Assembly (NCBI GenBank): GCA_002839335.1
Contig: PGXU01000003.1
Coordinates: forward strand, 1-64,000
Reading direction: 5' to 3'
DNA: 64,000 bases
Source of the DNA: Spirochaetae bacterium HGW-Spirochaetae-4
Lineage (GTDB): Bacteria; Spirochaetota; Spirochaetia; Sphaerochaetales; Sphaerochaetaceae
The notes beneath the pieces were generated by a model. It ran no database searches. It was not told where the DNA came from and saw only the letters and a program-made list of their open reading frames with translations. This document shows, piece by piece, positions 1 through 64,000 of the stretch. Position 1 is the stretch's first letter. Each line of letters begins with the position of its first letter. The translations under genes were made by a program, and so were the position numbers.

Positions 1-260
1 GTGCTGATGGTCGCTGTTCCAGTGCCCGCGACAACCGACCAAGTCACACTTGCATCGGTAGCTCCGGTCGGAAGGATATCCGCCGTCATCTGCAGGGTAT
101 TGCCGTTTCCTACTTCCACGACATCCCCCGCACCCGTAATGGTGATATCTGTCACCGAGACCGGTTCATTGGTCTCGGACGGACATCCCACCATGAATGT
201 GATGATCGCCGCTAGTGCGACAATCAACACATACTTCGTTAATCTTCTTGATTTTCTCAT
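1..260 (-). CDS. Partial lipoprotein with bacterial Ig-like (Big_2-like) repeat; C-terminus outside window
   Basis: Reverse-strand reading from CAT at 258-260 gives MRKSRRLTKYVLIVALAAIITFMVGCPSETNEPVSVTDITITGAGDVVEVGNGNTLQMTADILPTGATDASVTWSVVAGTGTATIS: lipobox (MVGC) plus Ig-like motif; SD AGGAG upstream. Runs off the window edge, so absent from the ORF track. Confidence 0.75.
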   Translation of the reverse strand, partial: MRKSRRLTKYVLIVALAAIITFMVGCPSETNEPVSVTDITITGAGDVVEVGNGNTLQMTADILPTGATDASVTWSVVAGTGTATIS

Positions 261-372
261 ACATCAACTCCTGTTGAGAGAGAGCCTGGGACAGCTATGT
301 CCGGCACCTATCCCCTCCAGATTGTCTTTCGAGCAGCTGGGAGGACGATACCGAGACATGCCGACCGTCAGG

Positions 373-921
373 CTAGAAACGCAATTTCGCTCCGATTCCG
401 ATAAGACTGAACTCTTTCAGATAATCCATGTCCACAGTGGAAATGTTCTGGAAGAAGTCGACGACATCCGGAATCAAAAGGGTGATGCCAGGACCAATCG
501 AGAACCAATCGGTGACATTGACGTCGAACCCGGCGCGAAAATTGTATGCGAAGTTGCTGGTTCCGCTAACGGGGACATCTTCAGACAATGCCACCAGATA
601 TCCTGGACCAGTCGCCACATACGGCTCGATCAACCCGAGGGGAGCGCGCAGCACAGCCTCAAGGACGAGAGAGGCATACTCCTCTCCGTTCACATAGCCT
701 GTAGCCGAGAGCCCCAACCACGGCAACATGTTCCATTGGAATCTGAGGGTTGGAATATATTCCTTGAAATTCTGGTCGCGGAGATCCGCATAGGAGTAAT
801 TCAAGATAATCCCAACATCGAACTCGCTGGGTGTATTCGATTCCAGCTGCTCTTGGGCACTCAAAGAGCCCATAGACACAGCGAACAATACGAGAAATAA
901 GACAACTAATTTTCTGCCCAT
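373..921 (-). CDS. Small outer-membrane beta-barrel-like protein with signal peptide
   Basis: 182 aa, signal peptide ending SLSAQ, alternating amphipathic strands, terminal ...GAKLRF; strong SD AAGGAGG before ATG. Confidence 0.7.
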   Translation of the reverse strand: MGRKLVVLFLVLFAVSMGSLSAQEQLESNTPSEFDVGIILNYSYADLRDQNFKEYIPTLRFQWNMLPWLGLSATGYVNGEEYASLVLEAVLRAPLGLIEPYVATGPGYLVALSEDVPVSGTSNFAYNFRAGFDVNVTDWFSIGPGITLLIPDVVDFFQNISTVDMDYLKEFSLIGIGAKLRF

Positions 922-1149
922 ATCATACCTCCTTGGAAATATTGATAATTTTCTGGAGCAATCCAGAAATAGTCTTCGACATATAGGTTTTGACTATAGA
1001 TTCTCGAAACTTCTTCATCTGGTTTGAACCCTCCTTTGGCTCTCCATGGAAATACTTTTCGACAAGCTATTTCCGTTGGAGTCGAGCTTTGCAGTTCTTC
1101 CAAATTCCTGTTCATCAGTGAGGCGACAACAATCGATGGATATTCATCC

Positions 1150-1475
1150 AGGAATTGGAAATCCATGGGATTTGGAATCGATCTTCCTGAAAATGGTCGT
1201 ATCCTTTACGGATCAACCCACTACGCAACCAACAAGTACCGTCCTGGATACCATGATCGATCGCAAATTATCCTATTCATTGACAATTGGTGTATTCCCG
1301 ATGGAATGAGGCCAGCATATTGGCTTCAAGGTCCTAACCTTGACGGGAGTATGGTTGGTCATACTTTGTGAAGCTCGTCGACTGGTTGTCCTCATGTTGG
1401 GCGCCAGTCCAAAGCACGGAAGGAGTCGACGGTATGGGAAGACTTCTTCTCTTATTAGAGAATACAATACATAGG
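1150..1475 (+). pseudogene. Possible relic of a D-Ala-D-Ala carboxypeptidase (DacA-like), frameshifted
   Basis: Plus-strand frames piece together ...PDGMR / GQHIGFK / GPNLDGSMVGHT / EARRLVVLMLGASPKHGR / GVDGMGRLLLLLENTI, resembling DGxKTGxxxxxGYNLxxSAxxxxRRLVxVxLGA...LLxY. Several frameshifts needed; weak. Confidence 0.3.
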
Positions 1476-1494
1476 CAGCATTGTCAATCAATAT

Positions 1495-1760
1495 CTATCA
1501 TTTAATAGCAATTTTTACTATTTATTATTAAATTTTGTTATTATATAATTTTAATTGATAATTTTTAACTTTTATTAGCTATATATATCTTTTTTTGTTA
1601 ATATTTATTAATTTTAATCAATTAAATATAAATATGATTATTTGAAAAATACCTGGCTGGAGCCGAAAACGTAAAAGAATTCCTATAGCTAAAAGGCATA
1701 TATCCATTCATTTTTGTATTTTTTTATTATGAAAGTGCAAAAATTCGAATAAATTCAGCA
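1495..1760. other. Extremely AT-rich intergenic island
   Basis: About 270 bp of almost pure A/T (e.g. tttttactatttattattaaattttgttattatataattttaattgataa) in otherwise GC-balanced DNA. Confidence 0.9.
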
Positions 1761-2047
1761 AAAGAACCTATTATCGTTTGAAGTACGCGATTACCGTGTT
1801 TTTGATACGTTCTCCCCGATCGGTTTCGAAGCTTCACAACCAGGAAAGAATAAGCGCATGGGTAGACGGAAGATGTGACTACATCTCCTGTCCAAGAGCC
1901 CTGTGTAATTGTGTTATGAGGATGCCGACTTCGAGTGGAAGCAGGGTGTGGCTAGGCCACGGAGAATCGGATAGTCGATATCCGGTTCTACACGACCTCT
2001 GCCACACATCGCTTGGACCGAAGGAAAGGATTACAGGTTACAGACCA

Positions 2048-5000
2048 CTACCCGATCCTCTCCTCCTCGTCCGGAACCTCGGTGTCGGCACTGAGGATCC
2101 TATCCATTTCATCAAGTACACCCTGGGTGTATGTCCCGAAGTTGAACATGGGCCGCAAGCGTCTGAACAGCGGTCGCACGAAGTGTCGAAGTTGACTCTG
2201 GTCCTTCTCCATGGTCGTTTTGCTTTGCAGCATCAGGACCGTGACCGCCGATGGCGAATAATACGTACCCACCTCTTCGAAGCCGAACTTCTTGTAGAGC
2301 TTTATTGTCTTCACATCGTCGGCAAACACATCGATAATCATGTTCTCGACACCCTTGCTGCGCGCCAGTAGGAACACAAGCACGATCAGACCGATCGACA
2401 CCGCGGTATTGCGCATTTCCGGCAACACAGCCAACCGGATGATCTCCGAACAATTGCGCGACTGCAACACCGACTCGACATCGAAATACCGCGAAATCGG
2501 CAGTGGCCAGAAATTGTCCGACGTCATCAACGAAACGGTCCCCACCGGGTGCAACCCCTTGAACGCGAGGATATGGGTCGCCTTCTCGTCGACAGCCCTA
2601 TGGATCGTCTCCTCCAGATAGCCCTTCTCGCCGACCAGCACCTTCCGCTGGATAAAGAACACATCGTTTATGCCGGCTTGGTCGGAGACCAGGGCGAAGC
2701 TGATCGCATCACGCCCCTCGTCATCCATCGGGAATATCGTGGTGAATTCGGAACCGACACGTTCCTCGCTCTTCACCCGTATGCGTCCGCCCATTTTCTC
2801 CACGATACTGTAGCAGTTGGAAAGCCCGAGACCCGTTCCGGTTCCCGGTGCCTTCGTTGTGAAGAATGGGGTGAATATCTGGTTGAGGTTCTCTTCGGCG
2901 ATACCGCATCCCGTATCTCCCACCTTGATATAGACGAAACCATTGACCTCCATACACGTGAGGGTGAGGGTCCCCTTGCCTTCCATGGCCTGGATCGCAT
3001 TGACAATCAAGTTCAGGAACAGTTGCTGCAACTCGCCCTCGTTCGCCTCGATGAACGGCAGGGCGTGGTAGTTGCGCTTGACCACGATATTCTGCGAATC
3101 GACTCCACGGGTTGCCAAGCGGAGCGAGAACTCGAGGACCCTTATTATCTCGACCTGCTGGATTTCCTTGATCGGCTCCTTGCGCGAATAGATCGAGAGC
3201 TCCTTGATCACGTCGGCTGCGGTCTTGGAGTACGAAAGGATATCCTCCAGGTACTCATGGTGTTGGCTGCCCTCATCGACTTCGGTGAGCATGATCTCCG
3301 CAGTACCCGAGATCCCCGCCAAGGGATTGTTCAGCTCATGGGCTATTCCCGCGGCCAATGTGCCGATACCTGCCATCTTCTCGGTCCTGACCAACTCCTC
3401 CTGCAGGTTCTTCTGCTCGGTGATATCGTTGATGATCTCGATGAAGACGCTCTTCGAATTCTCCGGAACCTTCACATTGTGGAACTGGAACGAGTATACC
3501 CTCTCGGACACATCCGCCTCGGTCTCCTGCAGGACACCGGAGTGGAGGCAATCGAGGGCCTGACAGAAGGGACACGGCCGGATACGGTGGAAGAACGCCC
3601 GATAACACTTGTTCCCGATCAACTCCTTCTTGTTGTTGCCGAAGAATGTCACTGCGGCGGTATTCGCCTCCTGGATAGTGAAATCGATATCGATCAGACA
3701 AACAGGCGATGCGATTCCATTGAATATCGCCTCCAGCTTGTTCTTGCTCATGGTAAGCTCGTTGCCCTGGATCCGCAGCTGCTCGAACGAAAGGGCATTC
3801 TCCAACGAAAGGGAGCTCTGCGCCGCAAGGATTTCCAATGCCTCGACCTCTATCGAAGTGATAAGCGATTTGTTGTAATCGTATCCAATCAGGATATACC
3901 CGGCGATCTGTTTCCTGAATATGAGGGGAATCAGCACATCGGCCAGTGGAAGCTGTTCGCTCACCTGCAGCCTCGGCTCGTCCGGGTGGACGTTGATGAT
4001 CGACGAACTGTTCTCACGACTCAACCGTTGCAGCTTGTCCTCAACTTCCTTGGGGAAGGAAAACACCAGCTCGTCACCGGTCTCGAGTTCTGTCGGGCAC
4101 TTGCTGTTCGAGATCATGAGGAACTTGTCACCATCGCCTATCCGCTTGACCGCGAACACGACCCACTCCGTCTTCAAGCCCGTGCTCAGGTTCTTGACCA
4201 CCTCGTCCCCGAGTTCCTGCAGGTTGACAATGGTCGTCAGCTTTTTGCTGAGATTCTTGATGGTGGTCTGGTACGGGTGCCGTTTCGGGATTATGACCGT
4301 ATCGACGATGAACGTAAGGAAATTCCTGATCGGATGGATAATGATAACCGTCACGATACCGAGTATGATCGCCAGTTGGGAAATATCGCCCGGAGCGAAA
4401 TCGGTGTTGTACAGCTGGATGATCTTGATGATCAGGTAGTAGGAAACGGAAGCGATGATCGCAAGGATCGTAGAGTAGATGATATTCAATCCTACCCTAG
4501 AATAGTTGATCAGCTTGAACTTGTAGATCGTGTAGAACAACAGCAACGCGTTTATGGTCGCGGAGAATATATCGACCGGGTACTTGCCCACCGCGGGAAA
4601 GATATTCATGAAAATTCCGATAAGCATGATGACCACACCGATGAGTGGAAGGAACAGGTTCTTGTGGTACTTCTGCAGCGGCTTGATCTTTGCGCTGAAC
4701 ATCAGGATCCCAAGGGTGAGTAGCAGGTAGATATAGCTTATGGAGTAGGCGAATGCCGAACCTGGGGCAAGTTGGTAGTAGAAGACACCTTCGGGGGTGA
4801 AACCGACATCCAACACGATGCTTCCCGAGAAGTTCAGGAACATGAGGGGAATGATCAACAGGTAGCTGGCGGCAATGAATATGCGAATGGAGCGTTTGTG
4901 CAGATCAAGGATATCGACTATGAAGTTGCTCAAAGCGAAAGGAGCGGAAAGGAGACCGATCAGCATGATCTTGTTCCAGAACAACGGAGTCATGAAACCA

Positions 5001-5173
5001 CTGTTGAGGTGCATCATCATGGATCCGAAACTCCATATGGAGAAGAAGATCATATAGAGTTGGAACGACCAGTAGAACCTGTCCTTCTTATATTGCAGGA
5101 ATCCAAAAATTACAAAGAACAGATAGAGCAGACATGCCACTGCCGGAATGATGGTAGAGATATCAATGATCAT
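2048..5173 (-). CDS. Hybrid sensor histidine kinase: N-terminal 7TM region, GAF, PAS, HisKA, HATPase, C-terminal GNAT (LuxI/FeeM-like) domain
   Basis: MIIDISTIIPAVACLLYLFF... multiple TM; HisKA AAGIAHELNNPLAG; HATPase N/G1/F/G2 boxes (LNLIVNAIQAM, DTGCGI, FFTTKAPGTGTGLGL); C-terminus GYLEETIHRAVDEKATHILAFKGLHPVGTVSL...IIRLAVLPEMRN...YKKFGFEEVG. Confidence 0.85.
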   Translation of the reverse strand: MIIDISTIIPAVACLLYLFFVIFGFLQYKKDRFYWSFQLYMIFFSIWSFGSMMMHLNSGFMTPLFWNKIMLIGLLSAPFALSNFIVDILDLHKRSIRIFIAASYLLIIPLMFLNFSGSIVLDVGFTPEGVFYYQLAPGSAFAYSISYIYLLLTLGILMFSAKIKPLQKYHKNLFLPLIGVVIMLIGIFMNIFPAVGKYPVDIFSATINALLLFYTIYKFKLINYSRVGLNIIYSTILAIIASVSYYLIIKIIQLYNTDFAPGDISQLAIILGIVTVIIIHPIRNFLTFIVDTVIIPKRHPYQTTIKNLSKKLTTIVNLQELGDEVVKNLSTGLKTEWVVFAVKRIGDGDKFLMISNSKCPTELETGDELVFSFPKEVEDKLQRLSRENSSSIINVHPDEPRLQVSEQLPLADVLIPLIFRKQIAGYILIGYDYNKSLITSIEVEALEILAAQSSLSLENALSFEQLRIQGNELTMSKNKLEAIFNGIASPVCLIDIDFTIQEANTAAVTFFGNNKKELIGNKCYRAFFHRIRPCPFCQALDCLHSGVLQETEADVSERVYSFQFHNVKVPENSKSVFIEIINDITEQKNLQEELVRTEKMAGIGTLAAGIAHELNNPLAGISGTAEIMLTEVDEGSQHHEYLEDILSYSKTAADVIKELSIYSRKEPIKEIQQVEIIRVLEFSLRLATRGVDSQNIVVKRNYHALPFIEANEGELQQLFLNLIVNAIQAMEGKGTLTLTCMEVNGFVYIKVGDTGCGIAEENLNQIFTPFFTTKAPGTGTGLGLSNCYSIVEKMGGRIRVKSEERVGSEFTTIFPMDDEGRDAISFALVSDQAGINDVFFIQRKVLVGEKGYLEETIHRAVDEKATHILAFKGLHPVGTVSLMTSDNFWPLPISRYFDVESVLQSRNCSEIIRLAVLPEMRNTAVSIGLIVLVFLLARSKGVENMIIDVFADDVKTIKLYKKFGFEEVGTYYSPSAVTVLMLQSKTTMEKDQSQLRHFVRPLFRRLRPMFNFGTYTQGVLDEMDRILSADTEVPDEEERIG

Positions 5174-5231
5174 GCGAATTCCTTTATGTACTTCCAAATG
5201 TATGCAACTTGTACTAGTATACAGACAAGTT

Positions 5232-5768
5232 ATGGGATTAATCAAACTATTTATTATCGGAGCCATAGGATATTTGCTCTCAGGACTCTACGATGTGGCA
5301 GTGTTGTACGACAAATATCTGCTTAAGAAGGGATTGTACCTCGGGTTTTTCCTTACGGCGGTTCCCTATCCCATCATGTTCCTTACGATGCGTTCCCCCT
5401 TCGGCACAGGGTTGCTCCTCCTCCTATTGCTGCTGATATTTGCATTCGGGGCACTGCTTGCCTATTCGGTGTTGATCGAGATTCCCCGCTCCGCCAATAC
5501 GGCGGGTGCACTGTATCGTGGTGGAACCTACAGTTTTTCTAGACATCCGGGATTTATTTGGTATACTGTTGTCAACATCCTCATAGCTGTCTATTTCTGG
5601 GATATTGGGATTGCATTGGTATGCGCCGGATTCGTTGTGTGCAATCTTGTCTTGATTGCCATCGAGGACTCGGTCCTGTTCCCAAGAATGTTTCCCGACT
5701 ATGGGGAGTATCGGAAAGAGGCACCGTTTTTTCTATCGCTGCAGAACGTAATCCATCGGAGAAGGTAG
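5232..5768 (+). CDS. Isoprenylcysteine carboxyl methyltransferase-like / phospholipid methyltransferase-like membrane protein
   Basis: MGLIKLFIIGAIGYLL..., several TM helices, GGTYSFSRHPGFIWYTVVNILIA and C-terminal E(D)SVLFPRMFPDYGEYRKEAPFF typical of the ICMT/PEMT family. Confidence 0.65.
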   Translation: MGLIKLFIIGAIGYLLSGLYDVAVLYDKYLLKKGLYLGFFLTAVPYPIMFLTMRSPFGTGLLLLLLLLIFAFGALLAYSVLIEIPRSANTAGALYRGGTYSFSRHPGFIWYTVVNILIAVYFWDIGIALVCAGFVVCNLVLIAIEDSVLFPRMFPDYGEYRKEAPFFLSLQNVIHRRR

Positions 5769-5769
5769 C

Positions 5770-6795
5770 ATGACAAAGCATATTGTGACAACAGACGATG
5801 ATCCTGCAATCCGGAAGGTCCTGCAGATAATGTTGAAGAAAGAGGGCTACCAAGTCACCCAATGCAAGGATGGGCATGAATTGTCGACCGTGCTGAAGCA
5901 AGATTCCGCAAGTGTCGACCTGGTGCTCCTCGATATAAAGATGCCGGGATTGTCCGGATTCGAGATGCTCGATATCATGCAGCGCAACTATCCCCGTATA
6001 CCGATCGTCATGTTGACCGCATTCAACGACCTCGATACCGGCATGAAGGCAATCCGTTCGGGTGCCGCCGACTACCTGGCCAAGCCTGTCCGGCGCGAAT
6101 CGCTCGTCTCCTGTGTGGAACGGGTCATCTCGAAGTCCCAGATGCAACAGGAAGCGGTGGCGGAGAAGTCCAACTACCTTACCCGCCATGTCGAACTCGA
6201 GACCAAATTGAAAGCCGCGCTCCTTTCGCTCAAGAACACCACCCGCGCGACCCTCGAAGCCTTCTCGGAAACCATCGAACAGAAGGATGCCTATACGAAA
6301 GGCCATTGCAGCCGTGTCCGCACCATTTCCGTGGCAATCGGCAATGCCCTCAAATTGTCGCACGACAATATCCAGATCTTGGAAGGAGGCTCACTCCTGC
6401 ACGATATCGGCAAAATCGGTATCGCGGAGGAAATCCTGAACAAGACTTCGTCGTTGACAAAGGAAGAATACGAGATCATCAAGATGCATCCGGTGGCTGG
6501 AGAACGCATCATCACACATATCGAGCTGTTCCAACCGTACCGACCGATTATTCGGAGCCATCACGAACGTATCGACGGAAGGGGATATCCCGACGGACTC
6601 AAGGGCGACGAAATTCCCCTGGATGTACGTATCGTATCCCTCGCCGATGCCTTCGACGCCATGACAAGCAGCCGTGCCTATCGTGCGGCGTTGCCGACTG
6701 AAATCGCCGTGGAAGAGATCAAACTCTGCTCCGGCACCCAATTCGACCCGGAATTGGTCAATGTTTTCCTCGACAAAGAGATCTTCCTCCTGTAA
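5770..6795 (+). CDS. Response regulator with HD-GYP c-di-GMP phosphodiesterase domain (RpfG-like)
   Basis: REC: TDDDPAIRKVLQ...DLVLLDIKMPGLSG; HD-GYP: HCSRV...LLHDIGKIGI...HHERIDGRGYPDGLKG. Confidence 0.92.
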   Translation: MTKHIVTTDDDPAIRKVLQIMLKKEGYQVTQCKDGHELSTVLKQDSASVDLVLLDIKMPGLSGFEMLDIMQRNYPRIPIVMLTAFNDLDTGMKAIRSGAADYLAKPVRRESLVSCVERVISKSQMQQEAVAEKSNYLTRHVELETKLKAALLSLKNTTRATLEAFSETIEQKDAYTKGHCSRVRTISVAIGNALKLSHDNIQILEGGSLLHDIGKIGIAEEILNKTSSLTKEEYEIIKMHPVAGERIITHIELFQPYRPIIRSHHERIDGRGYPDGLKGDEIPLDVRIVSLADAFDAMTSSRAYRAALPTEIAVEEIKLCSGTQFDPELVNVFLDKEIFLL

Positions 6796-6838
6796 AAAGC
6801 ATCTATCAAACCATCTCCCGGTGACTTATACTGGATAC

Positions 6839-9800
6839 ATGGGCAAAAAACGGAAGAAGAAAAGAACGATCCCAGGAAAATCCCACATACGCCTCTCGCT
6901 CTTGTTGAGCATCGGCTTCATCCTGGTATTGCTCTCCCCCTGGCTTATCTGGCTCTCCCGGCCGACCCTGCCCCTATCGGTACTCGTCTACAACAAGACC
7001 GTGCCTGACACCAGCGCCAAGGCACACGTCGGCCTGGGATGGCTATTGCACCACTTCAAGCTCCACGACATATCCGGAGACCCCTTCTCGGCCACAACAA
7101 CCTACCGGGGATACCACCCCGGGGAATCGGAAGAAAACCGGATTGTTCCACTCGGTCCCGTTCCCGAGGACATGGACCTGGTCTATATCGCCGACACCTA
7201 CGGAATTTACCGCAACGGCGAAGGGTTTTCCCGTAGCGATCACGAGGAAGGCACCCGCAACCTCATATATGGTGGGATGGACCAGACCGATGTCGATACC
7301 CTGCGCGAGTTCCTCAACCGCGACAATCCCAACACGGTAGTCGCTGAATACAACACCTTCGCGACCCCGACACCCGACTATATACAATCGCAACTCTATG
7401 AAATGTTCAGGGCCACATGGACCGGTTGGTCGGGACAGTTCGTAGCCGACCTGTCCACCTCTGGCGATACCCCCTCGTGGATCTACGGCATATACGAGCA
7501 ACAGAGTGGCGAAGCGTGGAACTACACAGGTAGTGGAATCGTTATCTACAACACGAACGACGAGATACTGGTACTGGTCGTGGGCGAGGACCTGGGACCG
7601 AACGTGAACCAATTTGTCTACACCCCTGCTGGGGAACGGACGTTGCGCCTCTCGGGATCCACCTACTACACCCACCTGTTCGACATTGTCGAACCACTGG
7701 CCGGTGCAGAAGTGCTTGGTGAATACCAATTGGATACAACACCCCAAGGAGCGCGGAAGCTCAAGGATTTCGGTTTGGAAACCACGTTTCCCGCCATCAT
7801 CCGAGGAACAACAGCCTCCCACAGCACCTATTATCTCGCGGGCAATTGGGCATACAGTCCCACACCCTTGAAATTCTCCTTCCTCGCCGGAGTGCCGAAC
7901 CTCATGCGACGCACAGTCCAGAATTCACTGGATAGTGAAAACAATTTCTATTGGCACATCTACCTGCCCCTCATGCAGTCGATATTCGACGAAGCCTACA
8001 TGCGCAAGAGCTTTCCTCCGGGCAAGGCCACAGCTACGACCACCAGTATCGGACAAACCACCATGGTCTCGCGAACGCACGGCAACCTGTTGCAGGTGTG
8101 GCAGGACGAACAATGGAAAGACCTGTTCATCCACGGCATCAACCTGGGAATAGCCATGCCCGGGAAATGGTTCACCGACTTTCCCAAGGACAAAGCCCTC
8201 TACTACCGCTGGTTGACCCAGATCGGGGAACTGGGTGCCAATACGCTACGCATCTACACCTTGCTCGACCCGGAGTTCTACCATGCCTTCCTCCTCTACA
8301 ACCAACTGCACCCCGAGCAACCGATGTGGCTCATGCAGGAAATCTGGCCTGAGGAGGAACCGCACGGCAACGATTACCTCGACATCGACTACCAGGAGGA
8401 ATACCAAAAGGAAATCGTCCACGTGATCGATGCGGTCCATGGAAACGCCACCATCGCCGAGCGACGCGGTAGGGCTTGGGGAACCTACACCAGCGATGTC
8501 TCGGCGTACATTGTCGGGTACCTGGTAGGCAGGGAGCTTGAGCCGCATGAAGTCGAGGACACCGACTTGCTGAACGAGGGGTACCTGTTCAACGGAGACT
8601 ACATCCGCACAACAGCTGCGGCCAGTCCAACCGAGGCCTGGTTGGCCGAAAGCACCGACTATGTGCTCGGCTACGAGGAATCGGCATACGGATGGCAACA
8701 CCCTGTCGCCATCGTCAACTGGCCGACCTTGGATCCGATCGAGCACCCCTCGGAACGCAACGAGAAGGGAGAAAAGGTCAATGAGTCGAACGACCGGACC
8801 ACTGTCGACATCAACAACCTGCTTCCCGGCCCACAATTGAAGGCGGGCCTGTTCGGCGCATACCACATATACCCGAACTACCCCGATTTCATGAACAACG
8901 ACCCCCTCTACGATACCTACGAGGACGAATTCGGCCGTTTCCGCTATGGAGGATACCTCAAGGAATTCATGGAACACCACACGGCCTACCCTGCGGTCAT
9001 CGCGGAATTCGGCCTTGCGACCGGTATGGGCAACGCCCACTTCAGCCCCGACGGCTACCATCATGGCTCCATGACCGAACTCCAGCAGGGAGAGGGAATC
9101 ATACGCATGTTCGAAGCCATGCGGACCGAAGGCTATGCCGGGGGAATCATCTTCGAATGGATGGACGAATGGACCAAGAAGACTTGGACAACCGAACCCT
9201 ACATGGTCCCCTACGACCGCCATATCCTGTGGCACAACGCCGTCGATCCCGAACAGAATTACGGTATCCTGGCATATGAGGCGATCAAACCCAAACGGGC
9301 AGCCGTCGCATCATCGGGAGCAGGAGCGATAACACACGTGGAATTGCGCCTCGACGCCTCGTTCCTCCACATCGATATGGGATTTACCGGCGCCTTGGAT
9401 TTTTCGAAGGAGCGACTCCTGATCGGGCTGGACACCTTCGGACGGGAACTCGGTGAGCTGCTGTACGACAAGAATCTCACCATTTCCGCCCCCTCCGGCA
9501 TGGAGTATCTCGTGGTCATCGATGGAAAGGAGACCTCCCGATTGCTCGCCATTCCTCCCGCAAACGGCTCCCAATACAAGTTCAGCACATACGAGGGATT
9601 GGAGATGCGCGGACTCTTCGAATCCATGCGCAAACTGACCAACAAGGCACGGGCATTGCAGGACGGCACCCCGATACCAGCCCGATACGAAGACGCAAGC
9701 AAGCTTCACCATGGCAAATTGATAGGGTCCACCAACCACTGGAAGATCGAGGGGAACACCCTGTCCCTACGCATTCCCTGGACGCGGATCAACGTATCCG

Positions 9801-10078
9801 ACCCCTCGTCCGGAACCGTACTCGACGACAAGCGGATATTCTATACCGATCCGTTGCGGGATGTGCTGCACACCGCAACCTCGGATGGAATCGCAGTATC
9901 GGTAGCATTGGTCCAGAACAAGACCGACCGGGTATTGGGAACCTTCCCGGCACCCGCTATGGGGGTGGAGCCGGTGGTGCTGGCCTGGCAACCCTGGAAC
10001 CAACCGACCTTCCGGGAGCGGTTGAAGGAAAGCTACACGCTGCTCCAGGACTATTTCATCACGTTCAAGGAGAATTGA
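6839..10078 (+). CDS. Large membrane-anchored protein with TIM-barrel glycoside-hydrolase-like domain
   Basis: Start MGKKRKKKRTIPGKSHIRLSLLLSIGFILVLLSPWLIWL (TM anchor); GH-like LGANTLRIYTLLDPEFYHAF, AVIAEFGLATGMG (EFG nucleophile-like). Confidence 0.7.
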   Translation: MGKKRKKKRTIPGKSHIRLSLLLSIGFILVLLSPWLIWLSRPTLPLSVLVYNKTVPDTSAKAHVGLGWLLHHFKLHDISGDPFSATTTYRGYHPGESEENRIVPLGPVPEDMDLVYIADTYGIYRNGEGFSRSDHEEGTRNLIYGGMDQTDVDTLREFLNRDNPNTVVAEYNTFATPTPDYIQSQLYEMFRATWTGWSGQFVADLSTSGDTPSWIYGIYEQQSGEAWNYTGSGIVIYNTNDEILVLVVGEDLGPNVNQFVYTPAGERTLRLSGSTYYTHLFDIVEPLAGAEVLGEYQLDTTPQGARKLKDFGLETTFPAIIRGTTASHSTYYLAGNWAYSPTPLKFSFLAGVPNLMRRTVQNSLDSENNFYWHIYLPLMQSIFDEAYMRKSFPPGKATATTTSIGQTTMVSRTHGNLLQVWQDEQWKDLFIHGINLGIAMPGKWFTDFPKDKALYYRWLTQIGELGANTLRIYTLLDPEFYHAFLLYNQLHPEQPMWLMQEIWPEEEPHGNDYLDIDYQEEYQKEIVHVIDAVHGNATIAERRGRAWGTYTSDVSAYIVGYLVGRELEPHEVEDTDLLNEGYLFNGDYIRTTAAASPTEAWLAESTDYVLGYEESAYGWQHPVAIVNWPTLDPIEHPSERNEKGEKVNESNDRTTVDINNLLPGPQLKAGLFGAYHIYPNYPDFMNNDPLYDTYEDEFGRFRYGGYLKEFMEHHTAYPAVIAEFGLATGMGNAHFSPDGYHHGSMTELQQGEGIIRMFEAMRTEGYAGGIIFEWMDEWTKKTWTTEPYMVPYDRHILWHNAVDPEQNYGILAYEAIKPKRAAVASSGAGAITHVELRLDASFLHIDMGFTGALDFSKERLLIGLDTFGRELGELLYDKNLTISAPSGMEYLVVIDGKETSRLLAIPPANGSQYKFSTYEGLEMRGLFESMRKLTNKARALQDGTPIPARYEDASKLHHGKLIGSTNHWKIEGNTLSLRIPWTRINVSDPSSGTVLDDKRIFYTDPLRDVLHTATSDGIAVSVALVQNKTDRVLGTFPAPAMGVEPVVLAWQPWNQPTFRERLKESYTLLQDYFITFKEN

Positions 10079-10081
10079 CCT

Positions 10082-12112
10082 ATGGACCTATCGAAACCGA
10101 TTCCCGTGACCGAAGGCCTCTGGTGGGTAGGTTCGGGAGGAACACACAACAACCTCCAATGCAACCCCTATCTGTTGATCCAAGGTGGAAGCGCAATCCT
10201 GTTCGACCCCGGTTCGGTCCTGGATTTCGACACGGTAGCCGAAAAAGTCTCATCCCTGGTTCCGATATCGGAGCTGGAAGCCATAGTCTGCAGCCACCAG
10301 GACCCGGACCTCTGCTCGGCGTTGCCCCTGTTCGAGAAAGCCGGGTTTACCGGTCCGATCTGTTGCCATAAGCGGGCCGCCGCCATCATCACCTACTATG
10401 GCGTACAAAATCCCTTCTACCCGATCGACCTGCACGAATACGCCTACACCCTGAAGGACGGCACAGCAATCACCTTCATCTTCGCCCCCTACCTCCACTT
10501 CCCCGGAGCGATCATGAGCTACCTGCCCATACAGAAGGTCCTTGTCTCGGGCGACCTGTTCGGATCGGTCACCTCGCAGTGGCACCTGTTCGCCGAGAGC
10601 GGATACGAGGAAGGCATGAAAGCCTTCCATGAAGCCTACATGCCATCGCACGATATCCTCAAACCCGTCATGGACCAGCTCGAACACTACGACATCATGA
10701 TAATATGCCCTCAACACGGATCGATTATCAAAACAGAGATACCCTACCATATCCAACTGTTGCGCGATCTTCCCTGCGGAATATTCCTCGAGCCGGTACG
10801 GAAGAACCTTCTGGACGCAGGTGGACACCTCGCCTTGTGCAACCAGATCGTCAAACGGTACGTAGCCATGTTCGGCGCAAAGGAAGTCCGCGAAGCCCTG
10901 GTAAAATCACCCTTCGTCTTCAACGCGAAAAACAAGGCAATCCAAAGCACCAAACTGGCCGAACAGGAGATATGGGATGCCTTTTTCGACCTGATCCATG
11001 AGCGCAAGGGCATGGGGTGGATAACCGTGGTCGCTCCCGCGGTCGAACTCATGAGCAAGGAGTACTCGATCGCACTGCCCGACGTATTCCGTACCCTGGT
11101 GTTCGATGCGATCAGGAACCTCGATACCCGGGATTCCAAGATGCAGGAGTTGGAATCGGCCCGGTTGAACCTCGAGGAGAAGTTGAAGCATATGGAAGAG
11201 AGCCTCTACAAGGATACGGTTACCGGATTGTACAACGAGGAGTTCCACCGACTGTTCGTACACGAAGCCATGGCCGCGATCGCCGATGATGGCAAAGCCC
11301 TCACCTTCCTCATGATAAGCATCGACAACCTTTCTGCGATCAATCTCGATTTCGGCAGCGCCGAAGGAAACGCGACCTTGCGGAACCTCGCGATGGTCAT
11401 CAAGCGACACATCGAACCGACCAGCCACCTCTTCCGTCTCTCCGGTGGCGTCTTCGGTATCCATTGCATGGACCTGGACAAGGACGAAGTGATCCGGCGG
11501 GCAGAAACCATGCGCACCACCATTGCGGAATCGGATATCTTCATCGTCCCCATAACCGTATCCATCGGCATGTTCAACACCACCGAAATTCCCCAATCGG
11601 TCATGGGAGACCTTGAACAGATGGTCGAACTGACCATGCAAACCGCCCGTTATCGCTTGAAGTTGGCCCAGAAGCAAGGTGGAGGCATGCTAGTCCATGC
11701 TTCGAACACCGCGAATGTGGGCAATACCATATTCACCATCCTCCTAATCGACGAACCGGGTCTGGGCCGCGACATTATCCGACGGGCATTGGAGCAGAAC
11801 CACTACCGTGTTGTTGTCGCGGACAATGGTCTCGAGGGGCGGCGATTCGTGGAGGAGGAGCGTCCCGATATCATAATCAGCGAGCTGATGATACCGAAGG
11901 TGAGTGCCTTGACCCTACGCAAGGAGCTGCTCGCCAAACCATCGACCAGGAAAATCCCCTTTCTCCTCATGTCCTCGATCAAGAATGAAAGCACCATCGG
12001 CCGGGCATTGGAAGTCAACATCTCCCACTTCTTCTGGCGCCCGGTCATGTTGGTGGAGCTGCTTGGAGTCGTCAATCTGATCGCAAACAGACTCCAGATC
12101 CAAGGAAATTGA
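10082..12112 (+). CDS. Metallo-beta-lactamase/ODP-like domain + degenerate GGDEF + receiver domain protein
   Basis: N-term NPYLLIQGGSAILFDPGS...CSHQDPDLC...HFPGAI...VSGDLFGS...CPQHGSI; GGDEF-like VTGLYNEEFHR...RLSGGVFGI; REC-like TILLIDEPGLGRDIIRRALE...PDIIISELMIPKVSA. Confidence 0.8.
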   Translation: MDLSKPIPVTEGLWWVGSGGTHNNLQCNPYLLIQGGSAILFDPGSVLDFDTVAEKVSSLVPISELEAIVCSHQDPDLCSALPLFEKAGFTGPICCHKRAAAIITYYGVQNPFYPIDLHEYAYTLKDGTAITFIFAPYLHFPGAIMSYLPIQKVLVSGDLFGSVTSQWHLFAESGYEEGMKAFHEAYMPSHDILKPVMDQLEHYDIMIICPQHGSIIKTEIPYHIQLLRDLPCGIFLEPVRKNLLDAGGHLALCNQIVKRYVAMFGAKEVREALVKSPFVFNAKNKAIQSTKLAEQEIWDAFFDLIHERKGMGWITVVAPAVELMSKEYSIALPDVFRTLVFDAIRNLDTRDSKMQELESARLNLEEKLKHMEESLYKDTVTGLYNEEFHRLFVHEAMAAIADDGKALTFLMISIDNLSAINLDFGSAEGNATLRNLAMVIKRHIEPTSHLFRLSGGVFGIHCMDLDKDEVIRRAETMRTTIAESDIFIVPITVSIGMFNTTEIPQSVMGDLEQMVELTMQTARYRLKLAQKQGGGMLVHASNTANVGNTIFTILLIDEPGLGRDIIRRALEQNHYRVVVADNGLEGRRFVEEERPDIIISELMIPKVSALTLRKELLAKPSTRKIPFLLMSSIKNESTIGRALEVNISHFFWRPVMLVELLGVVNLIANRLQIQGN

Positions 12113-12115
12113 CCT

Positions 12116-14980
12116 ATGGGAACCACTTTCGCCATCATCCTGACGTTGACAGTCCTTGCGCTGGACCTCATCCTCTTTCTCTTGACCTTCATCTTGAAGG
12201 CCTTTCGGAAGATCCGTAGCCGCCGGCAACAAAAACATGACCGGTATATCGAAGAACAGCTGCTCGCCGGTGAGATAGATGACGAACGGATAGAGCCCGA
12301 CGACCTGTTTTCCCTCTACAAGCGGCTGCAGGAAGCGGTTTCCATACCGATGGAACGTCAGGAATGCATAGCACGGATGCTCTTGGACAGCTACCTACCG
12401 AAGCGGTACATGAAGCAACTCCAATCCCGGTTCCGGTTGAAAAGGATCGAAGCCGCCGCAAACCTCAGATACCTGCAGCGGGAGGACATACAGCAAGCCC
12501 TCCTGGCCGCCTTGCGCACCGAGCGTGATACGACGGTCGCCCTGTACATCGGCCAGGCACTGGCGATCCAAAAGGATACCAGGGCGATAATCCCCTTGAT
12601 CTCCCATATCAGAAGGAGCAGCCCGTGGATGGCCGGACGGTTGCGCTCTATCCTGTACACCTACGAGGAGAAGCTCCTTCCGTATCTGCTGCGAAGGGTG
12701 AAGAACACTAGGCGTTACATGCAGCAGATCATCTGCGGCTTCGCCATCGCGCATCCGTCGGAACAGTTGCGGGACTATCTGGTCGAACTTGGCCAATCGG
12801 AACGGACAGGAACCAGACGACTTGCCCTCAAGGCCCTCCGCAAGCATTTTCCCGAAGAACTGATCCGGGAGCCGTTCACCTCGAGTAAGAAGAACGATAT
12901 CCTGGTGGCCGTCATCCACGCGATTTCCATCCTCCCGGGCAAGCATCGCATAGCTACCATCCTCACATTCTCCCGCCGCAAGGCGTTGCATGAGCATATC
13001 GTACAAAACCTCTCGGACATGACCTACCGGGAACCGGCGGTGCTCGGCGATATACTGGCACACTTCAAGCACACCAAATCGAGCAGGAACAAGGAACTGT
13101 TGGCAAAAGTACTCGATCGGCGCATCGAGTATTACCTCGTGCAGATCGCAGGACCCCTGCACGACCAGATAGTCGAACTGATCAGGGAACTGGTTCGGGT
13201 GAAACAGACTAGCGGCATCATATTCTTCCTCAACCGCAACCAGGAACCGTCGATCGAAAAAGCCATCGTCCAAACCCTACGTCCATTGATGAAGAAGAAC
13301 CAGACCTTGCATATGCAAATCGTGCAATACCTCGACGCACGGCTGGTCAAGGAATTCAAGATCAGGTTCGCCAAGAAATATCGCGACACACCGGCACCCC
13401 ACGCCGAACCACCCCAGCGCCTCCGTCTGGCACTTACCCTTATCGGCATACTCCTGCTGTTTCCCCTGGTCATCCTTGCCAGCGAGTTCACCACCCTGGT
13501 CAGCCTCTCATGGCAAGAAATCGGGCGGCTGTATGTGGTGCGGTTCAACTACCTGCTGGTCTACTACTCGGTCACCATCAACCTCATCTACCTACTCGTC
13601 CTCACCATTTCGGTGCGTGGAGCCCAGGTCCAGGCGCGCCTATGGGACTGCAAGGACACACGGCTCCTCTATACCGACCAATTGCTGCCCGCGGTATCGA
13701 TCATAGCCCCGGCCTACAATGAGGCAGGCAATATCATCGAGAGCGTCAATTCCCTGCTCAACCAACGCTACCCCGACTTCGAGCTGATCGTCGTCAACGA
13801 CGGTTCCAAGGACGAGACCCTGAACACATTGATCAAATACTTCAACCTGGAGAAACGGGACCGGCTTATTCCGAGAAGACTCAACACCCGACCGATCCGC
13901 GGTATCTATACCAACAAGAATATCCCCAACCTCATCATCGTCGACAAGGTGAACGGAGGAAAAGCCGATTCGCTCAACCTCGGGTTGAACGTCGCCAGCA
14001 AGGAATTCTTCTGCGGGATCGATGCCGACTCCCTGCTGGAACCGGAAGCACTGCTCAAAGCAGTATCGGCGATGATCGATTCACACGAGGAGACGATAGC
14101 CACCGGGGGGAACATCTGCCCGGTCAACGGCTGCACCGTCGAACTCGGCTCGCTGGATGCGGTCTCCTTGCCGAAAAACTTCCTCGCCCGCCTGCAATCG
14201 CTTGAATATATGCGGGCGTTCATGTCGGGAAGAGTCGGTTGGTCGCATATGAACCTGTTGCTGATCATCAGCGGGGCATTCGGCGTATTCAACCGGGAGC
14301 GCACCATACAGACCGGCGGATACCTGACAAAAAGCGGCAAATACCGCAAGGACACCGTCGGCGAGGATATGGAACTGGTCGTACGGCTCTCGCGGTACAT
14401 GCGCGAGCTGAAAAAACCGTATCGGGTGAAATATGCATTCAACGCGAACTGCTGGACCGAAGTACCCGAATCATGGAAGACACTGCACCGCCAACGGGAC
14501 CGGTGGCATCGTGGCCTTGTCGATATACTGCTGTTCCACAGTGCCATGATCGCCAATCCCCGCTACGGGCGATTGGGCGTGGTCGGCATGTCCTACTACT
14601 TCATCTTCGAGTTGGTCGGGCCATTCATCGAAGCCCAGGGGCTGTTGCTGGTGGTCCTCTCGATCTTCCTGGGGATCATCAACCTGCCCATTGCCCTATT
14701 GCTGTTCACAGCGACCATCCTCTTGGGTATCCTGGTCAGCATATCGTCGGTCCTGGTGAACGAACTCGACCATGAGATGTATGCTACCGACGATGTCCTG
14801 CGTCTGCTCGGCATGGCTATCCTGGAGAATTTCGGTATACGCCAGATCATCAGCCTCTGGCGGGTCGGCGGCTTCTTCAGTGCCATGCGGAAGAACAGGG
14901 GATGGGGAACCCAGGTGCGCAAGGGCTTCGGTTCCCCCAAGCCGGTCAAGGCTTCCAGCGCTCATATGAAAAAGCATTGA
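12116..14980 (+). CDS. Processive family-2 glycosyltransferase (cellulose/PNAG/hyaluronan synthase type) with N-terminal HEAT-like repeat region
   Basis: GT2 motifs IVVNDGSKDET, NGGKADSLNLGL...GIDADS, VGEDMELVVRL, HRQRDRWHRG (QxxRW); flanking TM helices; about 400 aa alpha-repeat-like N-terminus. Confidence 0.85.
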   Translation: MGTTFAIILTLTVLALDLILFLLTFILKAFRKIRSRRQQKHDRYIEEQLLAGEIDDERIEPDDLFSLYKRLQEAVSIPMERQECIARMLLDSYLPKRYMKQLQSRFRLKRIEAAANLRYLQREDIQQALLAALRTERDTTVALYIGQALAIQKDTRAIIPLISHIRRSSPWMAGRLRSILYTYEEKLLPYLLRRVKNTRRYMQQIICGFAIAHPSEQLRDYLVELGQSERTGTRRLALKALRKHFPEELIREPFTSSKKNDILVAVIHAISILPGKHRIATILTFSRRKALHEHIVQNLSDMTYREPAVLGDILAHFKHTKSSRNKELLAKVLDRRIEYYLVQIAGPLHDQIVELIRELVRVKQTSGIIFFLNRNQEPSIEKAIVQTLRPLMKKNQTLHMQIVQYLDARLVKEFKIRFAKKYRDTPAPHAEPPQRLRLALTLIGILLLFPLVILASEFTTLVSLSWQEIGRLYVVRFNYLLVYYSVTINLIYLLVLTISVRGAQVQARLWDCKDTRLLYTDQLLPAVSIIAPAYNEAGNIIESVNSLLNQRYPDFELIVVNDGSKDETLNTLIKYFNLEKRDRLIPRRLNTRPIRGIYTNKNIPNLIIVDKVNGGKADSLNLGLNVASKEFFCGIDADSLLEPEALLKAVSAMIDSHEETIATGGNICPVNGCTVELGSLDAVSLPKNFLARLQSLEYMRAFMSGRVGWSHMNLLLIISGAFGVFNRERTIQTGGYLTKSGKYRKDTVGEDMELVVRLSRYMRELKKPYRVKYAFNANCWTEVPESWKTLHRQRDRWHRGLVDILLFHSAMIANPRYGRLGVVGMSYYFIFELVGPFIEAQGLLLVVLSIFLGIINLPIALLLFTATILLGILVSISSVLVNELDHEMYATDDVLRLLGMAILENFGIRQIISLWRVGGFFSAMRKNRGWGTQVRKGFGSPKPVKASSAHMKKH

Positions 14981-15728
14981 GGGTCATCGCGACAGGCTTT
15001 TCGGGTTCTTTCCCCTGGAACAACCATAGGTTGATCCTGAAGCGTACCCTTCCCTCGGACGGCGGTGTACCGGCGAACGTCCACCGGTTCATGAAATTGC
15101 CACTTGCCTCGGGCGAATCGGGATCGACCCGGCCATGGTAGCTGGAGAACTCCAGGAGATCCGGCTTCCAGACGATCCGGTGCGTGGTGGTGTTTCCCTG
15201 CAATTTCGGATCGAACACCACAATCCGTTCCGGCGAAGTATAGGGTTGGACCACATATTGGAACTTGGTCCCATCCTCGGCTCCCCAGGCGGCGAACTCG
15301 ACATCTATCTCCCGGTTGAACTCTTCGGGAGCCGTATCCCAGGTGAAAAAGCCCGCCACCACCGCCGGATCATAACTGCGGGCATCGGTTTCTACCGTGA
15401 ACGTATAGGTTCCGTATCCGACGCGTGAGCGCGTGAATATCTCGGTAGCGTACCAGTGCTCCCCCTGCTTGCCGATTGTCAGATGCATCCCACGGTCATC
15501 CACCCACACCGCCTCCGGTGATGAAGAATAATAGTTGGGTCCCGGCGCCACCGGTGCAGTCGAAGACTTGATCCGCCACTTCAGTCCACCGAAATCCAAT
15601 TCCCTCGGACCGGTGTTGATTTCCGGCAATCCGGTTGCCGCCGAGACACACGATGTCAGGGAGACAAGCAACCCCACGAGTCCCAACAAGCGACTCCAGC
15701 GGAACCTGCGATACACGGGTTCTCCCAT
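14946..15728 (-). CDS. GH16-like (beta-glucanase/laminarinase fold) lipoprotein
   Basis: Lipobox LLVSLTSC; catalytic-like REIDVEF (EIDxE); FSSYHGRVDPDSP...RFRINLWLF. GTG at 15737 is an alternative start. Overlaps the GT2 3' end by 35 bp. Confidence 0.75.
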   Translation of the reverse strand: MGEPVYRRFRWSRLLGLVGLLVSLTSCVSAATGLPEINTGPRELDFGGLKWRIKSSTAPVAPGPNYYSSSPEAVWVDDRGMHLTIGKQGEHWYATEIFTRSRVGYGTYTFTVETDARSYDPAVVAGFFTWDTAPEEFNREIDVEFAAWGAEDGTKFQYVVQPYTSPERIVVFDPKLQGNTTTHRIVWKPDLLEFSSYHGRVDPDSPEASGNFMNRWTFAGTPPSEGRVRFRINLWLFQGKEPEKPVAMTLNAFSYERWKP

Positions 15729-15737
15729 AGTCGGCAC

Positions 15738-16646
15738 CTACCTTCCCGTAATCCTCAGCATATGCTGCACGAATACATCGGAACTATAGTTCTCCACATT
15801 GAACGCGTTGATATTCATCAGATCCATCGAACTGGCGAACACCGCTCCCGGCTTGGACGTCCTCACAGCCAGATACCCGCTCTCCCTAGCCGCCTCCAAC
15901 ACCTGCTTGTCGCCCGAACCGCTACCGAACGGCAATGCGATGGCGATCACCGCGCTACCCAGTTCCAGCTCGATGATCCGCTTGGACTCACGCATCTCAT
16001 ACAGGACTTCATCGGCAGGCAACTCGCCCAACGGACGATGCGTCAACGAGTGCGAGCCGAAGGAGAACAACTTCTCCCCCCGGACATTCCGGTAGCGGTC
16101 CATTTCCCTCACCTGGTCCCAATCCATGTACCCGACCTGACCGATATACGTCGGTACCAAAAAGAATGTCGCCGGTATGTCGAAGGCTTTCAGCAATGGA
16201 TACACAATGGCATAAATCGACAAGTCTCCATCATCGAAGGTGACCACAGTCGCATCTGTGGCTATCGTTTTGGTTCCATTATGGATATCGACCAGGTCCT
16301 GAAAACCCAGGAAGGCATATTTGCGCTTCAGATATCCGAGATCCGATTCAAAGTTGTACAGATCCCGATTGTAGATATTTCCGGTCCTGCCGAACACGAT
16401 ATTGTGGTACAACACCGGCACGATCTTGGGGTCCTTCCGTTTGGGAGGATTCGAAACCGCAACCGGTTGTGCGGCGACCGCCCACAACGAGTCGCCGGCC
16501 GCCTCCGGTCTCCAATACCTGACTTGCGGTGCCGCCTCCTCATACGCGAGGCCAGATGAACTTTCCGCCACCAAGGGAGAAAGCGCTGCGAAGAGGCCTA
16601 TGACACCGTATACGAACCGTACCCATTTCCTTGAAAACAACCGCAT
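15738..16646 (-). CDS. Polysaccharide deacetylase family protein (PgaB/IcaB-like CE4)
   Basis: VPVLYHNIVFG, VVTFDDGDLSIYAIVYPLLKAFDIPATFFLVPTYIG, FSFGSHSLTHRPL. Confidence 0.88.
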   Translation of the reverse strand: MRLFSRKWVRFVYGVIGLFAALSPLVAESSSGLAYEEAAPQVRYWRPEAAGDSLWAVAAQPVAVSNPPKRKDPKIVPVLYHNIVFGRTGNIYNRDLYNFESDLGYLKRKYAFLGFQDLVDIHNGTKTIATDATVVTFDDGDLSIYAIVYPLLKAFDIPATFFLVPTYIGQVGYMDWDQVREMDRYRNVRGEKLFSFGSHSLTHRPLGELPADEVLYEMRESKRIIELELGSAVIAIALPFGSGSGDKQVLEAARESGYLAVRTSKPGAVFASSMDLMNINAFNVENYSSDVFVQHMLRITGR

Positions 16647-16713
16647 GGAACTTCCTTATCCGACTGTCCAACTATACGGACGATGCCGCACAGCGGCAAG
16701 TGGAAACGTACCT

Positions 16714-17574
16714 TCATACCCTGTAATAGCGAATGTCCGATTGTATCTCGAATCCCAACCGCAGGTACAACCTGAATGCGTTGGCATTGGTGCTGTTGAC
16801 ATCCAACACCACCTTCAGATCGTCGCGGGGTTGTGCATGCAGGATTTTCGTCAGGAATTCACGCCCATATCCACGGCCTTGGAACCGGGGGTCCACCGCA
16901 ACCGTATTCACCGAGCGGGCACCTGCGGATGTACTGATGAAGCACACGGCCACAAGATCGGTGCCGACACTGCCCACATACCCCTCGCGCTGCACGGCGA
17001 TCATGCTTGTCTCGATGAACTGCCTGGACTCGGCGAGCGGATCGCCGTACGCCGCGGCACAAATCTCGGCCATGCGTGGCACATCCGTATCTGTGGCCAC
17101 CCTGACCGCCACATCGCCCTCCACATACGCAGGCAAACCACGGGACAGTCCCATGGTGTACTCGCTGAACAGTTCTGTGGTCGCACGGGTACGGACGAAC
17201 GATGCTCCGGAAATCGATTTGGCATCACATATCAAAATCCGGGATGCCACCCGATACCTGTCCAAAACCTCGATAGCGTTGGCAAGCAATGCCGAACCGA
17301 TTCCGCATCTGCGATGGTCGGCATGCACACACAGGGCAATCTCCCCCTCATCGGCCTTGGGTGCGAATACCGTTGCCGCACCGACAAGAAGCTTACCGGT
17401 ATAGGCGAGGAAATAGCAGTCCATTTCCTTGTCATGGTTGAGCACATGGTCGAACGAAATCGCGGAAACGATACCGGTTCCATCCTCGACCGACTCCACG
17501 AGAGCTTCGATTTCCTGCAACACGTCGGCTGCAGGACTATTGAACGAGACGAACTCGAATCCTTCTTTGCACAT
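16714..17574 (-). CDS. GNAT N-acetyltransferase, probably two tandem GNAT domains
   Basis: ALCVHADHRRCGIGSALLANAIE and VAVDPRFQGRGYGREFLTKIL...VNSTNANAFRLYLRLGFE. Confidence 0.8.
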   Translation of the reverse strand: MCKEGFEFVSFNSPAADVLQEIEALVESVEDGTGIVSAISFDHVLNHDKEMDCYFLAYTGKLLVGAATVFAPKADEGEIALCVHADHRRCGIGSALLANAIEVLDRYRVASRILICDAKSISGASFVRTRATTELFSEYTMGLSRGLPAYVEGDVAVRVATDTDVPRMAEICAAAYGDPLAESRQFIETSMIAVQREGYVGSVGTDLVAVCFISTSAGARSVNTVAVDPRFQGRGYGREFLTKILHAQPRDDLKVVLDVNSTNANAFRLYLRLGFEIQSDIRYYRV

Positions 17575-17620
17575 ACCCTATAATGGCCCCATACGAGCTT
17601 GTTCGCCAAGTCAAATTTTT

Positions 17621-17635
17621 TGCAAATCACTTGCA
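17621..17635. promoter_or_regulatory. Candidate Zur/Fur-family operator
   Basis: Perfect-arm palindrome TGCAA-ATCAC-TTGCA upstream of znuA; overlaps a plausible -35 (TTGCAT 17631-17636) with -10-like TATATT at 17654-17659 (17 bp spacer). Confidence 0.5.
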
Positions 17636-17676
17636 TTTTCGATTCCGAATACCTATATTCATATCAAGGAGACACC

Positions 17677-18624
17677 ATGAGAAACCCAATCGCCATCATC
17701 CTGATGGTTTTCACCATATCCCTGGCACCACTGTCCGCATCCGGCAACAACGAAGCCAAGACGACAGACACTACGAAACCGATGGTCGCCGTGAGTATCC
17801 TGCCGCAACAGTATGTGGTCGACCGGATCGCAGGCGACCTGGTGGAGACTGTCGTCCTGGTGGGACCCGGCCAGAGTCCCCATTCCTACGAACCGACACC
17901 CCGACAGATGTCCGCCCTTTCCCAAGCCGATGTCTGGATACTCTCCAACACCGACTTCGAGTTGTCGTTGCAGCCGAAAGTGACCTCGATGTACCCCGAA
18001 TTGACGGTGGTCGATGGAACCGAAGGCGTCACCTTCCGGTATCTCGAGGACCATGGACATGAAGAGGGAGAAGACGACGCTGACCATGTCGATGCGCAGG
18101 AGCAACTATACCAGGGCGAACTGGATCGCCACACCTGGCTGGGAAGGGAGCCCATGAACATCTTGGCGACCCACACGGCCAGAACCCTCTCGGAGCTGGA
18201 TCCGGTTCATGCCGACACCTTCGCAGCGAACCTCGCAGTATTTCTTGAAGAGGTCGACACGCTGTTCTCCAACCTGACACAAGAGCTTGCGGCTCTCAGG
18301 GGAACAACGGTGTTCGTCTACCATCCCTCGTTCGGCTATTTGTTGGATGACCTGGGGATCGCGCAGGAAGCGGTGGAGACCGGCGGCAAGGAACCTACGG
18401 CCAAGGCCCTCTCCCTGCTGATCGAGGAAGCCCGCAAGGACAAGGTCCCGGCCCTCTTCGTACAGGCCCAGTTTCCTGTCAGTGCCGCCAAAAGCGTTGC
18501 GCAGGCGGTGGGAGCCCAAGTATTGCCGCTCGACCCCCTCGCATATGATTGGATAGCCAACATCCGCCTGATCGGAGACACGTTGCGCCAAGCATTGCTT
18601 GAAAGTGGCCAAGGAGACGACTGA
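17677..18624 (+). CDS. znuA: Zinc ABC transporter substrate-binding protein
   Basis: Signal peptide; SILPQQYVVDRIAGD, GQSPHSYEPTPRQM, His/Asp-rich loop EDHGHEEGEDDADHVD, VFVYHPSFGYL. Confidence 0.92.
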   Translation: MRNPIAIILMVFTISLAPLSASGNNEAKTTDTTKPMVAVSILPQQYVVDRIAGDLVETVVLVGPGQSPHSYEPTPRQMSALSQADVWILSNTDFELSLQPKVTSMYPELTVVDGTEGVTFRYLEDHGHEEGEDDADHVDAQEQLYQGELDRHTWLGREPMNILATHTARTLSELDPVHADTFAANLAVFLEEVDTLFSNLTQELAALRGTTVFVYHPSFGYLLDDLGIAQEAVETGGKEPTAKALSLLIEEARKDKVPALFVQAQFPVSAAKSVAQAVGAQVLPLDPLAYDWIANIRLIGDTLRQALLESGQGDD

Positions 18625-19439
18625 TGCCAACCGGATACACTTCCCACCACCCCGACAAACCCTTTGTACTGCAATTCGACCACGTCCAATTCTCCTATGG
18701 GCAGGTTCCCGTATTGGAGGCTGCATCGTTTCACATCCACGAGGGTGAATTCGTCGCCCTGGTCGGACCGAACGGAGCCGGCAAGACCACGGTGCTGAAA
18801 CTCGTACTTGGACTGGCACAACCGAATGGGGGAAGCATCACCTTGTTCGGCTCTTCTCCCCGCATCGGCCGGGACCGCATAGGCTATGTCCCGCAGCATG
18901 CCGACTACGATCCGACCTTTCCCATCTCGGTGGAGGAAGTGGTCCGTATGGGACGCATCCGCCCCTTCATGCGCTCGTATGGCAGCAAGGATTACGATGC
19001 CGTGCGGAAGGCCCTCCAGACCATGGAGCTGTCGGATCTCGCGAAACGACCCTACCATGCCCTCTCCGGCGGACAACGGCGCCGGGTCCTCGTGGCCCGT
19101 GCTCTCAGCGCAGCCCCGGACATGCTCGTTTTGGATGAACCGACCTCAAATATGGATGCCGACAGCGAGCGGCGCTTGTTCGCCGCACTCGGTGCCCTGA
19201 AGGGAAAGACCACCGTATTGATCGTTACCCACGATACCGGCTTCGTCTCGTCGCTTACCGACCGGGTGCTGTGCGTAGGTGATGTGGGACCATCGAAAAT
19301 CGGCCGCACGATCGTGCAGCACAGGATCGAACCCACCAAGGACGCTCCTGCACAACTGTTCGGTGGCGATGCGCTGAAAGTACTGCACGACAGCTCCCTC
19401 GACGACGACTGCTGCTGCCCACCGGGAGGTGCCGAATGA
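18624..19439 (+). CDS. znuC: Zinc ABC transporter ATP-binding protein
   Basis: Walker A GPNGAGKTT, signature LSGGQRRRVLVARAL, Walker B LVLDEPTSNMD. Confidence 0.92.
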   Translation: MPTGYTSHHPDKPFVLQFDHVQFSYGQVPVLEAASFHIHEGEFVALVGPNGAGKTTVLKLVLGLAQPNGGSITLFGSSPRIGRDRIGYVPQHADYDPTFPISVEEVVRMGRIRPFMRSYGSKDYDAVRKALQTMELSDLAKRPYHALSGGQRRRVLVARALSAAPDMLVLDEPTSNMDADSERRLFAALGALKGKTTVLIVTHDTGFVSSLTDRVLCVGDVGPSKIGRTIVQHRIEPTKDAPAQLFGGDALKVLHDSSLDDDCCCPPGGAE

Positions 19440-20329
19440 TTGCCTTTTTCGAAGCGCTGTTCAATCCATCCATGCCCTTCGTCCGCAACGCACTGGTTGC
19501 CGGACTGTTGTCGTCGGTCCTCTTCGGGATCCTCGGGACCGTGGTGACCGTCAAACGTATCGCCGGACTCGCAGGAGCCATCAGCCACGCGGTATTGGGT
19601 GGCATCGGCATGGCACTGTACCTGTCGGCCACAAAGGTCCTGCCCAACTTGCCACCGATTGCCGGAGCCATCGTGTTCGCCGTCCTGGCCGCACTGATTA
19701 TCGGCATCGTCTCCATGAAGGCCAAACAACGCGAGGACACCGTCATCAATGCCATCTGGGCCATCGGAATGAGTATCGGTGTGCTCTTCATGGCGAAGAC
19801 CCCGGGCTATACCGATCCGTCGAGCTACCTGTTCGGCAATATCCTGCTCATATCGACCAGGGACCTCACCCTCCTGGGAATCCTAGATGTGGTGGTCCTC
19901 ATCCTCGTTTGGCGCTTCTATCCACAACTGGAAGCCACCTCGTTCGACAACGAGTTCGCCCAGGTCAAGGGCCTGTCCACCAATGCCGTATTCCTTATCC
20001 TCCTGATCGTGACTGCGATAGCAGTGGTCCTGCTGCAGACCTTCGTGGGAATCGTCATGGTGATCGCAATGCTCACCCTACCCGCGGGGACCGCCGGATT
20101 CTCGGCCAAGAATATGATAGGGATGATGGTGCTCGCCTGGTTGTACTCGTCGCTGTTCTCGGTTGGCGGCCTGGTAGCCGGGTGGACCTTCGACCTCCCC
20201 GTCGGCGCCATGGTGGTGGTCCTCGCCGGAGCGGTGTTCCTCAGCTTCTCATTCTTCCGATTGCTCAAGACCAGGCGCAAGAAATCCACGCAACCGCTCG
20301 GGCAATCCCCAGGGGAGGCCAACGCATGA
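19436..20329 (+). CDS. znuB: Zinc ABC transporter permease
   Basis: ABC-3 family: AGLAGAISHAVLGGIGMALYL, LLISTRDLTLL, AMLTLPAGTAG. Confidence 0.92.
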   Translation: MIAFFEALFNPSMPFVRNALVAGLLSSVLFGILGTVVTVKRIAGLAGAISHAVLGGIGMALYLSATKVLPNLPPIAGAIVFAVLAALIIGIVSMKAKQREDTVINAIWAIGMSIGVLFMAKTPGYTDPSSYLFGNILLISTRDLTLLGILDVVVLILVWRFYPQLEATSFDNEFAQVKGLSTNAVFLILLIVTAIAVVLLQTFVGIVMVIAMLTLPAGTAGFSAKNMIGMMVLAWLYSSLFSVGGLVAGWTFDLPVGAMVVVLAGAVFLSFSFFRLLKTRRKKSTQPLGQSPGEANA

Positions 20330-20769
20330 CCAAAGCCCGCAAAGCGGTCCTTGAAGTGCTGGGGACGGCCGAACGCCCCCTGAGCGCAAGCGAGATCTCG
20401 TCGCTGGTCTCGCACTGCTGCGATCCGGTGACCATTTACCGGACCCTCCATTACCTCGAGGACAAGGGTCTGGCAGACTCGTTCGTCCTGCATTGCACCG
20501 AACATGGAACCGAACGGTACTTCACCCTATTGGCCCCGGGCGAAGCCTCGTATGCCCACCACCATTGGTTCCATTGCGAACACTGCCACCAATTCATCGA
20601 CTTGGGGGATTGCCGTATAGGAACGCTGGTGGATGCCTACCAGGAGGAACTGGGAATCCGCGTGACCGGACATACGCTGTATCTGACCGGAGTCTGTCCC
20701 GCCTGCTCAAGCCTGGGAAGAAACGGACAGGAACATGACCACCGAGGCCACGAGTCCCAATCCGAGTAA
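20326..20769 (+). CDS. zur: Fur-family transcriptional regulator, probable Zur
   Basis: MTKARKAVLEVLGTAERPLSASEI...CCDPVTIYRTLHYLEDKGL...YAHHHWFHCEHCHQFIDLGDC...GVCPAC; last gene of znuACB operon. Confidence 0.85.
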   Translation: MTKARKAVLEVLGTAERPLSASEISSLVSHCCDPVTIYRTLHYLEDKGLADSFVLHCTEHGTERYFTLLAPGEASYAHHHWFHCEHCHQFIDLGDCRIGTLVDAYQEELGIRVTGHTLYLTGVCPACSSLGRNGQEHDHRGHESQSE

Positions 20770-21597
20770 TACCGTGAAGATCACCACCTCGGCCGCTGCG
20801 AGAGCTACGCCGGAAGCATGCATGACCAGCATCATGGAAAACAGAGCCAATGCCATGGTCAACAGTTTCATGAACAAGACCGCGCTCAGTGTCGCACCCA
20901 TGGCACTGCCACGCAGTATCAGCACCCCTGTGAGTATGGCGGCCGGCACCACGACCGCGAGATCGCTTGCCTGTATGACCAACGTCGCATAATGTTCCAG
21001 TCCGACCGGCGGTGTGCCGGAGACCAATGCGGGAACAATCCGGGCAATCCACATGAGCAGCAGCAACACCCCCATGCCGATCAGATACCCACCGAGCAAT
21101 CGGCGGGGAAAACGGGGCTTCAGGGAATCGGCCACCTCGGTCGGTCCGAAGCTCCTGAAGGCTACGATGAAGGCGTACAGGGACAGTCCGAACAACGCCA
21201 CATAGACGAGAAACAACGGGTTGTACATGGACAGGTAGGAATAGGAGGCATACGTATAGAGAAAATATCCGAGCACGCCCGTCTGCAGCATCTTGCCCCG
21301 CAAACTGCCCTTGCGCATCAGGTAGGTTCCCACCTTCAATAGGGGAATGCCGACCAGCAATGTCACCCAATCCTGTCCCCTCGCCTGTGCCGCGACGGAG
21401 ATGGAATCCCGTGCATAGAGACCGTTCCCATCAAGACCAACCGACTCCCCATAGATGGAGACGAAGGTCTTCTGAGCTATTGTGGTCGACTTCATATCCA
21501 GCAAACCACCAATCGAGGCTATCAGAGCTCCAATTATTATCAGAGCGGACAATACAGTCAGAATCGTTTTCGTCGAATTGGTTTCCCCGCGTACCAT
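20707..21597 (-). CDS. Multi-pass membrane protein of unknown function
   Basis: 296 aa, about 6 hydrophobic segments; 3' end overlaps zur 3' end convergently by 63 bp. Confidence 0.65.
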   Translation of the reverse strand: MVRGETNSTKTILTVLSALIIIGALIASIGGLLDMKSTTIAQKTFVSIYGESVGLDGNGLYARDSISVAAQARGQDWVTLLVGIPLLKVGTYLMRKGSLRGKMLQTGVLGYFLYTYASYSYLSMYNPLFLVYVALFGLSLYAFIVAFRSFGPTEVADSLKPRFPRRLLGGYLIGMGVLLLLMWIARIVPALVSGTPPVGLEHYATLVIQASDLAVVVPAAILTGVLILRGSAMGATLSAVLFMKLLTMALALFSMMLVMHASGVALAAAEVVIFTVLLGLGLVASVVMFLSVSSQA

Positions 21598-21623
21598 GTG
21601 TTTATACCTACCTTGCGAAAACC

Positions 21624-22124
21624 CTACGCGGTGGGGCCTCCCGTGTCAACAGGTCTCCGTATCGCCTCTTCCCACAATTCCAGACGATCGGCGACATATT
21701 CGGTGAGGATGGGGAACACCGTGTCCCGCTCCAGCGGGCCCTCGTATGGACCGAAGTCCTCATGCCCGTTCGCATCGTACACAGCCACGATCAGCGGTGA
21801 GCGGTACACCTTCGGATCTCCCGACAGATCGCGCCACCGTTCCCCCGTCAATTGTGCGAGCACGCGGTAATCGGTCTGTTCCAACGCCACAGTCAGGATA
21901 TGCCGGTCCTGGCGATCGAACACGGAAAGCACGAAGGGAAACAGCAGATACCCATCCCCATGCGCATTGGCAGGATCCACTTGCTCCACAGCACGAATCC
22001 GGGCCCTCGGCCATATCCAGACCGCCTGGGATTTGGTCTCACGGGCCTTCGGATCGGGCATCGCAGGCCACCGCAACGAATCTATCATCTGATAGGTCTC
22101 TCGCTCGGCATTCGCATCACGCAT
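21624..22124 (-). CDS. Conserved hypothetical protein (166 aa)
   Basis: MRDANAERETYQMIDSLRWPAMPDPKARETKSQAVWIWPRARIRAV...; start at CAT 22122-22124. The longer 461-aa ORF is antisense to the ZIP gene. Confidence 0.6.
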   Translation of the reverse strand: MRDANAERETYQMIDSLRWPAMPDPKARETKSQAVWIWPRARIRAVEQVDPANAHGDGYLLFPFVLSVFDRQDRHILTVALEQTDYRVLAQLTGERWRDLSGDPKVYRSPLIVAVYDANGHEDFGPYEGPLERDTVFPILTEYVADRLELWEEAIRRPVDTGGPTA

Positions 22125-22356
22125 AGGCAACCTCCATATGTCAGCCAGTTTCAGACACCATCGCATGCAAACTATACCATCACACGCCGCAATTCCCAAG
22201 CAACTTTTCGACCGTGCACGCTCGTCCACAATCCGATGAACGACAAGTCTTGTCATGTTCCCTTTACTCAGAAAGAAATACACGGTGCGAACCTTGACCT
22301 CGGGACAGCACCTGCATATGATGCAAGGAGGATCATCCGGACAAGGAGCATACGCT

Positions 22357-23178
22357 ATGGACGCATTATTGGAACAACCGATACTGATGGCTTTTCTTGC
22401 GACCTTGGGGACCTGGGCCCTTACCGCACTCGGTGCCGCCCTCGTCTTCTTCTTCAAGGAGATCAAGCAACACATATTGAACATGATGCTCGGATTCGCC
22501 AGCGGCGTCATGATAGCGGCGAGCTTCTGGTCCCTGCTCGCCCCTGCGATCGATTTGGCGGAGAGCATCTCCCCGATTCCCGCATGGCTGGTCGCCACCC
22601 TTGGTTTCCTCGGGGGTGCGGGATTCCTGTGGCTGGCCGACCAACTGCTCCCCCATATCCACCTGGACTCCCATGCAGGCGATAGGCCCGAAGGGTTGCC
22701 GACACACCTGCGCAGGAGTATCCTCCTGGTTCTCTCCATAACCTTGCACAACTTCCCCGAGGGACTTGCGGTCGGCGTCGCTTTTGGCGCGGTGGCTTCC
22801 GGACAAGGTGAGGTGACGATAGCCGCGGCCCTTGCGGTGGCTATCGGTATCGGTATCCAGAATTTTCCCGAAGGGGCTGCCGTCTCGATTCCCCTGCGCC
22901 GCGAGGGTTTGTCCCGCACGAAGAGTTTCATGTATGGGCAGGCTTCCGGTATAGTCGAGCCGATCGCGGGAGTCCTTGGAGCGGTCCTGGTTGCCACCAT
23001 GCAACCCATTCTCCCGTATGCGCTTGCCTTTGCCGCCGGAGCGATGATCTATGTCGTGGTTGAGGAGCTTATTCCCGAATCGCAGCAGGGAAGCGACCAC
23101 TTGGGGACCCACCTTGCCACGTTCGGTACGATTTTCGGCTTCACCGCGATGATGATCCTGGATGTGGCTTTGGGGTGA
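22357..23178 (+). CDS. ZIP family metal transporter
   Basis: [28 protein letters not shown]...[14 protein letters not shown]...[18 protein letters not shown]...VEELIPES. Confidence 0.93.
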
Positions 23179-23228
23179 TGCGTTCCCGATAGTCCCACGA
23201 ACTCCAGGTCAGCTTGCCGAGGCACGGG

Positions 23229-24506
23229 TCAAACCCGTTCGACCAGATTGGAGACGCTCAGGGCTCCCAAGGTCTTGATTCCCTTGGAGTTTATTTGCGA
23301 GGCGATCGAGTCCCCGATCGTATCGAGATTCTGTTCCAGGTAGACTTCCCCATACAATGCGCCGACCAGTTGCACGACCTTCAGGTCCTCCAACGGTCGT
23401 GCGGGGACGTATGCTGTCCGCGTGGGATTGGTGGCTATGATGAAGTTCTTCTCCACCAGCAGGTCGAGGACGGCGAACAGCTGCCGCTCGTTCATGAGCA
23501 GGCGGTCGGTTATGTCGCGGATTTTCGTCTCCCCGCCCCCGTTGCGGTACTTCTGCCCGATGACCATCATGACGTTCACGCCATTGGCCAATTGTTCGGC
23601 CGGGGATACCGGTTTCACCAGCGTTCCCTTTTCGGGTTGGTACTGGTGCACATAACTGACTTCGACTGCGCCAAGGATCACCACCCATATCATGTAGACC
23701 CACAACAGGAACAGGAATACGGCGGCGAATGATCCGTAGATGACCGAATAGCTGAGGATCTTGGATATCAGGGAGGAGAACAAGGCGTTCACGCCATACA
23801 TGCCGACGGTTCCGACCAGGGCTCCCAATGCCGCGCTCGCCGTGTTCACCTTCGCGTTCGGTGCGACCATGATCATGAGGAACAGGAAGAGCCAGCCGAT
23901 TATCCACGGGCCGACCAGCTTCAACACGACCATGAAGGTGTTGTCGAAGATGTCCCATCCCAGCGCTTTAGCCGTCCACGTGCTCAACAGCGATTTCACA
24001 CTGATGTAGGCTCCCAGCAGGATCGCTCCGATCAGGAGCACCGAGAGGAATCCGACCGATCGTTTCACGACGTTCATGTTGGAGGAGGCGGAGCGGTAGA
24101 GTTGGTTGACGACGTCCCAGACTTTATGGATGAGCAGGATCGATGTGATGATGAACGATACGAGTCCGATGGCGCCGAGTCCGCTGGCGTTGCTGCTGTA
24201 GCCTTCGATCATCCGAGCCAGCTGGCCACCCGCGACTTCACCGAAAATGGAGGTGAAGATTTCAGCCAGCATGGTGTAGAAGGGCTGCAGCACGTCGAAC
24301 AGCGAGAGGAAGGCGACGAGGAAGGAGATGAACGGGACGATGGAGATGAGTGTGGTGTAGACGATTCCCGAGGCAAGTATGGTGATGCGGTCCTTTGAGA
24401 ATTTGCCGTACCAGACTTCCACAAAGGTGGTCAGCCGTTTGATCAGCGGGGCCTTCCTATGCGAGCCGATTCTTTTTGCAGTATGTCCCACCGTTTTTCC
24501 CTTCAT
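23229..24506 (-). CDS. YihY/BrkB (RNase BN-like) family inner membrane protein
   Basis: ASGIVYTTLISIVPFISFLVAFLSLF, six TM pattern, winged-helix-like C-term. Confidence 0.88.
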   Translation of the reverse strand: MKGKTVGHTAKRIGSHRKAPLIKRLTTFVEVWYGKFSKDRITILASGIVYTTLISIVPFISFLVAFLSLFDVLQPFYTMLAEIFTSIFGEVAGGQLARMIEGYSSNASGLGAIGLVSFIITSILLIHKVWDVVNQLYRSASSNMNVVKRSVGFLSVLLIGAILLGAYISVKSLLSTWTAKALGWDIFDNTFMVVLKLVGPWIIGWLFLFLMIMVAPNAKVNTASAALGALVGTVGMYGVNALFSSLISKILSYSVIYGSFAAVFLFLLWVYMIWVVILGAVEVSYVHQYQPEKGTLVKPVSPAEQLANGVNVMMVIGQKYRNGGGETKIRDITDRLLMNERQLFAVLDLLVEKNFIIATNPTRTAYVPARPLEDLKVVQLVGALYGEVYLEQNLDTIGDSIASQINSKGIKTLGALSVSNLVERV

Positions 24507-24563
24507 GCGTTCCCAATTTCCTTGATGCAATCCTATCAGTATCCGGCTGGGGAAGCAACTGTG

Positions 24564-25496
24564 CTACCTGTTTTTACGGGTCTTGTGGTGTTCCAGCCAT
24601 GAGCCGATCATCCTGTGGATTTCTTCCCGATTGGTTTCATTGAGCAGTTCGTGGCGGGCGCCTTTCACCAGGTTCAAGGTGATGTCTTCGATTCCGGCTT
24701 TCTTGTACTGGTTGTAGACTTTTTGCACGCCTTTTCCGAAGTCGCCGACGGGGTCGTTCGCTCCGCTTATGAAGTAGATGGGGATGTCCTTGGGGATTCG
24801 TTTGATGGTTCGCTTGCTGGTGGCCAGTGCGATGCCGTCGAGCAGGTCGACGAAGAACCTCGAGGTGCAGACGAATCCGCACAGAGGATCGGCGATGTAG
24901 GCTTGTACTTCCTGTTCATCGCGGCTCAGCCAGTCGAAGGTCGTATTCTGGGGTTGGAAGGCTTTTCCGAAGGAGCCGAAGCTCAGGTTGTCCATTAGTT
25001 CATCGGGTCTGCGTCCGCCGTCTCTGCGTGCGCGGATCTTGGCGACTAGTTTGCCGATGGCTCCGACTGCGCCTTTGCTAGCTCCAGTGCCGCTGAGGAT
25101 GGCTCCGACGTAGAGTCCGGGGTTCTGTTGGATGATGTTCGGCACTAGGAAGGAACCCATGCTGTGGCCAAGGAGGAAGAGGTCTTTGCCGGGGTGGTTT
25201 CGGGTGATGGTTTGGCCAAGTTCGGTTGCATCCTGGCAGACGCGATTCCAGCCGTTCTTCTCGGCGAACCAACCGAGGTCGTCGTCTGATGCCGTGAGGC
25301 CGTGGCCACGGTGGTCCTGTGCGTATACGGCGATTCCAAGGGTGTTGAGGTAGGTGGCGAAGCGATCGTAACGGGCGCTGTGCTCCGCCATGCCATGGAG
25401 AATTTGCAGGATTGAATGGATGTTTCCGTTTTCGGGGAGCCAAGAGCGGTAGTAGATTTGTTTGTTGTCCGAGCAGGTCATGGTAAGAATTTCCAT
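24564..25496 (-). CDS. Alpha/beta hydrolase, monoacylglycerol lipase-like
   Basis: ILQILHGMAEHSARYDRFA, YAQDHRGHG, LLGHSMGSFL, PIYFISGANDPVG. Confidence 0.9.
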   Translation of the reverse strand: MEILTMTCSDNKQIYYRSWLPENGNIHSILQILHGMAEHSARYDRFATYLNTLGIAVYAQDHRGHGLTASDDDLGWFAEKNGWNRVCQDATELGQTITRNHPGKDLFLLGHSMGSFLVPNIIQQNPGLYVGAILSGTGASKGAVGAIGKLVAKIRARRDGGRRPDELMDNLSFGSFGKAFQPQNTTFDWLSRDEQEVQAYIADPLCGFVCTSRFFVDLLDGIALATSKRTIKRIPKDIPIYFISGANDPVGDFGKGVQKVYNQYKKAGIEDITLNLVKGARHELLNETNREEIHRMIGSWLEHHKTRKNR

Positions 25497-25599
25497 GGGT
25501 GTCCTCCGTAGTGATGACGAGGCTGGAGTCTATCTTCGAAGCAAAACCAACTATATCGAGGTTATTGGATACAGAAGAGGATTTCAAGAGGTACATCAT

Positions 25600-26760
25600 A
25601 TGAAAAGCAACTTCACTCCCCCGTTCTGTCCTGCCCCGGATTGTCCTGAACATACCGAAAATCCCAATAAGCATCTAAATTGGTGGATCCTAAGAGGATT
25701 TTATTTTTCCCGAACACACGGACATGTGCAACGGTACTTGTGTAAAACTTGTGGAAAATCGTTCACCGAAAGAATTTTCCATCTCGATTATTATGCGAAA
25801 CGGATCGACATAGACCTCAAGGACCTGTTGTTCCACTACTGCAATGGATTCAGCCAACGGGCACTCGCCGAACACTTCGGATGTACAACCCGGACCATTG
25901 CGCACAAACTTCAAATCCTATCCCGACAATCGATGGCTGCGATAACCGAATCGAACAGGAGCATCCACACACTCGAAGATATTGCAATCGACGGAATGCA
26001 AAACTTCACGGGAAGCCAATACCAGCCAAACAATTATACAATCGCAGTCGGACAATATTCCCAATACGTCGGCATGGTTACCCAGGTGATTTTCAGAAGA
26101 GCCGGGAAAATGAATACCTATCAAAAACGACGTCGTGCATATTTCGATACAATCGGATTGTGGAAACGGGGAGCGTTCACAAACTCGATCCGAGAATTGG
26201 TCGACCATATTGTCCAGGTCGTAGAAAATCGTTCCCAAGACAAGCAGTCCATAGTCTGCAACAGTGACGACAAGAAACTCTATGCACAACAATTGTGGAA
26301 AAACGAGAAAATCGCAATGATGATGGCTTCCAGCCGGTTTGTCCATTCCATCACCTCCTCCAGATGTTGGCGGGACATGAAGAATCCGCTATTTCCGGTA
26401 AATTACATAGATGCCCGCCTGCGCAACGACCTCGCCGACTGGCAACGTGAGACTACCAGCTTCCCCCGTGAAGCGAACCGAAATTTCCAAAGGTTCGTGT
26501 GCTATCTCGCCTACCACAATTTCTTCAAACCATATCGGGTGCGGAAACCAGATAAAAACCATGCCGAGGCAGCTGGATTGCCCCATACCGATTCCGAACG
26601 GATCAAACGTGCGTTTTTCAATCGAAGGGCTTTCCACTCCCAGACCGCACTTTCCCCTCAATGGGATGACTGCTGGTTCTGCCGCATCGTCACTCCACTA
26701 CAAGTACGCGATAAGATTCCTTTCAACGGGAATCGCAAACCGGCATATCTTCATTTTTAA
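25600..26760 (+). CDS. IS1/IS1595-like transposase or domesticated derivative: zinc ribbon + HTH + DDE-like region
   Basis: CPAPDCPEH...YLCKTCGKSFTER; HTH FSQRALAEHFGCTTRTIAHKLQ; AIDGMQNFTG, VCNSDD, NYIDARLRNDLADWQRETTSFPREANRNFQRFVCYLAYHNFFKPYR. No terminal inverted repeats seen. Confidence 0.6.
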   Translation: MKSNFTPPFCPAPDCPEHTENPNKHLNWWILRGFYFSRTHGHVQRYLCKTCGKSFTERIFHLDYYAKRIDIDLKDLLFHYCNGFSQRALAEHFGCTTRTIAHKLQILSRQSMAAITESNRSIHTLEDIAIDGMQNFTGSQYQPNNYTIAVGQYSQYVGMVTQVIFRRAGKMNTYQKRRRAYFDTIGLWKRGAFTNSIRELVDHIVQVVENRSQDKQSIVCNSDDKKLYAQQLWKNEKIAMMMASSRFVHSITSSRCWRDMKNPLFPVNYIDARLRNDLADWQRETTSFPREANRNFQRFVCYLAYHNFFKPYRVRKPDKNHAEAAGLPHTDSERIKRAFFNRRAFHSQTALSPQWDDCWFCRIVTPLQVRDKIPFNGNRKPAYLHF

Positions 26761-26807
26761 CAATTGGAGAACTTGTTCGAATCGCCATTCTTGCGTACAT
26801 TCTTTCC

Positions 26808-27335
26808 ATGGATCGAATTTTTGTGTTCTCAGATCTTCACGGAAATGGTGATGCCTTGAAGATGCTCCTATCAAGGGCCTCCGAAGAATCGTGCGACCAT
26901 ATCATTTGTGCAGGAGATCTCGGTCTGGATCGGCTGGGACAGCATCGGAATCTACTTCAAGGCCTTGCGATTCCATTCTCCATGGTACGCGGAAACTGCG
27001 ATTCCGTTTGGACATTCTCCGAAGCAGGATTTTCCATTCCACCAAAATACACGGTTCTCAATCTTGGGGACCGAATCGTGTTTGTGACCCATGGCGACGC
27101 GATTCCCAGCTGGTACGCTGCTCCAACACCATTATCAGAAAAAGATATTTTTATCAGTGGACATACACATATCGCATTTGTGGCGCAAACTTCTACCGGA
27201 CCGATTGTGATGAATCCCGGATCAGCAAGCTCACCCCGCGACAGCAGGCCTCCCAGTTATGCAGTCGTAACCGACCGTGAAATACTTGTAAAGGCTCTGG
27301 TGTCTCGGAGGGTATTGGAAGCACTGACAATATAA
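26808..27335 (+). CDS. YfcE/MJ0936-type metallophosphodiesterase
   Basis: MDRIFVFSDLHGNGDAL, CAGDLG, VRGNCDS, VTHGD, ISGHTHIAF, NPGSASSPR. Confidence 0.9.
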   Translation: MDRIFVFSDLHGNGDALKMLLSRASEESCDHIICAGDLGLDRLGQHRNLLQGLAIPFSMVRGNCDSVWTFSEAGFSIPPKYTVLNLGDRIVFVTHGDAIPSWYAAPTPLSEKDIFISGHTHIAFVAQTSTGPIVMNPGSASSPRDSRPPSYAVVTDREILVKALVSRRVLEALTI

Positions 27336-27365
27336 GTCTACCAACTCCATTCTTGTCACCACTAC

Positions 27366-28739
27366 CTAGATTGCCCCGCCTACAGTTACGCCGATGCGCA
27401 CATACGGCATCCACCTCTGGGTCAACTCCAAGTCAAACTCACTTCCAAAATCATGTGAATCCGTGAAGAACAACCCTCCAGAAACCTCCAAACCATACGC
27501 GACCCCGTTGAACTGCAATTGTCCATCGGTAAAGAACCTCAAACCCACGGCAGCATCCATCGAAAACCGCACATTCTGCGACAACCGCACGCGACCATTG
27601 CTATCAGCCGCATCCTCATCGGCATCGCCCATGACAAGGAATCTCCGTACTCCCGCACCCAGAGAAGCGAAAGGACGCATCCACCCGACATCCAGCTGCG
27701 AGAACTCGTACTCGCCACCCACATGCCAGGAGGACACATTCTCACGCACCCGATCTTCATCCTCCAGTGGAACCATCTTGAACGTATTGGCAATAAACAC
27801 ACCGAAATCGCCGGCCACCGTGTAGCGCAACGACATCGTTGAAACCCGGTAGGGCAACATCATCCCCAGCGACAACAACAAATCGTTGTGCTTCCAAACC
27901 TTCCCCTGATCGAATGCAACATCGAAACCCAACCCACCATATCCTTGCAGGCTGTCCAGATACCATTTGTAGGAAAGCGACAACAACCCGAAATGTCCCT
28001 TCAGGAATCCAACCACCCCCGTCTCGTTCGCACCGACCAGTTCATGGGAACGCCAGCTGTCGAACACCGTCTCCCAAGCATACCCCAAACCCACAGACAA
28101 CTCGCTGATCGATGTAGTATATTGGCCGACAGCGACACTCGAGAAAATCCGAGCCGCGTACCCAGGTGAATAGAAAGCCTCGACCTCTGCGAAGAATACC
28201 AGGTCGGTGATGGAAAACCACGGAGCCGGCTCCCGGTATTCGAAGGTTTGGACAACCCCGAAACGTGGATATACGCGTACGCCATCATACTCGTACGGTA
28301 AATCCACCTCCTCGATATCCAACGACACATGCACAAGATTCTGGACAAAATCGAACCCCATATTCCCGGCGAAGACCAGTCCGGCAAAGGGAACGACCCG
28401 TACTGCCATCTCCGGCTCACCCTTGCCCACAGGGAAATGAAACAACCGTCCCGCCTGCAAGAACACCTCATCGTATCTGCCACTGGTATCGTCAAACGCA
28501 TTGCGTTGGGTCAACCCGCTGACAGACAGCTCTCCCAACCAATTCGATTCATGATGAAAAGCCAACTCCATGCCATAGGAACGCAAATCGTCCGAGTTCT
28601 CGGAAAGACCAAGTGTTATGCTGTCATTGAACATCATTGAGGAAAAGCTGGTGATCTGGTGGGAAGCGAACAGCGGCAGGACAACGCAAAGTAACATGAC
28701 GAACGGCAAGAATCTACGATTCGGACCGGATCGCGTCAT
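27366..28739 (-). CDS. Outer-membrane beta-barrel-like protein
   Basis: Signal peptide MTRSGPNRRFLPFVMLLCVVLPLFASH; alternating aromatic beta-strand pattern. Confidence 0.6.
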   Translation of the reverse strand: MTRSGPNRRFLPFVMLLCVVLPLFASHQITSFSSMMFNDSITLGLSENSDDLRSYGMELAFHHESNWLGELSVSGLTQRNAFDDTSGRYDEVFLQAGRLFHFPVGKGEPEMAVRVVPFAGLVFAGNMGFDFVQNLVHVSLDIEEVDLPYEYDGVRVYPRFGVVQTFEYREPAPWFSITDLVFFAEVEAFYSPGYAARIFSSVAVGQYTTSISELSVGLGYAWETVFDSWRSHELVGANETGVVGFLKGHFGLLSLSYKWYLDSLQGYGGLGFDVAFDQGKVWKHNDLLLSLGMMLPYRVSTMSLRYTVAGDFGVFIANTFKMVPLEDEDRVRENVSSWHVGGEYEFSQLDVGWMRPFASLGAGVRRFLVMGDADEDAADSNGRVRLSQNVRFSMDAAVGLRFFTDGQLQFNGVAYGLEVSGGLFFTDSHDFGSEFDLELTQRWMPYVRIGVTVGGAI

Positions 28740-28753
28740 GTACGGCCACATGC

Positions 28754-30568
28754 TCAACTCTCCTCGATTTTTGCCAAATCCAAAGCCCGCAGAAAGCGGT
28801 ACCGTTGCACAAGCGCCCGATAGGGGACTATCGTCTCTCTCTTATGGTTGCTCTCGGGATCCGATGAAAACCGTTCTGGGATTTCCGCAGGATACGATTG
28901 GGGGGAATCGTTTACCAACTGTTTGAGGAATACCGCCCGTCGCCCGACATCCATCAAATGTGTGGAAGCCGTCTCGACACCCGAAAAACTACTAAGCAAA
29001 TCGGCTATCGGATCGAGTTTGACCAACGACCGTGAAATCGAGGGGAAGCGGGCCAGTAGGCGCAACACCATCTTGTGGAATCGCTTCGTTCCGGCCTCGA
29101 ATACCAAGGGAACCATCAGATAAGGGCATATCCCCACCGAACGTATTACTGCCAGCAAGTTCTCTTGGATTACCACCCACTCCGCCTTGGCTAGTGTGGA
29201 TTCGCTTGGCAACCAGTCGAGCACCACTTCCGGAACGAGGGGAAAATCCTCACCAAGGCCAATCAAGAGCGCCTGCCCCCAGGCTCCACGAGGGTCGATA
29301 GGAAGCATTTCACGTCCAAGAACCTGAGAATCTATCGCAGAGGAGAGCGCATCATCCCATGAGCCTTGGGCTAAACCCTGGGGACCTTGTGCAAACTGTT
29401 GGCCGGAGGCCGTACCCCTTGCGATCGAATCGATTGTTTCGGATACTCCCTCCGTTTCACCAAATCGTATCAGCGGTGTCGTCTGCAGCAGGGATTTTTC
29501 ATGGGCAGCCATGGCCCATCCGAGCAGCATTCCGGTTGAAACCGGATGCAATCCAAGATCGACGCACTGTTGCCACCACTGCATGACCACCGTGGGATCA
29601 TAATTTCCCAAATTCGAACCGAGTGCCATCATGCCCATTGTATCGGGCAGGACCATATCCTCGCCACCGGGGCGCATGACTTTGCGTTGGCATGAGAGGG
29701 GACAATCGACACAGGTGGTTGCATCGAGGGAGAATCTTCTCGCGCATTCTTCCCCGCTGAGATGGAACAATCGGGGATCGGTCCGTTTCGCATTATTGTC
29801 GATTGCCGCGAATCCCTTGACCATCGCCTTGCCGATCAAACCCAATGGTCCCTTCTGTTTGAATTCCTCAACGAAGGGACTTTTGGCAAGTATCGAAGAT
29901 ATTTCGGCTATCGTTGCCGCAAAACGCTCGGAATCTGCGGGAACAACTTCCATGGTACCGCTATCGACTGTCAATGCCTTGATATGCTTCTCGCCGAGAA
30001 CAGCTCCGAATCCATGCCGATCAATCGGCAGGTCATCGTTGACAATACACGCATAGGTCACTGCGTTCTCACCGGCTGGTCCTATGGCCATAGTGGAAAC
30101 AGCTTCCCCTGTTTGTAAGGCTTGAATGGTTTCGGTTGCGGATTTTCCAATCAACCGCTCCGAATGGATGAATTCGACCGAATCCGAACTGATATGCAAT
30201 ACCATTGGACGTCTGGCGATTCCGGTCAGGACAATTGCCCGCCAGCCACACGATGCCATGGCTCCGGCAACACCAACAATAGTGGTATCGGCCTCTACCA
30301 GATTGGTCGCGGGCGATTGTCCGACGACCGAAAGGCTGCTGGAGCACATCATCGTCGACCCGGTCAACGCCCCGCAGGCAAAACAAAGTGGAGTCTCGGC
30401 CCCCGGGGAATTGGAAGAGGCGGGTGAATGCATGGACCACAAATGCAGACCAAGAGCCTCCCCCCCGGGATATCTATCATAGTCGGCGCTGGGAATCAAG
30501 CGCACTTCCCATTGTTCGGAAGCAAGGTCGATCAAGAGATACTGTCTACCACCCCCCACTTTTTTCAT
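28754..30568 (-). CDS. Aldehyde:ferredoxin oxidoreductase (tungstopterin AOR) family protein
   Basis: CGALTGS, GWRAIVLTGIARRPMVL, IGPAGENAVTYACIVND, HGFGAVLGEKHIKALTV, Fe-S motif TCVDCPLSCQRK (CxxCxxxC). Confidence 0.85.
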   Translation of the reverse strand: MKKVGGGRQYLLIDLASEQWEVRLIPSADYDRYPGGEALGLHLWSMHSPASSNSPGAETPLCFACGALTGSTMMCSSSLSVVGQSPATNLVEADTTIVGVAGAMASCGWRAIVLTGIARRPMVLHISSDSVEFIHSERLIGKSATETIQALQTGEAVSTMAIGPAGENAVTYACIVNDDLPIDRHGFGAVLGEKHIKALTVDSGTMEVVPADSERFAATIAEISSILAKSPFVEEFKQKGPLGLIGKAMVKGFAAIDNNAKRTDPRLFHLSGEECARRFSLDATTCVDCPLSCQRKVMRPGGEDMVLPDTMGMMALGSNLGNYDPTVVMQWWQQCVDLGLHPVSTGMLLGWAMAAHEKSLLQTTPLIRFGETEGVSETIDSIARGTASGQQFAQGPQGLAQGSWDDALSSAIDSQVLGREMLPIDPRGAWGQALLIGLGEDFPLVPEVVLDWLPSESTLAKAEWVVIQENLLAVIRSVGICPYLMVPLVFEAGTKRFHKMVLRLLARFPSISRSLVKLDPIADLLSSFSGVETASTHLMDVGRRAVFLKQLVNDSPQSYPAEIPERFSSDPESNHKRETIVPYRALVQRYRFLRALDLAKIEES

Positions 30569-30688
30569 CTACAACCTCTGTATCACCCAATCTACCTAGC
30601 CTACCGCCATATGTCAATCATAGAACAACTTTCATCAGCCTTGCAGAATGGGGCCACTCCCGGTAGAATGTCCCCTAGGAGCTGAAAC

Positions 30689-31150
30689 ATGGGTAATGGC
30701 AACTATGATTGGAAACTTTCCTATCTCTGTCGAAAAATCGGAGCATATGCCCAAGTCTCGCCTATGGTCAGGCAGCAGATGGATTCGCTTCCCGAGGGAC
30801 TCGTCATCAGTTGCTATGTGCCGGTGTCGGACGCCACGATTCAGTTCCACTTCAAGAAAGCAGGCCAATACATCCGCCCTGTGCAGACGCTTCCCGATTC
30901 CTACCAGTCGGTACAGTATCGCTTCTCATCGGGTAGACAAGCGCAGCGTATACTCAGGGGCAAGGAACATGCTCGCCCCGCGCTTGCCCGTGGAGAAATC
31001 GCCGTCTCGGGACAATCTGCTCATATTATGGCAATGAACCGGTTGATCCGCTATTCCCTATCCCCAAATTTGCAGGGTACCGGCGGAGCCCTTCCGATCA
31101 AGGTACGTTATCTTTGGTATCTCCTATTCCAAAAGGACGCTACGACATGA
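30689..31150 (+). CDS. SCP2-like (sterol carrier-like) domain protein, tentative
   Basis: RILRGKEHARPALARGEIAVSGQSAHIMAMNRLI resembles SCP2 'GxxxPxxAxxxGxIxVxGD...L'. Confidence 0.45.
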   Translation: MGNGNYDWKLSYLCRKIGAYAQVSPMVRQQMDSLPEGLVISCYVPVSDATIQFHFKKAGQYIRPVQTLPDSYQSVQYRFSSGRQAQRILRGKEHARPALARGEIAVSGQSAHIMAMNRLIRYSLSPNLQGTGGALPIKVRYLWYLLFQKDATT

Positions 31151-32208
31151 CGTTGAGACAACCACTTGATACTGGCTTCAAATTCCATGTACAGACACAA
31201 CTGTCTGTAGGAACAGAGGTCTTGGACCATACATTCAAGATCATGGAGTCACATGCATTGAAATATCCCTTGTGGCTGATCCCCAAGGGATCTCATCAGG
31301 GTGTGGTGAAAAAGATCCTTACCCAGTTGTATGGAAAGACCGCGTACCATTCCATCCAGGTGGATGATGAATGGAGTGAAGAAGAGCTCCTATCGACAAC
31401 GCAAACAGTAGCGGCTGGAAATTTCGACTGTATGGTCGCATGTGGAAACGCTTCTTGCATCGGATATGCGAAGCACGTGCTGCTCAAGACGAAAGGAATA
31501 CACCCGATCTCCCTGATTGTGGTCCCCTTCGGAACCTTGGACGGTAGTGAATGCCAAGGTGGGTTCCACACGGATACCACTACGGTCGAATCGGAAGACA
31601 CGGTTGCGGTACATGCTGTCTTCGATGGTCGATTGACCCGTCTGGCAACACGCAAAGAAGTGGCACGCACCATGTGCACATCGCTTCTGCACGTCTGTAC
31701 CTCGATTCTCGGCACACCCGATCCGATGCTCATGGGGTTTGCCGAATCAGCTTTCAAACACGCGCACCAGACATTGGAATTCATCCTCTCCGCTTCGAAG
31801 GAAAGTTCCTCGTGGATCGATTGTACACTTTCAGCATCGGCGGTCTTGCATGCCGCGGGCGTTTGTGCGGATAACCGGGGAATTTCCACGATAGTCTCCT
31901 TTGCCGAGACCTTGGCGATTCCTGATCTGGCAGACCGCCATCAGACGGCAGCTGCGTTGCTTCCCTTTGTGATGCGGTACATCGGAAATACCGAGCCCAT
32001 GCTCTACAAGGAAATCGCCAAGGTATTGCTGGGAATGGATCCGGTGGAATTCGCAAACGCGTGGGTAACCTTGTCTGAGCCGAAAGGAACCGATCGGGTG
32101 ATTCAACAACTTTGTGGAGACACCCACGCCCTGTTGATGAATCCACGGCATATACGGGAGCTTGAGCCATTGCTTTCGCTCTTTCCGGCGCAGGGAGGTG
32201 CCCTGTGA
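31147..32208 (+). CDS. Divergent iron-containing alcohol dehydrogenase-like protein, probable pseudoenzyme
   Basis: Fe-ADH architecture ending TAAALLPFVMRYIGNTEPMLYKEIA; NAD GGGS motif replaced by ACGNASCIGYAK; metal ligand region replaced (MCTSLLHVCTS). Confidence 0.6.
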   Translation: MTLRQPLDTGFKFHVQTQLSVGTEVLDHTFKIMESHALKYPLWLIPKGSHQGVVKKILTQLYGKTAYHSIQVDDEWSEEELLSTTQTVAAGNFDCMVACGNASCIGYAKHVLLKTKGIHPISLIVVPFGTLDGSECQGGFHTDTTTVESEDTVAVHAVFDGRLTRLATRKEVARTMCTSLLHVCTSILGTPDPMLMGFAESAFKHAHQTLEFILSASKESSSWIDCTLSASAVLHAAGVCADNRGISTIVSFAETLAIPDLADRHQTAAALLPFVMRYIGNTEPMLYKEIAKVLLGMDPVEFANAWVTLSEPKGTDRVIQQLCGDTHALLMNPRHIRELEPLLSLFPAQGGAL

Positions 32209-33467
32209 AACGGTTCGAGGATTATTCGTTGCATCTTCCCGTGAAAACAATTGCTGGGGAAGGTTCCATCAAACAATTGCCCGATCTCCTTGCATCGCTG
32301 GGGTCCACGCATCCGCTGTTCATCATAAGCCGTAAGGCATCGGGTACGGGAATTGTCGAACTGCTTGGAGTCGCGCAAGACCCTGTGATCCTTAGTGCGA
32401 AGGAAATCTCCTCGAACACTGCCTCCAAACTGGTGGAAATCTATAGTACAGGACATCACGATGCGATTGTCGCGGTCGGGGGTGGTTCGGTCATGGATAT
32501 CGCAAAGACGGCCAAGTTGATGCTATCCGATTCATCCCGGAACCCGATGGAACTCGAAGGATTGGGAGGAACAACGAGTACGAAGCACGTTCCTTTGATC
32601 GTAATTCCAACCACCTTGGGCTCGGGTAGTGGAGGCACGAAACTCGCCTATGTGCGCAATTCGATTACGGGTCCCCCCCTACGCATCGACGACACGGGCC
32701 TTTTTGCCGAAATCGCCCTCCTGGATCCCAAGATGTCGAAATCCGTATCGGGTACGCAAACGGCTTATGGGGTCGCCGCTATCCTTGGGCGTGCCATAGA
32801 ATCCATGACCAGCATCCTATCCGTACCCACCACCGAGGCCTTCGCCATGCAGGCGTTGAAGTTGGTTGTCGCAAATTCCTTCCGGGTGGTACACACCCCC
32901 CATGACCTCGAGGCGAGGCTGCACATAGCGATCGCTTCCCAGCTTGCAGGTAGTGCGATTTCCCATACGGGAGGATCCATCGCACATACGTTATCCATCG
33001 TGCTCTCCCAGACCACCGATATATCGTACGGTTTGGGGATGAGGATATTGTTGCCACACGCATTGAGATACAACTTGGCAGGCACAGAACCGATGCTGGC
33101 ACGTTTGAACTCGCTCATGGTATTCTCCAACAACTTGTTCGCCGATGATCCGGTGGAGTTGGAGGAAGATGCGCTGTTGTTCATACATTGGGTGTCCGAA
33201 TTCTTTACCGGTCTCACATCCTCGGTGTCTCCGGCAATTCCCTCGCGCTTCTACGATGTTATGGACCAGAAGGGACAAGAGCGGGTGTTGCTTCCACAAC
33301 AGATGGAAGCGGTCGCGACAATCGCATACGACTCCCTCGATCTTTTGACCAGCAGACAACAACCGACAATACAGGACCTTATCCGGGTACTGGAGGCTGC
33401 CTACTGGGGGTATCCGCTCGATCATAACGATGGACAGTTTTCACACACCCACGATCAAAAGAGGTAA
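32205..33467 (+). CDS. Iron-containing alcohol dehydrogenase family protein lacking most metal ligands
   Basis: AVGGGSVMDIAKTAK, PTTLGSGSGGTKLA, ILLPHALRYNL conserved; DxxxH replaced by TAYGVAAILGRAIES and HG by YGLGMR. Confidence 0.78.
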   Translation: MKRFEDYSLHLPVKTIAGEGSIKQLPDLLASLGSTHPLFIISRKASGTGIVELLGVAQDPVILSAKEISSNTASKLVEIYSTGHHDAIVAVGGGSVMDIAKTAKLMLSDSSRNPMELEGLGGTTSTKHVPLIVIPTTLGSGSGGTKLAYVRNSITGPPLRIDDTGLFAEIALLDPKMSKSVSGTQTAYGVAAILGRAIESMTSILSVPTTEAFAMQALKLVVANSFRVVHTPHDLEARLHIAIASQLAGSAISHTGGSIAHTLSIVLSQTTDISYGLGMRILLPHALRYNLAGTEPMLARLNSLMVFSNNLFADDPVELEEDALLFIHWVSEFFTGLTSSVSPAIPSRFYDVMDQKGQERVLLPQQMEAVATIAYDSLDLLTSRQQPTIQDLIRVLEAAYWGYPLDHNDGQFSHTHDQKR

Positions 33468-33472
33468 TCGCT

Positions 33473-35164
33473 ATGGAACGTTTTGTTACATTGCAGCTCG
33501 GAACCAGATCAATCCGTATCCCCGCAGGTATGCGTGTCGAGAACATCATCACCAAGCATCTCGCACTGAACAAGGAACCCTTGCGATACGAAGACAATCC
33601 CGTGATCGCCTTGCGCATGAACAATGAGATCATGTCGTTCGGTGCCCGTATCTCTGTGGATGCCACGATCGAAACGGTACGCATGTTCTCCGATATCGGC
33701 AAACGGATGTACCGGCATACGCTGAGCTATCTGCTTGCCTATGCGAGCGAACGGTTGTTTCCCGAACGGAGACTGGTCATTGCCCATGCCCTGGGTGATG
33801 GATTCTATTTCAATTTCGACGGAATGTTCTCCCTTGAAAAGGAGGATGTCCATGCACTGGCCGCGAAGCTGCAATCCCTGGTCTCCGCGGACATTCCGAT
33901 ACAACAGGAGACAGTCTCCTATTCAACGGCGATGGAGCATTTCCATCAGAAGGGCTATTTCGCAACAGAACAGTTGCTGTCGTACCGCAACGATCCCACA
34001 CTCGAATTGTACAAGTGCGGAGAATTCCTGGATATTTCCTACGAACCGCTGCTTCCCACTACCCGTTTGCTTGATATTTGGGAATTGCGCCCATACGGCG
34101 AACGGGGAATGTTGCTCAGGTACCCATTGTCGGCCGATTTCTTGCATCTGGCCCAGTTCAAGGACAATCCGTTGCTCTTTTCCATATTCCGTGAATACAA
34201 GTTGTGGGGAAATATCCTCAAGGTGGATTGTCTGGGTGCCATGAACAGGATTTGCGGTTCGCAGGAAATCTTCACATTTATCCGGATGAACGAAGATCTG
34301 CAACATAGGAAGATTGCCAAGATAGCAGATATGGTAAGCGAAAAGGGGACTGTCAAGGTAGTGTTCATCGCCGGTCCATCATCCTCGGGGAAGACGACCT
34401 TTTCCATCCGCTTGGCGATACAATTGCGTTTGTTGGGTTTCAATCCCATCCAGATATCATTGGACAACTACTACCGGCCCAAGACCGAAGCACCATTGGA
34501 TGAGGACGGAAAGCCGGACCTGGAGATCTTGGAAGCTTTGGATCTGGACCTGTTCCGTGAGAATCTCAAGTTGCTCTATGCTGGAGAGGATGTGGATCTT
34601 CCCCGTTTCGATTTCAAGAACAACGGTAGACGGTACTTCGAAGGCAAACCGATCAGCCTCAAGGACAATACCATCCTGGTGATCGAGGGGATCCATGGGC
34701 TCAACCCCAATCTGGTTCCCGGAGTCGACCCGAAAACGACGTTCAAGATCTATATATCGGCTCTGACACAATTGAATCTTGACGACCACAACCGGATTTC
34801 GACAACAGACAATAGGATACTTCGACGGATAGTACGCGACAACCGGACGCGCAGTACGACTGCGCAGATGACACTGGAAATGTGGCCTTCGGTGGAACGG
34901 GGTGAGACGCACCACATCTTCCCATACCAGAACCAAGCTGATGTCATGATCAATTCGGCGTTGGAATACGAGTTGGCGGTGTTGAAACCCTATGCGGAAC
35001 CACTCCTCAAGACGGTCAAACCCGAGGCTTACGAGGCATATCCGACAGCACGGAGACTGCTTGCGTTCTTGGAGAATGTCTATCCGATTCCGGCGAACCT
35101 TGTCCCCACAGACTCGCTGCTACGCGAATTCATCGGCGGCAGCGAGTTCCATTCGGAGTGTTGA
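33473..35164 (+). CDS. Nucleoside (uridine-like) kinase with N-terminal TGS/ThrRS-like region
   Basis: VVFIAGPSSSGKTTFSIRLAIQLRLLGFNPIQISLDNYYRPK...DFKNNGRRYFEGKPISL...VIEGIHGLNP. Confidence 0.9.
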   Translation: MERFVTLQLGTRSIRIPAGMRVENIITKHLALNKEPLRYEDNPVIALRMNNEIMSFGARISVDATIETVRMFSDIGKRMYRHTLSYLLAYASERLFPERRLVIAHALGDGFYFNFDGMFSLEKEDVHALAAKLQSLVSADIPIQQETVSYSTAMEHFHQKGYFATEQLLSYRNDPTLELYKCGEFLDISYEPLLPTTRLLDIWELRPYGERGMLLRYPLSADFLHLAQFKDNPLLFSIFREYKLWGNILKVDCLGAMNRICGSQEIFTFIRMNEDLQHRKIAKIADMVSEKGTVKVVFIAGPSSSGKTTFSIRLAIQLRLLGFNPIQISLDNYYRPKTEAPLDEDGKPDLEILEALDLDLFRENLKLLYAGEDVDLPRFDFKNNGRRYFEGKPISLKDNTILVIEGIHGLNPNLVPGVDPKTTFKIYISALTQLNLDDHNRISTTDNRILRRIVRDNRTRSTTAQMTLEMWPSVERGETHHIFPYQNQADVMINSALEYELAVLKPYAEPLLKTVKPEAYEAYPTARRLLAFLENVYPIPANLVPTDSLLREFIGGSEFHSEC

Positions 35165-35188
35165 CGATACTTTCGGTACTGTCGGATC

Positions 35189-35794
35189 CTATACGTTGTA
35201 GATATGCTTGTACTCGTCGAACAGTTGCTGCACCTTGAACTGGCACTTGCCGCAAACCGTGCCGAAGCCGGTAATGTCACGCAGCTGCTCCAAGGTAGTG
35301 GCTTCCTTGGTTTTCACCAATTCCTCTATACGCTGGTCGGTCACGTTCTTGCATTCGCAAATGATCTTCGCAACCCGCTTCTTATACGGATTCTCCCGGC
35401 CTTGCTTCTCAAGATAGTCGTCGATCGACGCCCGCAACGCCTTGTCGCCGAGCACGGAACAGTGGAACTTGTGCTGGGGCAATCCTCCGAGCCTTTCGGT
35501 TATCATGGATGGAGTCAACTGGTAGGCTTCCTCGAGTGTCATGCCGATTGCGATCTCGGACATCATGGAGGTGCTGGCGATCGCGCTCGCACATCCGTAC
35601 GTCTGCCACTTCAGGTCGACAATCCTATCGTCCTCGACTTTGATGCCGACCTTCATCTGGTCGCCACATGCCATTGAACCGACGAGACCTTCACCATCGG
35701 CGATGTACGAGTCGTCTTCCCACACATTCTTGGGATGCATGAAGTGTTCCTTGACCGTATCCGTATATACCCAAACAGATGTATTGTTACTCAT
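35189..35794 (-). CDS. NifU/IscU-like Fe-S scaffold with C-terminal BFD-like [2Fe-2S] domain
   Basis: VKEHFMHPKNVWED, WQTYGCASAIASTSMMSE, KFHCSVLGDKALRASIDDY, CECKNVTDQRIEELVK...TGFGTVCGKC. Confidence 0.9.
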   Translation of the reverse strand: MSNNTSVWVYTDTVKEHFMHPKNVWEDDSYIADGEGLVGSMACGDQMKVGIKVEDDRIVDLKWQTYGCASAIASTSMMSEIAIGMTLEEAYQLTPSMITERLGGLPQHKFHCSVLGDKALRASIDDYLEKQGRENPYKKRVAKIICECKNVTDQRIEELVKTKEATTLEQLRDITGFGTVCGKCQFKVQQLFDEYKHIYNV

Positions 35795-36945
35795 CTTGTT
35801 GAAATCTCCCTCAGCCGCTTGATAATTGACGGCATTTTTTCCAAAACATATTCGATATCGGCTTCCGTATTGTATCGTCCCAGGCTGAACCTGATCGATC
35901 CATGGGCAAGTTCGACGTCCAGACCGGATGCAAGGAGCACATAGGAAGGTTCCAACGAACCGGTCGCACAAGCAGAACCCGTCGATACGGCAATCCCTTC
36001 AAAGTCCAACATCAACAGGATAGACTCACCCTCGGCTCCGGCAAAGGATACGTTGAGTGTCCCGGGAAGGCATTCGGTGGGGTGACCGTTCACCACAACA
36101 TCCGGAATGGAGCCTTGGAGACCGGTACGGAGCTTTTCCCTGAGCTTCCACAAGGTTTCCCGTTCTTCCCTGCTCGTGTCCATGATCAACTGCGCTGCCC
36201 TACCCATTCCGATAATCGCCGGATTGTTGTATGTGCCTGCCCGCTTGCCGTCTTCCTGGTGTCCACCTTTCACGAAGGCATCGAAAGGGGCACCTTTACG
36301 GACGTAGAGGGCTCCGACGCCTTTGGGGCCATAAAACTTATGACCGGAAATGCTCAGATAATCGACATTCCAGGAATTGACGTCGACATCCATTTTCCCG
36401 ATAGCCTGAACCGCATCGGTGTGCACCAGAGCCCCGTGGGCGTGTGCCAGCCGACTCAGTTCGACGATATCCTGTATAGTTCCAGTCTCGTTGTTTCCAG
36501 CCATGATGGAAACCAGTAGCACATCGTCACCCAGCAACCGTTCGTAGGCTGCCTGGTCGATCTTGCCTGTGGAGTCGACACTCGCGTAATCGACGTGGTA
36601 TCCGTTCTTCACCAGATATCGGCACGTCTCGATTATGGCCGGATGCTCGATGGTCGAGGTGATGATCCTGTTTCGTTTCGAGCCTGCATCTATCATGTCC
36701 CGTGCTTGGGCGAAGACGGAGTTGTCCGACTCCGAACCACCGCTGGTGAAGATGATCTCTCCAGGTGTGGCTCCTATCATGGCAGCCACACTCGAACGCG
36801 CGGCTTCAATGCCAGAAATAGCTTCCCGTCCAAATTCATGCATGCTCGAGGCATTGCCATAGAATTGGAAACTTTCCTGTATCGCTTCGATGACCTCAGG
36901 GGCCATCTGTGTTGTTGCGTTGTTATCCAAATATACTCTTCTCAT
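35791..36945 (-). CDS. nifS: Cysteine desulfurase NifS/IscS
   Basis: MRRVYLDNNATTQMAPEV, FTSGGSESDNS, LSISGHKFYGPKGVGALYVRKG, STGSACATGSLEPSYVL. Confidence 0.93.
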   Translation of the reverse strand: MRRVYLDNNATTQMAPEVIEAIQESFQFYGNASSMHEFGREAISGIEAARSSVAAMIGATPGEIIFTSGGSESDNSVFAQARDMIDAGSKRNRIITSTIEHPAIIETCRYLVKNGYHVDYASVDSTGKIDQAAYERLLGDDVLLVSIMAGNNETGTIQDIVELSRLAHAHGALVHTDAVQAIGKMDVDVNSWNVDYLSISGHKFYGPKGVGALYVRKGAPFDAFVKGGHQEDGKRAGTYNNPAIIGMGRAAQLIMDTSREERETLWKLREKLRTGLQGSIPDVVVNGHPTECLPGTLNVSFAGAEGESILLMLDFEGIAVSTGSACATGSLEPSYVLLASGLDVELAHGSIRFSLGRYNTEADIEYVLEKMPSIIKRLREISTR

Positions 36946-36994
36946 GTTCGTTCCCTCATAGAAAACATATGGGTCCCAGACCCAAGGGGTCAAG

Positions 36995-37357
36995 TCACTT
37001 TGCCGGACAGAGGGAGGAAATGGGATCTTCGTCACCGGAATCGCCACAATTGCCGCGGGCAAACCGTATATGGCGTCGTATTGCGAACCTGATATGTTTT
37101 GATCGTGCCCATTGCACATAGGCGCAGGTCTCAGGGAGGTATGATGCGAACATTGCCGAGAACCGTGAGACCCGTCTACATCTGGCCTCGATTTCGAGAC
37201 GTTCCAGGTAGATCCGGCATTGATGGGTCTTGGGGTCGTAATGTTCACAGTGGGCATCGAGATCGTAGATTACTTCACGCCCTACAATGACCTTCTCATG
37301 GCAGCAGAGTCCACAACGAGAACACTTTTCTTCCCATGCGGGAGATGCTTGTCTCAT
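36995..37357 (-). CDS. YkgJ-like CxxCxxCC cysteine cluster protein
   Basis: EEKCSRCGLCCHEKV, DLDAHCEHYDPKTHQCRIYLERLEIEARCRRV. Confidence 0.8.
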   Translation of the reverse strand: MRQASPAWEEKCSRCGLCCHEKVIVGREVIYDLDAHCEHYDPKTHQCRIYLERLEIEARCRRVSRFSAMFASYLPETCAYVQWARSKHIRFAIRRHIRFARGNCGDSGDEDPISSLCPAK

Positions 37358-37361
37358 CGGC

Positions 37362-38204
37362 TCAGACTCCTTCCTGTAGTTTTTCCAGTCGTGCCACCGT
37401 GGGCATGTCCACAACAGGATGAACAAGGATCGGAGTTACCGATATGAAGTTCTCACCCAAAAGGCGGTAGTCGGTCTCCATATCGGGGTGACGTAGCTCG
37501 GGGGGCACTTCCCCACGCAAGGACAACGTGACTTCCTCACCGATTCCAACACCATTCGCGTCGGTATCGGTATCGCCGTAGGCCAAGCCGATCTTAGTAG
37601 AGGATGCGTCGTATGAAGTCGCCCGCATGGTCGAACTGCGCTCGACCACATCGAAATATTCCAGTTGTCCAATCTTGCCGACCCGCCATTGGCCGGTGTT
37701 TGTAGGAGGTACATTTATATTCAACATGACATCCCGTGTACACAACGGGACAAATTCCTCGAGATGTTCCACAAGGAATGAAGCGGCTTCGATGAAGGGA
37801 AATTCGCCGGTCTGCCGATCGTTTCGCGCCGAAATGGCGATAGCTGGGATTCCCCGGAGGGCAGCTTCGCTCGCCGCTCCAACCGTTCCGCTATAGAGGA
37901 TGTCCGTACTTGCGTTGTAGCCGTGGTTGATACCGGACACAACGACATCGGGAGCAACCGGAAGAGCGCCACCGTTGAGGCCATACAGGATGCAATCGGC
38001 TGGAGTCCCGCTGCAATGGTAGTGTCGTGCATCGAACCGGATGAATCGAATCTTGCCTTTCAGGGTCATCGCATGCGACTGGGCACTCCGTTGGTCGGAG
38101 GGCGCACAAACCCAGACCTCGTGTCCGGCTTCGGCGAGCACAGTCTCCAACACGCTGATTCCCTCAGCTTGGTACCCATCGTCATTCGTCAATAGTATGA
38201 TCAT
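37362..38204 (-). CDS. surE: 5'-nucleotidase SurE
   Basis: MIILLTNDDGYQAEGISVLETVL, CAPSDQRSAQSHAMTL, CSGTPADCILYGL, VVSGINHGYNASTDILYSGTVGAA. Confidence 0.95.
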   Translation of the reverse strand: MIILLTNDDGYQAEGISVLETVLAEAGHEVWVCAPSDQRSAQSHAMTLKGKIRFIRFDARHYHCSGTPADCILYGLNGGALPVAPDVVVSGINHGYNASTDILYSGTVGAASEAALRGIPAIAISARNDRQTGEFPFIEAASFLVEHLEEFVPLCTRDVMLNINVPPTNTGQWRVGKIGQLEYFDVVERSSTMRATSYDASSTKIGLAYGDTDTDANGVGIGEEVTLSLRGEVPPELRHPDMETDYRLLGENFISVTPILVHPVVDMPTVARLEKLQEGV

Positions 38205-39361
38205 GCACGGTAAGAGTCTATCTTGAGTCCCCCAACAGGAGCATAGGAATTCCATGTGGGTCTAAAACCAAAGATATGCTCGTATTCCTCCATTCGAGCA
38301 GTATACTGTGCAAGCGATTCGTTGGAAAGCAACACCAGTATCGTACCACTTGAACCAGTGGTGATCATGGTTGCTCCAAGGCAGCCGTTTATCTCGGTGG
38401 CACGTTTCGTCAACCAGTCGATTTCCGGACAAGTCACTTCGAAAACATCCCGCAATCCTGCTTGCACCCTGCTTAGAACCTTACCATACATCACCATATC
38501 CTTTTGTGCAAGCAGACGTGCTCCCTCTTTCGCCAAGCGACTTTCTGAGAGCACATACAGGCAAATACGCTTTTCTTCCTCGGAAAGCATACCTACCGAT
38601 TCCTTGACTTCCTGGTCGGAAACATCCCGCAAAAGACCAGAGGGGAAGGCACTTCGCAGCCGTTCAAACGCAAGCTTGCTCTCCTTCCTTCTTATCACCA
38701 GTTCTTCACGTAGGGCATGGGGAGAAATGCGGCTTTCGACAATCATCGTCAGAATGGATTTGTCTGTCGTGTCGTAGGGAATCCTTTCGTAGGTGAGGTG
38801 GTGTACATCATAGAGGAGCAGGGAATCCGAACGGACCTGCATCATCGCAAGGAACATGACCAGACGGCAATTCTCGCCGGCAAACGAGGAGAGCGCGGAA
38901 TAACCGATTGCAGCACAATCCTCGACCTTCAATTCCGGAATACACAATTCGCGCAAGGCTATGGTCACGCCAAGGGCAATCGCCGAGTTGACCATTGCTC
39001 CTTCCTTGGCCAACAAATCGCCTGAGAACGTGATATTGAATCCTCCGGTCGAAAAACCGCGGGCATTGAGTATGGAGACCACACCCTTGATGAAATTGGC
39101 CCAACGATCTTCACGACGGAACTTGATATTTTGCAGATTGAAGCGTTTCCGATCCTTCATAGGTGCCATGAACAACCGAACACTCTGGTCTGGACGCGCC
39201 GAAATGGCAACCTCCAGAGAGACAGGAGCTGCGCCACAGAGCGTATAACCTTTGCAGTAGTCGGCGAATTCTCCCAGCAACGTATAGAGACCGGGAACCG
39301 TCACCACTACCTTCGGCTTTTCCTCATGTTCAAGTTGATGGAGCTCCGTTATCTGTTTCAT
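38201..39361 (-). CDS. Galactokinase-like GHMP kinase family protein, motifs degenerate
   Basis: PGLYTLLGEFADYCKGYTL, FSGDLLAKEGAMVNSAIALGVTIAL, CLGATMITTGSSGTILVLLSNES. Confidence 0.7.
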   Translation of the reverse strand: MKQITELHQLEHEEKPKVVVTVPGLYTLLGEFADYCKGYTLCGAAPVSLEVAISARPDQSVRLFMAPMKDRKRFNLQNIKFRREDRWANFIKGVVSILNARGFSTGGFNITFSGDLLAKEGAMVNSAIALGVTIALRELCIPELKVEDCAAIGYSALSSFAGENCRLVMFLAMMQVRSDSLLLYDVHHLTYERIPYDTTDKSILTMIVESRISPHALREELVIRRKESKLAFERLRSAFPSGLLRDVSDQEVKESVGMLSEEEKRICLYVLSESRLAKEGARLLAQKDMVMYGKVLSRVQAGLRDVFEVTCPEIDWLTKRATEINGCLGATMITTGSSGTILVLLSNESLAQYTARMEEYEHIFGFRPTWNSYAPVGGLKIDSYRA

Positions 39362-39407
39362 ATGTTCCTTTATGTCTCAATCTTAGGCCATCAACTTTAA
39401 GATTGCA

Positions 39408-39439
39408 ATAAAAAACCGCTTCGGTGAACGAAGCGGTTT
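39408..39439 (-). terminator. Rho-independent terminator downstream of rpmE
   Basis: Stem AAACCGCTTCG / CGAAGCGGTTT (39413-39423, 39429-39439), 5-nt loop, T-tract on the minus strand. Confidence 0.85.
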
Positions 39440-39465
39440 GCCGTACGACGCTGAGCAATCGATGC

Positions 39466-39672
39466 TTATTTGTCTGAAATACCGTACTTTTTCTTGAACC
39501 GTTCAACACGTCCGGTGGTATCGACCAACTTCTGGGTACCGGTGAAGAATGGGTGGCAAGCACTGCAAATTTCAATATCGAGGTTCTTGACAGTGGATTT
39601 TGTCTCGAACACATTCCCACATGCGCAGGTCACTTTTGTCAATTCATACTTGGGGTGGATTCCCTGTTTCAT
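39466..39672 (-). CDS. rpmE: 50S ribosomal protein L31 (Zn-binding type)
   Basis: [64 protein letters not shown]. Confidence 0.97.
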
Positions 39673-39741
39673 TTCTATTCCTCCAATGTCTATACTGCTA
39701 CCTTCTGCTACGGTCAAGCCTTGACAGAAGGACGACTTCAA

Positions 39742-41577
39742 TTACATGGCTCCGCTATTCATGGAGCGTAAAAACGCTTCATTATTCTTTGTTTTCTTCA
39801 TTTTGTCAATGAGGAGCTCGGTCATCTCGATATCTTCCATCGGGTTGATCGCATTCCGAAGAGCCCAGATCTTCGCGGCCTCTTCCTGGGTAAGCAACAG
39901 GTCTTCCCTTCTGGTTCCCGATTTCTTGATGTTTATGGCCGGATACAACCGTCGTTCCGCCATTCTGCGGTCAAGGACGATTTCATTGTTTCCGGTACCT
40001 TTGAACTCTTCGAAAATGACTTCATCCATACGTGAGCCGGTTTCTATCAAGGCCGAAGCGATAATGGTGAGGCTACCACCATGCTCGATGTTCCGCGCCG
40101 CACCGAGGAACCGCTTGGGTTTGTGCAAGGCATTCGAATCGACACCACCGGAAAGGATCTTTCCCGAGGCGGGAACCGTCTGGTTGTACGCGCGGGCAAG
40201 TCGGGTGATATTGTCCAGAAGAATAACCACGTCCCGCTTGTGTTCCACAAGCCGTTTGGCTTTCTCAATCACCATCTCGGCAACCGAGACATGTCTTGAA
40301 GCCTGTTCATCGAACGTTGAGGCGATAACTTCGCCCTTGACTGTCCGCCGCATATCCGTAACTTCCTCCGGCCGTTCATCGATAAGCAGGACCATGAGGT
40401 AGACTTCCGGGTGATTCTCGGAGATCGCATTCGCAATCTTCTGCATGAGTATCGTTTTTCCCGCACGGGGTGGAGCGACAATCAGACTTCTCTGTCCCTT
40501 CCCGATCGGGCTGAACAGGTTGATGATCCTGGTCGAGATATCGCTCTCCTCCGTCTCCAGGTTCAATCTGGTGTCGGGGTACAGCGGGGTAAGCGAATCG
40601 AATCCGGCGCGGGCCCTCGCGACTTCCGGGGGATCGTGGTTTATCGATTGCACCTTGATCATGGCGAAGTAGCGTTCGGCATCCCGTGGAGGCCTGATCT
40701 GTCCCTCCACCGTGTCACCGGTCTTGAGACTGAGCATCTTGATCTGCGAGATCGACACGTATATGTCTTCGGGACCGCTGAGATAGTTGTTCTGTGGAGA
40801 ACGAAGGAATCCATAGCCGTCCGGAAGGACTTCCAATGCCCCGTAGGCCATGATCACACCACCTTTGAGTGCGTGGGCTTTCAGGATTTCAACAATCAGG
40901 TCCTGCCGTTTGAGGTCGAGTATCGTTTCCTGGGAAATATTGAAATCGGCAGCCTGTTGGCGCAATGCGGGCAAAGTCATGCTGGTAAGGTCGTTCACGA
41001 TCATGCGCGCGGCATTAGGATCCTCGACATAGATCTCGACTGGAATATCCTCGATTTGCGATCCGGAACGATTGTTCTGGCGGACCTGATAGTTGCCCTT
41101 CTGATGGTTCTGCTTCTGTCTGTTGTTCTGTTTGCCGTTCGGCTGGTGGTTTCTGCTTTGTTGGGGGCGATGCTGGACAGGATTTTGATGTGATGGATTT
41201 TGGGGGAAAGGCTGGGCCTGTTGTTGCGGATGCATGGAAACCGGTTGGTCGGATTGCCGTTCAGGGGCCGCCTGAACCGGAGCAACCTTTTCCTCGACAA
41301 CAGCTTCCGGCTGCTGCTTTCTAGGTGGCCGACCCCGTTTCTTCGATACCGGCTTGTGATTTGCCTCTCCAGGAGCTCCTGTCGCGACAGAATCGGCATT
41401 GCCGGTTGCTTCGGGCGATGAGTCGGCCGGTTTGACCTTTACCACCACCGGTCCCGAAGGATCGGAAGGGCGACGTTTCACTACACGTCTCGAGGACTTC
41501 TGTGGAACAGAACTCGACGAACCCTGCTCTTCTGCAGTCCCGAACAAATCGGGACCATTCTCATATTCTGATGTCAT
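39742..41577 (-). CDS. rho: Transcription termination factor Rho with long low-complexity N-terminal extension
   Basis: [102 protein letters not shown]. Confidence 0.96.
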
Positions 41578-41700
41578 TGATAATCTCCAAAGAATCGAAT
41601 CCACACGGATGCGAACCTGATGTATTACGTATCTTGTTGTATTATTTCGCAGGAACTCTTTTTATTGATGGATAGGTAAAAGGCAATCCCGCGGGATACT

Positions 41701-42984
41701 CTAAATATATTGCCAGGTGTCCACGATGTCAAGCAAATCGGCCCCGTTTACATAAAAGTAGCCGAGTAATATAGCTGCAACAGCAGCTCTTCGACGCACA
41801 GAGGCTCTTCCATAGGACGAAAAATTCAAACGCACCGCCACCGGGGCAAACCGTTTCGATGCAAATCCAAGCCAAACTGTTCCAATCGGCTTCTCTTCGG
41901 TTCCTCCCGAAGGACCTGCGATTCCCGAAACGGAGAGGGTGAAATCGACGTCCGATTGCCGCAACAGATTCTCGGCCATTTCCAATACGGTGTCTCCGCT
42001 AACAGCTCCATGCACTGCCAATGTATCGGGTGAAACATTGAGAAAATGTTGCTTCGCCTCATTCGCGTACGACACAATCCCACCCCAAAACCAAGCCGAA
42101 CTACCTTCACGGTCAGTCATCAGCTTGCTGACCAGCCCGCCGGTACATGACTCCGCGGTTGCCATGGTCATGTGCTTTTCCTCAAGGTCCCGACTCAACA
42201 GGTCAACAGTCTCCACATCCCCACCGAACAGCAATCCTTGTCCGATGCGTCCGCTTATCCGTTTCGCCATCTCGTTTCTCGTCTCGGCAGAACCACCGTT
42301 CAAGTAGAGGCTGATGCGATGCTCCTGAGCCCTGGTTCCCCAAAGGATGGAGTCCAAGGCACATTCGCCACAGATATCCTCCAATTTGGATTCAGGAGTA
42401 AGGAAACAGGAGAATTCATCCCTCCCTACTCCCTCGTGACCGACGAATTGGGAGAGTTCGGGCAAGATCCGATTGTAGAACATCTCGTGCATTTCCACAG
42501 GCGGCCCCGGCATCGCATAACACAACACGGTATGGATCGAACCACCGACATCCACCGGGATCTCACCGGAGAAACCAGGTGCGGTCCCCTTCGGGTTCTC
42601 TATCACCTTGAAGCCTTGGGGAAAACACACTTGGCGTTGGTTCGCACCATGTATCCGTTCTCCAATGCGTGAGTACAGGTGGGCAAATGCCGCCTCGTCC
42701 TGTACCAAGGGAACTCCCGCCAATTCGGCCACCACGTTTCGTGTCATGTCGTCACTGGTCGGTCCAAGTCCGCCGGTGAGCATGACAACATCGGTTTCCT
42801 TGACACATTCGCGCAACAGTGGTCCGATGGATCCATCGTCGGGAACGATTATTACCCGATTCACATGGTACCCGAGGGTAGTCAGCTCCTTCGCCATGAG
42901 CTGGCCGTGCTTGTCGGATATGATTCCACGTGTAATTTCAGTTCCAATTATAAATAGTGAGACAGTAGCATATCCATTGGCCAT
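41701..42984 (-). CDS. cinA: CinA family protein (competence/damage-inducible)
   Basis: FIIGTEITRGIISDKHGQLMAKEL, MLTGGLGPTSDDMTRN, ATAESCTGGLVSKLMTD, VSGIAGPSGGTEEKPIGTVWLG. Confidence 0.93.
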   Translation of the reverse strand: MANGYATVSLFIIGTEITRGIISDKHGQLMAKELTTLGYHVNRVIIVPDDGSIGPLLRECVKETDVVMLTGGLGPTSDDMTRNVVAELAGVPLVQDEAAFAHLYSRIGERIHGANQRQVCFPQGFKVIENPKGTAPGFSGEIPVDVGGSIHTVLCYAMPGPPVEMHEMFYNRILPELSQFVGHEGVGRDEFSCFLTPESKLEDICGECALDSILWGTRAQEHRISLYLNGGSAETRNEMAKRISGRIGQGLLFGGDVETVDLLSRDLEEKHMTMATAESCTGGLVSKLMTDREGSSAWFWGGIVSYANEAKQHFLNVSPDTLAVHGAVSGDTVLEMAENLLRQSDVDFTLSVSGIAGPSGGTEEKPIGTVWLGFASKRFAPVAVRLNFSSYGRASVRRRAAVAAILLGYFYVNGADLLDIVDTWQYI

Positions 42985-42985
42985 G

Positions 42986-44626
42986 TTATCGATTCCTTTT
43001 CAGCCGGGAGATTCGCAAGATGAGACCAAAAGCCAGCAGTCCGATCGATGCATAGATTGCAATTTTCGCAAGAATATCGATGTTCCGGGTATAGAACGTA
43101 TCGTTGCCCTCGGTAAAGACCGGTACATCGTAGATATGCCATCCCCTGGTGAACGGTTCCATCGGGTCGACGATTTTCCCCGTTGGAAGAATCACCGCCG
43201 TCATTCCCGAATTGGTCCCACGAACAGTGGACTTCCTCGTCTCGACAGAGCGGAATATGGCCATTGCCAAATGTTGCATCTCGGCGGAAACGGCTCCGGA
43301 CCAACTGTCGTTCGTCATGTTTACGATAACGTCCGCCCCATTGCGTACGAAGCCCGCGGTCAAGTACCCGAATACATCCTCGAAACAGATGGGGGTTGAG
43401 AATTTCACACCCTCATCGGTTTCGAATACTACCGGATCGTAACCCTTTTCCCACCAATTGTAGTCGTTCGCCAGCAACAGGTTGTACAACCAGGGCATTT
43501 CCTTTTCATAGGGGAAGTGCTCGGTGAAGGGTACGAGATGTTGCTTCCTATAGGTCTTCTTTATCTCACCGCTTTCGAACATGATCACGGTGTTGTAGTC
43601 CTTGCGGTTCCAAGAGCCGTCGGGGTTCAATGGTGGCAGCTGTTCGTTGTCCAAAACTCCTTCCGGATTCCCGGTGAGCAATGGAACCGGGAGGGATTTT
43701 CCAAAGGCTACGAACTCATCGACCAATGCCGCGGTCGCTTCATCCGTCTTGTATGTGGTATGCCAATAGACCGATGGAACAAAAGCAGTCTCGGACCATA
43801 ACACCATGTCGGGATTGCCCTGCAATGCTTGCAGGCTCATGGTCCGGAGATTGTTGAAATTTCGTTTGTAGGTCTCATACCCGCCTTTCCAGGAATCGGC
43901 GCTATGCTGCACGGTGGCGACACGCCAGGTCAACTCGGGTTCCTCGGATTCCCATTTTGACAGGGTGATGAATCCGAAGGTGAAGACGAAAACCAGAATA
44001 GCCGCATATCCGACGACTGTCGGCATATTGGATCGCAAGAACGCGATGATCGGTTCTTTTTTCCCACCAAACTGATCGGCCACATATCGACCCAAGAATG
44101 CTTGGGGAAGCACCATGACGAATGTTATGCCCCATATTCCCGAGAATTCGGCAATCTGGACGAACGGCAGGAATTCATACACGGCATAGGCGATAGTCCC
44201 GTAGGGATATCCGGCGAACCACGACTGGCTCAAGTATGCATAGGCTACCCAGATAATGGTCTGGACAAGGAAGCTGTAGCGTTTGAACAAGCGGTCGGCA
44301 GCCTTCAAGGCTGGAAACAGCATCACCATTTCCCCGCCTTTGATTATGGGGACCAGCAGGATTGCAAGTGGATGGAAAGTGGTGAGCCAATAATTGAAAC
44401 AGGTGTAGAACGCAAACCCGAACAAGAAGCCATAAAAAGGAATGGCCTTCCAAGTTGTGTTGCGAATAATAGCAAACAGGGGAATCAGTGCAAAAAAGGC
44501 AATCGCACCAAAACCCCTATTCGATAAGAAACCTGGAAACGCAAAAGAGTAGACAACCGCAGTAGCAACTAGCAGTAGGATCTCGAGGCCATAGGTTCCA
44601 AAGCCTCTTTTACGATACAAATCCAC
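42986..44626 (-). CDS. lnt: Apolipoprotein N-acyltransferase
   Basis: Multi-TM N-term; nitrilase domain: DMVLWSETAFVPS, YRKQHLVPFTEHFPY, FSTPICFEDVFGYL, VNMTNDSWSG. Confidence 0.9.
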   Translation of the reverse strand: MDLYRKRGFGTYGLEILLLVATAVVYSFAFPGFLSNRGFGAIAFFALIPLFAIIRNTTWKAIPFYGFLFGFAFYTCFNYWLTTFHPLAILLVPIIKGGEMVMLFPALKAADRLFKRYSFLVQTIIWVAYAYLSQSWFAGYPYGTIAYAVYEFLPFVQIAEFSGIWGITFVMVLPQAFLGRYVADQFGGKKEPIIAFLRSNMPTVVGYAAILVFVFTFGFITLSKWESEEPELTWRVATVQHSADSWKGGYETYKRNFNNLRTMSLQALQGNPDMVLWSETAFVPSVYWHTTYKTDEATAALVDEFVAFGKSLPVPLLTGNPEGVLDNEQLPPLNPDGSWNRKDYNTVIMFESGEIKKTYRKQHLVPFTEHFPYEKEMPWLYNLLLANDYNWWEKGYDPVVFETDEGVKFSTPICFEDVFGYLTAGFVRNGADVIVNMTNDSWSGAVSAEMQHLAMAIFRSVETRKSTVRGTNSGMTAVILPTGKIVDPMEPFTRGWHIYDVPVFTEGNDTFYTRNIDILAKIAIYASIGLLAFGLILRISRLKRNR

Positions 44627-44635
44627 AGTCTTGTG

Positions 44636-44953
44636 TTACTTTTCGTTGTTATGTTGGCGAAGTTTCCAGACGAAGTCCTTCAATTCCTTGCCAGGTCTGA
44701 AAATTGCAACCCCGTGTGTATCGACCGCGACGAGTTCGCCGGTCTTGGGATTACGTGCCCGCTCTCGACCCTTGCGTGTCCGAACCTCGAAAGTTCCGAA
44801 TCCGCGAAGTTCGATTACCCGATCCTCTTCCAAGCCACGTTTGATCTCCTCAAAGAATTCATCAATGACACTATGTACGTCGGGTCGATTGAGACCGAGC
44901 TTAATCTGAATGTTTTCAATTATCTCAGCTTTGGTCAATTTATTGTTTGCCAT
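44636..44953 (-). CDS. HU/IHF family DNA-binding protein
   Basis: KLTKAEIIENIQIKLG...ELRGFGTFEVRTRKGRERARNPKTGE. Confidence 0.95.
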   Translation of the reverse strand: MANNKLTKAEIIENIQIKLGLNRPDVHSVIDEFFEEIKRGLEEDRVIELRGFGTFEVRTRKGRERARNPKTGELVAVDTHGVAIFRPGKELKDFVWKLRQHNNEK

Positions 44954-44991
44954 GAACCTACTCCTTATAGAATGAACAGATGACGATACAA

Positions 44992-45264
44992 CTACTCGGC
45001 CTTCTGCAAGGCGTTGTACTGTGCATGCAGTCGTGACTTCTTTCGTGAGACGGTATTGGCATGATAGACGCCCTTGCTTCCGGCAGTATCGATCAGCTTG
45101 ATGGCAAGATCGTACTTTTCTTTCACAAGATCGTTATCCTTGGCTTGTGCCGCAATCTGGAACTTCTTGACAGCAGTACGAACCGCACTCTTGGTCTCCC
45201 TGTTCCGTAGTCTTCTTTTCTCGTTCTGGCGCTCTCTTTTGGCAGCCGAGCTGGTGTTGAACAC
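44992..45264 (-). CDS. rpsT: 30S ribosomal protein S20
   Basis: SSAAKRERQNEKRRLRNRETKSAVRTAVKKF...AGSKGVYHANTVSRKKSRL. Confidence 0.96.
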   Translation of the reverse strand: MFNTSSAAKRERQNEKRRLRNRETKSAVRTAVKKFQIAAQAKDNDLVKEKYDLAIKLIDTAGSKGVYHANTVSRKKSRLHAQYNALQKAE

Positions 45265-45381
45265 GTAATACCTCCAAAGGTTTTCTCAATTATATAAGTT
45301 CAAGGGAATTAATTGTATCTCTGAACCAACGGATACACAAAATACCATACTCCGTAATATCGGTCAATACAATAGTTTGTA

Positions 45382-46566
45382 TCAGTTTGTAAGAAATTCG
45401 TCTAGATACTCACGGGTCACTTCCCAGCGAGAGTTCTCATCATTGTGATAAACAGCCGAAAAAGGAATCGTCAAATGCCTTCCGTCGGGACCGGTAAGGG
45501 AAATCTTGCGTGATAAAATATTTACTTCGGTGATTTTCATCAGTTCGTGCTGTATCTTCAACTTGCTTCCTTCCTGGGGCAGGTTCCGCTTTTCCTCAAA
45601 ATAGAAATCGTACTCATAGGAAAGGCAACACAACAATCTTCCACAAGGTCCAGAAATTTTTGTGGAATTTAGCGAAAGATTTTGTTCCTTGGCCATTTTT
45701 ATGGATACCGGGTTCAATTTGTCGGTAATGGCATGGCAACAAAAGTCTCTTCCACAGACAGCCAAGCCTCCCAAGACACGTGATTCGTCCCTGACACCGA
45801 TCTGTCGCAACTCGATGCGGATCCTGAATACAGCGACCAAATCCTTTACAAGATCACGGAAATCGACGCGGTTCGCCGCAGTGAAGAAGAAGATTATCTT
45901 GGCTTCGCCGAACAAATAATGGGCAGACACCAATTTCATATCCAATCCGTGGATCTGCACCTTTTCGCGACACAGGACAAGGGCCTCGCCCTCCATCTCG
46001 GTCAACTCACGGTACCTCGCGTAATCGTCCTTGCCGGCCAACCGATCGATCCAGTCGACATCTCCGGAAATCTTGACCGGAACATCGTCCTCCTTGTTCG
46101 CTTTGCCGGAGGAACAGCATCCCTCACATTGCGCACACGCATCATCCGGGGTCTCGTCGAAATCGAGTCCTGCCGCAACATACGGAGGTACCACGACAGG
46201 ATCCTGCGCCGCATCCGAAGAAGCGGAGACTTCAGGTTCACCGGAAGCGACAAGATCCTCGTCGACCCCATATACTTCGTCGATCGCCTCGCCATGGAGA
46301 CAAGCTCCCTGGCATTCGGTCGAGCCGGGCTCGTAGCCCTTCATCGCCATCGCCGAACCGACGACCATGCCATAATCGAGTCCATAACGGGAGGGTGCGA
46401 TGACATGGACTCCACGCGCAAGAGGTTTCTCGGAGGCACATACAGACAATTCATTTGAAGATGGATTCTTCACCAAATATATATATCCATATTCCGGCCG
46501 CTGGGTCGGCTTCTTCGCTTGAGCCTCCCCGTCATGTGCAGAATGGAAATTTCTATCTTTTTTCAT
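45382..46566 (-). CDS. PSP1 domain protein (YaaT/RicT-like) with internal acidic/Cys-rich insertion
   Basis: GGLAVCGRDFCCHAITDKLNPVSIKMAKEQNLSLNSTKISGPCGRLLCCLSYE; inserted DDACAQCEGCCSSGKANKEDD. Confidence 0.85.
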   Translation of the reverse strand: MKKDRNFHSAHDGEAQAKKPTQRPEYGYIYLVKNPSSNELSVCASEKPLARGVHVIAPSRYGLDYGMVVGSAMAMKGYEPGSTECQGACLHGEAIDEVYGVDEDLVASGEPEVSASSDAAQDPVVVPPYVAAGLDFDETPDDACAQCEGCCSSGKANKEDDVPVKISGDVDWIDRLAGKDDYARYRELTEMEGEALVLCREKVQIHGLDMKLVSAHYLFGEAKIIFFFTAANRVDFRDLVKDLVAVFRIRIELRQIGVRDESRVLGGLAVCGRDFCCHAITDKLNPVSIKMAKEQNLSLNSTKISGPCGRLLCCLSYEYDFYFEEKRNLPQEGSKLKIQHELMKITEVNILSRKISLTGPDGRHLTIPFSAVYHNDENSRWEVTREYLDEFLTN

Positions 46567-46740
46567 CAACATCCTTATTTGCTTAAGCTGAAAAGCATTA
46601 GATTCTCTCAAGCATATCCTAAGCTACCATGTTGGAACGAAATTGTCAAACACAAATCTGCCTTGACGACCACAATGGTTCATGGTATCTTCTTGATAAG
46701 TCCCGTAAAGACATATTTCTTATCAACATCAGGAAAAACC

Positions 46741-47520
46741 ATGCAATTATTTGATACTCACGCCCATATCGGCCTGATACATGAAGACCAGATGGAGCAA
46801 TTGCTCATCATACAACTCGCCAAGCGGAAGTCGGTTTCCCATATCGTCAGTATCTGCAATAGCCTCCACGACTTCGAGCAGGTATACGAGAATCTGAAGA
46901 CCGCCACAGGTGTATACCATGCGGTGGGAGTTTCTCCGTCGGAAGTAGCGAACCCCGGAGTAAATTGGGAACACAGGCTGCAGGCCTTTGCGAAACTGGA
47001 CCGTGTAATCGCCATTGGCGAGATCGGGCTAGACTATTATCGTAATTTCGGAGACAAGAACTCCCAAGTGGAGCTTTTCATCAGACAGCTGGACATAGCC
47101 AGGAGTCTTCAATTGCCCGCGATCATCCACAACCGTGAAGCTGGCCGCGACCTGCTCGATATATTGAAGACCAGGATCGGAGAAAAGGGCGGAATATTCC
47201 ACTGCTATTCCGAGGATTGGCTCTACGCCATGGAAGCTTTGGAATTGCCCATGTATTTCTCGTTCGCCGGAAACATCACGTATAAGAACGTCCGCCATCT
47301 GCACGAAACCATAGCAAATCTTCCCATGGATAGGATTCTCATCGAATCGGAAAGTCCTTTCATGGTTCCTTCAAACTACAAGGGGAAACGGAACAAGCCC
47401 GCATATTTGGTCGAGACTGCACAAGCGATTGCGGATATCAAACGAATGTCGTTGGAAGATACCGCACAGGCGTTGTACGAAAATAGCCTCAGGGCCTTCC
47501 ACTTGCCGGAGAACGCATAG
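46741..47520 (+). CDS. tatD: TatD family metal-dependent hydrolase
   Basis: MQLFDTHAHIG, VGVSPSEVA, IAIGEIGLDYYRNFGDK, LPAIIHNREAGRDLL, GIFHCYSED, LIESESPFMVP. Confidence 0.92.
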   Translation: MQLFDTHAHIGLIHEDQMEQLLIIQLAKRKSVSHIVSICNSLHDFEQVYENLKTATGVYHAVGVSPSEVANPGVNWEHRLQAFAKLDRVIAIGEIGLDYYRNFGDKNSQVELFIRQLDIARSLQLPAIIHNREAGRDLLDILKTRIGEKGGIFHCYSEDWLYAMEALELPMYFSFAGNITYKNVRHLHETIANLPMDRILIESESPFMVPSNYKGKRNKPAYLVETAQAIADIKRMSLEDTAQALYENSLRAFHLPENA

Positions 47521-47525
47521 TACGT

Positions 47526-48554
47526 ATGACTGGTCAAATGCAACCCAAACCTCTTTATCATCCCGTTGATATCGGCTCGGTCCACATCGACGGGAATTTG
47601 TTTCTCGCTCCTTTGGCGGGATACACGGACAGGGCTTTCCGTTCCGTTTGTATCGACAAGGGAGCGTCGTTCACGTATACCGAGATGGTGAGTGCCGAAG
47701 GTCTCGCCCGGGACAGCGTCAACACGGAAAAACTTATGGTACGGGCGGAGAACGAACAACAGCTCGCAATCCAGATTTTCATGCCGGAAGCGTCGGTCGT
47801 TGCCAGAAGTATCGGGAAGCTCTTGGAATATTCTCCTACGGTCATAGATATCAATTGCGGGTGTCCTGTGCCAAAGGTAGTGAAGACAGGAGCCGGTTCG
47901 GCTCTTCTGAGATTTCCCGACAAGATCCATGATATTGTCCACCTTATCAAGCATTCCTGCGATATCCCCGTTTCGGTCAAGATCAGATTGGGATGGGATT
48001 CAAGCTCCCTCAACTATCGTGAGACTACCGATGCCGCACTTGCGGCTGGAGTCGACATGATCACGATGCACGCCCGTACGAAAGCCATGGGCTATTCGGG
48101 AACCGCCGATTGGTCGGCGCTAGCCGATTTGAAACACTATGTGTACAAGAACAATCCGAAGGTTCCCATTTTCGGTTCCGGCGACCTCTTTTCAGCCCAG
48201 GCTGCCAAAGAGATGTTGGAACAGACAGGGGTCGATGGTGTCATGTTCGCCCGTGGAGCCATGGGAAACCCCTTCATTTTCTCCGATACCTACAACCTGT
48301 TGACCAAGGGGGAGGAGACGGTGTACCACACTACCCGGGAACGGGTGACCACCCTGCTCAAGCAGCTGCATCTCATGGGAAACGACATAGGAGAACGGCT
48401 GGCTTGCCGAGAGATGCGCAAGCATGCGACCGCCTATCTCAAGGGGATCCATCACGCTTCGAAAGCCAAGCAGGCACTCGTCCAAGCGAACACCTACGAG
48501 CAGTATGAGACCATCTGTGCCCGCTTGGTGGAAGAGACTCCACAAGAGCTATAA
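47526..48554 (+). CDS. dus: tRNA-dihydrouridine synthase
   Basis: LFLAPLAGYTDRAFRSVCID, DINCGCPVPKVVKTGAGSALLR, VSVKIRLGW, TMHARTKAMGYSGTADW, FARGAMGNPFIF. Confidence 0.95.
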   Translation: MTGQMQPKPLYHPVDIGSVHIDGNLFLAPLAGYTDRAFRSVCIDKGASFTYTEMVSAEGLARDSVNTEKLMVRAENEQQLAIQIFMPEASVVARSIGKLLEYSPTVIDINCGCPVPKVVKTGAGSALLRFPDKIHDIVHLIKHSCDIPVSVKIRLGWDSSSLNYRETTDAALAAGVDMITMHARTKAMGYSGTADWSALADLKHYVYKNNPKVPIFGSGDLFSAQAAKEMLEQTGVDGVMFARGAMGNPFIFSDTYNLLTKGEETVYHTTRERVTTLLKQLHLMGNDIGERLACREMRKHATAYLKGIHHASKAKQALVQANTYEQYETICARLVEETPQEL

Positions 48555-48633
48555 CCTGTCGAGAGTTGACCTTGCCAATCGTTACATGGTAGCTTTCTTG
48601 GAGTCCCGAAACTATGCAGGGAAAGGAGAAAAC

Positions 48634-49899
48634 ATGAGAGTTCTTGTGTTGGGTTCTGGAGCAAAAGACCATGCGATGACTTGGTTGTTTTCCCAAAGCA
48701 AGCTTATTGACGGGTTGTTTGTCGCCAAAGGAAATGTTGGCACCGGTGACATTGCGGAAAATCTTCCCGATGTCGATCCGTCATCTCCGGAATCGGTTTA
48801 CGAGGCTTGCAGGAAATACGATATCAACTTTGTGTTTGTCGGAACCGAGGCACCATTGTTCACTGGGGTGATCGATTACCTGAACAATCGTGGCATAGAC
48901 ACCTTCGGAGCACCAGGCAATGCCTTGAAACTTGAGGGTGACCGCTATTTCGCAAGAACCTTCACATCCCGTCACAATATTCCCACCCCGCCATACAAGA
49001 TGTTCTCCGACGAAGAATCCTTGTCGAATTTCCTGAAGCGCCACCCGGGAGAAAACTTCGTTCTCAAGCGCAATGCCATGGCTCCGAGCAGGATCATGGT
49101 CGACTCGAACGATTACCAAACCCTGATGAATTTCGGCAAAGGTATTTTGCAGACCGACAATCTTCTTGTTGAGAACCACTTGGCCGGATTGTCCGTCACC
49201 ATTACAGTCTTCACCGACAACAACGGATACCTGATGTTGCCGCTTTGCTCCGACTATACCAAGAGCGAGGAAGGCGGTTCAGGTGCCGCTACCGGTGGAA
49301 TGGGGTCCATCTGTCCCGTACCACTTCCGAAAAGTGTCCAGAAGCAGATCATCGAGTTGATTATCGAACCTACACTCTATGGTATGCAGGTCGAACAATT
49401 TGCCTACAAGGGTGTTCTGACATTCAGTGTCATTCTCACAAACGATGGCCCCGTATTGGTCGACTACCACGTCAGGTTCAACGATCCTGCAACACAAGCT
49501 ATCGTTCCGCTGATCAAGTCGGATATCATCGAGATTCTCAACGCCATGAAGCAAGATACTGTCAAGAATTTCCAACTTGAGGTTTCGACCAAATCGGCCG
49601 TGGCGGTGGTGGTTGCCAGCCAGGGATATCCCGACAAACCGGTGCTGGGACAGATTGTCGAACCACTTCCCAATATCATAAGGAACAACCTGCTGACAAA
49701 CAAACCGATGGTCTTCTATGGTGCTGTCATGGAGAAGGATAATGTCTCTGTGACAACCGGTGGAAGGAATGTCACGATTGTCGGAATCGGGAAAAATATT
49801 ATCCAAGCAAATAAGCAGGCGTACCAGTATATCGACTCGGTTCGTTTCAATGGGGCGTGGTACCGCAACGATATCGGGAACAAGTTTTTCGAGAACTAA
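48634..49899 (+). CDS. Phosphoribosylamine-glycine ligase (PurD) family protein, motif-divergent
   Basis: MRVLVLGSGAKDHAMTWLFSQS, TFGAPGNALKLEGDRYFARTF, SGAATGGMGSICPVP, VDYHVRFNDPATQAIVPL. Confidence 0.8.
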   Translation: MRVLVLGSGAKDHAMTWLFSQSKLIDGLFVAKGNVGTGDIAENLPDVDPSSPESVYEACRKYDINFVFVGTEAPLFTGVIDYLNNRGIDTFGAPGNALKLEGDRYFARTFTSRHNIPTPPYKMFSDEESLSNFLKRHPGENFVLKRNAMAPSRIMVDSNDYQTLMNFGKGILQTDNLLVENHLAGLSVTITVFTDNNGYLMLPLCSDYTKSEEGGSGAATGGMGSICPVPLPKSVQKQIIELIIEPTLYGMQVEQFAYKGVLTFSVILTNDGPVLVDYHVRFNDPATQAIVPLIKSDIIEILNAMKQDTVKNFQLEVSTKSAVAVVVASQGYPDKPVLGQIVEPLPNIIRNNLLTNKPMVFYGAVMEKDNVSVTTGGRNVTIVGIGKNIIQANKQAYQYIDSVRFNGAWYRNDIGNKFFEN

Positions 49900-49938
49900 T
49901 CGGCAATCGTGTCAGACTATCACTCGGTATAAAAATTG

Positions 49939-49975
49939 AAGCCTGCAACCGTAATGAAACCGGTGCAGGCTTTTT
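49939..49975 (+). terminator. Rho-independent terminator between convergent purD-like gene and rlmB (possibly bidirectional)
   Basis: AAGCCTGCA...TGCAGGCTT stem followed by TTT; A-tract on the other side. Confidence 0.8.
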
Positions 49976-50023
49976 GCTGATGAATAGTATCGCAACCCCA
50001 GGGCAAGAGCTGGAAAGTGGAGG

Positions 50024-50800
50024 CTAAGCCTCCTCGGCACGTACAACCGGTTGTTGGCGACGGAATTCGTATAATAGGATGCCCGCGGCAACCGATACGT
50101 TCAACGAGTCGATGTGGCCGGATGTCGGAATGGATACGATATGGTCGCAATGCTTTTCAACCAGCTGGCTCATCCCATCCCCTTCCGAACCCATGACAAG
50201 CACCGTCCGATTCGGGAATTTCATCGAGAATACGGCATCACCACCCATATCGGCGCCATATACCCAGAAACCCTGTTTCTGCAACAATTCAATCTCACGG
50301 ACCAGATTGGTCACCGTAGCCATGGGAACGTATTGCGCGGCTCCACTGGAGATGCGGACCACGGTTTCGTTTGCCTGGGCACTCCGTCGTTCCGGTACGA
50401 TCACAAGATCGACGGAAAACTGGTCGGCGCTCCGTAGGATCGCACCAAGATTGTGGACATCTGTAATACCGTCGAGGACAAGAACCAGGGCAGGCTTGTC
50501 TTCTGGCAATCCCGCGAGAAAGTCCTTCACTGTTGTGGCGTCCTTCCTACCGGAACCCGACTGACGTTCCCGGGGCCTTCCCATATCCAACATGGCTCCA
50601 CGATGGTCCGCACTCTGTATCAGCCTGTCCATTTCAATCTTCGCTATCTTTCTGACTGCGACGTTCGAGTTTCCGCGAGCCAACGACTCCAAGCGATCGT
50701 TGCGCTTTTCCATATTCCTGCAAATATACAATATGCTACCAGCAGGAGCTTGTTTCAAAGCCTCTTCGATCGCATGAAATCCTACTATCCTCTCGCCCAT
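50024..50800 (-). CDS. rlmB: SpoU-family 23S rRNA (guanosine-2'-O-)-methyltransferase, RlmB-like
   Basis: GFHAIEEALK, VLVLDGITDVHNLGAILRSADQF, VLVMGSEGDGMSQLVEKHCDHIVSIPTSGHIDSLNVSVAAGILLYE. Confidence 0.93.
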   Translation of the reverse strand: MGERIVGFHAIEEALKQAPAGSILYICRNMEKRNDRLESLARGNSNVAVRKIAKIEMDRLIQSADHRGAMLDMGRPRERQSGSGRKDATTVKDFLAGLPEDKPALVLVLDGITDVHNLGAILRSADQFSVDLVIVPERRSAQANETVVRISSGAAQYVPMATVTNLVREIELLQKQGFWVYGADMGGDAVFSMKFPNRTVLVMGSEGDGMSQLVEKHCDHIVSIPTSGHIDSLNVSVAAGILLYEFRRQQPVVRAEEA

Positions 50801-50810
50801 GAAAACTCCC

Positions 50811-51926
50811 CTATTCGGTAAATGGTACCGGCTCGGGATTTTTGTTTTCTCCCAAGACTTCAGCCAACTGGCTCATTAGTTTTTTTGCTTCGCGATTCAA
50901 TTTCCGGGGAGTTTCCACTATCAACTTGATATATTGGTCACCCCGTTGATCCAACGATCCACGTAATTTCGGAACACCCTTGTTACGCAGACGCAGGACT
51001 TTTCCATTCTGTGTCCCGGCTGGAACGGCTACTTTCACCTTCACATCGTCGATTGTCATCACTTCGATATCCCCGCCCAATGCGGCTTGGGTTATCGATA
51101 TGGGAATCTGGCAATACAAGTCGGTTCCAGACCGTTCGAAATAGGCATGGGAACGAACATTGACATAAACAAACAAATCGCCGGACGGTCCGCCATTCGG
51201 TCCAGCATCGCCCATGCCCGAAATGGAGATCCGGTTCCCGGTATCCACTCCAGCAGGTATCGTGACCTTCAGCTTCTGCTGCTTGCGCATAAGACCCGAC
51301 CCATGGCATTCACCACAGGGGTTCTCGACAATATGGCCCTCACCACCACAGGTGGGACACGTAGAAGCTATGGAGAAGAAGCCGGAATTCCGTCTCACTT
51401 GACCTACACCGTTACAGGTAGGACAAATCTTTTTTCCCGAACCGCTCTTCACCCCCGATCCATGGCATGTCGAGCAATGGATCTGATGGGTATAGGAAAC
51501 GTCGACTTTGGTTCCGAAGACAGCGTCCTTGAAATCGATCTCGATATCGTACCGCAGGCTTGAACCCACAGCCGGACCACGGGATGCTTGCGAGGACCGT
51601 CCACCGCCACCAAAGAAGGATCCGAAGATATCTCCGAATCCTCCACCAAACAAATCGCTGAAGTCCCGGTATACATTGGAATAGTCCTGTGCACCACCGG
51701 CATCGACACCCGCGAACCCGTACTGGTCGTACGCTTGCCGCTTCTGCTCGTTGCTCAATACTTCATAGGCTTCGCTGGCTTCCTTGAACCGTTCTTCCGC
51801 CGCCGCATCCCCAGGATTCTTGTCCGGATGATTCGCCACAGCCAATTTACGATAGGCTTTTTTGATTTCGTCCTGGGCGGCTCCTTTGGAAACGCCCAAG
51901 ACTTCGTAATAATCCCGTTTTGCCAC
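50811..51926 (-). CDS. dnaJ: Chaperone DnaJ
   Basis: [34 protein letters not shown]; four CxxCxGxG-type zinc motifs. Confidence 0.97.
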
Positions 51927-51955
51927 GGTGCAACACTTCCTTCAGTTGGATTCGA

Positions 51956-53875
51956 TTAATCTACGACTTCATAATCGGCATCTTCAACACCGTCATCAGC
52001 CTTTTTCTCTTGTGAAGACGACCCTTGCCCTTGTGTGTCAGGCCCCTGTCCCTCGGCACCCTGCTGGGCTGCTGTCGCCTTGTACATCTCTTCAGCCAAC
52101 TTGTATGCCGCCTGTTGGAGTGCTTCGGTCTTCGCTTTGATATCGTCTATCACATTGGAGGTCATGGCTGCCTTCAGGTCGGAGATGGCACTTTCAATCT
52201 TTGCCTTCTCCTCGTCCGAAATCTTGTCGCCATAATCCTTCAAGGACTTTTCGGTCGAATACATGAGACTATCGGCTTCGTTTCGTACCTCGATCCGCTC
52301 ACGTTCCTTCTTGTCCTCTTCGGCATGCAACTCCGCATCCTTGACCATCTGCTCGATATCCTTTTCGGACAATCCGGAAGACGATTCGATCCGAATCTTC
52401 TGCTCCTTTCCTGTACCCAGATCCTTCGCGCTGACATGGACGATACCGTTGGCATCTATATCGAAAGTCACTTCAATCTGGGGCACGCCACGTGGAGCCG
52501 CTGGAATCCCAATAAGATCGAATTTGCCAAGTGTCCGGTTCTGGCTTGCCATTTCACGCTCACCCTGTAGCACATGGATGGAAACAGCTGTCTGTCCGTC
52601 TGCGGCAGTCGAGAAAATCTGGCTCTTCCGGGTTGGGATGGTTGTATTGCGTTCGATCAACTTGGTCGATATTCCACCCAACGTCTCGATTCCGAGAGAC
52701 AGGGGAGTAACATCCAAGAGCAACACGTCCTTCACATCACCACCAAGGATACCACCTTGGATAGCGGCACCCATCGCAACAACCTCATCGGGATTGACAC
52801 CCTTGTGGGGTTCCTTCTGGAAAATTTCCTTTACAAGTGCCTGGACTGCGGGAATACGGGTCGATCCTCCCACCAGGATAACTTCGTCTATATCCTTCGG
52901 GGAAAGCCCTGCATCCTTCAATGCATTCAAGCAAGGTTTGCGGCTTCGTTCCACCAGATCCGAAACCATCTGTTCGAATTTGGCGCGGGAAAGGTTCATC
53001 TGCAAGTGCTTCGGCCCGGAGGCATCAGCGGTAATGTACGGAAGGTTGATGGACGTGTCCTTTGTGCTGGACAACTCGATCTTTGCCTTCTCGGCGGCTT
53101 CACGCAGACGTTGCAACGCCATCTTGTCCTTCGACAAGTCGATTCCGGATTCCTTCTTGAAACTATCGACCAACCAGTCGATAATCTTCTGGTCGAAGTC
53201 ATCACCACCAAGATGTGTGTCACCATTGGTCGACTTCACTTCGAACACGCCGTCGCCAAGTTCGAGGATAGAGATGTCGAAGGTACCACCACCAAGGTCG
53301 TATACGGCTATCTTCTCTTCCTTCGAGTTGTCCTTTCCCAATCCGTACGCAAGAGCTGCCGCAGTGGGTTCGTTGACAATCCGCTTGACTTCCAGGCCTG
53401 CGATCTTTCCGGCATCCTTTGTAGCTTGCCTTTGGGCATCGTTGAAATATGCGGGAACGGTAATGACCGCTTCCGTGACCGGCTCGCCGAGGTAATCCTC
53501 CGCGGTCTTCTTCATCTTTTGGAGGGTCGCCGCAGAAATTTCCTGCGGGGAGTATTCCTTGCCTCTGATGGATACGCGGATCTCATCCGAAGGGCCTGCT
53601 GTCACTTTGTACGAGACCTTCGTGATTTCCGATGGGACCTCCGCAAAACGACGACCCATAAAGCGTTTTATGGATGATACGGTATTTTCCGCATTGGTTA
53701 CGATCTGGTTCTTGGCAGGCTGACCCACCAAACGTTCTCCCTTTGCTGTAAAACCGACAATGGAGGGAGTGGTCCGCTGTCCTTCCGAATTCTGAATTAC
53801 GACGGCATCGCCGTTTTCCATGACTGCAACACATGAATTGGTTGTACCTAAGTCAATTCCGATTATTCTACCCAT
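51956..53875 (-). CDS. dnaK: Chaperone DnaK
   Basis: [27 protein letters not shown]...; full Hsp70 motifs; C-term [13 protein letters not shown]. Confidence 0.98.
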
Positions 53876-53966
53876 GGTTCTTCTCCTTGAAATTCACCAT
53901 CAACATTTGTACACAAGATCTGGAATATGATAATCCTTTTCCTGCAAATTTATTTTCGTTCGTAAG

Positions 53967-54593
53967 TTACTGTGGTATTCCCACCTTCACCTTTGCGGTT
54001 CTCAAAACCCTATCATGAAGATAATAACCTCTTTGCAATTCGGCAAGAACCGTCTCGGTATCGAATTGGTCGCCCGCTTCCATCATCATGGCTTCATGTT
54101 CATGAGGCGAGAATTCCTTGCCGACAATATCGTCCATCTTCTTCAAGCCCCAATTCCTTCCCAATACGTCCAACAGCTGTTTTTGGATCAGTTTGATGCC
54201 ATCGACGTAGGTTTGGACATCTTCTGTCGAGGTTCCGGCTTCGACCGCACGCTCAAAATCATCCAGGATTGGAATCAAATCGCTAAGCAACCGCTCATTC
54301 GCATATTGCACAGCCGTTTCCTTTTCACGTACAAGTCGTTTCCGATAATTGTCCATATCGGCAAGCTTGCGCATGAACGATTCCTTCTCCTCGGCCAATT
54401 CCTTGGTGAGTTTTTCCACTTCCATCTCCAACTCTGCGATACGGGCCTCCTGTGGAGAAAGGGAACTTTCCGCCTGTTCCGCCGTTTGGGAGGCTTCCGC
54501 CCCCCCAGTCACATCCGTAGGCTCCTGGTGATCCACGGGAGTCTGCAGGTCTTTCTCTTTCTTCTCAGTCTCTTTCTTCTCTTTCTTGCTCAT
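53967..54593 (-). CDS. grpE: Nucleotide exchange factor GrpE
   Basis: RKLADMDNYRKRLVREKETAVQYANERLLSDLIPILDDFERAV, GKEFSPHEHEAMMM, RVLRTAKVKVGIPQ. Confidence 0.95.
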   Translation of the reverse strand: MSKKEKKETEKKEKDLQTPVDHQEPTDVTGGAEASQTAEQAESSLSPQEARIAELEMEVEKLTKELAEEKESFMRKLADMDNYRKRLVREKETAVQYANERLLSDLIPILDDFERAVEAGTSTEDVQTYVDGIKLIQKQLLDVLGRNWGLKKMDDIVGKEFSPHEHEAMMMEAGDQFDTETVLAELQRGYYLHDRVLRTAKVKVGIPQ

Positions 54594-54841
54594 AAATTAC
54601 CTGTGCGTACGTATTTCAAATGCTACCAAGTCGTGAGGACATTCGTATCTATTAATGATCCGCCACGTCTTCCACCCCTGGCAGTCCCATCAAACATACT
54701 CAAAGGGAAAAGGGACCGTCAAGTGTTTCAGGCGAATCCCTTGTTGTTAATCATTTCATTCCCCAACGAAACGAGGGTAGCGGAACAATTACTATTGGTC
54801 CATTACCGAGTGAGTGCAGGGAACGTAGGGGGAGATACCCT

Positions 54842-56455
54842 TCATTTGCTTATGCATTTGACAGCTGCTTCAATGAAGTCGCGGAACAGGGGATGTGGCT
54901 TACTCGGTCGGCTCTTGAACTCGGGATGGTACTGCACACCGACAAACCATGGATGTCCAGGTATTTCGACTGCCTCGACCAAGGAACCGTCGGGAGACAA
55001 CCCCGAGAACCGCATTCCGGCATCTTCCAGAGTCTGGCGGTAGGTATTGTTGAATTCATACCTATGTCGATGCCGTTCATCGATCAAATCTTGTCCGTAG
55101 GCCTTATAGAGAAGGCTGTCATGGTCCGTTATCCTGCATGGATACGTTCCCAACCGCATCGTGCCCCCAAGCTCCACACCCTTCTGGTCTGGCATGAGAT
55201 CGACAACCGGGTATTTGGTATTCGGATACCATTCGGAACTTGCCGCACCCTCAAGTTGTGCGACATTGCGTGCAAATTCGGTGACTGCGCATTGCATGCC
55301 CAAGCAAAGCCCGAGGAACGGTATGTTGTTTTCACGTGCGAATCGGATGGTCTTGATCTTTCCCTCGATTCCCCGCAATCCGAAACCTCCCGGAACCACT
55401 ATTCCGCTGATACCGGCAAACAGTTCCTGGATTTTGGCTTCATCCGCTTCCTCGAGGTTTTCGGCATCGACCTTTATCAACTCGATTTTGGTCCTGTGAT
55501 GGAAACCGGCGTGGTTGAGTGATTCCACCACACTGATATACGCATCGGATAGTTCCACATATTTGCCCGACAAGGCGATGCGGACTTTCCTTTCAGGATA
55601 TCGGCGGTTCTCCACCATGGAGTGCCAATCGGACATATGTCTGGGGCCCGCTTCCAATCCGAGCCGGTTCAAGACCAGCATATCGAGGTTCTCTTCCTCG
55701 AACAACAAGGGGACCTCATAGATCGAAGGGAGGTCTGGGTTTGGAATGACCGCTTCCTTGTCTACGTCACAGAACATGGCGATCTTTTCTTTCATCCCGG
55801 AGGGAAGTGGCCTATCCGACCGACAGATGACGAAATCGGGATGGATTCCGATTCCCCGCAATTCCTTGACACTATGCTGGGTAGGCTTGGTCTTCAATTC
55901 ACCGGCGGCGGCGATATAGGGAACAAGCGTAACATGGAGATACAACGTATCCTGTTTGCCGAGATCCCGCTTCATCTGCCGAATGGCTTCAAGGAAAGGT
56001 TGGCTTTCGATATCGCCTACAGTTCCGCCGATTTCAACCAAGACGATATCAGCTTTCGACGATTCCGCCAGATTGAACAACCGGCTCTTGATCTCGTTGG
56101 TGATATGTGGAATCACCTGGACGGTCCCACCCAGATATTCACCCTGCCGTTCCTTTTGGATTACGGACCAATAGACTTTACCGGCGGTGACATTGTTGGC
56201 CTTCCCGATAGAAATGTCGAGGAACCGTTCATAGTGGCCCAAGTCCAGATCCGTTTCGGCACCGTCGTCCGTCACGAACACTTCACCATGCTGGTAGGGA
56301 CTCATGGTTCCGGGGTCGAAGTTTATGTAAGGATCGAATTTCAGGACTGTGACCGACAGTCCCCTGCTCTTCAAAAGACAGCCCAAGGAGGCTGCTGTGA
56401 TGCCTTTTCCCAAGGATGAGACCACACCACCGGTAACGAAAACGAATTTTGCCAT
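54842..56455 (-). CDS. pyrG: CTP synthase
   Basis: [35 protein letters not shown]...; GATase [25 protein letters not shown]. Confidence 0.98.
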
Positions 56456-56666
56456 ACTGCCACCTTCCCTGCCGACTCGATTTGTTTCGCAACGGTGGTT
56501 GGCATATAGGGTGATACCGACCGGCCGTTGCTTTACGCACCGGTCTTCGGCTGGTACAACCATACAATTCGTATCATTACGCCGATTCCTCGGTACTTGT
56601 GGAATGTATCACAGAGGCAATTGTTTCCTCAATACCCCAAGTATACTGTACCGTGAAATTATTTGG

Positions 56667-57932
56667 TCATGTTTCGATCAAGTCGTCGTCGAGTATGATC
56701 TCTTCCTCATCTTCCTCAGGTTCGTAATGGGCGGTTTCTATCCGTCTCTTCTTCGATTGGTGCTCGGGTTCCTCGTCCAGCTCGGGTTCCTCGTCCAGCT
56801 CGGGTTCCTCGTCCAGCTCGGGTTCCTCGTCCAGTTCAGGTTCCTCGTCCAGTTCAGGTTCCTCATCCAGTTCAGGTTCCTCATCAAGCTCGGGGTCGGT
56901 TCCATGGGCTACGAACAAGGGTACGATATCATCTGCATCGATTTCCGCTGCATAGACGTCCGGATCATCGAGACGGGCTCGAAGTTCCAACTCCCGCTGC
57001 TCTTCTTCTTCCAACAGCCGTTGTCGTTCAGCGAGAGCAGCGTCCAACTCATCCCTCATGACTGTGGAATGTGCCACCGACAGTTCCAGATCCTGTTTCC
57101 GTTCGGTGAGGCCAACGATAACCCGTTCCAATTCGGCTCGCTGTGCAGCAATCGATTCCAAGGTAGTGTCGTGGGCACCAAGTTGGCTCTTGGTCTCCTC
57201 AACGGCGGTACCAAGCTCGGCAAGTGTCGCGACCGACGTTTCTGTCAGACGTTTCACAACGCCCTCCAGTATTTCGGTACGATTGTTCAGTTCCCTGAGA
57301 AATGCTTGCACGGTAGTGATCATGGTCTGGAAAGTCGCATCGGTGTGGTTCAAGGAATCGTCCAAAAGGGAGTCGACCTTCAATTTGGCTTCGGCAATGG
57401 ATTCTTCCATCTGCTGTCCAATTCGGCCGGCATGCTGAGATACAGTATGGTCCAATTGCTCGGACAATCGTTGCATATGCTCTTCCGATTCGATGATCCT
57501 TGTCAGGAACTCTTCGATTGTCTGCCGGACCGACTCCACTTTGGTGACCTCTTCCTTCACCTGGCGGGTCCGGAGTTCTGCCTTCTCGGTCATTGCACCA
57601 AGCTGTCCGAGCACCTCATGGTAATAGGTCAAGGTCTTCTGCAGTTCATCGAGATCCTCTGAATGGGTCAGCAGGCCTTCACGCTGAAGAGAAATACGGT
57701 CGACAAGCTGTTCGAGTTCCTGCTGGTTCCGGGCCATGCGGTTGTCGACTTCAGCGACAGTCTCTTTCATGTGGTCTTCGGAGCGCTTGATTTCCGCCAT
57801 GTATTGCGATACGTATCGCCGCATGATATCGAGTCGACGATCCCGTCTATCGGCAGTCCGCAACGTGAAGATTACAATCAGAGTGATGAAGAACAGACCT
57901 ATCGAAAGTAAAATCGGCAGTATTTCCCACAT
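56667..57932 (-). CDS. Membrane-anchored coiled-coil protein with acidic C-terminal (ELDEEP)n repeat
   Basis: N-terminal TM (MWEILPILLSIGLFFITLIVIF), long heptad-rich region, C-terminal ELDEEPELDEEP... tail. Confidence 0.75.
   Translation of the reverse strand: MWEILPILLSIGLFFITLIVIFTLRTADRRDRRLDIMRRYVSQYMAEIKRSEDHMKETVAEVDNRMARNQQELEQLVDRISLQREGLLTHSEDLDELQKTLTYYHEVLGQLGAMTEKAELRTRQVKEEVTKVESVRQTIEEFLTRIIESEEHMQRLSEQLDHTVSQHAGRIGQQMEESIAEAKLKVDSLLDDSLNHTDATFQTMITTVQAFLRELNNRTEILEGVVKRLTETSVATLAELGTAVEETKSQLGAHDTTLESIAAQRAELERVIVGLTERKQDLELSVAHSTVMRDELDAALAERQRLLEEEEQRELELRARLDDPDVYAAEIDADDIVPLFVAHGTDPELDEEPELDEEPELDEEPELDEEPELDEEPELDEEPELDEEPEHQSKKRRIETAHYEPEEDEEEIILDDDLIET
56763..56888 (-). 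repeat. Seven tandem 18-bp repeat units (ctcgggttcctcgtccag on + strand)
   Basis: First four units (56763-56834) identical; units 5-7 diverge progressively (ttcagg..., catcc...). Confidence 0.95.
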
Positions 57933-57944
57933 CACAACCCCCCC

Positions 57945-58670
57945 CTATTCTAGCAACGGTTCCAGTTGCTTCTGGAAATCCAGATAATCGGAACATATCA
58001 TATCCGCTTCAGGACAAGATGCCCGCAAATGGGATCTTTTCGCCGTATTCTTCGCAACAGGAGCAATCAGACAAGTCGACATTCCCACCCGGGAAGCCCC
58101 CACCATATCCTTCCTACAACTATCCCCGACATACAGTACGCTCTGCGGTTCAACTCCCATTTCCCTACAGATGTGTAGGAACGGTGCCGGGTGTGGCTTC
58201 AGATATCCCGCCTGTTCCGCACACGCGGAGTAATCAATCAAATCAGCGACACCGAGAGCCTGCAGCTTCTGTTCAATCGGGAAATCCGACAGGGCGGCAA
58301 GTTTGATTCCGCGGGCTTTCAACAGTTCCAGAGTTGCACGGACGTGGGGAAACGGCGTCAGCTTGGCAAAAGCCCGACGCCAAGAGGAGTAGAATTGTCG
58401 TTCTATTCGATCATACATCCGGTCAATAGGCTCAACACCCCTTCCCCAATTGTATCTCGCGCTTAACCATGATGCCTGACGCAATCGGAATCCTTGTTCG
58501 TTTTCCGGTTCTGTATTCTCCCCATCCTCCCTGCGAATCTCCTCTCGGAATTCTTGGTATCGCAGGGCCAATAATGGCGATGGGAAGAAGGAACCCACCA
58601 ATTTCAGGTCGGTGACCCACTTCGGATACAACGTCCCATCAATGTCAAAACAAACAACTTCGATTTTCAT
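57945..58670 (-). CDS. HAD family hydrolase
   Basis: VVCFDIDGTLYPKW, KLAALSDFPIEQKL, KPHPAPFLHICREMGVEPQSVLYVGDSCRKDMVGA. Confidence 0.9.
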   Translation of the reverse strand: MKIEVVCFDIDGTLYPKWVTDLKLVGSFFPSPLLALRYQEFREEIRREDGENTEPENEQGFRLRQASWLSARYNWGRGVEPIDRMYDRIERQFYSSWRRAFAKLTPFPHVRATLELLKARGIKLAALSDFPIEQKLQALGVADLIDYSACAEQAGYLKPHPAPFLHICREMGVEPQSVLYVGDSCRKDMVGASRVGMSTCLIAPVAKNTAKRSHLRASCPEADMICSDYLDFQKQLEPLLE

Positions 58671-60040
58671 TACAAACGGGTATTTGGAGTATTCCGTCTC
58701 CGTTCCTTCAGTTCAACTTCCACAGGTATCTGGGTAAATCCAAGATCCCTACGGATACAATTCTTCAGGTACTGGATATACCCTTGGGGAAAGTCCTTTT
58801 TTCGATTTACGAAAAAGAGGAACCTCACCGGAGGAGCACTGACCTGTGTACCGTAGTAGACTTTGAAATGGCCCCTCGTACCCCGGGGCGGCTGATAGGC
58901 ATCGGACCACTCCTTCAGGTAATTGTTCAGTTGCGCGGTTTCGATCCGCTTGTTCAACTGCCGCCAGACCGACCAGACACAATCAAGCAATTTATCGACA
59001 TCGAGGCCTTCCTTGGCACTGATCGAAACGATCGGGGCAAAGGACAAGATTGGAAAAAGAAACCTGGCCCGATCCTTGATAGCCTCAAGTTCATTGCCGA
59101 CTCCCGAAAGGAGGTCTGTCTTGTTGAAGACCAGGACAACACCTTTTCCACGCCTCACAATCAACTGGGCTATCTTCTTGTCCTGCTCCACCAACCCTGT
59201 GGTGACATCGATCATCAGCAGGATCACATCGGCATCGTCGATCGTCTTGATGGCCCGGTTCACCGAATAGTATTCGACATCCTCGTCGACCTTGCTCTTA
59301 CGTCGGATTCCCGCAGTGTCCAAAACCGTGTATGGAGTCCCTTTGTAGGAAAATTCCCCCATAATGACATCGCGTGTGGTTCCGGGAATCTCGCTGACTA
59401 TCGAGGTGTCCTGACCGGTAAACAGATTGGTCAAGGTGGATTTCCCCGTGTTCGGTTTCCCGAGCACAGCGATATTCACCCGATGGACTTCTTCTGGAGC
59501 TTCTTCCATTTCCACCATATCGAGCATTTCAAGAAGATTCTCTTCCAGGACGTCGATTCCCAAGCCGTGTGCGGAGGAAATACCGACCACCCGGGGGTAG
59601 CCGAACTTATGGTAATCCCACACCAAATCGTCCCGAACCGGATCGTCGACCTTGTTGACGGCAATGATCGTCTTGTCCGTATAGGGTCTGAGCGTCTTGA
59701 TCAACATCTCGTCCTCGGCCGTGATCTCGGTACAGTCCATGAGCATCACAATGGCATCGGCGATTTGCAATAGACCAAGGCTCTTCTTGGTAACGAGGAA
59801 ATCGAGACCTTCCTGATCGAGTTTCACACCACCGCTATCAACCAGAAGCACCGGATGGTTCCCGAGAAGCCATTTCTCGGGAATCGGATCACGGGTCACT
59901 CCTGGCATCGCATCGGTAATCGCCCGTCGTTTTCGTATCAACCTGTTGAACAAAGTCGATTTGCCGACATTCGGTCGGCCTATGATCGCAATTATTGGTA
60001 GTCCCTGGTCACGCAGTGACAAAGTCTCCGAATCTAACAT
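58670..60040 (-). CDS. der: Ribosome-associated GTPase Der (EngA)
   Basis: Two G domains: IIGRPNVGKSTLFNRL and VLGKPNTGKSTLTNLF; NKVDD, NKTDL; C-terminal KH-like region. Confidence 0.96.
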   Translation of the reverse strand: MLDSETLSLRDQGLPIIAIIGRPNVGKSTLFNRLIRKRRAITDAMPGVTRDPIPEKWLLGNHPVLLVDSGGVKLDQEGLDFLVTKKSLGLLQIADAIVMLMDCTEITAEDEMLIKTLRPYTDKTIIAVNKVDDPVRDDLVWDYHKFGYPRVVGISSAHGLGIDVLEENLLEMLDMVEMEEAPEEVHRVNIAVLGKPNTGKSTLTNLFTGQDTSIVSEIPGTTRDVIMGEFSYKGTPYTVLDTAGIRRKSKVDEDVEYYSVNRAIKTIDDADVILLMIDVTTGLVEQDKKIAQLIVRRGKGVVLVFNKTDLLSGVGNELEAIKDRARFLFPILSFAPIVSISAKEGLDVDKLLDCVWSVWRQLNKRIETAQLNNYLKEWSDAYQPPRGTRGHFKVYYGTQVSAPPVRFLFFVNRKKDFPQGYIQYLKNCIRRDLGFTQIPVEVELKERRRNTPNTRL

Positions 60041-61760
60041 GCATCCATTCCCTTACATATGTATTTATATTGATATACGAGTTCATTCCCATCACTTTTA
60101 TGACCAATTCCTTGGCTTCGGCAAGCGTAATCGAACGGATGATGTTCTTTATCTCCAGCAAACTCTGGGGACTCATACTGAACTCGTCAATCCCCATTCC
60201 CAGCAACAATACTGTGGAGAGGGGATCTCCGGCCATTTCACCGCACATAGCAACGGGAATACCGGACTGGTGCCCTTTGTCCACAATCATCTGGATAAGT
60301 CGCAAGACTCCAGGGTGGAAGGGCTGATACAAATAGGCGATTTTCTCATTTCCCCGATCGACAGCAATGGTGTATTGAATCAAATCGTTGGTTCCAATTG
60401 AGAAAAAGTCTGTCTTGGGAGCTAGCAAATCGGCACAGAGGGCCGCCGAGGGGACTTCAATCATTATTCCGACTTCGATATCCTCATCGAAAGGAATTTC
60501 AGCCCTACGGCACTCGTCCTTCACTTGTTCCAAGACCAACATGACATTATCCAATTCTTCCGGCCCGCTGATCATGGGAAACATGATCTTGAGCTTTCCA
60601 TAGGCGGATGCCCGCAAGAGGGCCCGCAGTTGGATCCGAAAGATATCTTTCCGTGACAAACAGAAGCGGACTGCACGCCACCCCAAGATAGGATTCTCTT
60701 CTCCGAGTCCCTCCATGCCTGGGATAACCTTGTCCCCACCGACGTCGATTGTCCTGATGGTGACCGCACCGGTATCCTTCAACCGTTCGATAACACTTCT
60801 GTAGGCTTCGAACTGCTCGTCCTCAGTCGCTCCACCAGGTTTGAGGAAAAGAAATTCCGACCGATACAACCCGATTCCGCTGGCTCCGTGCTTCAGCACC
60901 GAATCGACTTCATCGACTGTCTCGATATTTGCCTTGATGGAGACCTTGTGACCGTCTTTCGTGACAGTTTCCAATGCCGCCAATTCCTGCAATTCGCTCT
61001 CATGCTCAAGCCACCGCGTGTAACGGTCACGCATCTTGATCGCAGAAGCGCTGCTGGGGCGTACAGCCACTTCACCAAGGTTGCCGTCTACGATAATCTC
61101 ATCGCCAACACGCACCTTGTCCGTGATCTTGCCGAGTCCAACGACTGTAGGTATCTGCAGAGCACGTGCCAAGATGGCCACATGGCTCGTACGGCCACCA
61201 CCATTGAGCGCGATCGCCTTTATCCATGTATGGTCGAGGGACAGCGCTTCCGAGGGCAACAGGGTATCGGCAATCAGGACCACCTCGTCGTGAATCGAGG
61301 AAAGGTCGGCACGGCGTTTTCCCATGAGTTCACGTATCACACGCCACCCGATATCATACAGGTCGGCACTTCGTTCACGTAGTACCGGATCTCCCGCAGT
61401 TTCCAGAACTTCGATAAACCCGGCCAGGACTTGTTCAACGGCCCATTCCGCACAGATATGGTCGGTATCGATAAGCTTGTTCACCGAGCCCGTGAATTCA
61501 GGGTCTTCGATCATCATCATATGGGTTTCGATGATCTTGCGATGGTCTTCGGCTATCGAATCGGTGTCCATTTCAGAAAGTTCAGATGCAACCACTGCAA
61601 GCGCACCGGAAAACCGCGACTTTTCCGATCCGGTCTTTCCTCCCGGTACCGAAGTATGGGGGACCACGAGCTTTTCATGTATGTAGAGAAACGCCCTACC
61701 GATGCCAATGCCCGAGGAGGCTGCAATGCCCTTCAAAATTCTCATATATGGCTGTATCAT
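60009..61760 (-). CDS. ptsI: Phosphoenolpyruvate-protein phosphotransferase (PTS EI)
   Basis: GGGRTSHVAILARALQIPTVVGLG (phospho-His), GIGLYRSEFLFL, MFPMISGPEEL, FSIGTNDLIQYTIAVDRGNEKIAYLY, VAMCGEMAGDP. Confidence 0.96.
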   Translation of the reverse strand: MIQPYMRILKGIAASSGIGIGRAFLYIHEKLVVPHTSVPGGKTGSEKSRFSGALAVVASELSEMDTDSIAEDHRKIIETHMMMIEDPEFTGSVNKLIDTDHICAEWAVEQVLAGFIEVLETAGDPVLRERSADLYDIGWRVIRELMGKRRADLSSIHDEVVLIADTLLPSEALSLDHTWIKAIALNGGGRTSHVAILARALQIPTVVGLGKITDKVRVGDEIIVDGNLGEVAVRPSSASAIKMRDRYTRWLEHESELQELAALETVTKDGHKVSIKANIETVDEVDSVLKHGASGIGLYRSEFLFLKPGGATEDEQFEAYRSVIERLKDTGAVTIRTIDVGGDKVIPGMEGLGEENPILGWRAVRFCLSRKDIFRIQLRALLRASAYGKLKIMFPMISGPEELDNVMLVLEQVKDECRRAEIPFDEDIEVGIMIEVPSAALCADLLAPKTDFFSIGTNDLIQYTIAVDRGNEKIAYLYQPFHPGVLRLIQMIVDKGHQSGIPVAMCGEMAGDPLSTVLLLGMGIDEFSMSPQSLLEIKNIIRSITLAEAKELVIKVMGMNSYININTYVREWMHVRFGDFVTA

Positions 61761-61827
61761 ACGGGGTTTTACCCGCTATGTAAATAGATACTCGCATTGG
61801 ATATCGGTTCTGTAGTATGCTGTTTGC

Positions 61828-62412
61828 ATGAACGATCGGCCAAAAAATTCCAATCATCCCTGGTTGCTCTACGGATGGCTGGCCATCATCGTAATCTCAG
61901 CTATTCTGTTCATCGCCACACTCCCACGTATGAAGGCAGCCTTCGAGGAATCCGGTATGGTCGATCTGGTGAAACAACATATCGTTGCCCAACGGAATGG
62001 CGACACGACCAAAGCCAGCCAAGCCTCGATAGTATTCCCAATCCCCCAGACCGATGGACAATCCCACCGCTTCGCTGCCTATCCAACCAAGATTGCCGGT
62101 AGTTTACCACGACACGAAGCCGTGGAAAATCTGTTGGCAGGACCGACAAGGGAAGCCTTGGCCGATGGAGGGGTGACCTATATTCCCACCGAGACATCAT
62201 TGCGGGGCCTGACAGTATCCAATCAGATCGTATTCGTCGATCTTTCCAACGCGTTCTTGGAACCGACTGAAGAAGATCCGGATATGGAGATTCGTTCGGC
62301 CCAAGTGCGTCGGACATTGATGGAGGACCAGACTGTCAAGGATGTTGTGATACTGGTGGAAGGAGCTCCGTTGGATCGTCTCAGGAATCCGACAACAGGG
62401 ATTGGACCGTAA
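61828..62412 (+). CDS. GerMN-domain-like membrane-anchored protein
   Basis: N-terminal TM; AVENLLAGPTREALADGGVTYIPTETSLRGLTVSNQIVFVDLSNAFLE. Confidence 0.7.
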   Translation: MNDRPKNSNHPWLLYGWLAIIVISAILFIATLPRMKAAFEESGMVDLVKQHIVAQRNGDTTKASQASIVFPIPQTDGQSHRFAAYPTKIAGSLPRHEAVENLLAGPTREALADGGVTYIPTETSLRGLTVSNQIVFVDLSNAFLEPTEEDPDMEIRSAQVRRTLMEDQTVKDVVILVEGAPLDRLRNPTTGIGP

Positions 62413-63166
62413 CATCGAAAGATTGTTCCGAGAGAAAGTCGCCGGGACGGAGCAATGCGAGAAACTCTCGATTCCCTTTCCTCCCATGGATCGGTGATTC
62501 CTCGATAGCGACTATGCCTACTCCTTCGACCGAGAGCAGATGGTACACTCCCATCAGAACTTCGTGCAGCATTTTCGCATCGACGACACCGGTAAAATCC
62601 GACTGGCCCTTCGGCAACTCGAATTGTGGCTTGATCAGTGAAATCATCCATTTCCCGCTGGTGAGGGAGAGGATATGGCTGGCCGCACCGGTGATCGACC
62701 GGAAGGAGAGGTCCGCCACCGCAGCTGCAGGCTGGGGCTCCAGGGAATCGACCAGCATGATGTTCTGACGTTCATGGACGCAAACCCGCGTATCGGTTCG
62801 CAAACGGTAATCCAGTTGGTTGTATCCCACATCGACCGCGTGGACCAATGTGGCTCCATGTTGCAACAGGCAATCGGTAAAACCTCCTGTGGAGGATCCG
62901 GCATCCAACATGACCAACCCAGTCGGGTCCAGGCCAAAAGTCGACAGGGCATGTTCTAGCTTCAATCCCCCCCGGGAGACATACTTCGGAATGACCAGTT
63001 CGATAGAACTATCGGCTGGGTACGGTTTTCGACCATCTGTACATGTCTCTCCATCCACCATGACCTGTCGACAATCCACGAAAGCCCGAAGCTGATCCTT
63101 CTCGTACTCGGGAAATTGTTTCGACAGCAGGTGCATCAACGGTTGTTTTCGCACACGTTGGGTCAT
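62381..63166 (-). CDS. tlyA: TlyA family rRNA 2'-O-methyltransferase / hemolysin-like
   Basis: S4-like N-term; YVSRGGLKLEHAL, MLDAGSSTGGFTDCLLQHGA, VHAVDVGYNQLDYRLR, DLSFRSIT, KPQFEL. Confidence 0.93.
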   Translation of the reverse strand: MTQRVRKQPLMHLLSKQFPEYEKDQLRAFVDCRQVMVDGETCTDGRKPYPADSSIELVIPKYVSRGGLKLEHALSTFGLDPTGLVMLDAGSSTGGFTDCLLQHGATLVHAVDVGYNQLDYRLRTDTRVCVHERQNIMLVDSLEPQPAAAVADLSFRSITGAASHILSLTSGKWMISLIKPQFELPKGQSDFTGVVDAKMLHEVLMGVYHLLSVEGVGIVAIEESPIHGRKGNREFLALLRPGDFLSEQSFDVTVQSLLSDS

Positions 63167-63176
63167 CTTGATATCC

Positions 63177-63977
63177 TCAAACTCCAAAACTCTCGCTGAT
63201 ACGGGTAATGGAAACCGTTTTGCCGGTATCGGGATCTACTGTACAGACAACCCCCTGCAGATGGGAGGGAGCATCGAGTATCTCGTTGCGTAGAGGAATC
63301 TGGGTCATTTGCCTTTCAATCGCTATCGAAGCCACAGAACCGATCACCCCTTCGATGGGACCACTCAAACCAAGATCCGTGATGTATCCGGTGCCTTTCG
63401 GCAATATCTTCTCGTCAGCAGTCTGAACATGGGTATGGGTACCGACCACCACCGAAACCCGACCGTCAAGATAGAGACCCAGAGCTTCCTTCTCTTGCGC
63501 CAATTCAGCATGGAAATCGACAAAGATCAAGTTGGTCTGCTTCCTCAATTTGTCGACCAAGGCCGATCCCACCTGGAATGGGCAATCGATGGGCACCATC
63601 TGATGCCTACCTTGCAGATTGATAACAGCAACCTTCCTGCCTGCGATATCTACGATTGTGGAACCCTGTCCGGGTGCCGGGGATGGATAGTTTGCTGGCC
63701 GGAGTACCCTTGGATCCTTGTTGAGGAATGGCCTGATCTCCTCACGCTGCCAAATATGGTTTCCCGTGGTTATCACATGGACACCAAGGGAGAAGAATTG
63801 TCGTGCCAGCTCCTCAGTCAACCCAAACCCATCCGCGGCGTTCTCCCCATTGAGAATGACGATATCGGCCCGGTGGCGTTTGATCAATTGTGGAAGCCCA
63901 ATGAAAAGGGCTCTGCACCCGGGTTGTCCGATGACATCCCCGAGCAACAGAGCCGTAATAGTTCTTTGTTTTGACAT
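63177..63977 (-). CDS. YmdB-like (TIGR00282 family) metallophosphoesterase
   Basis: ALLLGDVIGQPGCRAL, LNGENAADGFGLTE, TTGNHIWQREEI, LIFVDFHAELAQEK, VVGTHTHVQTADEKILPKGTGYITDLGLSGP. Confidence 0.94.
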   Translation of the reverse strand: MSKQRTITALLLGDVIGQPGCRALFIGLPQLIKRHRADIVILNGENAADGFGLTEELARQFFSLGVHVITTGNHIWQREEIRPFLNKDPRVLRPANYPSPAPGQGSTIVDIAGRKVAVINLQGRHQMVPIDCPFQVGSALVDKLRKQTNLIFVDFHAELAQEKEALGLYLDGRVSVVVGTHTHVQTADEKILPKGTGYITDLGLSGPIEGVIGSVASIAIERQMTQIPLRNEILDAPSHLQGVVCTVDPDTGKTVSITRISESFGV

Positions 63978-64000
63978 AAATTCCCTTAGCGGGCGTATTC

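What the first reader, a model, noticed from the sequence alone, without database searches (positions are those of the whole stretch)
2048..5173. Histidine kinase fused to a LuxI/FeeM-like GNAT acyltransferase domain
After an intact 7TM-GAF-PAS-HisKA-HATPase kinase, the protein continues ~226 aa (2048-2728) with GYLEETIHRAVDEKATHILAFKGLHPVGTVSLMTSDNFWPLPISRYF...IIRLAVLPEMRNTAVSIGL...ADDVKTIKLYKKFGFEEVG. The order 'GYxEE / HxLA / PVGTxxL / LPI / IxRLAVxPExRN / GF' is that of FeeM-type N-acyl amino acid synthases and autoinducer synthases. A single polypeptide that senses a signal and may also make an acylated one would be an unusual self-contained signalling device. The PAS region also has a Cys cluster (CYRAFFHRIRPCPFCQALDC). 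The acyl-synthase function is inference.
Basis: partly seen in the sequence, partly recalled or inferred. Interest (0 to 1): 0.75.

Follow-up and report, generated by a model that had tools for sequence, protein, structure and literature searches.

The report
Spirochaete kinase fused to acyl-signal synthase
Many environmental spirochaetes carry a sensor kinase whose tail is a FeeM-type enzyme that probably joins a fatty acid to an amino acid; it is almost always encoded beside a membrane methyltransferase and a c-di-GMP-degrading response regulator, which suggests a compact, undescribed cell-to-cell or membrane signalling circuit.

Summary
Window 2048-5173 (-) is one intact 1041-aa ORF: 7TM-(GAF)-PAS-HisKA-HATPase followed by a GNAT domain that passes Pfam's FeeM cut-off. 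The fusion is not an assembly artefact. It recurs in 66 non-redundant spirochaete loci at 39-97% identity, with phospho-acceptor and GNAT residues invariant in the 62 near-full-length proteins aligned. The only out-of-phylum locus, a 'Solidesulfovibrio' contig, is a chimera.

In 57 of 60 loci with enough flank, the kinase gene is divergent from an ICMT-like membrane methyltransferase gene, usually about 60 bp away; in 57 of 60 a response regulator-HD-GYP also lies there. No other neighbour recurs in more than 11 loci. In 101 relatives kinase-FeeM and methyltransferase occupy the same 27 genomes.

In four other spirochaetes the same methyltransferase instead precedes a GH3-family acyl-acid amido synthetase and a 7TM kinase: FeeM is swapped for an unrelated enzyme of the same predicted chemistry.

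Best reading: a synthase-receptor for an N-acyl amino acid, possibly its methyl ester, signalling to c-di-GMP, like Rpf or Phc quorum sensing but with the synthase built into the receptor. Product, ligand and secretion are untested.

The parts
2048..5173 (-). 7TM-(GAF)-PAS-HisKA-HATPase-FeeM fusion kinase, 1041 aa
   Evidence: single intact ORF; Pfam; homologues in one frame
4505..5140 (-). HisKA_7TM membrane sensor domain (residues 12-223), the putative receptor
   Evidence: Pfam PF16927 40.4 bits against cut-off 28.6; 36 of 212 positions invariant in the class-level alignment
3764..4222 (-). GAF-like region (residues 318-470)
   Evidence: sub-threshold GAF_3 in the window (E=0.025); GAF_2/GAF_3 matched in homologues L050 and L056
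3410..3739 (-). PAS domain (residues 479-588) with conserved C523, C534, C537
   Evidence: Pfam PAS_9 above cut-off; Cys invariant in 62 homologues
3176..3361 (-). HisKA dimerisation/phospho-acceptor domain, H612
   Evidence: Pfam; H612 in 62 of 62
2723..3040 (-). HATPase_c catalytic domain (residues 712-817)
   Evidence: Pfam 87.3 bits; N and G boxes conserved
2090..2710 (-). FeeM-type GNAT domain plus two C-terminal helices (residues 822-1028), about 5 aa after the HATPase match, the place of a receiver in hybrid kinases
   Evidence: Pfam FeeM; model pLDDT 88.7; fold match to FeeM 2g0b and BjaI; E910, R913, D862, G851-Y852 invariant
5174..5231 (.). 58-bp divergent promoter region; length 56-61 bp in most family-level homologues
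5232..5768 (+). ICMT-like integral membrane methyltransferase (178 aa)
   Evidence: RHPGF and D/FP/F/Y/Y motif invariant or nearly so; NCBIfam isopcys_mtase in 26 of 53 and Pfam ICMT in 30 of 53 homologues; adjacent in 57 of 60 loci
5770..6795 (+). response regulator with HD-GYP (c-di-GMP phosphodiesterase-type) output, probable cognate partner
   Evidence: Pfam Response_reg and HD_5; D55 and the HD and HHExxDGxGYP motifs conserved; adjacent in 57 of 60 loci

Best explanation
A two-component signalling module in which the sensor kinase carries its own acyl-signal synthase. The C-terminal FeeM-type GNAT domain joins a fatty acyl group, probably from acyl-ACP, to the amine of an amino acid or related compound at the inner face of the membrane (inferred from family and fold). 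The divergently encoded ICMT-like membrane enzyme probably methylates the free carboxyl of that lipidated amino acid, the chemistry ICMT does on prenyl-cysteine (inferred). The acyl-amino acid or its methyl ester is sensed by the kinase's conserved 7TM domain (inferred). The kinase then phosphorylates the adjacent RR-HD-GYP, changing c-di-GMP turnover (inferred from the domains). Because the synthase sits where hybrid kinases carry a receiver, synthesis may be gated by kinase state (speculative). What is shown: the anatomy, deep conservation, tight linkage and co-occurrence, and replacement of FeeM by a GH3 acyl-acid amido synthetase beside a 7TM kinase in other spirochaetes, with the same methyltransferase leading the operon in four of five.
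For: FeeM profile above cut-off in the window and matched in 26 of 26 homologues. Model pLDDT 88.7 matches FeeM and BjaI. GNAT residues are about as conserved as the kinase core (43 of 172 invariant) and canonical motif A is absent (0 of 62). Only three genes are conserved in the neighbourhood: 66, 56 and 54 loci, the next in 11. HK-FeeM and the ICMT-like ortholog occupy the identical 27 of 101 genomes. In 393 phylum genomes, all 17 with the ICMT ortholog also have HK-FeeM or a GH3 beside a 7TM kinase. ICMT-GH3-7TM kinase is an operon in G103, G137, G160 and G349; G145 has GH3-7TM kinase. A bacterial GH3-like enzyme, OlsH, N-acylates ornithine with fatty acids, a step done elsewhere by the unrelated OlsB (PMC12493201). 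Fatty-acyl signal, kinase and RR-HD-GYP, and methyl-ester signal with kinase, are precedented by Rpf (PMC5391125, PMC3749722) and Phc (PMC8578825).
Against: No product, ligand or secretion is shown. The window's methyltransferase is below the Pfam cut-off (ICMT 17.4 against 24) and its model has no PDB match at E<=0.001; the top hit is steroid 5-alpha-reductase 2 (0.013), Ma-ICMT 0.22. A generic CoA-binding GNAT (SACOL1063) matches the domain as well as FeeM does by E-value. LuxI's conserved Arg of the GxxR strand (from my knowledge) is Ser or Thr here. No acyl carrier protein gene is conserved nearby. Three loci lack the adjacent methyltransferase and three lack the RR-HD-GYP, so neither is obligatory.
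Confidence: 0.5

Rival explanations
1. The FeeM domain is an active N-acyltransferase, but its product is a membrane amino lipid or surfactant rather than a signal. The kinase senses membrane state and the fused enzyme adjusts lipid composition directly.
For: The closest bacterial precedents for GH3 and other N-acyltransferases make ornithine lipid precursors (PMC12493201). The ICMT family also includes the lipid A methyltransferase LmtA, weakly matched by 9 of 53 homologues.
Against: No O-acyltransferase (OlsA, OlsI) or other lipid gene is conserved in the neighbourhood. Permanent linkage to a 7TM kinase and a c-di-GMP regulator fits signalling better. The 7TM domain is well conserved, as expected for one fixed ligand.
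Confidence: 0.2
2. The domain is a catalytically idle GNAT that binds acyl-ACP or acyl-CoA and reports fatty-acid supply to the kinase.
For: It sits directly after the HATPase, a usual place for regulatory domains. The LuxI-type Arg is replaced by Ser or Thr.
Against: Dozens of invariant residues including E910 and R913 at 39-97% identity. Replacement by a GH3 enzyme in other loci is hard to explain for a mere sensor.
Confidence: 0.12
3. It is an ordinary GNAT that acetylates or acylates a protein (the kinase, its response regulator) or a small molecule unrelated to signalling.
For: Generic GNAT profiles match (Acetyltransf_1 above cut-off), and SACOL1063 is the top fold hit by E-value.
Against: FeeM is the best profile. 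Canonical motif A is absent in 62 of 62. Constant pairing with an ICMT-like enzyme, and GH3 replacement.
Confidence: 0.12
4. The fusion is a sequencing, assembly or gene-calling artefact.
For: Two single-contig genomes have a stop or frameshift in the 7TM region (L036, L043). One contig is a proven chimera (L111).
Against: The same single-frame fusion is present in 62 near-full-length proteins from many independent assemblies.
Confidence: 0.01

Closest known systems
FeeM N-acyl amino acid synthase (PF21926, PDB 2g0b)
   Same: Profile above cut-off, fold, conserved-residue order; likely acyl-amine chemistry
   Different: FeeM is stand-alone with a dedicated carrier protein (from my knowledge); here it is the C-terminal domain of a histidine kinase and no carrier gene is conserved nearby
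RpfF-RpfC-RpfG (DSF) quorum sensing
   Same: Fatty-acyl signal synthase, membrane sensor kinase and RR-HD-GYP; RpfC is reported to bind the fatty acid DSF directly (PMC5391125)
   Different: The DSF synthase is a crotonase-family enzyme and RpfC a hybrid kinase (both from my knowledge); here the synthase is GNAT-type, covalently fused, and a methyltransferase is added
PhcB-PhcS-PhcR (3-OH MAME/PAME) quorum sensing
   Same: Methyltransferase that finishes a fatty acyl methyl-ester signal, with a sensor histidine kinase (PMC8578825)
   Different: No amide-forming synthase; homology of PhcB to the ICMT-like protein was not tested; no RR-HD-GYP
LuxI-type and BjaI acyl-homoserine lactone synthases
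   Same: Predicted fold (BjaI 5w8g E=2.7e-8, TMq 0.63)
   Different: No Autoind_synth profile match; GxxR Arg is Ser or Thr; fused to a kinase
OlsH, bacterial GH3-like N-acyl-ornithine synthetase (PMC12493201)
   Same: Precedent for GH3 enzymes doing the N-acylation otherwise done by an unrelated N-acyltransferase (OlsB)
   Different: Makes a membrane lipid precursor; no kinase link seen in the passages I read

Membership tests
FeeM (PF21926) | profile match above curated cut-off | tested here: met
   33.4-37 bits against 27; 26 of 26 homologues match
FeeM (PF21926) | FeeM fold | tested here: met
   AlphaFold model to 2g0b E=1.8e-8, TMq 0.62; not exclusive, generic GNAT SACOL1063 scores equally by E-value
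FeeM (PF21926) | departure from acetyl-CoA motif A (Q/RxxGxG/A) | tested here: met
   0 of 62 have the canonical motif; that FeeM-type proteins depart from it was seen here only in L120 and L129
FeeM (PF21926) | makes N-acyl amino acid from acyl-ACP | not testable with these tools
   needs biochemistry
FeeM (PF21926) | carrier protein gene next to it (as FeeL) | tested here: not met
   only three genes are conserved in the neighbourhood, none a carrier protein; not a strict requirement for the family
LuxI autoinducer synthase (PF00765) | Autoind_synth profile match | tested here: not met
   no match at E<=1
LuxI autoinducer synthase (PF00765) | conserved Arg of the GxxR strand | tested here: not met
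   Ser 53, Thr 8, Ile 1 at position 881; equivalence by alignment to FeeM-type proteins and my knowledge of LuxI
HisKA sensor histidine kinase | phospho-acceptor His and HATPase N/G boxes | tested here: met
   H612 62 of 62; HATPase_c 87 bits
HD-GYP response regulator | receiver Asp and HD...HHExxDGxGYP motif | tested here: met
   D55 58 of 58; most HD, HHE and GYP residues 55-56 of 58
ICMT methyltransferase family | profile match above cut-off | tested here: inconclusive
   window 17.4 against 24 bits; 30 of 53 homologues match at E<=0.05, NCBIfam isopcys_mtase best 3.7e-7
ICMT methyltransferase family | RHP motif and C-terminal acidic/aromatic motif | tested here: met
   R104 H105 P106 D146 F150 F154 invariant; aligned to Ma-ICMT 4a2n (E=0.0049)
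ICMT methyltransferase family | ICMT fold | tested here: inconclusive
   model matches steroid reductases and Ma-ICMT, none at E<=0.001
Rpf/DSF quorum sensing | crotonase-type RpfF synthase with the kinase | tested here: not met
   not among the conserved neighbours; whole genome not searched
Rpf/DSF quorum sensing | RR-HD-GYP partner of a membrane kinase | tested here: met
   57 of 60 loci
GH3 acyl-acid amido synthetase (alternative loci) | GH3, GH3_M and GH3_C profiles above cut-off | tested here: met
   L155 and L156; weak match to plant GH3-1 4b2g E=2.4e-4

The most novel reading that the evidence does not exclude
A new class of quorum-sensing or membrane-signalling system in spirochaetes whose signal is an N-acyl amino acid methyl ester. 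One polypeptide both makes and senses the signal and may gate synthesis by its own phosphorylation state; a parallel version uses a GH3 enzyme, related to plant hormone-conjugating enzymes, in place of FeeM.
Probability: 0.35. Interest if true: 0.93.

Novelty: new variant of a known kind. Interest (0 to 1): 0.83.

Why it matters
I found no report of a histidine kinase fused to an acyl-signal synthase (open-access library only). If right, it gives spirochaetes an acyl-based communication system, predicts the chemical class of the signal, and puts synthase and receptor in one molecule, so how making a signal is coupled to sensing it becomes directly testable. Cultured strains named among the loci (Sphaerochaeta halotolerans, Rectinema subterraneum) make this practical. 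The ICMT-like gene also gains a candidate substrate, and bacterial GH3 enzymes a candidate role in signalling.

Tried and rejected
Assembly or frameshift artefact: rejected, the fusion recurs in 62 near-full-length proteins. Spread to Desulfovibrionales (L111): rejected, the contig is 99.5% identical to spirochaete L110 from position 7326 on, a chimera at the conserved kinase core. Sequence search of FeeM-like L120 for the 2g0b alignment found only polyamine acetyltransferases, so catalytic residues could not be mapped onto FeeM directly. A conserved operator in the divergent 58-bp region was not evident beyond a promoter-like TTTGTATTAGTATA. Literature on HK-FeeM fusions: none found.

Full report
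OBSERVATION. The minus-strand ORF 2048-5173 encodes 1041 aa without interruption. Pfam assigns HisKA_7TM (12-223), PAS (about 479-588), HisKA (605-666), HATPase_c (712-817) and FeeM (861-970, 33.4 bits; 37 bits for the isolated domain; cut-off 27). GAF is sub-threshold in this protein but detected in homologues. It is the only FeeM match in the genome. The conserved PAS cysteines are C523, C534 and C537.

THE FUSION IS REAL AND ANCIENT. Among 101 relatives, 27 carry the domain at high score, mostly in one long frame of about 1030-1080 aa; full-length identity runs from 97% to 39%. A scan of 84,980 species genomes returned 61 loci. Apart from a record titled only 'bacterium' and one 'Solidesulfovibrio' MAG, all are labelled as spirochaetes, and the Solidesulfovibrio contig is a chimera whose relevant part is 99.5% identical to a spirochaete contig. 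The scan relied on two short peptide patterns, so distant relatives elsewhere could be missed. In 393 phylum genomes 14 have it, including three outside the class. In 62 near-full-length proteins H612 and the GNAT residues Q842-R843-K844, E849, G851-Y852, D862, G878-T879, E910, R913, L914-A915, R921, D948, F950, Y960 and G964-F965 are invariant. In the class-level alignment the GNAT domain is about as conserved as the HATPase domain.

WHAT THE DOMAIN IS. An AlphaFold model (pLDDT 88.7, pTM 0.85) matches GNAT structures. By E-value the first three proteins are SACOL1063, a CoA-bound generic GNAT (1.5e-8, TMq 0.57), FeeM 2g0b (1.8e-8, TMq 0.62) and the acyl-HSL synthase BjaI (2.7e-8, TMq 0.63). 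The acetyl-CoA motif Q/RxxGxG/A is absent in 62 of 62; the region mostly reads R[NG][TS]x[VIA][SP], and FeeM-profile proteins L120 and L129 read RNSxAA there. Profile-profile comparison with seven FeeM-profile proteins gives E=8e-8. I conclude FeeM-type, with a generic GNAT not excluded by fold alone.

THE MODULE. Clustering all neighbours of 66 non-redundant loci gives three recurrent genes only: the kinase (66 loci), an ICMT-like membrane protein (56) and an RR-HD-GYP (54); the next family is in 11. By direct search, of 60 loci with enough flank 57 have the ICMT-like gene, divergent from the kinase and usually about 60 bp away, and 57 have the RR-HD-GYP after it (exceptions; my count from those tables, leaving out six contig-edge loci and the chimera). 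In 101 genomes the strong ICMT-like ortholog and HK-FeeM occur in exactly the same 27. Much of this is shared ancestry and adjacency, so the hypergeometric value is not a significance level.

THE METHYLTRANSFERASE. The 178-aa membrane protein has an invariant G(T/S)Y...RHP and D...F(P)..F..Y..Y motif. NCBIfam isopcys_mtase matches 26 of 53 homologues (best 3.7e-7), Pfam ICMT 30 of 53, PEMT 21 of 53. The only related PDB sequence is Ma-ICMT 4a2n (E=0.0049). Its model resembles the ICMT/steroid-reductase superfamily without a significant match. Methyl transfer is likely, not certain.

THE GH3 REPLACEMENT. Four phylum genomes carry the ICMT-like ortholog without HK-FeeM. In each it is followed by a GH3-family protein (GH3, GH3_M and GH3_C above cut-off in L155 and L156) and then a kinase with a 7TM-type N-terminus related to that of the window kinase, hybrid with a receiver in two. 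A fifth genome, G145, has GH3 (in two frames) next to the 7TM kinase, plus HK-FeeM and the ICMT-like gene elsewhere. This GH3 type is found in no other of 393 genomes. GH3 enzymes form acyl-amino acid amides; the bacterial OlsH makes N-acyl ornithine, the step done in other bacteria by the unrelated OlsB (PMC12493201). So two unrelated enzymes of the same predicted chemistry alternate beside the same methyltransferase and 7TM kinases. To me this is the strongest evidence that the product is an acyl-amino acid and belongs to the signalling.

MECHANISM (inferred). Acyl-ACP + amine to N-acyl amino acid (FeeM domain); methyl ester (ICMT-like); sensed by the 7TM domain of the same or neighbouring cells; phosphotransfer to RR-HD-GYP; change in c-di-GMP. 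In the window's genus an ODP-GGDEF-REC protein and a GT2 glycosyltransferase lie close downstream of the RR-HD-GYP, which suggests exopolysaccharide as one output. It works like Rpf (acyl signal, kinase, RR-HD-GYP; PMC5391125, PMC3749722) and Phc (methyl-ester signal, kinase; PMC8578825), but is not a member of either: the synthases are unrelated or untested and the fusion is unique as far as I could find.

LIMITS. No biochemistry; secretion, ligand and product unknown. The exceptions (three loci without adjacent ICMT, three without RR-HD-GYP) show that partners can be lost while HK-FeeM stays. Literature search covered open-access papers only.

Noticed in passing
L155:6881-12930, L156:6333-12406, L157:7067-12355, L158:1900-7226: Operon ICMT-like methyltransferase, GH3-family acyl-acid amido synthetase, kinase with a 7TM-type N-terminus; in L157 and L158 the GH3 start overlaps the methyltransferase stop.
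   Followed up: yes
L120:1-2112 (-), L129:1-1998 (-): FeeM, cyclic-nucleotide-binding and Methyltransf_11 domains in one protein, beside a divergent gene of 511-523 aa: another pairing of an acyl-amine synthase with a sensor domain and a methyltransferase.
   Followed up: partly
L150:6474-7832 (+): Multi-TM protein with a C-terminal FeeM-like region, inside a cluster with FabG/FabZ-like, carrier-protein-like and ketosynthase-like genes (by eye).
   Followed up: no
window 10082-12112 (+): ODP (diiron metallo-beta-lactamase type) - GGDEF - receiver protein, followed by a GT2 glycosyltransferase with HEAT repeats at 12116-14980.
   Followed up: partly
window 6839-10075 (+): 1079-aa protein with no Pfam match at E<=0.05, between the RR-HD-GYP and the ODP-GGDEF gene; conserved in the genus.
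   Followed up: no
L036:6849-9998, L043:8990-12150 (about): In two single-contig Sphaerochaetaceae genomes the kinase is interrupted in the 7TM/linker region (in-frame TAG in L036, frameshift in L043) while the rest stays open: sequencing error, pseudogene or natural variation.
   Followed up: partly
L111:7326-10878: Chimeric MAG contig labelled Solidesulfovibrio; from 7326 on it is 99.5% identical to spirochaete L110, joined at the conserved histidine-kinase core.
   Followed up: yes
window 5174-5231: Divergent intergenic region with a conserved TTTGTATTAGTATA close to the methyltransferase start, suggesting a leaderless or nearly leaderless transcript.
   Followed up: partly
L049, L089, L097 and L100, L107, L116: Loci that keep HK-FeeM but lack the RR-HD-GYP (first three) or the adjacent ICMT-like gene (last three).
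   Followed up: partly
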